Assembly (NCBI GenBank): GCA_902565645.1
Contig: CACFFJ010000007.1
Span: 1-47,418, forward strand
Source of the DNA: an uncultured Candidatus Actinomarina sp.
GTDB lineage: Bacteria > Actinomycetota > Acidimicrobiia > Actinomarinales > Actinomarinaceae
Length of the DNA: 47,418 nucleotides
Direction: 5' to 3'
The notes under the pieces: generated by a model
What the model was told of the DNA's origin: nothing
Databases searched by the model: none
Seen by the model: the letters and a program-made list of their open reading frames with translations, nothing else
In this document: positions 1 to 47,418 of the stretch, piece after piece
How the letters are laid out: each line of letters starts with the position of its first letter
Position numbering within the stretch: the first letter of the stretch is position 1
Position numbers and translations under genes: made by a program

Positions 1-1
1 A

Positions 2-3000
2 AGAAGTTTCGATAAAGCTTTAAAAAAAGCAAAATTTTATCAGTCTATATTTGGAGAAGAAAAATTTTACATTGAATTACATAATCACGGGATAGAGCAA
101 CAAAAAATTATTTTACCTGATTTAATTAAAATATCTCATGAGATTGGAGCACCATTAGTAGCAACAAATGATTCTCATTATGTCAATCCTGAAGACTCAT
201 CAGCACACGATGCTTTATTATGTGTTCAAACTAATGCAACCTTGGATGATGAAAATAGATTTAGCTTTGATGGTTCAGGGTATTATGTTAAATCATCAGA
301 AGAGATGAGAAAGTTATTTCCGCAAAATAAATATCCAGATGCTTGTGATAATACTATTAAAATTGCTGAAAAAATAGATTATAGTTTTGATTCCCCTAAG
401 TATCATTTACCTGACTTTCCTGTTCCAGAAAAAAATAAATCAATTGAGGAATTTCTCTATGAAAAAGTTCAAGAAGGTGCAAAAGAACTATATCCAAAAA
501 TTACTAAAGAGATCAAGGAAAGAATAGATTACGAATTAGAAGTTATTAATTCAATGGGATTTCCATCATATTTTTTAATAGTTGGTGACTTAATGAAATA
601 TGCGAAAAATAAAAATATTAGAACTGGTGCTGGTCGAGGATCTGCTGCTGGATCAATAGTCTCTTATTGTTTAGGAATAACCGGCATAGAGCCTATAAAA
701 TATGGTTTGCTATTTGAGAGATTTTTAAATAAAGGCAGGAAAGAATTACCAGATATAGATATGGATTTTGACGAAAGATACAGAAATAATGTTATCCAAT
801 ATGTAATTGACAAATATGGAAATGATAAGGTTGCACATATAATAACTTTTGCAACTATTAAAGCTAAACAGGCAATTAGGGATGCTGCAAGGGTTTTAGG
901 GCTACCATTTTCTTCAGGAGACAAAGTTGCTAAATTAATGCCTCCAATGATACTTGGTAATACAGCAACAATTACTGAGTGTTTGAAACTTGATGAAGAC
1001 AACAAAAGTGGTTACAGTAAAGAATTTTACTCCGCTTCTTCAGAATTGAGAAACCAATATAAAAACAACGAAGAAGTAAAAAAAATTATAGATATAGCAC
1101 TCGGTTTAGAAGGACTAAGAAGACAAGATGGTATCCATGCCGCTGCTGTGGTAATTTCCCCGGATATAATAACAAGCTTTTTACCAGTTCAGCAAAAAGG
1201 TAAAGAAGCCGAACTTGTTACTCAGTATGAGATGCATACAGTTGAGCAATTGGGTTTATTAAAAATGGATTTCCTTGGTTTAAGAAATCTTTCAATAATA
1301 GATAGAACTCTTGAATTAATTGGTAATTCAAAATTAGATATAGACAACGTTCCTTTGGATGATAAAAAAACATTTGATTTGTTTTCTGAAGGCAAAATGA
1401 CTGGTGTTTTTCAATTGGAAAGTAGGGTAGCTCAATCTACATCTAGGAATCTTAGGCCTAAAAAATTTGAAGATATCGTAGCTTTAGTTGCCTTAATAAG
1501 ACCAGGCCCACTAGGTGCCGGAATGCACAATGAATTTACAGATAGAGCTACTGGTAAAAAAGATATTGAGTATCTTCATAAAGACCTTGAGGAAATATTA
1601 TCAGAAACTTATGGAGTTATTTTGTATCAAGAACAAGTTATGCAGATAGCTCAAAAAGTAGCTGGTTTTGAGCTAGATGAAGCAGATGATTTAAGAAAAG
1701 CTATGGGCAAAAAGATACCAAAAGTTATGGAGAAACAGAGAATTAAATTTACTAATGGTGCTTTAAAAAAAGGTTATTCCGAACAGTTTTCAATAGAGTT
1801 ATTTGACCAAATTGCATATTTTGCTGGTTATGGATTCAATAAAAGCCATTCAGTTCCCTATGCACTTATTGCTTATCAAACAGCTTATTTAAAAGCTAAT
1901 TATCCAGCTGAATATATAGCTGCATGTTTAACTGCTGTAAAAAGAGACAAAGATAGAACAGCTGTGTTTTTATCTGAATCTAGAGAATTAGGTGTAAAAG
2001 TATCTACTCCTGATATAAATGAAAGCTTGGAAGATTTTTCTGTTAATAATAATGAAATTATATTTGGATTATCAGCTATAAGAAATGTAGGAGATGTAAC
2101 TGCAGAAAAAATAATCGAAGAGAGAAAAAAAGGAAAATTTGAATCAATAGAAGAATTTCTTTCAAGGATAGATTCTAGGTCACTTAATAAGCGTGGGGTT
2201 GAGGCGATGATACAAGGAGGTGCTTTTGATAAATTTGGATATCCCAGAAGAGGTATTTTTGAATCTATTACTGATCTAATTGAAGACGCAAAGGACTTAA
2301 GAAAAAATAATAAAAATTCTCAAGCGTCTTTGTTTGATGTTGACGAAAATATCCAAAATAAAACCAAAATTAAAAATATTGAATGGGATAAAAAAGAATT
2401 ATTAGATAGAGAAAGGGAAATGTTAGGATTTTTTGTAAGTGAAGACCCTCTTGAAGGATATGGTGAAGTTTTAAGATCGGATTCTTCCCATTCAATAATT
2501 GAATTATTAGATTATCGAGAAGATGAAGAAGTTAATGTAGTTATTTCTGGATTAGTATCTAATGTTCAAAAGAGAGTTTCAAGAAGAGGTAATCCTTGGA
2601 TTCAACTAGACCTACAAGAAACAACAGGCTCCGTTGGGGTTCTACTATTTAATAAATTAGTAGAAAAATACAATGCATCATTTGATGGTGAAACTTATAT
2701 TAAAGTAACTGGTACGTATGTAGGCGGTTCTGAAAATATTATAAGAGCCAGAGATATTGGGATAATAGAACCTTCTAAAATGATTAATGATTTAGATTCA
2801 AGTCCTTTAAGAATAACTGTATCTGAAAATGATTTAGATAAAAATAATTTAGTATTGTTAAAAGAATTACTACAAAAGCATCCAGGTAATTCAAAAGTAG
2901 AGCTGGAAGTTAACTCATCTGAGGGATCAAAATTATTAGAACTGAAGTCAATAAAGATTAAGAAAACTACAAAATTACGTAATGAAATAAATACTTTACT

Positions 3001-3010
3001 TTCCAACTAA
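2..3010 (+). CDS. dnaE: DNA polymerase III subunit alpha (5' partial; frame open to the window edge)
   Basis: The frame of ORF 242..3010 is open back to base 2 and encodes ...GAPLVATNDSHYVNPEDSSAHDALLCVQT..., the DnaE PHP-domain motif; then GAGRGSAAGSIVSYCLGIT, PDIDMDFDERYR, GFNKSHSVPYALIAYQTAYLKANYPAEY. The TTG at 242 is not the true start. Confidence 0.97.
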   Translation, partial: RSFDKALKKAKFYQSIFGEEKFYIELHNHGIEQQKIILPDLIKISHEIGAPLVATNDSHYVNPEDSSAHDALLCVQTNATLDDENRFSFDGSGYYVKSSEEMRKLFPQNKYPDACDNTIKIAEKIDYSFDSPKYHLPDFPVPEKNKSIEEFLYEKVQEGAKELYPKITKEIKERIDYELEVINSMGFPSYFLIVGDLMKYAKNKNIRTGAGRGSAAGSIVSYCLGITGIEPIKYGLLFERFLNKGRKELPDIDMDFDERYRNNVIQYVIDKYGNDKVAHIITFATIKAKQAIRDAARVLGLPFSSGDKVAKLMPPMILGNTATITECLKLDEDNKSGYSKEFYSASSELRNQYKNNEEVKKIIDIALGLEGLRRQDGIHAAAVVISPDIITSFLPVQQKGKEAELVTQYEMHTVEQLGLLKMDFLGLRNLSIIDRTLELIGNSKLDIDNVPLDDKKTFDLFSEGKMTGVFQLESRVAQSTSRNLRPKKFEDIVALVALIRPGPLGAGMHNEFTDRATGKKDIEYLHKDLEEILSETYGVILYQEQVMQIAQKVAGFELDEADDLRKAMGKKIPKVMEKQRIKFTNGALKKGYSEQFSIELFDQIAYFAGYGFNKSHSVPYALIAYQTAYLKANYPAEYIAACLTAVKRDKDRTAVFLSESRELGVKVSTPDINESLEDFSVNNNEIIFGLSAIRNVGDVTAEKIIEERKKGKFESIEEFLSRIDSRSLNKRGVEAMIQGGAFDKFGYPRRGIFESITDLIEDAKDLRKNNKNSQASLFDVDENIQNKTKIKNIEWDKKELLDREREMLGFFVSEDPLEGYGEVLRSDSSHSIIELLDYREDEEVNVVISGLVSNVQKRVSRRGNPWIQLDLQETTGSVGVLLFNKLVEKYNASFDGETYIKVTGTYVGGSENIIRARDIGIIEPSKMINDLDSSPLRITVSENDLDKNNLVLLKELLQKHPGNSKVELEVNSSEGSKLLELKSIKIKKTTKLRNEINTLLSN

Positions 3011-3023
3011 TTAGAATTTAATT

Positions 3024-3233
3024 ATGTTATTTGATGTTAGTGAATTTCAAGAAAGATATAAAAAAAGAGCTGAAGCAGTTAAAAGTAGAGGTATGCCTCC
3101 AATTGGTGGAGAAGAGAGGTTGGCTTTTATTAAGAAAGCTGAAGAAGATTATCAAGATTATATGATTATTGCAGAATCAGAATATGAAGTTGCAAATGAT
3201 TATTTAATATTTAAATACAAGTTGGATAGTTAA
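3024..3233 (+). CDS. small hypothetical protein (69 aa)
   Basis: ORF directly downstream of dnaE; overlaps the thyX 3' end by 4 bp; no recognised domain. Confidence 0.6.
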   Translation: MLFDVSEFQERYKKRAEAVKSRGMPPIGGEERLAFIKKAEEDYQDYMIIAESEYEVANDYLIFKYKLDS

Positions 3234-3892
3234 TTTAAATTTTCACCCATAGGAAAAATAGTATTAATTACTTCGGCACAAGCTTTGGCTATCTCCATGT
3301 GTTCTTTCTGGGTACCATTAGCTCCCCTTAATTGGATATAATGGATCCAACTTCTTAGAGTTCCATTCATATAAAGTCTACTAACGGTATTTCCTTCAGG
3401 TAATACAGATCTTGCTTGTTCTTTAGCTATTCCAGTTTCTATTGCCCAGTTATATGCATTAATTGCCAAATTAATTACTTCTTCTTGTTTTTCATTCCAT
3501 AATTTAATAATTTCTGAATCAGTTGTTTCAATTGAATTTTGTCTATTTTTTGGATCTTGTAATCTTGCTTGCCTAGTTACGAATTCCAAATCTTTTACTG
3601 GATTTGCGTATCTTTGACTAAATTCTTGAAAACTAAAAGATCTGTGTCTTAATATTTGCCTAGCAATGTCTCTTGTTGTCTCAATCTCAAGGCAAGCACT
3701 AACCATTTCAAGAGGTGACCAATGAGCATTTTTGATTAAATATTTAATTAGTTTTTCGCTAGTTTCAGTATTTAATTGGTTTGATGGATTTGAAACTCTT
3801 GCACAAAATGCAACTAACTCTTGAGCATCATTTATACCTTCACTAGAAATATCTTCTGTAGGTGTAGAATAACTTATTAATTTTACTTTCAT
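3230..3892 (-). CDS. thyX: flavin-dependent thymidylate synthase ThyX
   Basis: ThyX signature RHRSFSFQEFSQRYA (RHRx7S), plus NAHWSPLEM. Confidence 0.95.
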   Translation of the reverse strand: MKVKLISYSTPTEDISSEGINDAQELVAFCARVSNPSNQLNTETSEKLIKYLIKNAHWSPLEMVSACLEIETTRDIARQILRHRSFSFQEFSQRYANPVKDLEFVTRQARLQDPKNRQNSIETTDSEIIKLWNEKQEEVINLAINAYNWAIETGIAKEQARSVLPEGNTVSRLYMNGTLRSWIHYIQLRGANGTQKEHMEIAKACAEVINTIFPMGENLN

Positions 3893-3899
3893 TTATGTA

Positions 3900-3905
3900 A
3901 CTATA
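3900..3905 (-). promoter_or_regulatory. putative -10 hexamer TATAGT, 7 nt before thyX ATG
   Basis: Minus-strand sequence TATAGT-TACATAA-ATG. Confidence 0.5.
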
Positions 3906-3921
3906 TTAAAATAAAAAAAAT

Positions 3922-4185
3922 ATGTTTTTATTAAGATTGATTGTTTTTTTAATACTGGTCTCGGTTATTTTAATTTTAGGATTTCCATTATTTTTAATTT
4001 ATGATCTTTCAAATGGTGGAAATATTTTTGGTATTTGTGAAGACTTATCAACTTGTGTTATACCAATATCTGAAGGACCAAAACTGTTAGTTTTCTTAAT
4101 AGGATCTTTCTTTTTATTGGTATTGTTACTTCGATTAATAATGCTTCTTGTTAATAAGTATCAAAAGGTAGATACTATTCTTTGA
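3922..4185 (+). CDS. small membrane protein (87 aa, about 2 TM)
   Basis: ORF with two hydrophobic segments; 3' end overlaps the convergent gene by 11 bp. Confidence 0.5.
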   Translation: MFLLRLIVFLILVSVILILGFPLFLIYDLSNGGNIFGICEDLSTCVIPISEGPKLLVFLIGSFFLLVLLLRLIMLLVNKYQKVDTIL

Positions 4186-5002
4186 TTACAAAATAAATTG
4201 AAAATAAAACAATTCCTACACCTATCCAATTAGTTATATTTAATACTTCTTCAACATAAAATACGCCAATCAAAAGAGCAAAGACACCCTCTAAACCAAA
4301 AAGCAAAGATGCAGTAGAAGCATTAATTATTCTCTGACCAAAGAGCTGTAAGTAGAATGCACAAAAATTTACAATAAATCCTAAAAACAATATAGGTAAA
4401 ATAAACTCAAAGCTATTTGGTATTTCATTATATGTTAAAAATGGAAGACATAAGGTTGCTCCTAAAATTGATTGGATAAACATTAACTGAGAGATATTCT
4501 TTCCTTTAATATATCTTTCAACCATTACGATGTGTAATGCATACCCTGAAGCACAAATTAAAGTAAACAAGTTTCCAAATAATTGGTCTATGTTATTTGA
4601 AGCGATTAAGAAAATACCTAAAAATCCAGTTAAAGAAGCAATATAGTTTTTTCTTTGTATTTCTGATTTATTAATTAATTTTGAAAAAATAGGTGTAAGC
4701 ACGATGTAAAAACCAGTTACTATTCCTGAATTAATTGTAGATGTTGTAAGAAGCCCTTGAGTTTGAGTTATGTATCCTATCCATAGAAAAATACCCATTA
4801 ATATTCCAGGTTTGATAATTTCCCTTTGAGGAATTCCACCTGAAAATAAAAACAAAATAGATGCAATTAAATACCTTAAAAAAACTACGGTAGTTGGAGA
4901 TAAGTCCTCTAATAAATTTTTTACAATAATAAATGTAGAGCCAAACAATAAAGCTGCCAGTATTAAGGCATTTATTGCTAGAAGTTTTTTATTCTTAAAC
5001 AT
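4175..5002 (-). CDS. DMT/EamA-family transporter
   Basis: About 10 hydrophobic segments; LLFGSTFIIVKNLLEDLSPTTVVFLRYLIASI is typical of EamA. Confidence 0.85.
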   Translation of the reverse strand: MFKNKKLLAINALILAALLFGSTFIIVKNLLEDLSPTTVVFLRYLIASILFLFSGGIPQREIIKPGILMGIFLWIGYITQTQGLLTTSTINSGIVTGFYIVLTPIFSKLINKSEIQRKNYIASLTGFLGIFLIASNNIDQLFGNLFTLICASGYALHIVMVERYIKGKNISQLMFIQSILGATLCLPFLTYNEIPNSFEFILPILFLGFIVNFCAFYLQLFGQRIINASTASLLFGLEGVFALLIGVFYVEEVLNITNWIGVGIVLFSIYFVIKE

Positions 5003-5030
5003 GCGAATAAGTGAACATTAATATATTGTA

Positions 5031-5036
5031 TAAAAT
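5031..5036 (+). promoter_or_regulatory. putative -10 hexamer TAAAAT, 6 nt before nth ATG
   Basis: TAAAAT-AATTAT-ATG. Confidence 0.4.
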
Positions 5037-5042
5037 AATTAT

Positions 5043-5675
5043 ATGAAAAAACAAGTTAAGGTAAAAGAGATCCAAGAAATATTAGATAAAATATACCCGA
5101 AACCACCTGTTCCATTGAAACATAAAGATCCCTTTACTCTTTTAATTGCTGTTTTATTGTCTGCTCGATGTACAGATAAAAAAGTAAACGAAGTGACTCC
5201 TGATTTATTTAAATTAGCAGACAATCCAGATGAAATGGCATTAAAAAGTGTACATAAAGTTCGTGAAATTATTAAGCCTTGTGGCTTATCGCCTCAAAAA
5301 TCAAAAGCAATAGTGGGTTTATCTAAAATTCTTGTTAATAAGTATGATTCTGTTGTTCCTGACAATTTTGAACAACTAGAGGAATTACCAGGTGTTGGCC
5401 ACAAAACTGCTTCAGTTGTGATGAGCCAAGCATTTGGAGTTCCTGCATTTCCTGTAGATACACATATTCACCGTTTAGCATGGAGATGGGCATTGTCGAC
5501 AAGGAAAAGCGTTGAAAGAACTGAAAAAGATTTAAAACGTTTATTTCCTGAGGAATCTTGGAATAAGCTGCATTTACAAATGATCTATTTTGGTCGTGAG
5601 TATTGCCCAGCAATATCTCATAAAAGGAACTTATGCCCTATTTGCAGCAAATACGGTCGTAAAGGGATTAAGTAA
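5043..5675 (+). CDS. nth: endonuclease III (incomplete C-terminal FeS cysteine motif)
   Basis: HhH motif LEELPGVGHKTASVV, catalytic-region VDTHIHRLAWR; C-terminus EYCPAISHKRNLCPICSKYGRKGIK. Confidence 0.92.
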   Translation: MKKQVKVKEIQEILDKIYPKPPVPLKHKDPFTLLIAVLLSARCTDKKVNEVTPDLFKLADNPDEMALKSVHKVREIIKPCGLSPQKSKAIVGLSKILVNKYDSVVPDNFEQLEELPGVGHKTASVVMSQAFGVPAFPVDTHIHRLAWRWALSTRKSVERTEKDLKRLFPEESWNKLHLQMIYFGREYCPAISHKRNLCPICSKYGRKGIK

Positions 5676-5676
5676 G

Positions 5677-6384
5677 ATGGAAATTAATTTAACAATAGCA
5701 TTTATATTTGGTGGATTATCTTTTTTTTCACCATGTGTCCTTCCTTTAGTTCCTGGTTATCTAGCAATATTTTCAGATATAGAAAAAAATATAAGAATCC
5801 GTTTGATTGGATCAATACAATTTACATTTGGATTTACATTAGTATTTATTTCACTAGCTGCAATTGCTACAAATATTGGTTCATTTTTTTCTAGAAATTC
5901 TCAGTCACTATCGATGGTTAGTGGTTTAGTTATAATTGTATTTGGATTAATTCTTTTCTTTCCAAATCTAAATCAAAGATACTTTTACAGTGCAAATTAT
6001 GTCGATTTGAATAAATATAAAAATTATAAAAATTTTATTTTAGGATTAACCTTTGCTTTTGGATTTACACCATGCATCGGACCAGTTTTGGGAGCGCTAC
6101 TTACATTATCGTCTAATACTCAAACAGTAAATGAGGGAGTCTTTCTATTAACTGCATACTCACTTGGTTTAGCAATTCCATTCATTTCAATGCCTATACT
6201 TACTACAAAAATAAACCTTAAGGGCAAACTTTTTACAATTTTTCAGCAATATTCAAATAAAATATCTGGGAGTATCTTAATAATTATAGGATTACTAATT
6301 TTCTCAGACAGAATGTATCTTCTTGCTTCTTTATTCCAAGATTTATTTATTTATTTAAAACTTGATTGGTTAAGTAAAATATAA
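5677..6384 (+). CDS. ccdA: cytochrome c biogenesis protein CcdA family (thiol-disulfide transmembrane carrier)
   Basis: FFSPCVLPLVPGYL and FGFTPCIGPVLGALLTL motifs. Start revised from 5590 to ATG 5677 because the upstream part overlaps nth. Confidence 0.88.
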   Translation: MEINLTIAFIFGGLSFFSPCVLPLVPGYLAIFSDIEKNIRIRLIGSIQFTFGFTLVFISLAAIATNIGSFFSRNSQSLSMVSGLVIIVFGLILFFPNLNQRYFYSANYVDLNKYKNYKNFILGLTFAFGFTPCIGPVLGALLTLSSNTQTVNEGVFLLTAYSLGLAIPFISMPILTTKINLKGKLFTIFQQYSNKISGSILIIIGLLIFSDRMYLLASLFQDLFIYLKLDWLSKI

Positions 6385-6386
6385 TA

Positions 6387-6953
6387 ATGAATTACATAAA
6401 AATAGATAAAGTCTTAACTTTTAGAGGTGAGGATACAATTTCATTTTTAGATTCACTAATATCTAATGAATTTGTTGAAGGAAAAATTATTCCATCATTT
6501 TTGTTATTTCCTGATGGAAAGATAAACTATTGGTTTTTAGCTGAAAAACAAATAGAAGCAGTAAATATATACCAAAATCATGAAGAATTATTAAAAATTA
6601 AAGAAACTTTTGAGAAATATAAAATAAGAATTAAATGTGAGATAGAAATTAAAGAAATAGATTTTTACCTAAAAATCAATCCAGATACATTTGAAATAGG
6701 ATTTGTGGAAAACTATCAAGGTAATGATTTATTTACTTGGAATGAGGTCAGTTTAAATACTGAACTTCCAACATCAGAAATAATAGAAAGTGGATTATTA
6801 CCTAATGAAACTAAATGGCTTTTAACGTTTCTTAATTTTGAAAAAGGATGTTTCCTCGGACAAGAACCAGTTTCAAGAGTAAATTTCAGAGGAAGGCCAC
6901 GTAGAAAACTTATAACAAATAAAGATGGTGTTCAAGAATTTATTAAAATTTAA
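6387..6953 (+). CDS. YgfZ/GcvT-like folate-binding protein (short)
   Basis: KGCFLGQEPVSRVNFRGRPRRKL matches the YgfZ K-G-C-x-x-G-Q-E signature. Confidence 0.8.
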   Translation: MNYIKIDKVLTFRGEDTISFLDSLISNEFVEGKIIPSFLLFPDGKINYWFLAEKQIEAVNIYQNHEELLKIKETFEKYKIRIKCEIEIKEIDFYLKINPDTFEIGFVENYQGNDLFTWNEVSLNTELPTSEIIESGLLPNETKWLLTFLNFEKGCFLGQEPVSRVNFRGRPRRKLITNKDGVQEFIKI

Positions 6954-6957
6954 TAAA

Positions 6958-7554
6958 TTACAAACTAAATATTGCACCTTTATCGTATCGCTCTAAAGCA
7001 AACTGTACGATTGGTCCTACTGATAAAACCATTATTATAGTTCCATATCCATATGAACCTCCAAGCAATACACCAATTATGAAAGCTGTAAAATCAATTG
7101 CAATTCTTGTAGACCTAATACTAGGTCCCATTCTCGAAATTCCTGTCATGATTCCATCCCTTGGTCCCGGACCAAGCCCAGAACCTATGTATATCCCTAC
7201 ACCCATGGCGAAAACAACAGTACCAAAATATAAATATAAATGTCTAAGCCAAAATAAGTCAGGAGTTGGTAAGAAATACATAGTCAAATCAATTACATTA
7301 CCAATTGTAAGTATGTTAATTATTGTTCCAATGAAAGGCTTTTGTTTTAAAGGAATCCATCCTAAGAGTAAAATAAATCCTGTAATTACTCCAGCAAATC
7401 CAATCTTAACATTTATTAATTTACTAAATCCATCGTGAAATACATCCCAAGAGTTCAATCCTAATTTAGCCTCGATGGTAAACGCAAGCCCGAAACCACA
7501 TAAGAACAAACCAAACAATAATTGAGGCAGTCTCTCCAAAATTTGTTTATTCAT
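6958..7554 (-). CDS. YczE/YitT-like integral membrane protein
   Basis: AKLGLNSWDVFHDGFSK and GSGLGPGPRDGIMTGIS motifs. Confidence 0.75.
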   Translation of the reverse strand: MNKQILERLPQLLFGLFLCGFGLAFTIEAKLGLNSWDVFHDGFSKLINVKIGFAGVITGFILLLGWIPLKQKPFIGTIINILTIGNVIDLTMYFLPTPDLFWLRHLYLYFGTVVFAMGVGIYIGSGLGPGPRDGIMTGISRMGPSIRSTRIAIDFTAFIIGVLLGGSYGYGTIIMVLSVGPIVQFALERYDKGAIFSL

Positions 7555-7936
7555 TGCTACTAAATATTTCTTCTAAAACGTTTATATTTTCAGGACATAA
7601 TTCATAAATAGACTGAAATCTAATAATTGGAATTATTCTGTCATCATTTTGTACATCTTTACCATTTGAAGTAAGTATGTTTTGAATTGAAAATATAGAT
7701 GTTTTTTGACTTACCCAATTTTTTGTGTCATTACATACAGATTTACCTATTATAATTAAAATTTCATCGCTAAGTTCACTTAGAGTATTATCAGCATCTG
7801 ATATACGTAATTGTTCTATGTAGCTATCACCAAAATCCTCGGAAGAAGAAATTGAATAAACTATAATTGCTGTTGCAAAAATAATAAATACTAGGAATCC
7901 AGTTTTTGATATATTATTCACTACTTCATTATTCAC
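7547..7936 (-). CDS. hypothetical single-TM protein
   Basis: ORF 7547..7996 trimmed to GTG 7936 because the ATG at 7996 lies inside the tRNA gene; N-terminal TM segment TGFLVFIIFATAIIVYSI. Confidence 0.5.
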   Translation of the reverse strand: MNNEVVNNISKTGFLVFIIFATAIIVYSISSSEDFGDSYIEQLRISDADNTLSELSDEILIIIGKSVCNDTKNWVSQKTSIFSIQNILTSNGKDVQNDDRIIPIIRFQSIYELCPENINVLEEIFSSNE

Positions 7937-7970
7937 TTGATTGATATTTAAATCTAGTAAAAATAAAAGT

Positions 7971-8051
7971 ACCCGGAGGGGGAGTCGAACCCCCACATCC
8001 GAAGATACTGGATTTTGAATCCAGCGCGTCTGCCAATTCCGCCATCCGGGC
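7971..8051 (-). tRNA. tRNA-Leu (anticodon CAA)
   Basis: GCCCGGATGGCGGAATTGGCAGACGCGCTGGATTCAAAATCCAGTATCTTCGGATGTGGGGGTTCGACTCCCCCTCCGGGT; anticodon stem CTGGA/TCCAG, loop TTCAAAA, class II variable arm ATC-TTCG-GAT, T arm GGGGGTTCGACTCCCCC. Confidence 0.95.
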
Positions 8052-8107
8052 TTATTTAATGAGTATATTTGATATATCCAAAAATGAGAGAATTTATTTT
8101 TTAAGTT

Positions 8108-8113
8108 TACAAT
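8108..8113 (+). promoter_or_regulatory. putative -10 hexamer TACAAT, 6 nt before polA ATG
   Basis: TACAAT-GGTTTA-ATG. Confidence 0.5.
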
Positions 8114-8119
8114 GGTTTA

Positions 8120-10618
8120 ATGATTATTCTTATTGATGGGTTCAGTGTTGCTTTTAGAGCATTCTATGCGTTACCTGAAACACTTATGACTTCTGAAGGA
8201 ACCCCTACAAATCTTATACATGGATTTCTTTCAATGATTAATAAAGTTATTAACGAATATAAGTCTGAGCAACTGATTGTTGCATGGGACTTACCAGGTA
8301 AAACTTTTAGGAATGATATTTACGAAGAATACAAAGCAAATAGATCTCCTGCGCCAGATAATTTTAAAGTACAGATACCTCTTTTATTTGATTTATTAGA
8401 TGCATTTAATATTCCTCAGATTTCAGAGTCAGGCTATGAAGCTGATGACGTTCTTGGTTCTTTGGCAAAAAAATATAATGAAAAAAACCAAGAAGTATTG
8501 ATTGTTACAGGTGACAGAGATACTTTTCAATTAATATCAAAAAATACAAAAATTCTTTACACAAAAAAAGGCATTTCAGAAACAGACATAGTTGATGAAA
8601 AATTTTTCAATAATAAATATGGATTCAAAACAGATCAATATGTTGAATACTTAGCGCTAAAAGGAGACCCTTCTGATAATATTCCAGGTTTAGCTGGTGT
8701 TGGAGAAAAAACAGCAACTTCACTATTAAAAAAATATAAAACAATTGAAGGGATTTATAAAAATTTAACTGATTTAACACCTAAAATTAAAAAATCATTT
8801 GAAGAAAATAAAGAAATATTAAACACTAGCAAAGAACTAGCGACTATTAAAACAGATTTAAAAATAGAATTACCAAAAATTAAGTTAAAGGATACAGCAT
8901 ATTTCTCTGACGAACTTTTAGAGGCTTCTCAAGATAAAGTAAAAAAGCTTGAATTAAATAAATATATAAAAATAAATACACAGAATGAAGAAAGTCATGA
9001 AAATATGATCAATGAAGATTTAATAAGTACAGATAAATTAACAGGTTTACAGTTAATTTTTAGTTTTGAAGACACAATTTATTTTATAAATTCAAAAAAC
9101 TATGGAAAATATTTAGGTAATTTATCAAAATTAGATAATTTCATAACTTTAAACTCACAAAAACTAATAAATCAGATTGATGAACAAGTTAAAAATTTAG
9201 ATTTTGATGCATATGATTGCATGTTATTTCTAAAAGATCCAAGTATTAGGCCTGATAGCTTATTAAATATTTCAAAACATTTAGACAGAACTTCAAAAAT
9301 TACAAATAAGTCAGATGTAATTGATTACATTAAATTTTTTAAAAACCATTTCTTATTAATAAGTAAGGAAGTAGAAGCTTTTAAAAATGACAATAAACTT
9401 TTAAGAATTTATAAAGATTTAGACTTTCCATTATTAGAAATATTAAATTCTATGAATAAAAAAGGAGTCAAGGTATCTAAAACGAACATAGATAAATTAT
9501 CAAAAGAAATAAATAAAAAGTTAGATTTATTTGATATGGAAATAAAAAAGATTACAAATAAAGATTTTAATTTAAATTCACCTAAACAATTGTCTGAAAT
9601 ATTGTATGTTGATATGAAGTATCCAGTAATTAAAAAAACCCCAAAAGGCGCTCCCTCAACAGATGCTTCAGTCTTAGAAGAATTATCAAAATCACATGAA
9701 CTGCCAAAACTAATTTTAAAATATAGAGAGTTTGAAAAGCTTAGATCGACATACATTGAAGGATTGAAAAATGAACTTGTGAAAAATAGAGTTCATACAT
9801 CTTACAATTTGTTTGGAACAACTACTGGAAGACTTTCATCTGAAAAGCCAAATTTACAAAATATTCCTAATAAAACAGCAATAGGTCAAAGAATTAGAGA
9901 ATTTTTTATAGCAGATTCCAATCATTCATTTATTGTTGCTGATTATTCACAAATTGAATTAAGAGTACTTGCGCATTTAAGTAAAGATAAAAATATGATT
10001 AGCATGTTAAAAGACAGAGATACAGACATCCATTCTGAAACAGCTGCTCGAATATTTAATACTGACATAGGTTCTGTTTCAAAAGACATGAGGAGAAAAG
10101 CAAAAGAAGTAAATTTTGGATTAATTTACGGAATGGAGTCTTTTGGTTTATCTAAAAGTCTGGATATTTCGAAAAAAGAAGCAACAGAACTAATTGATTC
10201 TTATTTCAATCAATTTCCTAAGATAAAAGGATATCTAGATTCTATTGTAAAAAATGCAGAAAAATCTACCTTTACTGAAACACTCTATGGAAGAAAAAGA
10301 TTTATTAGAGAATTAGCTTCTTCTAATTTTCAATTAAAAGCTATGGGAAAAAGAATTGCAATGAATGCACCTATACAAGGGACAGCGTCAGATATTATGA
10401 AAATTGCCATGATTAAGATTCAAGATAAGATTGCTAAATTAAATTCTACTGATATATTGTTACAAATTCATGATGAGATCATTATTCAAACTCCAGACAA
10501 TATAGCAACCAAAACAGCTAAATTAGTACAAAAAGAAATGGAAAATGCAACCACTTTGGATGTTCCTTTATATGTAGATATAAAACAAAATAAAAATTTA
10601 TCTAATTTTAATAATTAG
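8120..10618 (+). CDS. polA: DNA polymerase I (5'-3' exonuclease + polymerase; 3'-5' exonuclease domain appears degenerate)
   Basis: N-terminal LIDGFSVAFRAFYALP and TGDRDTFQLI; polymerase motifs DYSQIELRVLAHLS, RRKAKEVNFGLIYGMESFGL, LQIHDEII. Confidence 0.96.
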   Translation: MIILIDGFSVAFRAFYALPETLMTSEGTPTNLIHGFLSMINKVINEYKSEQLIVAWDLPGKTFRNDIYEEYKANRSPAPDNFKVQIPLLFDLLDAFNIPQISESGYEADDVLGSLAKKYNEKNQEVLIVTGDRDTFQLISKNTKILYTKKGISETDIVDEKFFNNKYGFKTDQYVEYLALKGDPSDNIPGLAGVGEKTATSLLKKYKTIEGIYKNLTDLTPKIKKSFEENKEILNTSKELATIKTDLKIELPKIKLKDTAYFSDELLEASQDKVKKLELNKYIKINTQNEESHENMINEDLISTDKLTGLQLIFSFEDTIYFINSKNYGKYLGNLSKLDNFITLNSQKLINQIDEQVKNLDFDAYDCMLFLKDPSIRPDSLLNISKHLDRTSKITNKSDVIDYIKFFKNHFLLISKEVEAFKNDNKLLRIYKDLDFPLLEILNSMNKKGVKVSKTNIDKLSKEINKKLDLFDMEIKKITNKDFNLNSPKQLSEILYVDMKYPVIKKTPKGAPSTDASVLEELSKSHELPKLILKYREFEKLRSTYIEGLKNELVKNRVHTSYNLFGTTTGRLSSEKPNLQNIPNKTAIGQRIREFFIADSNHSFIVADYSQIELRVLAHLSKDKNMISMLKDRDTDIHSETAARIFNTDIGSVSKDMRRKAKEVNFGLIYGMESFGLSKSLDISKKEATELIDSYFNQFPKIKGYLDSIVKNAEKSTFTETLYGRKRFIRELASSNFQLKAMGKRIAMNAPIQGTASDIMKIAMIKIQDKIAKLNSTDILLQIHDEIIIQTPDNIATKTAKLVQKEMENATTLDVPLYVDIKQNKNLSNFNN

Positions 10619-10684
10619 TTTGTAAATATCCTAGATATGTTATTCTAAAGGTCGCAATACTATGATAGGAAAAATTTATAAATT

Positions 10685-11971
10685 ATGAATGATGATTCAA
10701 TTAAAGAGTCTCTTCCTACAAATGTCGTTGATATTCCTGATGATGTTAGACCTGAAGATTTTCCAGAATTATTAGAAAAAACAATTGTTTCTTTTAATAC
10801 AGGAGATGTAATTGAAGGGACAATTGTTCGTATTGATAGAAATGAAATTATGGTTGACGTCGGATACAAATCTGAAGGAATAATCCCCTTAAGAGAATTA
10901 ACAGTAAGAAAATCTTCAAATCCAAATGAATTAGTTAAAGAAGGAGAAAGAATTAAAGCACTAGTCCTAGACAAAGAAGATGATGAAGGGAGATTAGTTC
11001 TTTCAGCTAAAAGAGCAGTATTTGAAAAAGTTTGGGGAGATATACAAGAAATATCAGTTAATAATAAATCAATAAAGGGTACTGTGATTGAAGCCGTCAA
11101 AGGCGGTTTAATAATTGACATTGGTGTCAGGGGTTTTCTACCAGCGTCCCTTATTGATGTCAGAAGAGTAAAAGAATTGGATTCGTATATTGGCGAAGAA
11201 ATAGAAGCCAAGATTTTAGAACTGGATAGACAAAGAAACAATATAGTACTCTCAAGAAAAGCACACCTCGAAGAAGAAATGTCAGAAGAAAGACAAGGGT
11301 TCCTTGAAGACCTTGAGGTTGGAGATATAAAAGAGGGAAGTATTTCTTCTATTGTTAATTTCGGAGCTTTTGTAGACATTGGAGGTATGGATGGGCTTGT
11401 ACATGTATCAGAGCTTTCTTGGAGGCATGTCGAAAATCCAAATGAGATTGTTAAAGTAGGTGACAAAGTAACAGTAAAAGTTTTAGAGATCGATAATGAA
11501 AAGGAAAGGATTTCACTATCGATAAAACAAGTTACAGAAGATCCTTGGTTAGATTTTGAATTATCCTTTAAAGAAAACGATGTAGTAGAGGGTGAAGTAA
11601 CAAAAGTCGTTCCATTTGGTGCTTTTGTAACAATTGGTAAAGGTGTTGAAGGATTGGTTCATGTAACAGAAATTTCACAAGAAAAAGTAGATTCTCCTGA
11701 ATTAACATTAGCAATCGGTCAAAAAGTTCAAGTTAAAATTATAGAGTTAGATATTCCAAAAAGAAGAGTTAATTTATCTATTAAACAAGCTGATCCAAAC
11801 TGGGTTGAGGTAGAAGAAGAGAAAAATACTCCAAAAACTCATTCAACAGAATCAGATGAGAATAAAAATAATGATGATCAAAAATCAACACGTCAAAAAG
11901 TTGAAGGTGTAGACGAATCTTTAGATAATATACTCAAGGAACTAAAAGATCGCGGGATAGGGAATACTTAA
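10685..11971 (+). CDS. rpsA: 30S ribosomal protein S1 (four S1 domains)
   Basis: Repeated S1 motifs such as GSISSIVNFGAFVDIGGMDGLVHVSELSW and GEVTKVVPFGAFVTIGKGVEGLVHVTEIS; located between polA and coaE. Confidence 0.95.
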   Translation: MNDDSIKESLPTNVVDIPDDVRPEDFPELLEKTIVSFNTGDVIEGTIVRIDRNEIMVDVGYKSEGIIPLRELTVRKSSNPNELVKEGERIKALVLDKEDDEGRLVLSAKRAVFEKVWGDIQEISVNNKSIKGTVIEAVKGGLIIDIGVRGFLPASLIDVRRVKELDSYIGEEIEAKILELDRQRNNIVLSRKAHLEEEMSEERQGFLEDLEVGDIKEGSISSIVNFGAFVDIGGMDGLVHVSELSWRHVENPNEIVKVGDKVTVKVLEIDNEKERISLSIKQVTEDPWLDFELSFKENDVVEGEVTKVVPFGAFVTIGKGVEGLVHVTEISQEKVDSPELTLAIGQKVQVKIIELDIPKRRVNLSIKQADPNWVEVEEEKNTPKTHSTESDENKNNDDQKSTRQKVEGVDESLDNILKELKDRGIGNT

Positions 11972-11999
11972 GAATATAGATTTAAAATTTATTTGTACT

Positions 12000-12005
12000 T
12001 ATTCT
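12000..12005 (+). promoter_or_regulatory. putative -10 hexamer TATTCT, 7 nt before coaE ATG
   Basis: TATTCT-TAAACCT-ATG. Confidence 0.45.
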
Positions 12006-12012
12006 TAAACCT

Positions 12013-12570
12013 ATGGACAGAAAAGTAACAATAATAACTGGACCAATAGGTAGCGGCAAGTCAACGGTGTTATCGATTTTAAGCGAATTAGGCTATGAAA
12101 CAACTGATTTAGATAAAATATCAAATCAAATATTGGTAAGTAATGAATCTTATGAATTTTTATTAAAAAATTTCCCCAAGTCAATAAAAGATGGAAATGT
12201 TGTTAAAGAAAATATTGCTAAAATTGTATTTAGTAATAAAGAAAAATTAAATAAATTAGAAGAATTTCTACATCCAAAAATATTAAATAAACTAAATGAA
12301 ATAATTAATAAAAGTAAGGGACAGCTTTTTGTTGAAGTATCAGCTCCAAAAAATATATATAAAGATTTTAATACGATAGTTATTTGGGCTACAGAGAATG
12401 AAAGAATAGAGAGACTCATATCTAGAGGAATGAATAAAGAAGATATTGATAACAGGATTAAGACACAACCGAGTGATGAATGGTGGCTTTCATTAGGTGA
12501 AGTTTTAGAAAATGACAATATAGAAGATTTAAAAGAAAAGATTATAAATTTAATATCCAATCATGAATAA
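12013..12570 (+). CDS. coaE: dephospho-CoA kinase
   Basis: P-loop GPIGSGKSTVLSILSELGYETTDLDKISNQ; order rpsA-coaE-uvrB. Confidence 0.88.
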   Translation: MDRKVTIITGPIGSGKSTVLSILSELGYETTDLDKISNQILVSNESYEFLLKNFPKSIKDGNVVKENIAKIVFSNKEKLNKLEEFLHPKILNKLNEIINKSKGQLFVEVSAPKNIYKDFNTIVIWATENERIERLISRGMNKEDIDNRIKTQPSDEWWLSLGEVLENDNIEDLKEKIINLISNHE

Positions 12571-14560
12571 ATTTGAAGTTATTTCTGATTTCAAGCCTCA
12601 AGGTGATCAACCTAAAGCTATTCGAAAATTAAAGAATGGGATTAAAAAAGGATATGATTTTCAAACATTAATGGGTATAACTGGCTCAGGAAAATCAGCA
12701 ACAATAGCATGGTTAATTGAAGAGCTCCAATTACCATCTTTGGTTTTAGCCCCTAATAAAGCTCTAGCAGCACAATTAGCTAACGAATTTAAACAATTTT
12801 TTCCAAATAATAGGGTTGAATATTTTGTTTCTTATTATGACTATTATCAGCCAGAAGCTTACGTTCCAAGGAGCGATACGTTCATAGAAAAAGATGCAAA
12901 TATAAATGAAGAAATAGATAGATTAAGACATTCTGCAACAAGTGCATTATTAATGAGGGAAGATGTAATTGTAGTTTCATCAGTTTCTTGTATATATGGT
13001 TTGGGATCTCCAGAAGAATATAAAAATAAAATTATACCAATTATTAAGGGTAAGGAAAATGATGTTGATAATTTGTTAGAAAAATTAGTGAAGCAACAAT
13101 ATATTAGAAATGACCTTGTAGTAACAAGAGGAAGTTTTAGATTAAAAGGAGACACCCTAGATATATTTCCTGTATATGAGGAATCTATTTTTAGGATAGA
13201 ATTTTTTGGTGATGAAATAGAAAGTATCTCAAAAATTAATCCAGTAACTGGTGAAATTATAGAAAAACTAAATGAAATAGCTATATTGCCAGCAACACAT
13301 TATGTCTCTTCTGAAGAAACTATAAAAAAAGCGATAATTCAAATTGAAAAAGATTTAAATAAACAAATTGAAAAATTTGAAAATAGTAACAAATTATTAG
13401 AAGCTCAAAGAATAAAACAAAGAACTATGTTTGATTTAGAAATGTTAAAGGAATTAGGTGTTTGTTCAGGTATTGAAAACTATTCAAGATATTTTGATGG
13501 AAGAAAACCTGGAGAGGCACCTAATACTTTAATTGATTTTTTTCCTAAAGAATTTCTAATGGTTGTTGATGAAAGTCATATTGCTATTCCGCAAATAAGA
13601 GGGCAATATGAAGGAGATAAATCAAGGAAAACAACATTAGTCGATTATGGATTCAGACTTCCAGCAGCACTTGACAACAGACCACTAAAATTTAAAGAAT
13701 GGGAAGATAAAGTATCAAAAACTATTCTAGTTTCCGCTACTCCAGGAAAATGGGAAAATGAAAATTCTAATGAATTTGTTGAACAGATTATAAGACCTAC
13801 CGGCCTTCTTGATCCGGAGGTAATTGTTAAACCTACAAAAAATCAGATTGAAGATTTATTACAAGAAATTGAATCTGTTGTAGAAAAGGGTAACAGGGTT
13901 TTAGTAACAACATTAACAAAAAAAATGAGTGAGTCGTTAAGTGATTATTTATTAAAAATGGGAGTAAAGACAAGGTATTTACATTCAGATATTGATACTT
14001 TAGAAAGAATAGAAATATTAAGGGATTTAAGAAAAGGAGAATTTGATGTATTAGTAGGAATTAATTTATTAAGAGAAGGATTGGATTTACCTGAAGTACA
14101 ACTAGTAGCAATAATGGATGCCGATAAAGAAGGATTCTTAAGGTCAGAAACAAGCTTAATACAAACAATTGGAAGAGCCGCAAGAAATAAAGATGGATAC
14201 GTAATCATGTATGCTGATAAAATGACAGATTCAATCAGTAAATCGGTAATAGAAACTAAAAGACGTAGAGAAATACAACTAGCTCACAATAAAAAATATA
14301 AAATAAAGCCTGAAACAATTAAAAAAGGTATATCAGATATCTTAGAAATAGTTGAAAAAAGTAGGTCTTCAAAAGAGAATATTAGTTATAAAACAGATAG
14401 TAATCTTAAGAATGCTTCAAGAAAAGATTTAATTAATATTTCAAAAGAAATTGAAAAGGAAATGCATCTAGCCGCTGATTTATTAGAGTTTGAAGTAGCA
14501 GCAAGATTAAGAGATGAACTAAAAGAAATTAAAAAAGAGATGTTGGAATTACCAGAATAA
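12563..14560 (+). CDS. uvrB: excinuclease ABC subunit B
   Basis: [16 protein letters not shown], beta-hairpin [40 protein letters not shown]-terminal UVR domain. Confidence 0.98.
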
Positions 14561-17370
14561 TGACAAATAAATATTTGAAAGTAAAGGGTGCAAAAGAACA
14601 TAATTTAAAGAATATTTCTGTAGATATTCCTAAGAACAAATTTGTTGTAATTACTGGTTTATCTGGCTCAGGTAAATCTTCGCTTGCATTTGATACAATC
14701 TATGCAGAAGGTCAGAGAAGATATGTAGAAAGTCTATCTGCTTATGCTCGTCAATTCTTAGGCCAAATGGAAAAACCAAATGTTGAAAGTATAGAAGGGT
14801 TATCGCCAGCAATTGCGATAGACCAAAAAACTTCTTCAAGAAGTCCTAGGTCAACTGTAGGAACTGTTACAGAAGTACATGATTACCTGAGACTTTTATG
14901 GGCAAGAATTGGTATTAGTTATTGTCCTATATGTGGAACAAAAATAGAAAAACAATCAGTAGATTTTATTGTTAACCAAGTTATGGCTTTAGGGCGTGAC
15001 CTATATATAGAAATACTTGCACCTGTTGTGAAATCAAGAAAAGGTGAATTTGAAAGTTTATTTAAAGATTTATTAAATGATGGTTTTAGTAGAGCTTATA
15101 TAGATGGAGAATTAACAAGGTTAGATGAAGCTAAAAGATTAGATAGGTATTTTAATCACGATATATCAGTTGTAGTTGATAGAGTCAAAACTAAAAAAAC
15201 ACCGGGAAGAAGATTACCTCAATCTATCGAAACAGCATTAAATCTTGCGGATGGTGTATTAGATATAAAAATTGGTAATGAAATAAATAGTTTTAGTCAA
15301 AATTTAGGATGTCAAGAATGTGGTACCTCTTATGGTGAACTTGAGCCAAGAGATTTTTCTTTTAACTCACCTTTTGGAGCTTGTGAATTTTGCAATGGGT
15401 TAGGAGTAAAATACGAAATTGATGAAAACCTATTGCTAAAAGATACTACTCTTTCAATAAATGAAAATGTATTTCCTGAAATGTCATACAGGAGATATTT
15501 TAGAGCCCAAGTAAATGGTGTATGTGATTATTTTCAAATTCCTAAAGATATCTCTTATGAAGAATTAACAAATAACGATAAAGATATTCTTCTGTATGGC
15601 TCTGATGGAATTAAGACACCTATAAATTATACAAATAGATTTGGAAATAAAAGAACTTGGGAAAGAGAGTTTCCAGGCGTCATTCCTTTATTTAAAAGAA
15701 TTTATGAAGAAACAAACTCTGATAAAAAAAGAGATCATTATATGCAATTCATGAGAGAGCTTCCTTGTGGTGAGTGTGAGGGTGAAAGACTTAATGAAAG
15801 ATCAAGAAAAGTAAAAGTAAAATCATTAACCCTTGGTGAGTTTAACAAACTTTCTATTAAAAAAGCACATGATGTAATTAAAAAATTAAAGCTTACTGGT
15901 AATTCTAAAGATATAGCAGAAGCAATAATTAGAGAAATTAAAGAAAGACTTAGTTTTCTAAATGAAGTTGGTTTAGGCTATCTTCAATTAAATAGAGGAG
16001 CTGCAACACTATCAGGTGGTGAGGCACAGAGAATAAGATTAGCAACACAAATTGGTTCACGTTTAACAGGGGTGTTATATGTTTTAGATGAACCATCTAT
16101 TGGTCTGCATCAATCAGACAATAAAAAGTTAATTGATACATTAATGAAATTACGTAATTTAGGTAACACCGTACTTGTAGTTGAACACGATGAAGAAACT
16201 ATGAAAAATTCAGATTACTTAATTGATATTGGATGGGGAGCTGGTGAAGATGGTGGAAATATAGTAGCTGCTGGAGAATGGGAAGTAATAAAAAATAATA
16301 AAAAATCAATTACTGGACAGTATTTATCAGGAAAACAAAAAGTACCATATCCAAAAGTTAGGAGAAATGGGAATAATGGAAAAATTGTGATCAGAGGAGC
16401 TAAAGAAAATAATTTAAAAAATATAACAGCTGAATTCCCACTTGGAAGATTTATTTCAGTAACAGGAGTTTCCGGAAGTGGCAAATCTACGCTTGTTTCA
16501 GAAATCCTAGCTAAAACTATTCAAAATGAATTCACAATAAAAAATTGGAATCCACCTGGGGTTCATAAAAGTGTTAGTGGAATTAATTTTATTGATAAAC
16601 TTATTGAAATCGACCAATCTCCAATAGGTAGAACACCAAGATCAAATCCAGCTACATATTCTGGAGTTTTTGATATGATACGAAATCTTTATTCACAAAC
16701 TGAGGAATCTAAAATACGCGGTTACAAACCAGGTAGATTTTCATTCAATGTTCCTGGTGGAAGGTGTGAATTTTGCAAAGGTGATGGAACAATAAAAGTT
16801 GAAATGTACTTTTTACCAGATGTTTATGTAATGTGCGAAGACTGTGAAGGTTCAAGATATAATCCAGAGACTTTGAGTATTAAGTGGAAAGGGTATAGTA
16901 TTGCAGACATACTCGGTACAACTGTAGAGAATGCTTTAAAAATATTTGAGAACCAACCAAAAATTTACAGAATAATAAAAACACTAGATGATGTTGGTTT
17001 GTCTTATATAACATTAGGACAATCAGCTACTACTTTATCAGGTGGCGAAGCTCAAAGAGTAAAATTAGCTAAAGAACTAAGTAAAAGATCTACAGGCAAA
17101 ACAATGTACATTCTTGATGAGCCAACTACAGGATTACATTTCGCGGATGTCCAGAAACTTCTAGAAGTTTTACATATGTTGGTTGATAAAGGAAATACAG
17201 TTGTTGTAATAGAACATAATTTAGATGTAATAAAAAATTCAGATTGGATAATTGATCTTGGACCAGAAGGTGGAGAGCATGGAGGAAAAATAATATCTAC
17301 AGGCACACCAGAAAGTATTGTTAGAGAAAAAGAATCTTTGACTGGTAAACATTTAAAGTCAGTTTTATAA
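14560..17370 (+). CDS. uvrA: excinuclease ABC subunit A
   Basis: [38 protein letters not shown]; two ABC modules and CxxC zinc motifs. Confidence 0.98.
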
Positions 17371-19017
17371 ATGGAAAAAATAAACACAAAAGAAATTCCA
17401 AATGAGCCTGGGATTTATGTATTTAAAGATAAGTATGAAGAACCCTTATATGTTGGAAAAGCAAAAAATTTAAGAAAAAGAGTTCCATCTTACTTTTCAA
17501 AACAAAGTTCATGGAAAATCAAAAGATTAATCTTAGAAGCCAAAGAAGTCAGTTTTGTTGTAGCGAAGAATGAAGCAGATGCCTTGCTAGCAGAATATTC
17601 ATTCATACAAGAATACAAGCCAAAATATAATGTGCAGTTTAAAGACGATAAATCATACCCTTATATCACATTAACGAATGATGAATGGCCACGTGCTTAT
17701 ATTTCGAGAAAGATTAATTCAGAAAATAATAATTTTGGGCCATTCCCATTTGTCGGTTCAGCTAAGAGGTCTCTTGACCATCTAATAAATATATTTCCAG
17801 TAAGGACTTGCACTGATACGGTATTTAAAAGACATATAAAATTAAATAAAGCATGTTTGTTATACGATATTGATAAGTGCTCAGGACCATGTATAGGTGC
17901 TATAGATAAAAATGAATATATAGATCTAACTAAAAATATAACAAATTTTTACTCTGGTAAATCAGATAAATTCATAAATGAGAAAATAAGTGAAATGAAT
18001 TTATATTCTAAGAACCAAGAATACGAAAAAGCTAATGAAGCAAAGAAATTAATCGAGCATTTAGAAAATGCAAGAACAACTCAAACACTATTGGTTGAAA
18101 ATAAAAAATCTGTAGATGTATTAGGTATAGATATTGATAATCTTGACGTAGTTCTATCTTGTCTTCTAATAAGAAATGGAAGGATCATTGGTGAAGTAAA
18201 AAAAATTATTGAGCCATTAGATTCAGAAAAAATCAATGATTATTTACCTGAAGTTATACTCTCTATTTTTTCAGAAAATGAACCTTCTGTAGAAATACTT
18301 GTAAGTCACAACTTTCCTTATACAGATATTATTTCCAATGAATTATCCAATAAATGGTCAAAAAAGATAGAAGTTAATATACCAAAGAGAGGATGGAAAA
18401 AGGATTTATTAGATACTGCAATTATTGATGCAAAAGAATTAAGAAGGGTTGTGAATTTTAGAAGAAGAACGGATTTAGAATTTAGATCTCAATCACTTGA
18501 GCAACTAAAAAATAATCTTGGATTAAAGAACATACCTTACCGAATTGAAGCTTATGATATTTCAAATATTGGAGATAAGCACAGAACTGGCTCTATGGTT
18601 GTAATGGAGGATGGAATTTGTAAGCCATCTATGTATCGAAAATTTCATATTAAGTCTTTTAAAGGTCAAGATGATTTCAAATCAATGGAGGAAGTAATAT
18701 TTCGAAGATTAAAGAGATTAAATAAGAAAGATGAAAAAGATAAAAGTTTTAAAAAATTACCGGATCTAATTTTAGTTGATGGTGGAAAGGGGCAGCTTTC
18801 TTCAGCTCAAAGTATTATTGACCATTTTCAGTTAGATATTGAATTAATTGCCTTAGCTAAAAAAGAAGAAGAAGTTTTTTTACCAAACAGAAAATCAGGT
18901 TATATCTTAAACAAAGACTCAGAAGCTTTGTATTTATTACAGAACATAAGGGATGAAGCTCATAGATTTGCATTAGCAGAAAATAGAAGGCTTAGATTAA
19001 AAGATATTAGCAAATAA
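17371..19017 (+). CDS. uvrC: excinuclease ABC subunit C (lacks C-terminal (HhH)2 region)
   Basis: GIY-YIG domain PGIYVFKDKYEEPLYVGKAKNLRKRV; RNase H-like ...EAYDISNIGDKHRTGSMVV...; stops after RDEAHRFALAENRRLRLKDISK. Confidence 0.96.
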   Translation: MEKINTKEIPNEPGIYVFKDKYEEPLYVGKAKNLRKRVPSYFSKQSSWKIKRLILEAKEVSFVVAKNEADALLAEYSFIQEYKPKYNVQFKDDKSYPYITLTNDEWPRAYISRKINSENNNFGPFPFVGSAKRSLDHLINIFPVRTCTDTVFKRHIKLNKACLLYDIDKCSGPCIGAIDKNEYIDLTKNITNFYSGKSDKFINEKISEMNLYSKNQEYEKANEAKKLIEHLENARTTQTLLVENKKSVDVLGIDIDNLDVVLSCLLIRNGRIIGEVKKIIEPLDSEKINDYLPEVILSIFSENEPSVEILVSHNFPYTDIISNELSNKWSKKIEVNIPKRGWKKDLLDTAIIDAKELRRVVNFRRRTDLEFRSQSLEQLKNNLGLKNIPYRIEAYDISNIGDKHRTGSMVVMEDGICKPSMYRKFHIKSFKGQDDFKSMEEVIFRRLKRLNKKDEKDKSFKKLPDLILVDGGKGQLSSAQSIIDHFQLDIELIALAKKEEEVFLPNRKSGYILNKDSEALYLLQNIRDEAHRFALAENRRLRLKDISK

Positions 19018-19085
19018 ACTTCATTTAAAAAGAAATTTCTACCATCTAAATTTGGTGTAATTAGAATACAACTAAAGGAGAATAG

Positions 19086-19952
19086 TTGTCTATAAAAAGA
19101 CCTGAAGTTTTGTTGCTAGTAGGAATGTCTGGAGCTGGTAGATCAGCAAGTTCAAATGTATTTGAAGATTTAGGATACTATGTTATTGAAAATTTACCAC
19201 CTGATTTAGTTGAATCAGTTGTGCAATCAAATGATGTAGCTGAATCAAACAGACAACTAGTCCTTACTGTTGATCCTCGAGAAGGAGTAGCACAAGGTGA
19301 ACTAAATAAAAGCCTCGACAGATTAAGTCAGTCTGGAGTTTTAACAAGAGTAATATTTTTAGACGCTGATACTGAGACATTAATTGAAAGATATGAGGAG
19401 AACAGAAGACCGCATCCAATGGGACAAGAGTCATTATCACAATCTGTAAAGATGGAACGAGATATGTTAAAACCAATTCGTGAATTAGCTGATCTAGTAA
19501 TTGATACGACCGATATGAACGTTCATGAACTAAGAAAAAGAATAATTGAAGGATTTCAAGGAGAAGCAACAAACCAAGATTTAAAAATTTCTGTCACATC
19601 ATTTGGTTTCAAAAATGGTACTCCGAGAGATGCTGATTTAGTTTTAGATGTTAGGTTTTTACCTAATCCTCACTGGAGAGAAGAATTAAGAGCATCTACT
19701 GGCCAGTCTCCAATGGTTAGAAATTATGTATTATCATTTGAAGATGCACAAGTATTTTTAGATAAAGCTAAAGATATGATTGAATTTCTACTACCAAGAT
19801 TTACATCTGAAGGTAAGTCATATGTCGGTATTGCAATAGGTTGTACTGGAGGGAAACATAGGAGTGTTGTTATGACAGAAGAGATTGGCAACTGGTTAAA
19901 AAATGATGGAAAGGATGCTGTAATTCTCCATAGAGATATGAAAGAAGCATAA
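19086..19952 (+). CDS. rapZ: RNase adapter protein RapZ / YvcJ-family nucleotide-binding protein
   Basis: LVGMSGAGRSASSNVFEDLGYYVIENLPPDLV, C-terminal GCTGGKHRSVVMTEEI; TTG start preceded by AAAGGAG. Confidence 0.94.
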   Translation: MSIKRPEVLLLVGMSGAGRSASSNVFEDLGYYVIENLPPDLVESVVQSNDVAESNRQLVLTVDPREGVAQGELNKSLDRLSQSGVLTRVIFLDADTETLIERYEENRRPHPMGQESLSQSVKMERDMLKPIRELADLVIDTTDMNVHELRKRIIEGFQGEATNQDLKISVTSFGFKNGTPRDADLVLDVRFLPNPHWREELRASTGQSPMVRNYVLSFEDAQVFLDKAKDMIEFLLPRFTSEGKSYVGIAIGCTGGKHRSVVMTEEIGNWLKNDGKDAVILHRDMKEA

Positions 19953-19953
19953 A

Positions 19954-21105
19954 TTGACGTCTATAAATTTAGGAAATGTATTAATCCGTTCAGATTTAAA
20001 TGTTCCAATAAATAATGGAAAAATATTAGATAATTTTAGAATTATAAAATCAGTTGAGTATGTACAAAAAATTGAAAACATCTCTAAAAACATTACTTTC
20101 ATAAGTCACTTAGGCAGACCAAAGGGAATAGAAAGTTCTTTATCTTTGAAACCTGTTGCTGATGAAATAAGTAAATTATTAAATCGGGATGTGACCTTTA
20201 TAAATGAAAATATATATGAAGAAATTGAAAATTTGTTTAAAACCAGAAATAAAGAAATATTTTTATTAGAAAATTTAAGATTTAATGAAGGCGAAATAAC
20301 TAACGAAAATAAATTTGCAAAAAAATTAGCTAAACCTTTCGATACCTTTATTTTAGATGCTTTTGGTGCATCACACAGAGAGCATGCATCAATAGTTGGA
20401 ATTGGAAATTACTTAGATTCATACCAAGGTCCTTTAATGTCAAAGGAGATTGAAGAATTAGATAAGGTATTAAGTAAAACCAAAGGTACTTTTTCAATCA
20501 TACTTGGTGGGGCAAAGATATCAGATAAATTAGGACTAATTAAAAATTTACTTCCTCGTGTTAATAATTTATTAATAGGAGGGGGAATGTGTTTTACTTT
20601 CTTGAAAGCCTTAGGTCACAATATAGGTAATTCATTATGTGATGATGAATTAATTATTTCAGCCAAGGAAATTTTAGAATCAGCTGATGGTAAAAAGATA
20701 ATTTTACCAATTGACTTTGGAGTTACAAAATCAATTGTTAGTAATAAAAGAGAAGATATTGTTTTATCTGATTTTAGAGATGATCATATAGGCATTGATA
20801 TAGGAACCCAAACAGTTAATAAATTTCAAGAAATATTATCTAAATCTAAAACTATATTTTGGAATGGTCCAATGGGAATATTTGAAGTTGATGAATTTAG
20901 CTATGGAACAAAGGAAATAACCAAAGCAATAGCTGAGATGAAAGTTTACTCAATAGTGGGTGGGGGAGACTCAGTAAATGCAATTAATAAATTTTCTAGT
21001 CTAGACAAATTTAACCATGTATCAACTGGCGGTGGAGCTTCTCTAGAGTACTTAGAAGGAAAAGCTCTACCGGGTGTAAATATTTATAATCAACTTATAA
21101 TTTAG
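19954..21105 (+). CDS. pgk: phosphoglycerate kinase
   Basis: RSDLNVPINNGKI, SHLGRPKG, LLENLRFNEGE, FWNGPMGIFE, STGGGASLEYLEGKALPG; TTG start. Confidence 0.97.
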   Translation: MTSINLGNVLIRSDLNVPINNGKILDNFRIIKSVEYVQKIENISKNITFISHLGRPKGIESSLSLKPVADEISKLLNRDVTFINENIYEEIENLFKTRNKEIFLLENLRFNEGEITNENKFAKKLAKPFDTFILDAFGASHREHASIVGIGNYLDSYQGPLMSKEIEELDKVLSKTKGTFSIILGGAKISDKLGLIKNLLPRVNNLLIGGGMCFTFLKALGHNIGNSLCDDELIISAKEILESADGKKIILPIDFGVTKSIVSNKREDIVLSDFRDDHIGIDIGTQTVNKFQEILSKSKTIFWNGPMGIFEVDEFSYGTKEITKAIAEMKVYSIVGGGDSVNAINKFSSLDKFNHVSTGGGASLEYLEGKALPGVNIYNQLII

Positions 21106-21112
21106 AGGAACA

Positions 21113-21877
21113 ATGAAAAAAATAATAATAGGTAATTGGAAATTAAACTTAGATCATCTAGAAGCTATTCAGCTTCTACAAAAACTTAATTACACGATTG
21201 AAGAAGGCAAAGAAGAGAAGATAGATATAGTAGTTTCTCCGTCTCATACATCTTTACGATCCATTCAAACAATTATTGATACAGATAAATTAAATATTCA
21301 ACTATCCGCACAAGATGTATCTCAATTTTCTGGAGGAGCATATACAGGAGAAGTTTCAAGTTACCAATTAAATAAATTGAATGTAAGTTATTGTATTGTT
21401 GGACATTCTGAAAGAAGAATAGAATTTAATGAAAGTGATGAAGTAATTAACCAAAAAATACACAACTTAGTTAGAGAGGGGATAACACCAATAATATGCT
21501 TTGGTGAGACATTAGAACAAAGAAATAGTAATCAATATTTAGAACATATTACAAATCAAATTAATTCGGCTGTTAAAGCTTTAAGAAAAGACAAAGTTGA
21601 AAATCTTGTTTTTGCTTATGAACCAATCTGGGCAATTGGAACAGGAGAAGTTGCTTCTGTAGTAGACGCTGTTGAGGTTTTGTCTATGGTAAAAGAAAAC
21701 ATTTCTGAGAAACCTTTTTATGACAGTGACAGTATCCGTTTTATTTATGGAGGTAGTGTTACTCCTGATAACTCTTCTGAATTATTAAATTCTAAAATTA
21801 TTGATGGAGCTTTAGTTGGTGGAGCATCATTAGATGTCGACAAATTTGTAACGATAATTAATTCAATAGATTTATGA
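21113..21877 (+). CDS. tpiA: triosephosphate isomerase
   Basis: IGNWKLN, YCIVGHSERR, FAYEPIWAIGTG, IYGGSVTPDN. Confidence 0.97.
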   Translation: MKKIIIGNWKLNLDHLEAIQLLQKLNYTIEEGKEEKIDIVVSPSHTSLRSIQTIIDTDKLNIQLSAQDVSQFSGGAYTGEVSSYQLNKLNVSYCIVGHSERRIEFNESDEVINQKIHNLVREGITPIICFGETLEQRNSNQYLEHITNQINSAVKALRKDKVENLVFAYEPIWAIGTGEVASVVDAVEVLSMVKENISEKPFYDSDSIRFIYGGSVTPDNSSELLNSKIIDGALVGGASLDVDKFVTIINSIDL

Positions 21878-22623
21878 ATTTAATTTTTGTACGCCACGGT
21901 CAAAGTATATGGAATTTAGAAAATAAATTTACAGGTTGGGTAGATATTGGCTTAAGCGATAAAGGCATTCAAGAAGCTATTAAAGCTGGTGAAACGCTAA
22001 TAGAAAATAATTTTATACCTGAAATTTGTTTTACATCTTACTTAAGTAGATCTATAGAAACTTCAAATAAGTTATTAAATGAGTATGAACTAAATATTGT
22101 TAATGGAATAAACATTTTTAAAAGATGGCAATTAAATGAAAGGCATTATGGAGCATTACAAGGTTTGGACAAAATAGATACTGTTAAAAAATATGGTGAA
22201 AAGCAAGTCCACGAGTGGAGGAGAGGTTACAAAACAAAACCCCCTTTAGTTGAAAAAGATTCAAAATTTGACCCAAAACTTGATAAAGCTTATGAAGATA
22301 TTGATACTACTTTACCATTAGGCGAGTCATTAGAAGATGTAGTTACAAGAGTTGAATCAACTTTAAATGAAATTATTGAATTATCGAAAAATAAAAATGT
22401 ACTTGTTGTAGCACATGGAAATAGTATTAGAGCTATGTTGAAAACTATTGAAAATATTTCAGATGAGTCAATAGTTGAAGTTAATATTCCTACAGGAATA
22501 CCCCTCGCTTTTAATATTAACAATGATAAAATAACTAAGATTGGGTACCTGGGTGACCAAAAAGTAATAAAAGAGTTAGAAAAAGAAATTGAGCAGCAAA
22601 CAAAAATAGAAAAGGATAAATAA
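21874..22623 (+). CDS. gpmA: 2,3-bisphosphoglycerate-dependent phosphoglycerate mutase
   Basis: FVRHGQSIWNLENKFTGWVDIGLSDKG, LNERHYGALQGLDK, VVAHGNSIRAM. Confidence 0.95.
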   Translation: MNLIFVRHGQSIWNLENKFTGWVDIGLSDKGIQEAIKAGETLIENNFIPEICFTSYLSRSIETSNKLLNEYELNIVNGINIFKRWQLNERHYGALQGLDKIDTVKKYGEKQVHEWRRGYKTKPPLVEKDSKFDPKLDKAYEDIDTTLPLGESLEDVVTRVESTLNEIIELSKNKNVLVVAHGNSIRAMLKTIENISDESIVEVNIPTGIPLAFNINNDKITKIGYLGDQKVIKELEKEIEQQTKIEKDK

Positions 22624-22625
22624 TT

Positions 22626-22862
22626 ATGGAATCTATGACTGCAATACTTATATCAGTTCATATTGTTGTGTCAATTGCACTTATTGCGTTAATTATGCTT
22701 AACAGTGGTAAAGGTGGAGGTTTATCTGATATGTTAGGTGGTCCTGGTGCTTCTGGAAATATTGGCCAAACCCTAGCTGAAAGAAATCTTAGTCGTATTA
22801 CTGCTTTGGTTGCGTTAATGTTTGCAGCAACTACATTATCTTTATTTTGGTTTCTTGACTGA
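22626..22862 (+). CDS. secG: preprotein translocase subunit SecG
   Basis: LIMLNSGKGGGLSDMLGGPGASGNIGQTLAERNLSRIT; two TM segments. Confidence 0.92.
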   Translation: MESMTAILISVHIVVSIALIALIMLNSGKGGGLSDMLGGPGASGNIGQTLAERNLSRITALVALMFAATTLSLFWFLD

Positions 22863-22866
22863 TAAA

Positions 22867-22950
22867 GCGCGGGTGGCGGAACTGGTAGACGCGCAGGATT
22901 AAGGATCCTGTGGGATAAAACCCGTGGAGGTTCGAGTCCTCTTCCGCGCA
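22867..22950 (+). tRNA. tRNA-Leu (anticodon AAG at 22901..22903)
   Basis: GCGCGGGTGGCGGAACTGGTAGACGCGCAGGATTAAGGATCCTGTGGGATAAAACCCGTGGAGGTTCGAGTCCTCTTCCGCGCA; anticodon stem CAGGA/TCCTG, loop TTAAGGA, class II variable arm GGG-ATAAAA-CCC. Confidence 0.93.
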
Positions 22951-22958
22951 CAGAAAAA

Positions 22959-23615
22959 ATGAGTAATAAAGAAACTATCGCAATTGTAAATGACCCAGAT
23001 GTTTCTCTTGGTTCCCTTGAAGATAATAAAATCAAGACTCTAAATGCTTGGGAATTAAATTGGGAAGATATGTCCTCTTCCAGTGATTATATAATTTTAG
23101 GTGGACACATGGGTGCCTATGATACTGATAAATATGAGTACCTATTGCCACAAAAAGATTGGCTATCTAGATCTGTAAAAAACGGTACTAAAATATTAGG
23201 AATCTGTTTAGGGTCGCAGTTAGTAGCTGACTCATTAGATGGAAAAGCATATCTTTCTGATCAAATAGAATTTGGTTTTAAAGATTTAAATTTTGTTAGA
23301 AATGATGAAATATTTTCCGATTTTTTAGGTACTGAAGTATTTACTTGGCATAGAGATACATTTGATATTCCATCCAAAGGAGAATTGATTGCTGAAACTA
23401 ATTTTCCACAGATATATAAAATAAACAAAACTTACTGTATTCAATTTCATCCTGAAGTAACAGTTGAACTTTTTGATAAATGGTATGACAGTAAAGTAAG
23501 TAAGAAAGAATTAAGAAATTATGATGTACAGAATACACGTAACAAATTAATAAAAAACGAAAATTTATTGAGTAAAAAAGTTAATAATTTTTATAAAAAG
23601 TGGAAAGAGAGTTAA
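22959..23615 (+). CDS. class I glutamine amidotransferase domain protein
   Basis: ILGICLGSQLVADSLDG nucleophile elbow and YCIQFHPEVTVE. Confidence 0.85.
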   Translation: MSNKETIAIVNDPDVSLGSLEDNKIKTLNAWELNWEDMSSSSDYIILGGHMGAYDTDKYEYLLPQKDWLSRSVKNGTKILGICLGSQLVADSLDGKAYLSDQIEFGFKDLNFVRNDEIFSDFLGTEVFTWHRDTFDIPSKGELIAETNFPQIYKINKTYCIQFHPEVTVELFDKWYDSKVSKKELRNYDVQNTRNKLIKNENLLSKKVNNFYKKWKES

Positions 23616-24190
23616 ATCATTCTTTCATTAATTTCATTTAAGTAGTTTTCTAATAAATTATATCTATAACCTATATCATTACTATTTAATAAATTGCTTC
23701 TTAAATCAATTGTCATTGGGATCTTAGTACAAATTTCCCATAGACTTAATATCCTATTTTCAGTATCAATTTCAAAATTAGGTATATCTATATCTAAACC
23801 TTTTTCAATTAACTTAGATAAACTATTTATTATTTTTATTTGAAGCTCATTTAATTCTTCAATTGTTGGAGGTAGCCCAACATCAGTTATTATTTCAGCA
23901 TTACATAGTGGATATTCTGTATCAGTTTCTATACTTTTAATTCTGTACAAATTTACACATTTCACTAAAACTAACTGTTCAGCATGTGATATGTCTCTAT
24001 ACTCAATAACTTCAACTTCTGATATTATTTGGTTTTCTTCTTCAAGATTATTACTTACACAGAAAGTTGTTCTTTGATTTATAGCATCAGCAATAAGTAG
24101 TAAATACCTTGGTTCAAAAACTCTTAATGCTGATTGTTCTGTAGGAAAATATATAATACCAGCACCAAATAATGGAAAATCAACTATCAT
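23612..24190 (-). CDS. stand-alone LON substrate-binding (N-terminal) domain protein
   Basis: FPLFGAGIIYFPTEQSALRVFEPRYLLLIADAI. Confidence 0.82.
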   Translation of the reverse strand: MIVDFPLFGAGIIYFPTEQSALRVFEPRYLLLIADAINQRTTFCVSNNLEEENQIISEVEVIEYRDISHAEQLVLVKCVNLYRIKSIETDTEYPLCNAEIITDVGLPPTIEELNELQIKIINSLSKLIEKGLDIDIPNFEIDTENRILSLWEICTKIPMTIDLRSNLLNSNDIGYRYNLLENYLNEINERMI

Positions 24191-24226
24191 AATTTCTGGT
24201 ATTTAGGATAAGGGAAAAAATACATT

Positions 24227-25273
24227 ATGAGAATAGAAGATGAAATTAAATTAACTTTCGATGATGTATTGATAAGACCAAAAAGAAGCACACTCATTTC
24301 ACGCTCTGAAGTAAAGCTTGAAAGAGAATTTAAATTTAGGCACAATAAACATACCTGGAAAGGGATTCCAATATTTTCTGCGAACATGGATACTACGGGA
24401 ACTTTCGAAACTGCTAAAGCATTACAAAAACATAAGATGCTTACTGCTATACATAAATTTTACAACCTAGAAGATTGGAAGAAACATATAGATTCGTTAG
24501 ACCCTAATTATGTATCTGTAACAGTTGGTCAATCAAAAGAAGATTACGATTTAGGAAAGCAAATATTTAAATTAGACAATGATCTTAAATTCTTATGTAT
24601 AGATGTTGCAAATGGATATAGAGAAGATTTCCTGGAAGCTGTAAAAAAATATAGAGAAACTTATAAAGATAAAATTATTATTGCAGGTAATGTAGCAACT
24701 AGAGAAATGACAGAAGCACTGATACTTGCAGGTGCAGATATAGTAAAAATAGGAATTGGTCCTGGCTCGGTATGTACAACCAGAAGTGTCGCTGGTGTTG
24801 GCTACCCACAGTTATCATCTATATCAGAATGCTCTGATGCTGCGCATGGATTAGGTGGTCATGTTTTAGCTGATGGAGGCTGTAAATACCCAGGCGATGT
24901 GTCAAAAGCATTTGGTGCAGGAGCAGATTTTGTAATGTTAGGTGGTATGTTTGCAGGCCATGAAGAATCAGGTGGTGAGCTTGTAACTGATGAAGATGGT
25001 ACTAAGTATAAAGATTTTTATGGCATGTCTTCAACTAAAGCTCAGCAAACATATTATGGCGATTTAGCTTTACATAGAGCTCCAGAGGGAAAAAAGGTAA
25101 GATTAAAATATAAAGGGCCTATAGACCAAACAGTACAATCAATCCTGGGTGGTATGAGATCAGCATGTTCTTATGTAGGAGCTAAAAAACTTAAAGACTT
25201 ACCAAAAAGCACTACTTTTATAAGAGTCACTCAAACTACTAATGAGATATATACAGGGTTTGAAAATCTTTGA
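24227..25273 (+). CDS. guaC: GMP reductase (GuaC type)
   Basis: [71 protein letters not shown]; no CBS insert. Confidence 0.92.
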
Positions 25274-25506
25274 AAATAGAAATCTACACTAAAGATAATT
25301 GTATCTGGTGCGACCGAGCAAAAAACTTATTAAATTCTGTAGACTTAACTTATACAGAAATAGATTTATCAGATGATGATGAACGAGAAAAGTTTTACAA
25401 AAAAGTAGGCGATGGAGTGAGTACAGTTCCACAGATATACATTAAAGAAAAAAGAATAGGCGGTTATCCGCAACTAGTTACTTGGTTTGAAGAGAATGGC
25501 TACTAA
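25270..25506 (+). CDS. glutaredoxin
   Basis: [17 protein letters not shown] (CxxC), [20 protein letters not shown]. Confidence 0.9.
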
Positions 25507-26398
25507 TCAATCATCAAAAACCGTTTTTTTAGCATTATCTGTTAATTTTTTTATAGCTATAGTAAAAACAATTATTTCAGTAATAACTTCATCGAGTGCT
25601 ATGTTTTCTGAAGCTATCCATTCATATGTTGACTCTGCAAATCAGTTTATTTTATGGTTTGGAATGAAACAGTCTAAAAAAGCTAACAAAAAAATATACC
25701 CCCTAGGAAGAGGAAAAGAAGAATATTACTGGACATTAGTTGTTGCAGTTTTAATTTTTACTATTGGAGGACTTGTTTCCCTTGAACATGGTATAGAAGC
25801 ACTTTCTCATCCACATGAATTAAAGAATTTATATATATCAATAATTGTTTTAACAGTATCTATTATTCTCGAGTCTTATGTTCTATACAAAGCAGTTAAA
25901 CAACTTAAACAAACTAGTAACGAAAATAAATCAATAATGAAGTTATTAAAAGAATCAACTGATGGACCCCTAATAGCTATCGTTGTAGAAGATTTTGCTG
26001 CAACCATGGGTCTTTTTATTGCTTTAGTTGGTACTTTATTGTCAAATTTTACAGACAATCCAACTTACGATGCTGTTAGTTCAATTCTTATTGGGGCTCT
26101 TCTTATGATCTCTGGTCTATTTTTAGGTTATGAAATGAAGCATCTAATTACTGGTGAAAGCATAAGTCAAAAGAGCAAAGACAAAATTAGAAAAATAATA
26201 ACTAATAATGAAAAAGTTCTTGAAGTTAAATCTCTAAAAATTGTAACAATAGGAACAAGCAGTTATTTAGCGTTAATTTCAATTGACTATTTAGATAAGT
26301 TAACGGATAAAGAAATAGTTAATTTAAATAAAGAGTTAATAAAAGCAATACAAGATGTAGACAGCGCTGTTACTGAAATTTACTTTAACCCTAAATAA
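25496..26398 (+). CDS. cation diffusion facilitator family transporter
   Basis: SSSAMFSEAIHSYVDSANQFILWFGMKQSKK, typical CDF motif; start moved from 25487 to ATG 25496. Confidence 0.88.
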   Translation: MATNQSSKTVFLALSVNFFIAIVKTIISVITSSSAMFSEAIHSYVDSANQFILWFGMKQSKKANKKIYPLGRGKEEYYWTLVVAVLIFTIGGLVSLEHGIEALSHPHELKNLYISIIVLTVSIILESYVLYKAVKQLKQTSNENKSIMKLLKESTDGPLIAIVVEDFAATMGLFIALVGTLLSNFTDNPTYDAVSSILIGALLMISGLFLGYEMKHLITGESISQKSKDKIRKIITNNEKVLEVKSLKIVTIGTSSYLALISIDYLDKLTDKEIVNLNKELIKAIQDVDSAVTEIYFNPK

Positions 26399-26400
26399 TA

Positions 26401-26406
26401 TAAAAT
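26401..26406 (+). promoter_or_regulatory. putative -10 hexamer TAAAAT, 6 nt before msrB ATG
   Basis: TAAAAT-AAAACT-ATG. Confidence 0.45.
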
Positions 26407-26412
26407 AAAACT

Positions 26413-26784
26413 ATGTCCATTAATAAAGATCATTTATCAGAGGAAGAGGTAGAAGTTACTCAAAATTGTGGAACCGAACCTCCATTTTCTGGAAAATTAT
26501 TATATGAGAAAAGAGAAGGGATTTATAAATGCATTGTTTGTAATAATAAATTATTTGAATCAGAGTCAAAGTTCGAATCTGGAACAGGTTGGCCAAGTTT
26601 TTATGATGCAATAGGAGATACAGTTACAAGCAAAGAAGACAACTCTTTTGGCATGAAGAGGATAGAAATAAACTGTAAAAATTGTGATTCTCATTTAGGA
26701 CATGTATTTAATGATGGACCAACACCTACAGGCCTTCGTTATTGTGTTAATTCTTTAAGTTTAGATTTTGATCCAGTTGAATAA
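26413..26784 (+). CDS. msrB: peptide-methionine (R)-S-oxide reductase
   Basis: [12 protein letters not shown], CxxC zinc pairs, [25 protein letters not shown]. Confidence 0.95.
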
Positions 26785-27085
26785 AATATATATCGATTCT
26801 AATTGCAAAATGTGTAGTAGTTATGGTGAGTTTTTAAAAAATAGAAATTCTAATTTAATTTTAGCTAATCAATTGGATTTAGATAATGAAGACATAGCTA
26901 TAGATGAGCTAGTTTATGAAAAAAATAGTGAAAAATATTATGCTAATGAAGCAATCATAGAGTCACTCTATGATTTAGGTAGATTTTTTAAATTTATAAA
27001 ATTATTCAAAGTCTTTCCTCCAAGTTTTAGTTATTTCTTTTATAAATTATTTGCTAAAAATAGATACAGATTTAATAAAAAGTGA
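26777..27085 (+). CDS. DCC/DUF393-like thiol-disulfide oxidoreductase-like protein (divergent)
   Basis: N-terminal [18 protein letters not shown] CxxC motif; TTG start ambiguous (26768 or 26777). Confidence 0.55.
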
Positions 27086-27297
27086 AAATTGAAAAAATAT
27101 TTTCTAATAAATTAATTCAATCTTTTTTAGTCTTTTCTATATTTAGAGCAATTTATGGTTTGGCTATTGTTTTAATAGCTTATTTTTTTACTCAAAAATA
27201 CAATTTAAATATATATAGATCATTGCCGATATTTATTTTTTCTATTTTCTTTTCTAGATATATCTTTAAAAAATTAAAAAAACGATTTAATCTCTAA
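27082..27297 (+). CDS. small membrane protein (71 aa)
   Basis: GTG start overlapping the upstream stop by 4 bp; two hydrophobic segments. Confidence 0.5.
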   Translation: MKIEKIFSNKLIQSFLVFSIFRAIYGLAIVLIAYFFTQKYNLNIYRSLPIFIFSIFFSRYIFKKLKKRFNL

Positions 27298-27769
27298 AAT
27301 TTCCATAGTTTAAGAAAACTTTATAATTTTTACTCTTAAGAAAAGATATTGCATCTTGTAACTCATCTCTTTTTTTAGATGTAATTCTTATTGATTCATT
27401 TTGAATTGAACTTTGTAATTTTTTTGAAAAATCCTTTAAATCTTTTACTATAATTTTTGACATTTCTTTATCTAACCCAGATTTCAATGTATATTCCCTC
27501 TTAACCTCAGAAGGAGTTTGCTCATCAGAAAAATTACTTAAAAATTTTATTGAAACATTCCTTTTTGCAAATTTCTCTCTTAAAACTTGATCAGCAGCTT
27601 GTAGCCTTTCTTCAGTATTACTTTTTAACAAAATTATTTCATTTGAAAAATTTACTGATGTATTTGTATTTTTAAAATCATATCTATTAACTATCTCTCT
27701 ATTCATTTGATCAATTGCATTAGTAACTTCTTGTTGATTGAACTCTGATGTTATATCAAAACTTGGCAT
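27287..27769 (-). CDS. yajQ: YajQ-family (UPF0234) nucleotide-binding protein
   Basis: MPSFDITSEFNQQEVTNAIDQMNREIVNRYDFK. Confidence 0.94.
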   Translation of the reverse strand: MPSFDITSEFNQQEVTNAIDQMNREIVNRYDFKNTNTSVNFSNEIILLKSNTEERLQAADQVLREKFAKRNVSIKFLSNFSDEQTPSEVKREYTLKSGLDKEMSKIIVKDLKDFSKKLQSSIQNESIRITSKKRDELQDAISFLKSKNYKVFLNYGNFRD

Positions 27770-27796
27770 TATGCTCCTTTACTTATAACTTTAAAC

Positions 27797-28243
27797 TTAT
27801 TCTTCATAATTTTGCCTTAGATATTCATAAGAAACTATAGAAACAGCATTAGCAAGATTGATACTCCTAGAATTACTATTCATAGGAATTGTTAATGTGT
27901 TATTACTATTTTCAAGAATATCTTTTGGTAAACCAATAGACTCAGGACCAAAAACAAAATGAGTGTATTTTTTAAGCTCTACATCCCATATATTTTTATC
28001 ACCTTTTGTAGATAAGTATGCAATATTTTCTATAGTGACATCTTCTTCGAACTCACTCCAATTTTCATACATAGAAACAGTTGCTAAATCGTGATAATCT
28101 AATCCAGCTCTTCTAATTTTATTTTCTTGAAAATTAAAACCTAATGGTTTAATTATATTTAAAGGCAAGCCTGTATTAGCAGACAATCTTATACATGCAC
28201 CTACATTTCCAGCTATTTCAGGTTGATAAAGAACAATCTCCAC
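27797..28243 (-). CDS. trmL: tRNA (cytidine/uridine-34-2'-O)-methyltransferase TrmL (SPOUT)
   Basis: LYQPEIAGNVGACIRLSANTG, FGPESIGLPKDIL, IPMNSNSRSINLANAVSIVSYE; GTG start. Confidence 0.93.
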   Translation of the reverse strand: MEIVLYQPEIAGNVGACIRLSANTGLPLNIIKPLGFNFQENKIRRAGLDYHDLATVSMYENWSEFEEDVTIENIAYLSTKGDKNIWDVELKKYTHFVFGPESIGLPKDILENSNNTLTIPMNSNSRSINLANAVSIVSYEYLRQNYEE

Positions 28244-28249
28244 ATAGTA

Positions 28250-28255
28250 ATTATA
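28250..28255 (-). promoter_or_regulatory. putative -10 hexamer TATAAT, 6 nt before trmL GTG
   Basis: Minus strand TATAAT-TACTAT-GTG. Confidence 0.6.
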
Positions 28256-28281
28256 TTCCTATTGAATAGTCATAAGGCATG

Positions 28282-28287
28282 TAAAAT
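28282..28287 (+). promoter_or_regulatory. putative -10 hexamer TAAAAT, 7 nt before the acyltransferase-like GTG
   Basis: TAAAAT-ATAAATT-GTG. Confidence 0.5.
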
Positions 28288-28294
28288 ATAAATT

Positions 28295-29857
28295 GTGAAG
28301 CAAGTAATAAATTTATTTTTTCCTAGTTTTAGTAGCTTTAAAAATGTTTTTAAAGAAGCTAATAATACATCTGTATCAAGAGAAAGGTTTATAGATTTTT
28401 TAAAAGTAATCGGCTTATTGATGATTATTTTTAATACTAAGTATCTACTTGAGTTAGAAAAATCAGCAGGTGAACTATTAATTTTTAATAATTCATTTAC
28501 AGAATCATATAAAACTTCATTTACTTGGTATACAACTGGTATCTCTCTATTCTTTTTTTCAACTGGATTTACAAATAAAATTGCTTGGTATTCAAATGTT
28601 GGAAAAGACGGTAGTCAATGGAAATTTTTGACTGATAGGGTAAATAGTTTTATGGGGCCAGTCTTAGTTTGGATTACTACAATCACTGTCTTGTTAAATC
28701 TATTTTCAAAAGAGTTAAATTTTCCTCTCTATTTAACAAACCAGGAAGATGGGATTATTACATTAACAGAATTTTTAATGTGGCCGCTATGGATAGTTTC
28801 CATTTATATGGTTGTTGTAGTATTTTGTCCTTTAACTATTTATCTTCACAAAAAAAATCCATATCTAACTACAGTTGTTTTAATCTTTTTAACAATTGCT
28901 ATTGATACTATTGATTTCTCTATATCTCTTTCATATCTTAAGCTTTTTAATTACCTTTTATTTTGGTTAACGATTCATCAATTAGGATATTTTTTTGCAG
29001 ATGGAAAATTGTTTGAATTTAAATCATCAATATTTATAACTGTATCTTTAGTTTCATATGTATATTTACATTATAAATTTGCAACAACAAACGAATTTAT
29101 GTCAGTATCTGGATACAGATTAACATCCTTAAGTAATGAAGATCCTCCAACTATTTATTATTTAATTTCATCAATAGGGTTATTAGCTATATTATTATTT
29201 TTTAGAAAATCATTTGAAAAAATATTAAATGGAAAAAAAACCTGGTTATTTTTTAGTTTTATCCACTCAAATATCTACACAATATTTCTATGGCATGTTT
29301 TTATTTATTTTATTGTTTATATTTTTAATCTCGAAGTATATTTATATCCAATTTTAATAATTGCAACAGTATTATTATTTGGTAATTACGAAAGAAAAAT
29401 ATTTAAACTTTCTACAAAATTAGTTCAACGTGTTAATCCATTACAACCTTGGCCAACACCAATAAAGGCTAAGTTGTCTTATGGTAATTTTATATTATCC
29501 TGGATTTCTTCTTTGTTAATTTTAATTGGTACTCTTCAAATCACATTAGGGGGAGTGGGTATCTCAGGCTTCTTCTCATTAAGAGATTTTTACTTTTTAA
29601 CTAGCAATACATTTGAAGCATTTATTAAATTATTTACTGGTATTGTTTTGTTAAATGTAACTATTAGAAAAATAGATTTAAAAAATAGAATTCTTTTATT
29701 TGCTGCAATAATACAAGTAGGTACTTTAATGTTGAGAAATTACCAATATTCTACAATTACTACCTATGAGCTTTATTTCTCTCTATTTCTAATAACTTTA
29801 TTTATACTCTTAGTAATTCTTAATCGTAACGATACTAATAAGAAGATAGTCAAATAA
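28295..29857 (+). CDS. acyltransferase-3-like polytopic membrane protein
   Basis: RERFIDFLKVIGLLMIIF N-terminal pattern and about 12 hydrophobic segments. Confidence 0.6.
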   Translation: MKQVINLFFPSFSSFKNVFKEANNTSVSRERFIDFLKVIGLLMIIFNTKYLLELEKSAGELLIFNNSFTESYKTSFTWYTTGISLFFFSTGFTNKIAWYSNVGKDGSQWKFLTDRVNSFMGPVLVWITTITVLLNLFSKELNFPLYLTNQEDGIITLTEFLMWPLWIVSIYMVVVVFCPLTIYLHKKNPYLTTVVLIFLTIAIDTIDFSISLSYLKLFNYLLFWLTIHQLGYFFADGKLFEFKSSIFITVSLVSYVYLHYKFATTNEFMSVSGYRLTSLSNEDPPTIYYLISSIGLLAILLFFRKSFEKILNGKKTWLFFSFIHSNIYTIFLWHVFIYFIVYIFNLEVYLYPILIIATVLLFGNYERKIFKLSTKLVQRVNPLQPWPTPIKAKLSYGNFILSWISSLLILIGTLQITLGGVGISGFFSLRDFYFLTSNTFEAFIKLFTGIVLLNVTIRKIDLKNRILLFAAIIQVGTLMLRNYQYSTITTYELYFSLFLITLFILLVILNRNDTNKKIVK

Positions 29858-29859
29858 TT

Positions 29860-30894
29860 ATGAACATCCCTAAAGGTGAGACAAGACAGGAGCTGCTAAA
29901 TAAAGCATTTTTATATTTAGTTGTTATAAGTTTATCTGTAATTATTTTTCTAAAAGTAAGGACTTTAGTATTTGATTTATTTGTTGCCATCGTTCTTGCT
30001 GTTTTAGCGGAGCCAGTGGTACACAGATTATCAAAAAAAATTAATAGAAAAACAAGCGCTTTGGTAACAGTTGGAATGATACTTTTAGTTATTGGTGCAA
30101 CTTTCTTTTCTATAATTCCAATTATGTTTCAAGAGATATATTTTCTATCTTCCCAACTTCCAACCTATTTTGACAATTTTATAACTTATTTAAATGTAGA
30201 AGGTTTTGCTGTATCAAGTCAATCATTGGATTTAGAATCACAGTTTAATACTTTTATTAAAGATTACGGAAGCACAGTAGGATCTAGCGTAGTTTTTGCC
30301 GGACAAGGTTTATTGAGAACTCTAGGCCATATATTCATAATATTTTTCTTTACATATTATTTAATTAGTGAAGGTGATGGTTGGAGAGTCAAGTTAAAAG
30401 AATCTTTACCTGATAATATATCTAACTCTATTGATCAAGTTTGGACCATAGGAGTATCTAAAGCTGGAGGATTTATAGTTGCAAAAGTAATACTTGGAGT
30501 ATTAGCAAGTATTGTTTTATCTGTTGCTTTTTTGATTATTGGATTACCTTCTCCTATAGCTTTAGGAGTATCTGCTGGAATTCTTTCTCAGTTAATTCCA
30601 GTAGTAGGTACTTTTTTAGGAGGACTGGTTCCGTTTATAGCATCAATTTCTTTAGGAACAACTGCAATGATTGCTACAGTTGCTGTTTTAATGATTTACC
30701 AAGTAATTGAAAACTATTTTATTAGTCCAAAAGTAACAAAATCAACAATGGAGATACATCCCGCTATAGCCGTATTCTCAACTTTATTTGGAGCTTATAC
30801 TTTAGGTGGAGTTGGTGCAATTCTTGCTTTGCCTGTAGCAGCTACCATACAAGGTGTATTAGGAACGATAATTGAAAATAGAAAAAATGGATGA
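29860..30894 (+). CDS. AI-2E family (PerM/UPF0118) transporter
   Basis: LSQLIPVVGTFLGGLVPFIASI and YQVIENYFISPKVTKSTMEIHP. Confidence 0.88.
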   Translation: MNIPKGETRQELLNKAFLYLVVISLSVIIFLKVRTLVFDLFVAIVLAVLAEPVVHRLSKKINRKTSALVTVGMILLVIGATFFSIIPIMFQEIYFLSSQLPTYFDNFITYLNVEGFAVSSQSLDLESQFNTFIKDYGSTVGSSVVFAGQGLLRTLGHIFIIFFFTYYLISEGDGWRVKLKESLPDNISNSIDQVWTIGVSKAGGFIVAKVILGVLASIVLSVAFLIIGLPSPIALGVSAGILSQLIPVVGTFLGGLVPFIASISLGTTAMIATVAVLMIYQVIENYFISPKVTKSTMEIHPAIAVFSTLFGAYTLGGVGAILALPVAATIQGVLGTIIENRKNG

Positions 30895-31180
30895 TTTTTT
30901 CAACCTACCAAGTAACGCAGTTAAAACTGTAGATAAATTACTACAAAATTTTAAGGAAGAAACAGTTGATGAAGTTGATAAATCATTTAAAAACTTAAAG
31001 AAAAACTTCAAAGCAGGAAATTATTTAGCTATATCAATGTTTTTTATAATTATTGGTATTTCTTCAATACTTTCGCAATATTTCAATACAAACTACTTTT
31101 TACAAGCTATGAGTTATTTTGCAATGGCATTTTTGTGCATTGTTACGTTCAGCATAATTATTTGGAGAATTCTAAAATGA
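30887..31180 (+). CDS. small membrane protein (97 aa, 2 TM)
   Basis: ATG 30887, overlaps the upstream stop by 8 bp; two hydrophobic segments. Confidence 0.55.
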   Translation: MDDFFNLPSNAVKTVDKLLQNFKEETVDEVDKSFKNLKKNFKAGNYLAISMFFIIIGISSILSQYFNTNYFLQAMSYFAMAFLCIVTFSIIIWRILK

Positions 31181-31329
31181 ATGATTTCAAGTCTGAATAT
31201 AATAATTTAAAAAGTTCTATAAATTCGGAAAATTCAAAATTAGTATCTTTTTTAATATTTGGTATTTTAATAGGTAGAATTATTGAAAAATATAGACGAT
31301 TCAAAAAAAAATTTAAAAGAAAAAAATGA
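31177..31329 (+). CDS. micro membrane protein (50 aa, 1 TM, polybasic tail)
   Basis: ATGA overlap with the preceding stop; MNDFKSEYNNLKSSINSENSKLVSFLIFGILIGRIIEKYRRFKKKFKRKK. Confidence 0.5.
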   Translation: MNDFKSEYNNLKSSINSENSKLVSFLIFGILIGRIIEKYRRFKKKFKRKK

Positions 31330-31415
31330 ATAGAACATTACAAAAATTTATAGCAATAGCTATTACTGCTGGAGTAGCATTTTCTACGATAGCTTACTTT
31401 TTACTCCTTCTTTAA
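31326..31415 (+). CDS. micro membrane protein (29 aa)
   Basis: Not in the ORF track; ATGA overlap with the preceding stop; MNRTLQKFIAIAITAGVAFSTIAYFLLLL. Confidence 0.4.
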   Translation: MNRTLQKFIAIAITAGVAFSTIAYFLLLL

Positions 31416-31421
31416 AATATT

Positions 31422-32195
31422 GTGAAGTTTGAAAACTCATTAGTTGTAATTAAATCAAACAATCAAAAATATTTAGCAGTTCTTAAAGAAGGTGGTGAAT
31501 TTGTAACAGATAATGGCAAGATAGAATACAATCAAATAACAAATTTACCTTCAATAATCAAATCTTCAACTGGAGATGACTTTAAAATTTATTCACCATC
31601 ATATAAAGAATTTGTATTACTAATGAAAAGAGGACCTCAAATTATTTATCCTAAAGATGTAGGACAAATAATAATAGAAGGAAATATTGTTAATGACTCA
31701 AAAGTACTTGAAATGGGTACTGGATCTGGAGCTTTAACACTTTATTTAATTCTTATTTTGGGAGATAAAGGTAAGTTGATTTCCTTAGATGTCGATGATA
31801 AAAACCAATATAGAGCTAAAAAGACAATTGAAAGATATCTATCTACATTTAATAATGAATTCAAATATAATCTTAAGCTGATTAATTCTGATTTAGTTAA
31901 TTTTAAATATTCAGATATTGATGAAAAGGTGGATGTTATTATTACTGATTTGCCTGAACCTTGGAAATTTTTTGATTTTAATAAAATAGAACATGAAATT
32001 ACTTGGGTTTCATATTTACCATCTATTACGCAAGTAGAGAAATTAACACGTAGATTGCATGATAATTATTTTGAAAATATAGAAGTAAAAGAAATATTAG
32101 AAAGATCATGGATTGTAAAAGATAAAATAATACGACCTATGAACGAAATGGTAGGGCATACAGGGTTTATTGTATCAGGAAGGCTAATTAGTTAG
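31422..32195 (+). CDS. trmI: tRNA (adenine-58-N1)-methyltransferase TrmI
   Basis: KRGPQIIYPKDVGQII, VLEMGTGSGALTLYL, DVIITDLPEPW, MVGHTGFIVSGR; GTG start. Confidence 0.92.
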   Translation: MKFENSLVVIKSNNQKYLAVLKEGGEFVTDNGKIEYNQITNLPSIIKSSTGDDFKIYSPSYKEFVLLMKRGPQIIYPKDVGQIIIEGNIVNDSKVLEMGTGSGALTLYLILILGDKGKLISLDVDDKNQYRAKKTIERYLSTFNNEFKYNLKLINSDLVNFKYSDIDEKVDVIITDLPEPWKFFDFNKIEHEITWVSYLPSITQVEKLTRRLHDNYFENIEVKEILERSWIVKDKIIRPMNEMVGHTGFIVSGRLIS

Positions 32196-32199
32196 GATT

Positions 32200-32448
32200 T
32201 CAATCTGGTTCGATCATTATACATTCACCAGGACACTCTTCAGCTGATTCAATAACAGCTTCTTCTTGACCTTTAGGAACAACAGCTACACCCTCAGCAC
32301 CTTCAACGTTACCATTTTCTTTGGAATAGATTTTGTCACCTTCTTTTACATAAAAAAGGCCATCATCTAGTCCTACAAAAACATCAGGTGCAATCTCTTC
32401 ACAAAGACCATCTCCTGTGCATAAATCTTGATCTATCCATACTTTCAT
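32200..32448 (-). CDS. single-cluster ferredoxin
   Basis: MKVWIDQDLCTGDGLCEEIAPDVF ... AEECPGECIMIE. Confidence 0.9.
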   Translation of the reverse strand: MKVWIDQDLCTGDGLCEEIAPDVFVGLDDGLFYVKEGDKIYSKENGNVEGAEGVAVVPKGQEEAVIESAEECPGECIMIEPD

Positions 32449-32455
32449 AATTTAT

Positions 32456-32461
32456 ATTTTA
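32456..32461 (-). promoter_or_regulatory. putative -10 hexamer TAAAAT, 7 nt before ferredoxin ATG
   Basis: Minus strand TAAAAT-ATAAATT-ATG, same 14-nt block as at 28281..28294. Confidence 0.5.
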
Positions 32462-32559
32462 CATTAATTAAGCTATACACAAATATATGTTAATAAATTT
32501 ATATTAAATTATTTGTAGAATACATATATGCATAAAAAACATAATAATTTAATTATTTA

Positions 32560-33387
32560 ATGAAAAATGTAATAAAGAGATGTATTACTTTACTAACTTT
32601 ATTTAATGAAGAATCTTCTCAGATCAGCACAGAATATATAAAAGATAACATAAAAGCATATAGAAACCTATCAGAGTCTGCATTTAAAAGATCATTCGAA
32701 AGAGATAAAGTTCTTTTAAGGGAAATGGGGTACAACCTAGATTACATCAATGATAAATGGTCTATAAATGAGGGATATAATCTATCAGGAACAGCAGTTA
32801 TTAATGAAATTAAAAAGGATGAAAAAATAGAATTTGATAAATTTATAAATACATATCATATTATAAAAAATTATGTGAATTCAAATACTGGAACAAAAAA
32901 TAGCATAATAGATATATCTAAATTAAATGATGCAATTAAAAATAGAAAAAGAGTATCTTTCATTTATCAAAATAAGTTGAGAAAAGTATATCCAATGGGG
33001 ATAAAACTTTTCAATAATAGCTGGTATCTTGGTGCGGAAGATAATAATAAACTAAAAACATTTAGTTTAAATAAAATTAATAATTTAAAAATAGGCAATA
33101 AATCTGAATTACATGATAAGGATTATAAAAAAATTAAATTTTCATGGGAAAATAAAGATTATCAAATAATAATTAAATTAAATCTTAAAAAGGAATTATA
33201 TTTAATTAATAAAAACATATTTAACCATTCAATAATTTCAAAAAATCAAAAAAACAATATATTAAAGTTAGAGATTAGTACTTATGATGTTTACGGACTT
33301 TTAAAGTTCTTACTTTTAACAAATCCAGAAAAAATAACTTTAAACAAAAAAGGTAAAAAATTATTACTTGAGGCTCTAAATGACTAA
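32560..33387 (+). CDS. pafB: PafB-like HTH-WYL transcriptional regulator
   Basis: N-terminal HTH; WYL core NSWYLGAEDNNKLKTFSLNKI; located upstream of a second WYL-like gene, tatA-like and tatC. Confidence 0.8.
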   Translation: MKNVIKRCITLLTLFNEESSQISTEYIKDNIKAYRNLSESAFKRSFERDKVLLREMGYNLDYINDKWSINEGYNLSGTAVINEIKKDEKIEFDKFINTYHIIKNYVNSNTGTKNSIIDISKLNDAIKNRKRVSFIYQNKLRKVYPMGIKLFNNSWYLGAEDNNKLKTFSLNKINNLKIGNKSELHDKDYKKIKFSWENKDYQIIIKLNLKKELYLINKNIFNHSIISKNQKNNILKLEISTYDVYGLLKFLLLTNPEKITLNKKGKKLLLEALND

Positions 33388-34237
33388 AAAAATAAATTTA
33401 TCTACAGTTGGAAATTTTATTTCAATAATTAAAAATCAAGAAATTTGGCAGATTAACAAATTGTTAGAAAAATTAAATATTAATTATGATGATCTTTTAT
33501 ATTTATTAACAATACTTTCAGATATATATTCAAAAAATGGTGAATACTTTTTTGATTTCGATTTAGATAGTGAGAATAATAAAATTTTATTTTACAATTC
33601 AGTCGATATTTTTGATATTGAAACAATTACAGATTTAGAGTTGTTTAAGTTATATACACTCTTTAATACAATTGATTTACATATAGATATAGATACATTA
33701 ACAAAAAAAGATATAAACACTTTTATTAAAATTCTTAAATCTTCCTTTAAAATATATGATTTAGAAAATGAGCATGAAATTGATAATAAAAATATTAACT
33801 TAAATGAAATTACATCAATTGAATACATTAAATTAGGTAACAGTACGTCAGATTTTTATGAAGTTGAACCATTATTAATAACTTCAACCTTAGAAGGGTC
33901 TGTACTAGAAGCATTAGATCTTAATGATAAAAAAATCAAAACTTTTTTGATTAATCGTATAATCTCAATAGGTGAGAGTGTAAAAGAAGAGTCAAAAAAA
34001 AATATAAAACAAACTGAAATAGAAGTAATTTTTGAGGCAAAAGATGATAGTGTTTTATCAAAATTTAAAGAAGTTAGAAAACAAAATAATAAGTATGTAG
34101 CCAAATTTAGAAATAAAGATATAGCGATTGAGTTTTTCATAGAGAACTTTACATCCGCAAGAGTAATTTCACCAGATATAGTTAAAGTTGATGTTATAAA
34201 GAGAGTTGAATCTATTAGAGAGTTATTGAAAATATGA
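33380..34237 (+). CDS. pafC: PafC-like WYL-type regulator (degenerate WYL core)
   Basis: Position and VEPLLITSTLEGSVLEALDLNDKKIKTFLINRI C-terminal pattern. Confidence 0.7.
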   Translation: MTKKINLSTVGNFISIIKNQEIWQINKLLEKLNINYDDLLYLLTILSDIYSKNGEYFFDFDLDSENNKILFYNSVDIFDIETITDLELFKLYTLFNTIDLHIDIDTLTKKDINTFIKILKSSFKIYDLENEHEIDNKNINLNEITSIEYIKLGNSTSDFYEVEPLLITSTLEGSVLEALDLNDKKIKTFLINRIISIGESVKEESKKNIKQTEIEVIFEAKDDSVLSKFKEVRKQNNKYVAKFRNKDIAIEFFIENFTSARVISPDIVKVDVIKRVESIRELLKI

Positions 34238-34419
34238 GTTTTATCGAATTAATTATTATTCTGTTAATTACTTTAGGCATTGTTGACAATAAGAAATTAC
34301 GAAATTTTTACAAAATATTTAAAAATATTCAAAATGGTCCAAAGAGGGAAATTATTGGTGATGAAAGTTTAGAACAAGAATGGACATGGATAGATAGAAA
34401 CGAAAATGAGGATGAATGA
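34234..34419 (+). CDS. tatA: TatA/B-like protein (divergent)
   Basis: N-terminal TM helix followed by amphipathic segment: IELIIILLITLGIVDNKKLRNFYKIFKNIQ; adjacent to tatC. Confidence 0.6.
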   Translation: MSFIELIIILLITLGIVDNKKLRNFYKIFKNIQNGPKREIIGDESLEQEWTWIDRNENEDE

Positions 34420-35108
34420 AAAAACCATTTTTTGATCATTTAAAAGAATTAAATACAAGATTTTTTGTCTCTATTTCAGGTTTAATATTATTTTCAATAA
34501 TAGTTTATATAAATTATTCATATTTTTTAGACTTTTTAATAAGCCCATTAAAAGAAGCTGGTTATAGTGTTGAAAATATATTTGCAATTACCATATATGA
34601 AGGTTTTCAAGTAAAAATATCAAATGTTATTTTAATTTCATTATCATTGTTATTTCCATTGATACTTATTAATCTAGGTTTCTTTATAAAACCAGCATTA
34701 AATATTAGTTCACTGAGTTTTTATTTATATTTTATATTTTTTACTTTCTTATATTACTTTGGAATATATTCTGCATTAACCATAAGCCATGTTGGTATTG
34801 AATTTTTATTATCATTTAATGAAAACGAAATTTTACTTAGATCACAAAATTATTTTCAATTCATAATAAGGATCGCTTTACTCTTTGGTATTTCATTTCA
34901 GTTCCCTCTACTAATACTTTTTCTTCTAAATAAGAACATTATCAAAGTTCATTTTTTTACTGAGAACAGGTCTGAATTGTTTATTTTTATTCTTATAATA
35001 TCAGCAGTAATAACACCAACAGGAGATCCTATTACTTTGTTTGTTTTTGCTATACCAATGTATCTATTAGTTGAGATTATGATTTATTTACATAAAAAAA
35101 CAAAATAG
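34416..35108 (+). CDS. tatC: Sec-independent translocase TatC
   Basis: FFDHLKELNTRFF, FPLILINLGFFIKP, SAVITPTGDPITLFVFAIPMYLLVEIMIYL. Confidence 0.88.
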   Translation: MKKPFFDHLKELNTRFFVSISGLILFSIIVYINYSYFLDFLISPLKEAGYSVENIFAITIYEGFQVKISNVILISLSLLFPLILINLGFFIKPALNISSLSFYLYFIFFTFLYYFGIYSALTISHVGIEFLLSFNENEILLRSQNYFQFIIRIALLFGISFQFPLLILFLLNKNIIKVHFFTENRSELFIFILIISAVITPTGDPITLFVFAIPMYLLVEIMIYLHKKTK

Positions 35109-36973
35109 TGGAATTTAAATTAGATAAATTCCAAGAAGATGCAATTAAATCTCTTCATGAAAACTTAAATGTTCTGGTTATAGCTCCGACCGGATCTGGA
35201 AAAACTTATATAGCTGAAAAAGCTGTTGAGAAATATTTGTCGGAAGAGTTAAATGTAATTTATACAACACCTATTAAAGCTTTATCAAATCAAAAATATA
35301 ATGATTTTAATAATCTTGGATATGAAACAGGACTTTTAACAGGGGATAGAACAATAAAATCAGATTCTTCATTAATTGTTGGTACAACTGAGATCCTAAG
35401 AAACATGATTTTTACTGAAGATAAAAGACTTGAAGATATAGGAATAATTGTTCTTGATGAGGTTCATTATTTAGGTGATTCCGAAAGAGGAACTACGTGG
35501 GAAGAAATAATAATTCATGCTCCAAAAAATATAAAGCTTCTTTGCTTGTCAGCAACAATAGAAAATAAAAGTGAATTTCTTGATTGGATAGTTTCATTAA
35601 GAGGTCCAACAAAACTAGTAGAAAGTAATACAAGACCAGTTCCATTAGATGTCGAATTAGTTGCTACTCAAAAAAATCATGAAAAAATCTATACTATTAA
35701 ATCAACAAAAAATAATAAAAATAAAAGAATATTTAATTTTGATAAAAAATATTTAAATCATAAAAAACCTTTGTTGCCTAATCAAATTAATTATCTTGAT
35801 AAAAATAATTTAACACCAACGATATTTTTTTATTTTTCTAGAGATCGTGTTGAAACTAAAGCAAGACAAGCAACTTCAACTAGATCTAGACAAAGAAAGA
35901 ATGATGAATTAAAAAAAATATATGATGAGGTATTTAAAAATTTAGATAATGAAGAATACAATTTGTTAAATTTAGATGAACTATATTGGATGTGGTCAAG
36001 AAGAATAGCTTATCATCATGCTGGTTTGGCACCTATAATAAAAGAATTTATTGAATATCTATTTTTACATAGATTTATAGATATCCTTTTTGCTACTGAG
36101 ACACTTGCTTTAGGTTTAAATTTACCAGCCAGATCCATTGTCATTGATGCTCCTTATAAATATGACGGAGTAAAAACAAGATTAATAACTCAATCAGAAT
36201 TTTTACAATTAACTGGAAGAGCTGGGAGAAGAGGAATTGACAATATAGGTTATGCTTTTATTAATTATGATAAGAACATTCATACACACTGGTACGACAA
36301 ACTATTCACTTTAAAACCAAATATATTGAATTCATCATTTTCTATTTCTTACGCATCAATTCTTAATATGATTAACAAATATGAAGTAAGCGAAGCTATT
36401 AAATTAATAAATGAAAGTTTTTATTCTTTTCAAAATAAATATGATACTCATGAGTTAGAAAAAACTTTTATAAGTAAATTACAAGTACTTAAAGATTTAA
36501 AATATTTTGAATCCGAACTAAAACAAAAAACATTAACTGAAACCTATAGGGATACTTTTATACCTGGATTAGAAATCATTGAAAACGGAAAAGAAATAGA
36601 GTTCTATCTTATGTTCCTTTGTACTGGTCTTTCAAAATCAAAGCAAGAATTTTCAATAAATGAAAAATATCAAAACATTTATACAAAATATTTTGTCATA
36701 CAAGAAGAGATTAATAAATTAGAATCTTTTAATAATATCAACAGCAGAGTTACTATCGATATTTCATGGTTTAGTATATTTAACGAATATTTAATAAAAA
36801 ATAATTTAGAGTATGTTCTAAATAAATTTAATTTAAATATAGGTGATTTTATTAGATCAGCAAAAGAAGCTTCAGAGTTATCATTAAAATTATATAATAT
36901 TTTTAATATTGATGAATTTAAACAAATTAATAAACTATTTACTAATAAGTTAATTCAAAAGACAATGTTATGA
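35108..36973 (+). CDS. helY: HelY/Ski2-like DEAD/DEAH helicase (short)
   Basis: APTGSGKTYIAEKAV, IIVLDEVHYLGDSERGTTWEEIIIHAP, LTGRAGRRGID; downstream of tatC. Confidence 0.88.
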   Translation: MEFKLDKFQEDAIKSLHENLNVLVIAPTGSGKTYIAEKAVEKYLSEELNVIYTTPIKALSNQKYNDFNNLGYETGLLTGDRTIKSDSSLIVGTTEILRNMIFTEDKRLEDIGIIVLDEVHYLGDSERGTTWEEIIIHAPKNIKLLCLSATIENKSEFLDWIVSLRGPTKLVESNTRPVPLDVELVATQKNHEKIYTIKSTKNNKNKRIFNFDKKYLNHKKPLLPNQINYLDKNNLTPTIFFYFSRDRVETKARQATSTRSRQRKNDELKKIYDEVFKNLDNEEYNLLNLDELYWMWSRRIAYHHAGLAPIIKEFIEYLFLHRFIDILFATETLALGLNLPARSIVIDAPYKYDGVKTRLITQSEFLQLTGRAGRRGIDNIGYAFINYDKNIHTHWYDKLFTLKPNILNSSFSISYASILNMINKYEVSEAIKLINESFYSFQNKYDTHELEKTFISKLQVLKDLKYFESELKQKTLTETYRDTFIPGLEIIENGKEIEFYLMFLCTGLSKSKQEFSINEKYQNIYTKYFVIQEEINKLESFNNINSRVTIDISWFSIFNEYLIKNNLEYVLNKFNLNIGDFIRSAKEASELSLKLYNIFNIDEFKQINKLFTNKLIQKTML

Positions 36974-37845
36974 AAACATATATAGTTATATACAATGAAA
37001 ATTCAAGAGGCAAAAAATATACTAAAACTGATTTAGAATTAATTTTTTCTTCACATGATTTAAATTCAGAGATATTTGTTACTAGTGAGGTTAAAGAAGT
37101 TGATTTAGTTATCAAAAAATATAAAAATTCTAAAGACTATGTATTTTGCGCTATTGGCGGTGATGGTACTTTAAATTCATTAATAAATTCTTTACTAAAG
37201 AATAATATTAAAAATCCTGAGGTTGCTTGCATAGCTTCTGGTAGTGGTTCAGATTTTTTAAGAACATTTGCTATGCCAAACGATATTAACCAAGCATTAT
37301 TAAGAATTAAAAATAATCAAAATTATTCTGTAGATGTTTCATTAATAGAATCAAAATCAAACAAAAAATATTTTATAAACGTATTGAATTTTGGTTTTCT
37401 TGCTGAAACCGTTAATTTAAGTGAAAAACTACCAAATATTTTTAGAAGATTCCGATACCCAATAAGTTTTTGGTTAAAACTTATAAGTGGAAAAGACTCA
37501 TTTTTTAATTTAAATACTAATTCTTACAAATTTAGTTCAAAAGCATTTAATGTTTCTATTTGTAACGGACAGTTCTTTGGAGGTGGATGGAATATTTCAC
37601 CAAAATCAAGCCTTCAAGATGGGTTACTTAATATACAAATATTTAAAGTAACAAAAATTAAAGCTATGAAATTGTTTTTCTTAGCTAAGAAAGGACTTCA
37701 TATAAATGATCCTGATGTTATATTAAAAAAATCAGATAAAATCTCATTAAACACTAAACAACCAATAGAAATAGATGGTGATTTTTTTGATTATGGGCCA
37801 GCAGAAATTTATGTTAAAAAACACTCAATACAATTAAAAATTTAG
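36970..37845 (+). CDS. diacylglycerol kinase / YegS-family lipid kinase
   Basis: CAIGGDGTLNSLINSLL, GSGSDFLRTFAMP, DGLLNIQIFKV. Confidence 0.88.
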   Translation: MKTYIVIYNENSRGKKYTKTDLELIFSSHDLNSEIFVTSEVKEVDLVIKKYKNSKDYVFCAIGGDGTLNSLINSLLKNNIKNPEVACIASGSGSDFLRTFAMPNDINQALLRIKNNQNYSVDVSLIESKSNKKYFINVLNFGFLAETVNLSEKLPNIFRRFRYPISFWLKLISGKDSFFNLNTNSYKFSSKAFNVSICNGQFFGGGWNISPKSSLQDGLLNIQIFKVTKIKAMKLFFLAKKGLHINDPDVILKKSDKISLNTKQPIEIDGDFFDYGPAEIYVKKHSIQLKI

Positions 37846-37875
37846 TAATATTTAAAAAACACTCTAAGGAGATAT

Positions 37876-38241
37876 ATGGCTAAAAAAAAAGAAGAAGCAA
37901 TTGAAGAGCCGACGTTAGAAGATTTAGAAGATGAAGATTTAGAGGATAACAATCCTCAAAATTCTGATGAAGAAACCGAAAAAGAAACAGTCGAAACAGA
38001 GTCATTAGAAGCAAGGGTAGAAAATGAAAAAAAGGCTGTTGAAGATGCTGATGAAACTGAGGGATCTTTTATTTCAGTTGATGCTGCTGAAAAAAGAAAT
38101 GTTAAAAGCTCTGATTTAAAGCTTGATGAAGTAGTTGAAGATATTCAAGAAGATGAGTTTACCTGTAGTATATGTTTTCTTGTTTTAAAAAACACGGCAT
38201 TAGCAAAACCTAGAGCAAAAGTTTGTGTTGATTGTGTCTAA
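37876..38241 (+). CDS. DUF4193-family acidic zinc-ribbon-like protein
   Basis: Acidic N-terminus, IQEDEFTCSICFLVLKNTALAKPRAKVCVDC; SD AAGGAG upstream of ATG. Confidence 0.8.
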   Translation: MAKKKEEAIEEPTLEDLEDEDLEDNNPQNSDEETEKETVETESLEARVENEKKAVEDADETEGSFISVDAAEKRNVKSSDLKLDEVVEDIQEDEFTCSICFLVLKNTALAKPRAKVCVDCV

Positions 38242-38683
38242 TAACAAATTTAAAGATATAGATTTATCTTTTGAAATTAAAGAAGTTAATTTAATTCCAG
38301 ATTATTTGCAAGATAAATTTAAAAAGGAATTATCAAAAATAGATTCGGATATTATAAATTATTATTTTAAATCAAATGATAATAATTCAATTAAATATGT
38401 ACTTTATTCTGAAGATCACGAAATAGGATATTCAAATATAATAGAAGATAATTCATACTGGAATTTATTTGAAATATATATAGATCAAGAATTTAGAGAA
38501 CTTGGTTTAGGTACTAAATTATTTCATTATATATTGAAAGAATGCAAAAAAAATAAAAAAACAATTAGAACTTATACATTACCAAGTGATCGTAAAGCTA
38601 AAAATTTCTATGAAAGCAATAGAATTACTGCAAGGGTTTTAATTATGGAAGAAAAACGTGCAAATTCTCGCTACAGACCTTGA
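38234..38683 (+). CDS. GNAT-family N-acetyltransferase
   Basis: YIDQEFRELGLGTKLFHYILKECK (GNAT acetyl-CoA motif); GTG 38234 or 38225. Confidence 0.75.
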   Translation: MSNNKFKDIDLSFEIKEVNLIPDYLQDKFKKELSKIDSDIINYYFKSNDNNSIKYVLYSEDHEIGYSNIIEDNSYWNLFEIYIDQEFRELGLGTKLFHYILKECKKNKKTIRTYTLPSDRKAKNFYESNRITARVLIMEEKRANSRYRP

Positions 38684-39413
38684 TGGTACTATATATATAG
38701 AAGATAAATTAATAGATAATGTACAAGAATCTCATAACTATTTATTAAATAAAAAAATAAAAATTATATACACTACTAATAACAGTTCACAAAACCCAAT
38801 AAGAATTCAACAAAAATTGGAAAATTTATTGGAAACAGAAATAGATATAGATTCCGTTGTTACCCCACTTAAAGTTTTAAATGAATATTTACATAATAAA
38901 AAATTCAATATATTTATATATGGCTCACAAGAATTAACTGATTATGTTAGCGCAATATCTAAAGTTACGACAAATATTAATGATGCTGATTTGATATTGA
39001 TTGGTAGGAAAGAAAAAAATGATCAAAAAAATGTATCTGAAATTATTGATTTTGTAAATAGAGGAAAAAAAATAATGGGTATGAATAAAGATTTAACTTT
39101 CCCTACTTACGATAATAAAGAGAAAATTGGAAATGGGGTTGTTATAAAAACTATTGAAGATGAAGTTGGTATTAATATACAAACATTTGGAAAGCCAGAT
39201 AATAAATACTTTAATTATTTAAATAATAAATTTAAAAGAATTGATTTTATGATTGGAGATAGGGTGGATACAGACATTGTTCTAGGTAATAATCTAAATG
39301 CTAAAACCTTTTTAGTTAATTCATCAGTAAAAAATCATATGAAAAATAATATTGCTGATTATAAATTTGATAATTTTTCAGAATGTGTATCTTTTATACT
39401 TAAAAACTTTTAA
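38658..39413 (+). CDS. HAD-superfamily subfamily IIA hydrolase (NagD/PGP-like)
   Basis: ATDLDGTIYIEDKLIDN, IYTTNNSSQNP, FGKPDNKYF, MIGDRVDTDIVLGNN. Confidence 0.88.
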   Translation: MQILATDLDGTIYIEDKLIDNVQESHNYLLNKKIKIIYTTNNSSQNPIRIQQKLENLLETEIDIDSVVTPLKVLNEYLHNKKFNIFIYGSQELTDYVSAISKVTTNINDADLILIGRKEKNDQKNVSEIIDFVNRGKKIMGMNKDLTFPTYDNKEKIGNGVVIKTIEDEVGINIQTFGKPDNKYFNYLNNKFKRIDFMIGDRVDTDIVLGNNLNAKTFLVNSSVKNHMKNNIADYKFDNFSECVSFILKNF

Positions 39414-40097
39414 TATAAAATATCCAAAAATAAATCCACCTATGTGCGCTTCCCAAGAAATATTATTACTTTGTAATGCTATAAATATTTGTGAAATTAA
39501 CCAAAAGAACATAAAATATTTTGCTTTTAAAGTTGTTGGAAAGAAAACTCCAAAGGGTACCAAAACTAATAATCTTGCATTAGGAAAAAGATATAAATAT
39601 GCACCCATTAAGGCAGAAACGATACCAGAGGAACCAACAATCGGGTTAATATTGTATGCATTCAATAAAACGTGAAACATCAAACTAATAATGCCAGTTA
39701 TAAATAAAAAAATACAAAATCTAAATTTTCCAAGTTTATCTTCTATATTGTTTCCAAAAATCCAAAAACTCCAAAGATTGCCAAGTACATGAAAAAAATT
39801 TGCATGTAAAAATAAAGAAGCAAACAAACTAAATCTAATATTCTTATTTTCAAAAATTAAAACATCTGGATCTAGCAAACAATTATTTGAATAAAATTGA
39901 TTCATACTAAGTGGATTATTATTGAATATTTCACATGGTATAGCAGCATATTTATAAAAAAAGGTAAATAGTTCTGTCCCGTCTTTTGGTGTTAAAAATA
40001 AAAATATTAAAGCAGTAACAATAATAAATAACCTAGAAATAATGGGAATATTTTTAGCAGGATTTATATCTGATATTGGTATCATTTTGTGCTCCAA
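39378..40097 (-). CDS. rhomboid-family intramembrane serine protease
   Basis: FLHANFFHVLGNLWSFWIFG, NPIVGSSGIVSALMGAYL (GxSG), SWEAHIGGFIFGYF. Confidence 0.9.
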   Translation of the reverse strand: MEHKMIPISDINPAKNIPIISRLFIIVTALIFLFLTPKDGTELFTFFYKYAAIPCEIFNNNPLSMNQFYSNNCLLDPDVLIFENKNIRFSLFASLFLHANFFHVLGNLWSFWIFGNNIEDKLGKFRFCIFLFITGIISLMFHVLLNAYNINPIVGSSGIVSALMGAYLYLFPNARLLVLVPFGVFFPTTLKAKYFMFFWLISQIFIALQSNNISWEAHIGGFIFGYFILKVFKYKRYTF

Positions 40098-40107
40098 GGA
40101 AGTTACG

Positions 40108-40113
40108 TATAAT
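40108..40113 (+). promoter_or_regulatory. putative -10 hexamer TATAAT, 8 nt before nadK GTG
   Basis: TATAAT-ATATCCTA-GTG. Confidence 0.6.
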
Positions 40114-40121
40114 ATATCCTA

Positions 40122-40922
40122 GTGAAGAATATTTTAATAATTACATCTAATAAAAATATAAAATCAAAATATTACAAATGGATAACATCATACATAAAAA
40201 AAAGAAAAGTTATATTTCAGATAGTTCATATTGAAGATTCTTTAAACATTGATAAATATATAAAAAAAGATACTTTGTTAATAAGTTTAGGTGGCGACGG
40301 GACAGCATTAAAATGTATGAAAATTGCTTGGAGGTACAATTTATTATTCTTACCTTTAGGTCATGGAAGAGTTGGCTATCTAGTCAATACTGATAAAGAC
40401 TTCAAAAAAATATTTGATAAATGGTTAAATAATGAATATAAATTTATAAAAAGAAAAGCTTTATTACAAAATAAAAAAAATAGTTTTCCTGCATTTAATG
40501 AAATTGTGATTATAAAAAATTCTCCAACTAGATTGTTGGATTTAATACTTGAAACATATGATCAAAAAGTAAAATTAAGATCCGATGGAATAATTATTTC
40601 AACATCACTGGGTTCTACAGCTTACAATTATTCAGCAGGTGGTCCAATAGTTCAAAACGATATTGAATCAATAATAATTACACCAATATCACCTTTCACT
40701 AAATTCCCAAGATCGATTGTAATCAACAAAGAAAGCAATATAAAAATCACTATTTTAAAAAATCAAAACTTTGCTATACAATTTGATGGAGTAGTTGAAA
40801 TAGAAAATAAATTAAAAGAAGATATAGTATACGAATATAGCTTATCAAATAAAACAATTAAATTATTAGAAGATAATACATATCCAAAACTTGATCGCTT
40901 TTTAAATCAAATATTAAGATAA
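40122..40922 (+). CDS. nadK: NAD kinase
   Basis: LISLGGDGTALKCMKIA, LPLGHGRVGYLVNTD, RSDGIIISTSLGSTAYNYSAGGPIV. Confidence 0.92.
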   Translation: MKNILIITSNKNIKSKYYKWITSYIKKRKVIFQIVHIEDSLNIDKYIKKDTLLISLGGDGTALKCMKIAWRYNLLFLPLGHGRVGYLVNTDKDFKKIFDKWLNNEYKFIKRKALLQNKKNSFPAFNEIVIIKNSPTRLLDLILETYDQKVKLRSDGIIISTSLGSTAYNYSAGGPIVQNDIESIIITPISPFTKFPRSIVINKESNIKITILKNQNFAIQFDGVVEIENKLKEDIVYEYSLSNKTIKLLEDNTYPKLDRFLNQILR

Positions 40923-40947
40923 TCCTTTAATTACAAAAAATACATGG

Positions 40948-40953
40948 TAAAGT
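40948..40953 (+). promoter_or_regulatory. putative -10 hexamer TAAAGT, 6 nt before pyrG GTG
   Basis: TAAAGT-TTTGAT-GTG. Confidence 0.35.
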
Positions 40954-40959
40954 TTTGAT

Positions 40960-42585
40960 GTGACCAAATACATATTTGTCACCGGTGGTGTAGTCTCTGG
41001 TCTTGGTAAAGGGATTACATCTGCATCTCTTGGAAACTTACTAAAAGCTCGTGGATTAACCGTAATTAATCAAAAATTAGATCCTTATATTAATGTTGAT
41101 CCCGACACGATGAATCCATTCCAACATGGTGAAGTATTCGTTACAGAAGATGGTGCTACTACAGATTTAGATTTGGGTCACTATGAAAGATTTACAGGTG
41201 TAAATTTAAAAAAAGATTCTAATGTTACAACTGGAAGTATTTACAGAAAAGTTATTGAAAGTGAAAGAAAAGGCGATTATCTAGGAGCTACTGTTCAAGT
41301 TATTCCACATATAACCGATGAGATTAAACGTAGGATAAAAGGAATATCAACTGACGTTGATGTTCAAATTACTGAAATAGGAGGAACTGTTGGTGATATT
41401 GAAATATTGCCATTTCTAGAAGCTGCTAGACAAATAAGAAAAGAATTTGGACAAGATAATGTAATGTTTGTTCATGTGACATTAGTACCATACATAGGAC
41501 CTAGTACAGAATTGAAAACAAAGCCTACTCAACATTCTGTTTCAGAATTAAGAAGTTACGGTATTAGCCCAGATATTATTGTTTTAAGATCTGATAGAGA
41601 ATTAAATGACGAAATAAAAAGTAAAGTCTCGTTATTCTGTGATGTTTCATATGATGATGTAATTAACGCTCCAGATTTAGATGATATCTATGAAGTACCT
41701 CTAAGGATGTTTGATGAAGGTTTAGATAAAGCCGTTGATAAAAGATTAAATTTATCTTCAAATAAACCAAATTTGTCTGATTGGAAGAAAATGTTATCTT
41801 TAAAAACAGATATACAAAAAACAGTAGAAATAGGAATTCTAGGTAAGTATTTTGGTTTACCTGACAGCTATTTATCAGTAGTTGAGTCTTTAAACCATGC
41901 ATGTTTACATAACAAAGTAAAACTTAATTTAAATTGGCTTGATGCTGACAATTTTGATATTGACGAATTAAATAGGTTAGATGGAGTAATTATTCCAGGT
42001 GGTTTTGGATATAGAGGCATTGAAGGAAAAATATCAGCCATAGAACATTTAAGAGTAAGCAAAATTCCATTCCTAGGTATTTGTCTTGGTTTACAATGTG
42101 CCGTTATTGAGTATGCACGTAACGTATGTAATATATCAGATGCTAACTCTTCAGAATTTTCTCAGAACACTAAAAACTATGTTATTGATTTATTACCTAA
42201 TCAAGATTTAGAAAAAGATGACAAGGGTGCTTCTATGAGATTAGGCACATATCCTTGTAAGATAACTAAAAATACATTAAGTGAGGAGATTTACAAAGAA
42301 GAAGTAATTTACGAAAGACATAGACACAGATACGAAGTAAATAACAAATTTAAAGAACAACTAGAAAAAGGAGGCTTGGTTATAAGCGGTATGTCTCCAG
42401 ACAATAATTTAATTGAAATGATTGAAGTTAAAGATCATCCATATTTTGTAGCATCACAATTTCACCCGGAATTTAAATCAAGACCCTGGGAGCCAGCACC
42501 GATGTTTAATTATTTTATAAAAGCTGCTTCAAATATTATAAAAAATAAAAAAAAAGAAGAAATAACTCAAAAGGTTAAAGATTAA
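40960..42585 (+). CDS. pyrG: CTP synthase
   Basis: KYIFVTGGVVSGLGKGITSASLGNLLKARG, LDPYINVDPDTMNPFQHGEVFVTEDGATTDLDLGHYERF, GATase FLGICLGLQCAVIEYARN. Confidence 0.98.
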   Translation: MTKYIFVTGGVVSGLGKGITSASLGNLLKARGLTVINQKLDPYINVDPDTMNPFQHGEVFVTEDGATTDLDLGHYERFTGVNLKKDSNVTTGSIYRKVIESERKGDYLGATVQVIPHITDEIKRRIKGISTDVDVQITEIGGTVGDIEILPFLEAARQIRKEFGQDNVMFVHVTLVPYIGPSTELKTKPTQHSVSELRSYGISPDIIVLRSDRELNDEIKSKVSLFCDVSYDDVINAPDLDDIYEVPLRMFDEGLDKAVDKRLNLSSNKPNLSDWKKMLSLKTDIQKTVEIGILGKYFGLPDSYLSVVESLNHACLHNKVKLNLNWLDADNFDIDELNRLDGVIIPGGFGYRGIEGKISAIEHLRVSKIPFLGICLGLQCAVIEYARNVCNISDANSSEFSQNTKNYVIDLLPNQDLEKDDKGASMRLGTYPCKITKNTLSEEIYKEEVIYERHRHRYEVNNKFKEQLEKGGLVISGMSPDNNLIEMIEVKDHPYFVASQFHPEFKSRPWEPAPMFNYFIKAASNIIKNKKKEEITQKVKD

Positions 42586-43450
42586 TTCTTTTAATAAAAA
42601 TACCATTAAAAAATATGAAGAATACATCACTTATTCAAAAGGTCTTGCTGATAATACTGTAAAAGCTTACATTTCAGATTTAGATGAATTTTATAATTTT
42701 ATTATTAATAAAAAAATTAATGATAAAAATCTAAATGATTATTTTAAAGAATTAAATGAAAAAAATATTTCACAGAAAACTAAACAAAGAGTTATGTCAT
42801 CAATAATGCAATATCTAGATTGGCATAATAATAATTATAAAACAAAGATTGATATCAAAAGAATTGATTTTAAAACTGGAATTTATTTGCCTGATACATT
42901 GTCAGTTAATGAAATTACTTTATTAATAGACTCTCTCTTTCACACTAATTTTATTGAATCTAGAAATAAGACAATATTAGATTTCATGTATTCAACTGCT
43001 TGTAGAGTATCAGAATTATGTGAAGTCAAAATATCAGATATTGATTTTGAAGATGATTACATAAAGTTAACTGGAAAAGGTAATAAACAGAGATTAGTAC
43101 CAATAGGTACAGAACTTAAAGTAAATTTATTTAAATATATTAAATTAAGAAGTGATTTTGTTAAAAATAATATTTCTTATTTATTTATATCAAAAAATAA
43201 AAATAAACTAGAAAGAACTTCAGTGTATAGAGTAGTTAAAAATATTGCTCTAAATAATAATCTTAAAAATAATGTACACCCACATACTCTAAGACATAGT
43301 GCTGCAACACATATGTTAGAAAGTGGTTGCGATTTAAGAACTCTACAAGAATTTTTAGGACATTCCTCTGTTTCTACAACAAAAATATATACTAAACTAA
43401 CAAAAGAATTTTTATCTGAGATATTTCAGGAAAGTCACCCAAGAGCATGA
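42581..43450 (+). CDS. xerD: XerD/XerC-type tyrosine recombinase (probable non-canonical ATT start; ORF track start 42794 is too short)
   Basis: Frame upstream of 42794 is open and encodes the Xer core-binding domain (INSFNKNTIKKYEEYITYSKGLADNTVKAYISDLDEFYNFI...). Catalytic STACRVSELCEV, HPHTLRHSAATHML, LGHSSVSTTKIYTKL. Confidence 0.85.
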   Translation: MNSFNKNTIKKYEEYITYSKGLADNTVKAYISDLDEFYNFIINKKINDKNLNDYFKELNEKNISQKTKQRVMSSIMQYLDWHNNNYKTKIDIKRIDFKTGIYLPDTLSVNEITLLIDSLFHTNFIESRNKTILDFMYSTACRVSELCEVKISDIDFEDDYIKLTGKGNKQRLVPIGTELKVNLFKYIKLRSDFVKNNISYLFISKNKNKLERTSVYRVVKNIALNNNLKNNVHPHTLRHSAATHMLESGCDLRTLQEFLGHSSVSTTKIYTKLTKEFLSEIFQESHPRA

Positions 43451-43887
43451 AAGATTTAATTATAAAATCTATAAGAGCAATAAGATATTTATTTTATAGA
43501 CATTTAGATATAAATGAACAAATAGAGTTAGTTCAATATTTAAATAAATCAAAAGAAATTAAACTTTTTTGGAACATGAACAAAGCAGATAGACATCATT
43601 CATATGAAGTATTTAAAAGAACTCAAAAAATAACTGATGAAAAAAATATTTTAATTTTGAGTTTATTCCATGATATTGGTAAATCTAATATCGATGCAGG
43701 TTGGTTATTCAGGATACTTAGTGACTTAAGTATTATTAGAAACAAAAAGTCTATAGCTTATATAGACCATGAAAGAATAGGTTATGAAATATTATTAAAT
43801 AATAATGTTTCAGAAGAACTTTTAAAAAATTATAAAGAAAACTTATTATTACAAAAAAATAAACATTTAGATAAAACGGATTATTGA
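43447..43887 (+). CDS. HD-domain protein
   Basis: NKADRHHSYEVFKRTQ ... LILSLFHDIGKSNID. Confidence 0.8.
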   Translation: MKDLIIKSIRAIRYLFYRHLDINEQIELVQYLNKSKEIKLFWNMNKADRHHSYEVFKRTQKITDEKNILILSLFHDIGKSNIDAGWLFRILSDLSIIRNKKSIAYIDHERIGYEILLNNNVSEELLKNYKENLLLQKNKHLDKTDY

Positions 43888-44594
43888 TGGATTTAAATAA
43901 AATTATAGAAGAATTAAAAAATTTGTTAATTAAATATACCTCTAACTCTGATGCTTATATTGAAGAGAACTTAACCAGTATTTTTAAAAGTTTTGAAAAC
44001 AAATCAATTAAGGAGGATATCGAAAGTTATACAGAGTTTGTTTTATTGGGTGCATCCTTATTTGAAATGAAAGCAAAACAATTATTACCGCAGAATGAAA
44101 ATATAGATTGGTTAGACGAAGTTGAAATTATGCAAGATAAAGATTTAGCTTTTGCACGTCTTCTTCAATTTAAAGCATTCTCTGAGGTAGGTATAGCTAT
44201 TGCATCAAAAATAAAAATTAATGAAAGCAGAATCCCTGCCTTTAAGTATTATCAAACAAATAATTTAAAAATTAAACCAAATATAAAATATGAAGTCAAT
44301 CTTAACAAATTTACTTTAATAGCTAATGAAGTATTCCATAGATATAAAACTATTGAAGGTTTTGATCACATAGATAAAGATTTACCTGATTTACAAGAAT
44401 CTATTGATGAATTATTAGGCATTGTAGATCAAAGACTTAATACTTCATTTGAAGAACTAGTTTCTGGCGTAGACACAACTGAAAAAGCGATAGCTTTTTT
44501 TCTAGCTTTACTTGAAACTATTAAATGGGGATTTATAAAAGCTGAACAAACTAAAAATGAAAACGAAATTAATATAGAAAAAAACTATGAATAA
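43887..44594 (+). CDS. scpA: segregation and condensation protein A (divergent N-terminus)
   Basis: YTEFVLLGASLFEMKAKQLLP; immediately upstream of scpB; C-terminal winged-helix-like EKAIAFFLALLETIKWGFIKAEQ. Confidence 0.8.
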   Translation: MDLNKIIEELKNLLIKYTSNSDAYIEENLTSIFKSFENKSIKEDIESYTEFVLLGASLFEMKAKQLLPQNENIDWLDEVEIMQDKDLAFARLLQFKAFSEVGIAIASKIKINESRIPAFKYYQTNNLKIKPNIKYEVNLNKFTLIANEVFHRYKTIEGFDHIDKDLPDLQESIDELLGIVDQRLNTSFEELVSGVDTTEKAIAFFLALLETIKWGFIKAEQTKNENEINIEKNYE

Positions 44595-45114
44595 TAAAAA
44601 AATTATAACTGCTACTTTATTAATAAGTGATGGATCCATAGAACATGAATATTTTCATGAATTATTAGATTTAGAAATAGAAGAATTATTAAATCTGTTT
44701 AAAGAAATAAATTTACAACTAAAAGATTTAGAATTTGGATTTGAAATAAAATATGATAATAAAAAATCGGATATAGTAACTGTTAATGAAATCACAACTT
44801 ACTTAAAGGATGTAAAACCACCTTCTGTTATAAAAGGATTGTCGACCCCTGCATTAGAAACGTTAGCAATAATTGCATATGAACAACCAGTTACAAAATT
44901 AAAAATATCTGAAATTAGAGGTGTCGAAGCTGATTCATCGATTAAAACATTAGAATCAAGAGGATTAATAGAAAGTGCTGGAGAATTAGATGTTCCAGGA
45001 AAACCAATTTTATACAAGACAACAGAATTGTTTATTGAAAAAATTGATATAGAAAATCTAGATAATCTACCATTAATTGGTGAGTATTTTGATTCACCAA
45101 ATGAAGAAGAATAA
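44587..45114 (+). CDS. scpB: segregation and condensation protein B
   Basis: LSTPALETLAIIAYEQPVTKLKISEIRGVEADSSIKTLESRGLIE. Confidence 0.92.
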   Translation: MNNKKIITATLLISDGSIEHEYFHELLDLEIEELLNLFKEINLQLKDLEFGFEIKYDNKKSDIVTVNEITTYLKDVKPPSVIKGLSTPALETLAIIAYEQPVTKLKISEIRGVEADSSIKTLESRGLIESAGELDVPGKPILYKTTELFIEKIDIENLDNLPLIGEYFDSPNEEE

Positions 45115-45117
45115 TAA

Positions 45118-45768
45118 TTGAGAATCAACAAATATCTTGCTTTAAATTTAAATATTTCTAGAAGAGAAGCTGATAAATTAATAAAAAAAAATGAAATTAA
45201 AATTAATGGAATAAATACAAAATTAGGTCAAATAGTAGAACTAAATGATGTTGTAACATATAAAAATCAAAAAATTAATCCTATAAAAAATCATAAATAT
45301 TATAAATTTTATAAACCAATAAATTATATTTCCTCAAGAACAAGTCAAGGCAATTCAAAAACAATATATGATTTAATTAAAAATAAAAATTTAAAATATT
45401 CAGGAAGGTTGGATAAAAATTCTGAAGGTTTAATGCTATTAAGTACTGATGGTAATTGGCTAAATGATAATGCACATCCAAGCAAAGAAATAGATAAAAA
45501 ATATATTGTTACAACTGATAATAAAGATATAGACCTAAAAATTTTTAAAAAAACAATAATTGATAATAAAGAGAAATTAAATATCCATTCAATTAATAAG
45601 AAATCTAACAACGAATATTTAGTTATTTTAAAGACTGGTAAAAACAGAGAAATAAGAAGGATATTTGAATACAATAATATAAAAATTACAAATTTAAAAC
45701 GAATATCCATAGGTAAACACTCGTTAGGTAATATGAAAATAGGGGAATTAGAAGAAATTATAATATGA
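45118..45768 (+). CDS. RsuA/RluB-family pseudouridine synthase
   Basis: S4 domain RINKYLALNLNISRREADKLIKKNEIKING; SGRLDKNSEGLMLLSTDG. Confidence 0.88.
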   Translation: MRINKYLALNLNISRREADKLIKKNEIKINGINTKLGQIVELNDVVTYKNQKINPIKNHKYYKFYKPINYISSRTSQGNSKTIYDLIKNKNLKYSGRLDKNSEGLMLLSTDGNWLNDNAHPSKEIDKKYIVTTDNKDIDLKIFKKTIIDNKEKLNIHSINKKSNNEYLVILKTGKNREIRRIFEYNNIKITNLKRISIGKHSLGNMKIGELEEIII

Positions 45769-46394
45769 AAAGTGTTATTACCATTGACGGACCTTCCGGT
45801 GTTGGCAAAACTACTATTGGACAGAAGATAGCTTCTAAACTTAATTATCATTTTTTTTCAAGTGGAAAACTTTATAGATGCGTTTCTAAATATTCTTATG
45901 ATGAAAATAATAAAAATTTTGATGATTTTCAATTGACTATAGATATTAAGGGCAACTGCTTTATTAATAATATAAATTACACCGACGAGGAACTATATAC
46001 TAAAAATATTAATAAGAATAGTTCGGAAGATGCTAAAAATCCATTAGTTAGAAACTTAGTTAAAAACACTTTATTAAAATTTTATGACGAGATTAATAAT
46101 GACGATATTTATTACGGACTTGTTATTGAAGGTAGAGATATGGGAAGTGTTGTATTTCCAAATGCTAAATATAAAATTTATTTAGATGCTGATAAAAGTA
46201 TAAGAGGCAAAAGGAGGGAACATCAATCTCATTCACAAGAGACTATGGAAGAGATTATACAAAGAGATCATAAAGACATGAGTAGAGAGGAGTCTCCATT
46301 AGTAATTCCTAAAGACTCAATATTAATTGATAATTCTAACAATACTATAGATGAAACAATTGAAACTATTATAAAGAAGTTAAAGCTTTTGTAG
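45765..46394 (+). CDS. cmk: cytidylate kinase
   Basis: ITIDGPSGVGKTTIGQKIASKLNYHFFSSGKLYR, IEGRDMGSVVFPNAKYKIYLDA. Confidence 0.93.
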   Translation: MKSVITIDGPSGVGKTTIGQKIASKLNYHFFSSGKLYRCVSKYSYDENNKNFDDFQLTIDIKGNCFINNINYTDEELYTKNINKNSSEDAKNPLVRNLVKNTLLKFYDEINNDDIYYGLVIEGRDMGSVVFPNAKYKIYLDADKSIRGKRREHQSHSQETMEEIIQRDHKDMSREESPLVIPKDSILIDNSNNTIDETIETIIKKLKLL

Positions 46395-47400
46395 CTGACC
46401 AACGTTTATCATTTTTGATACCATATTTTGATATACATTTATTTTCTGGAAACATTGAAGATATGAAATTTGTTAAGTTCTTAATATTTGTCCTTAGTTC
46501 AACAGGTAGAGGAAAATATTCAGTTTCATCTGAGTCAATATAAAACTCTATATTTTTAGGTTCAATATAGTCAACAATATTTTGGAGCATGTGATCGGGT
46601 GCTGAGGCTCCAGCTGTTATAGCTACATTTTTATTTTTTAAATCTATATTTTCTATATCGTCAGTTGTTTCAATTCTATATGCTTCTTTTCCAATATTAT
46701 TCAATGAAGTAACTAGAGCATTTGTATTACTAGAAGTTGAAGAACCAATTACAATTACTGTATCTACCTTATCGGAAATATTAATTATCGCTTCTTGTCT
46801 ATTTGTTGTTGCATAACATAGGTCATTCTTTCTAGGCATTTTTAGATTTGGGTATATTTCTTTAGCTTTTAACATTATTGGTTCCCAATCTGACATAGCT
46901 AAAGTTGTCTGGGCTAATAAAGCAACTTTATCAGATTTCAGTTCTATTTCTTCAATATCATCAAGATTTTCAATTAAATTCATAGATTGAGGAGCAACAC
47001 CCATAGCACCAACTGCTTCATCATGATTTTTATGCCCTACATATATTATCTCATGTCCTTCATCACTGAATCTTTTAGCCTCATGGTGTACTTTTGTTAC
47101 TAATGGACATACCGAATTTACATTAGTTAAAGATATTGATTTAAATTCATTTTCAATTTTTGGTGCTGTACCATGTGCAGATAACATAACTATTGAGTTA
47201 TCAGGCAATTCATGTGTATTGTTAATGAATTTAACATTATTTTCTTTAAATTTTTCTACAATCCAATCATTATGAACAATTTCATGGTAACAATAGATAG
47301 TTTCATCATAAATCTTCAACATCCAAGTTAAGGCTTTAATAGCCATTTCCACACCAGCACAAAAACCTCTTGGAGTTACAACATATAGTTTATTTACCAT
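46369..47400 (-). CDS. ispH: 4-hydroxy-3-methylbut-2-enyl diphosphate reductase
   Basis: TPRGFCAGVEMAIKAL, NSVCPLVTKVHHEAKRF, DLCYATTNRQEAI (three cluster cysteines). Confidence 0.95.
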   Translation of the reverse strand: MVNKLYVVTPRGFCAGVEMAIKALTWMLKIYDETIYCYHEIVHNDWIVEKFKENNVKFINNTHELPDNSIVMLSAHGTAPKIENEFKSISLTNVNSVCPLVTKVHHEAKRFSDEGHEIIYVGHKNHDEAVGAMGVAPQSMNLIENLDDIEEIELKSDKVALLAQTTLAMSDWEPIMLKAKEIYPNLKMPRKNDLCYATTNRQEAIINISDKVDTVIVIGSSTSSNTNALVTSLNNIGKEAYRIETTDDIENIDLKNKNVAITAGASAPDHMLQNIVDYIEPKNIEFYIDSDETEYFPLPVELRTNIKNLTNFISSMFPENKCISKYGIKNDKRWSATKALTSL

Positions 47401-47418
47401 AAAATAAGGATAGCTATA

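Follow-up and report, generated by a model that had tools for sequence, protein, structure and literature searches.

The window, by which we mean the whole 47,418-nucleotide stretch of Candidatus Actinomarina DNA analysed here, carries a leucine tRNA gene with the anticodon AAG between secG and a class-I glutamine amidotransferase gene (Table 1); genes encoding PGK, triosephosphate isomerase and a histidine phosphatase lie upstream. ARAGORN placed the tRNA at 22867-22951 on the forward strand, and Rfam model RF00005 matched 22867-22950 at 50.1 bits (gathering score 29; E = 7e-8). Direct reading gives an acceptor stem GCGCGGG/TCCGCGC with discriminator A and no encoded CCA, and an anticodon stem CAGGA (22894-22898)/TCCTG (22906-22910) enclosing the loop TTAAGGA (22899-22905), in which base 22901 is A34; on the combined evidence of ARAGORN, Rfam and reading, the gene has the class II cloverleaf, long variable arm, A73 and intact stems of a bacterial tRNA-Leu. 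A preliminary description of this DNA had proposed such a gene downstream of secG, with a perfect anticodon stem: the stem reads the same in our hands, both programs and recurrence in congeners show the gene to be real, and the stop of SecG (PF03840), at 22862, lies 4 nt before it.

Table 1. Features discussed in the text; positions are those of the window unless a genome or locus handle is given.
Feature	Position	Strand	Basis or remark
secG, preprotein translocase subunit	22626..22862	+	PF03840 / TIGR00810; synteny
tRNA-Leu(AAG)	22867..22950	+	Rfam, ARAGORN, direct reading, conservation in 37/42 congeners
Class-I glutamine amidotransferase gene	22959..23615	+	PF00117
tRNA-Leu(CAA), further member of the reduced Leu set	7969..8051	-	ARAGORN, Rfam
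tadA	C2:58045-58485 (G000); L031 1498-1956	- (L031)	only tadA in genome
Cytidine deaminase, altered zinc site	L249 = G000:C5:4457-4771	-	also L240, L243, L246, L248, L250

The amidotransferase ATG (22959) begins 8 nt past the tRNA discriminator. Packing is similarly tight at 24 further Actinomarinales loci, where the ATG follows the tRNA 3' end by about 5-14 nt, and neither there nor in the window is it preceded by an obvious Shine-Dalgarno sequence. Because the start codon lies so close to the tRNA, 3' processing of the tRNA may leave a near-leaderless amidotransferase mRNA.

The window comes from a draft MAG (864 kb, 31 contigs, 75% complete), which would be the one ground for reading the gene as an artefact of sequencing or assembly, or as a pseudo-tRNA; that reading is refuted, and left with practically no probability, by recurrence across independent assemblies, the anticodon arm GGTAGACGCGCAGGATTAAGG matching exactly in 37 of the 42 genomes of the genus-level group, too many for chance or sequencing error, and the tRNA recurring with intact stems in named single-cell and MAG records. 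These records, labelled Ca. Actinomarinales or Actinomarina and found through relatives of the neighbouring protein, have the same tRNA in the same place, and the full tRNA-Leu(AAG) sequences read differ at two positions only, both in the variable arm. The five congeners lacking the arm are MAGs 63-86% complete. Phage tRNA-Leu genes match at about 76-85%, the level of general tRNA-Leu similarity, with no sign of a phage source.

The preliminary description had suggested looking for a GAG tRNA-Leu elsewhere in the genome and comparing the anticodon across relatives. The GAG pattern occurs in none of the 42 congeners, the five without an AAG arm included, and AAG is the anticodon kept. A congener 93% complete (G037), whose 37 tRNAs we read and typed in agreement with the Rfam count, has a leucine set of AAG, UAG, UAA and CAA, with GAG and CAG absent from the full set, an arginine set of ACG, UCG, CCU and UCU, and a single proline tRNA, UGG; the window's genome has the same leucine and arginine sets. 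(A 'tRNA-Arg(tct)' called by ARAGORN in locus L004 is a repeat artefact.) The CUN leucine box of Actinomarinales thus consists of two tRNAs, AAG and UAG, without GAG or CAG, and the A34 gene stands in place of GAG, as in tRNA-Leu(IAG) of the Oenococcus and Streptococcus kind. Since neither a GAG nor a CAG tRNA-Leu exists, CUU and CUC need some other reader.

The same replacement occurs more widely. A pattern search of 296 genomes of the class found AAG tRNA-Leu in 54 (37 in the Actinomarina group, the other 17 spread over nine genera and eight families outside it) and GAG tRNA-Leu in 193, with no genome among the 296 holding both. Outside the Actinomarina group, none of the 17 AAG genomes has GAG, against 193 GAG-positive genomes out of 254 (P = 4e-12). 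Because five families (f3, f10, f12, f25 and f49) hold both states, in different genomes, the switch from GAG to AAG has probably happened several times in the class. The AAG genes of the nine other genera (L112, L113, L095-L102, L170-L176) resemble GAG tRNAs with G34 changed to A34, and within genus g21 both states occur, AAG in the species of G062 and GAG in that of G187. The preliminary description had offered reduction of the tRNA set in a small genome as a possible cause. Actinomarina has indeed lost GAG and CAG and kept only about 37 tRNAs, but genome size fails as a general cause, because AAG replaces GAG also in the nine genera with genomes of 1.6-4 Mb. Two full tRNA-Leu(AAG) genes lie in the phylum outside the class (L116 in G464, L117 in G332); two of four out-of-class pattern matches (G365, G524) were dropped because neither yielded a tRNA-Leu(AAG) call. 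According to a recent survey, bacterial tRNA-Leu(AAG) genes are almost all in Bacilli (PMC13249217), in line with the earlier remark on exceptions in some Firmicutes, the phylum of most known cases; the class of Actinomarinales would be a second centre.

The body of the Actinomarina tRNA appears to have a different history from that of the other AAG tRNAs. In class relatives the gene before tRNA-Leu(GAG) is secG, so that by synteny the window's gene occupies the GAG site: secG is followed by a GAG tRNA in G046, where the CAG tRNA adjoins fhaA, and by a GAG or GAG-derived AAG tRNA in f3, f10 and f25. In a profile test that left out position 34 and assigned all 61 control tRNAs correctly, the Actinomarina AAG tRNAs went to the CAG profile, by 36 nats over GAG and by only 3.5 nats over UAG, and all 15 other AAG sequences of the class went to GAG; the latter are thus, we infer, GAG tRNAs with G34 changed to A34, unlike those of Actinomarina. 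The nearest sequences to the Actinomarina gene are the CAG tRNAs of G046 and G051 (83% identity). A maximum-likelihood tree with position 34 kept groups it with these two (support 99/97), but once position 34 is masked the Actinomarina AAG and UAG tRNAs mix inside the CAG group. As the profile assigns a CAG-type body while GAG or GAG-derived AAG genes follow secG in relatives, the site of the GAG gene appears in Actinomarinales to be occupied by a tRNA with a CAG-like body, an arrangement that looks new.

We lean towards an account in which the GAG gene beside secG acquired the body of a CAG-type tRNA-Leu, by gene conversion or copying, after which C34 would have changed to A34. A possible, though rather less probable, history is that the old secG-linked tRNA-Leu(GAG) mutated in place from G34 to A34 and that its CAG-like body arose by drift, by convergence or through stems replaced in a separate event. 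Such an origin agrees with the presence of GAG or GAG-derived AAG genes after secG across several families of the class and with the fit of all other class AAG tRNAs to the GAG profile; approximately unbiased (AU) tests, for which some 84 columns are too few, rejected no alternative, the GAG clade included. It has to explain, however, four whole base pairs (2-71, 3-70, 4-69 and 29-41) that vary little or not at all among GAG tRNAs and are not of GAG type in the Actinomarina gene; in all 25 CAG tRNAs the pair C4-G69 is constant.

How is the CUN box read? The anticodon loops of tRNA-Leu(AAG) and tRNA-Arg(ACG), UUAAGGA and CUACGGA, share the form YUA[A/C]GGA, which makes them two candidate substrates of TadA; both fit the relaxed motif YUAMGRA known for mRNA targets of Streptococcus pyogenes TadA, an enzyme that edits both tRNA-Leu(AAG) and tRNA-Arg (PMC11472039). 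Competence on leucine cannot be assumed, since Escherichia coli TadA leaves S. pyogenes tRNA-Leu(AAG) unmodified in vitro (PMC11472039). In Actinomarina, TadA would deaminate A34 of tRNA-Leu(AAG) to inosine, as for tRNA-Arg(ACG); the resulting tRNA-Leu(IAG) would read CUU and CUC (and CUA), and tRNA-Leu(UAG) would read CUA and CUG. We regard decoding by TadA-made I34 as probable.

Codon usage, an indirect test, favours I34 over unmodified A34. CUC must have a reader (about 1,094 codons in 796 G037 genes), and the C/(C+T) ratio of the leucine box in G037 is 0.154, boxes served by a G34 tRNA ranging from 0.146 to 0.217. We set C- against U-ending codons in the ribosomal-protein and other highly expressed genes from eight genomes, which are related, so that counts are not independent and p-values are optimistic. 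Highly expressed genes avoid neither CUC (odds ratio 0.90, p = 0.28) nor CGC (1.06), nor the C-ending codons of boxes with a G34 tRNA, but they do avoid CCC (0.48, p = 7e-8), whose sole tRNA has U34; the difference between leucine and proline gives z = 3.6. CUC and CGC therefore behave like codons of G34 boxes, where unmodified A34 should have left a mark of avoidance. The halving of CCC is seen in the G037 ribosomal-protein operon (C1:530-557 kb) and in seven congeners. The preliminary description had left open whether TadA has an extended specificity or A34 is used unmodified, and it is the former that codon usage supports.

The candidate enzyme is itself unusual. A single tadA, the gene whose presence the preliminary description had proposed checking, is followed directly by three tRNA-Ser genes and tRNA-Arg(ACG). 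Its AlphaFold2 model (pLDDT 89.5) retrieves TadA structures as top Foldseek matches, the best being Bacillus subtilis TadA (TM 0.90), and phmmer matches the TadA entries 7cph and 2b3j. The best NCBIfam match, over the whole length, is the TadA equivalog NF008113, at 127.7 bits below the cut-off of 150. The expected HAE ... PCxxC (His, Cys, Cys) reads HAE ... PDxMC, with Asp86 at the place of E. coli Cys87. By predicted fold, sequence and neighbourhood the protein is a TadA homologue, with a metal site that departs from the family rule.

A protein search found PDxMC in the TadA of the window's genome and five congeners (6/6), against Cys in 20 TadA proteins read from class relatives and in E. 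coli and Staphylococcus aureus. The motif EPDxMC matched in 32 of 42 congeners, and all 28 of these that we read are TadA, with His56, Glu58 and Cys89 intact; since the motif itself selected these 28, evidence free of that bias comes from the first six together with a PF00383 search, in which the remaining ten congeners yielded cytidine deaminase and RibD but no Cys-type TadA. In those ten the tRNA-Ser/Arg cluster beside tadA is likewise absent from the assembly or cut; loss of tadA in some congeners is unsupported, the whole stretch being unassembled or interrupted by a contig end. We take matches to EPDxMC outside Actinomarina as chance: two that we checked have no TadA at the site, and in G078 TadA lies elsewhere and has Cys. 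An order-wide change from Cys to Asp at the first Cys zinc ligand of TadA looks new. The AAG anticodon does not require it, as ten other AAG genomes have TadA with the normal Cys.

The altered ligand could weaken or abolish TadA, and if the enzyme were inactive, A34 would stay unmodified and read CUU (weakly CUC), and superwobble by the U34 tRNAs Leu(UAG) and Arg(UCG) would serve the remaining codons, as happens in some TadA-less Mollicutes. We think this unlikely. It has in its favour the Asp in every Actinomarina TadA read, a U34 tRNA in both A34 boxes, and superwobble already in use, since a single U34 tRNA reads proline; decoding by unmodified A34 also has a bacterial precedent, reported from a streptomycete in which tRNA-Asp(AUC) decodes GAU (PMC9262613). 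Yet tadA is kept in highly streamlined genomes, the only assemblies without it being those in which its neighbourhood is absent or cut, and its median dN/dS of 0.12 indicates selection to work, with about 60 residues, HAE and the second Cys among them, invariant in all. Codon usage, too, shows the avoidance for CCC and not for CUC or CGC, and the pairing of Arg ACG with UCG is ordinary in low-GC bacteria with I34 (PMC4041420).

For the favoured inosine reading, a working His/Asp/Cys metal site in place of His/Cys/Cys is plausible, because Asp can bind zinc. Another deaminase of the order likewise deviates from its family pattern: Actinomarinales cytidine deaminase has PCG[ILV]S for PCGxC, with Ser at the last zinc-ligand Cys, and CAED or CGED for CAER, with Asp for Arg after the catalytic CAE; the RibD sequences that we read are canonical. 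Tentatively, then, an active His/Asp/Cys TadA may have two substrates, tRNA-Arg(ACG) and a CAG-derived tRNA-Leu(AAG), and, together with the cytidine deaminase, may form part of a lineage-wide rewiring of deaminase metal sites, perhaps in adaptation to surface seawater poor in zinc; the link to zinc scarcity is speculation.

To our knowledge, bacterial wobble inosine has been regarded as almost exclusive to tRNA-Arg, the leucine exceptions falling nearly all in Bacilli. Here, within one actinobacterial class, A34 has repeatedly taken the place of G34 in tRNA-Leu, and such a tRNA has become fixed in a marine order that is widespread. Together these form a natural series in which to study the gain of a second substrate by TadA, which came before the eukaryotic expansion of inosine. 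In an enzyme essential to E. coli, the fixed replacement of a zinc-ligand Cys poses a testable puzzle of its own.

Among known systems, the closest is tRNA-Leu(IAG) made by TadA in Lactobacillales, described for Oenococcus oeni, Streptococcus and Lactobacillaceae (PMC8266599, PMC11472039, PMC13249217). There, as in Actinomarina, AAG replaces GAG without co-occurrence, tRNA-Leu(UAG) is present, the loop falls within YUAMGRA and the genome is AT-rich. Unlike these Bacilli, Actinomarina belongs to a marine actinobacterial order, has a CAG-like body, has lost the CAG tRNA-Leu as well, and has a TadA with an Asp zinc ligand and no C-terminal extension; inosine is known in the tRNA-Leu of Lactobacillales, whereas I34 in Actinomarina is predicted from sequence. 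With the canonical tRNA-Arg(ACG)/TadA pair it shares the enzyme fold, the loop type and tadA beside tRNA-Arg(ACG), differing in a second presumed substrate with A35 for C35. Mollicutes without TadA, which decode with A34 in the absence of inosine (PMC3711424), likewise have a reduced tRNA set and rely on U34 tRNAs, but Actinomarina retains a conserved tadA. The nine other genera of the class have in common with it AAG for GAG, mutual exclusion and, in several, the secG site, and differ in their GAG-type body, normal-Cys TadA (in the ten genomes read) and genomes of 1.6-4 Mb. The Actinomarinales tRNA is real, and most likely it functions as the known tRNA-Leu(IAG) does, in a lineage new to this kind of tRNA and with a body of unusual descent.
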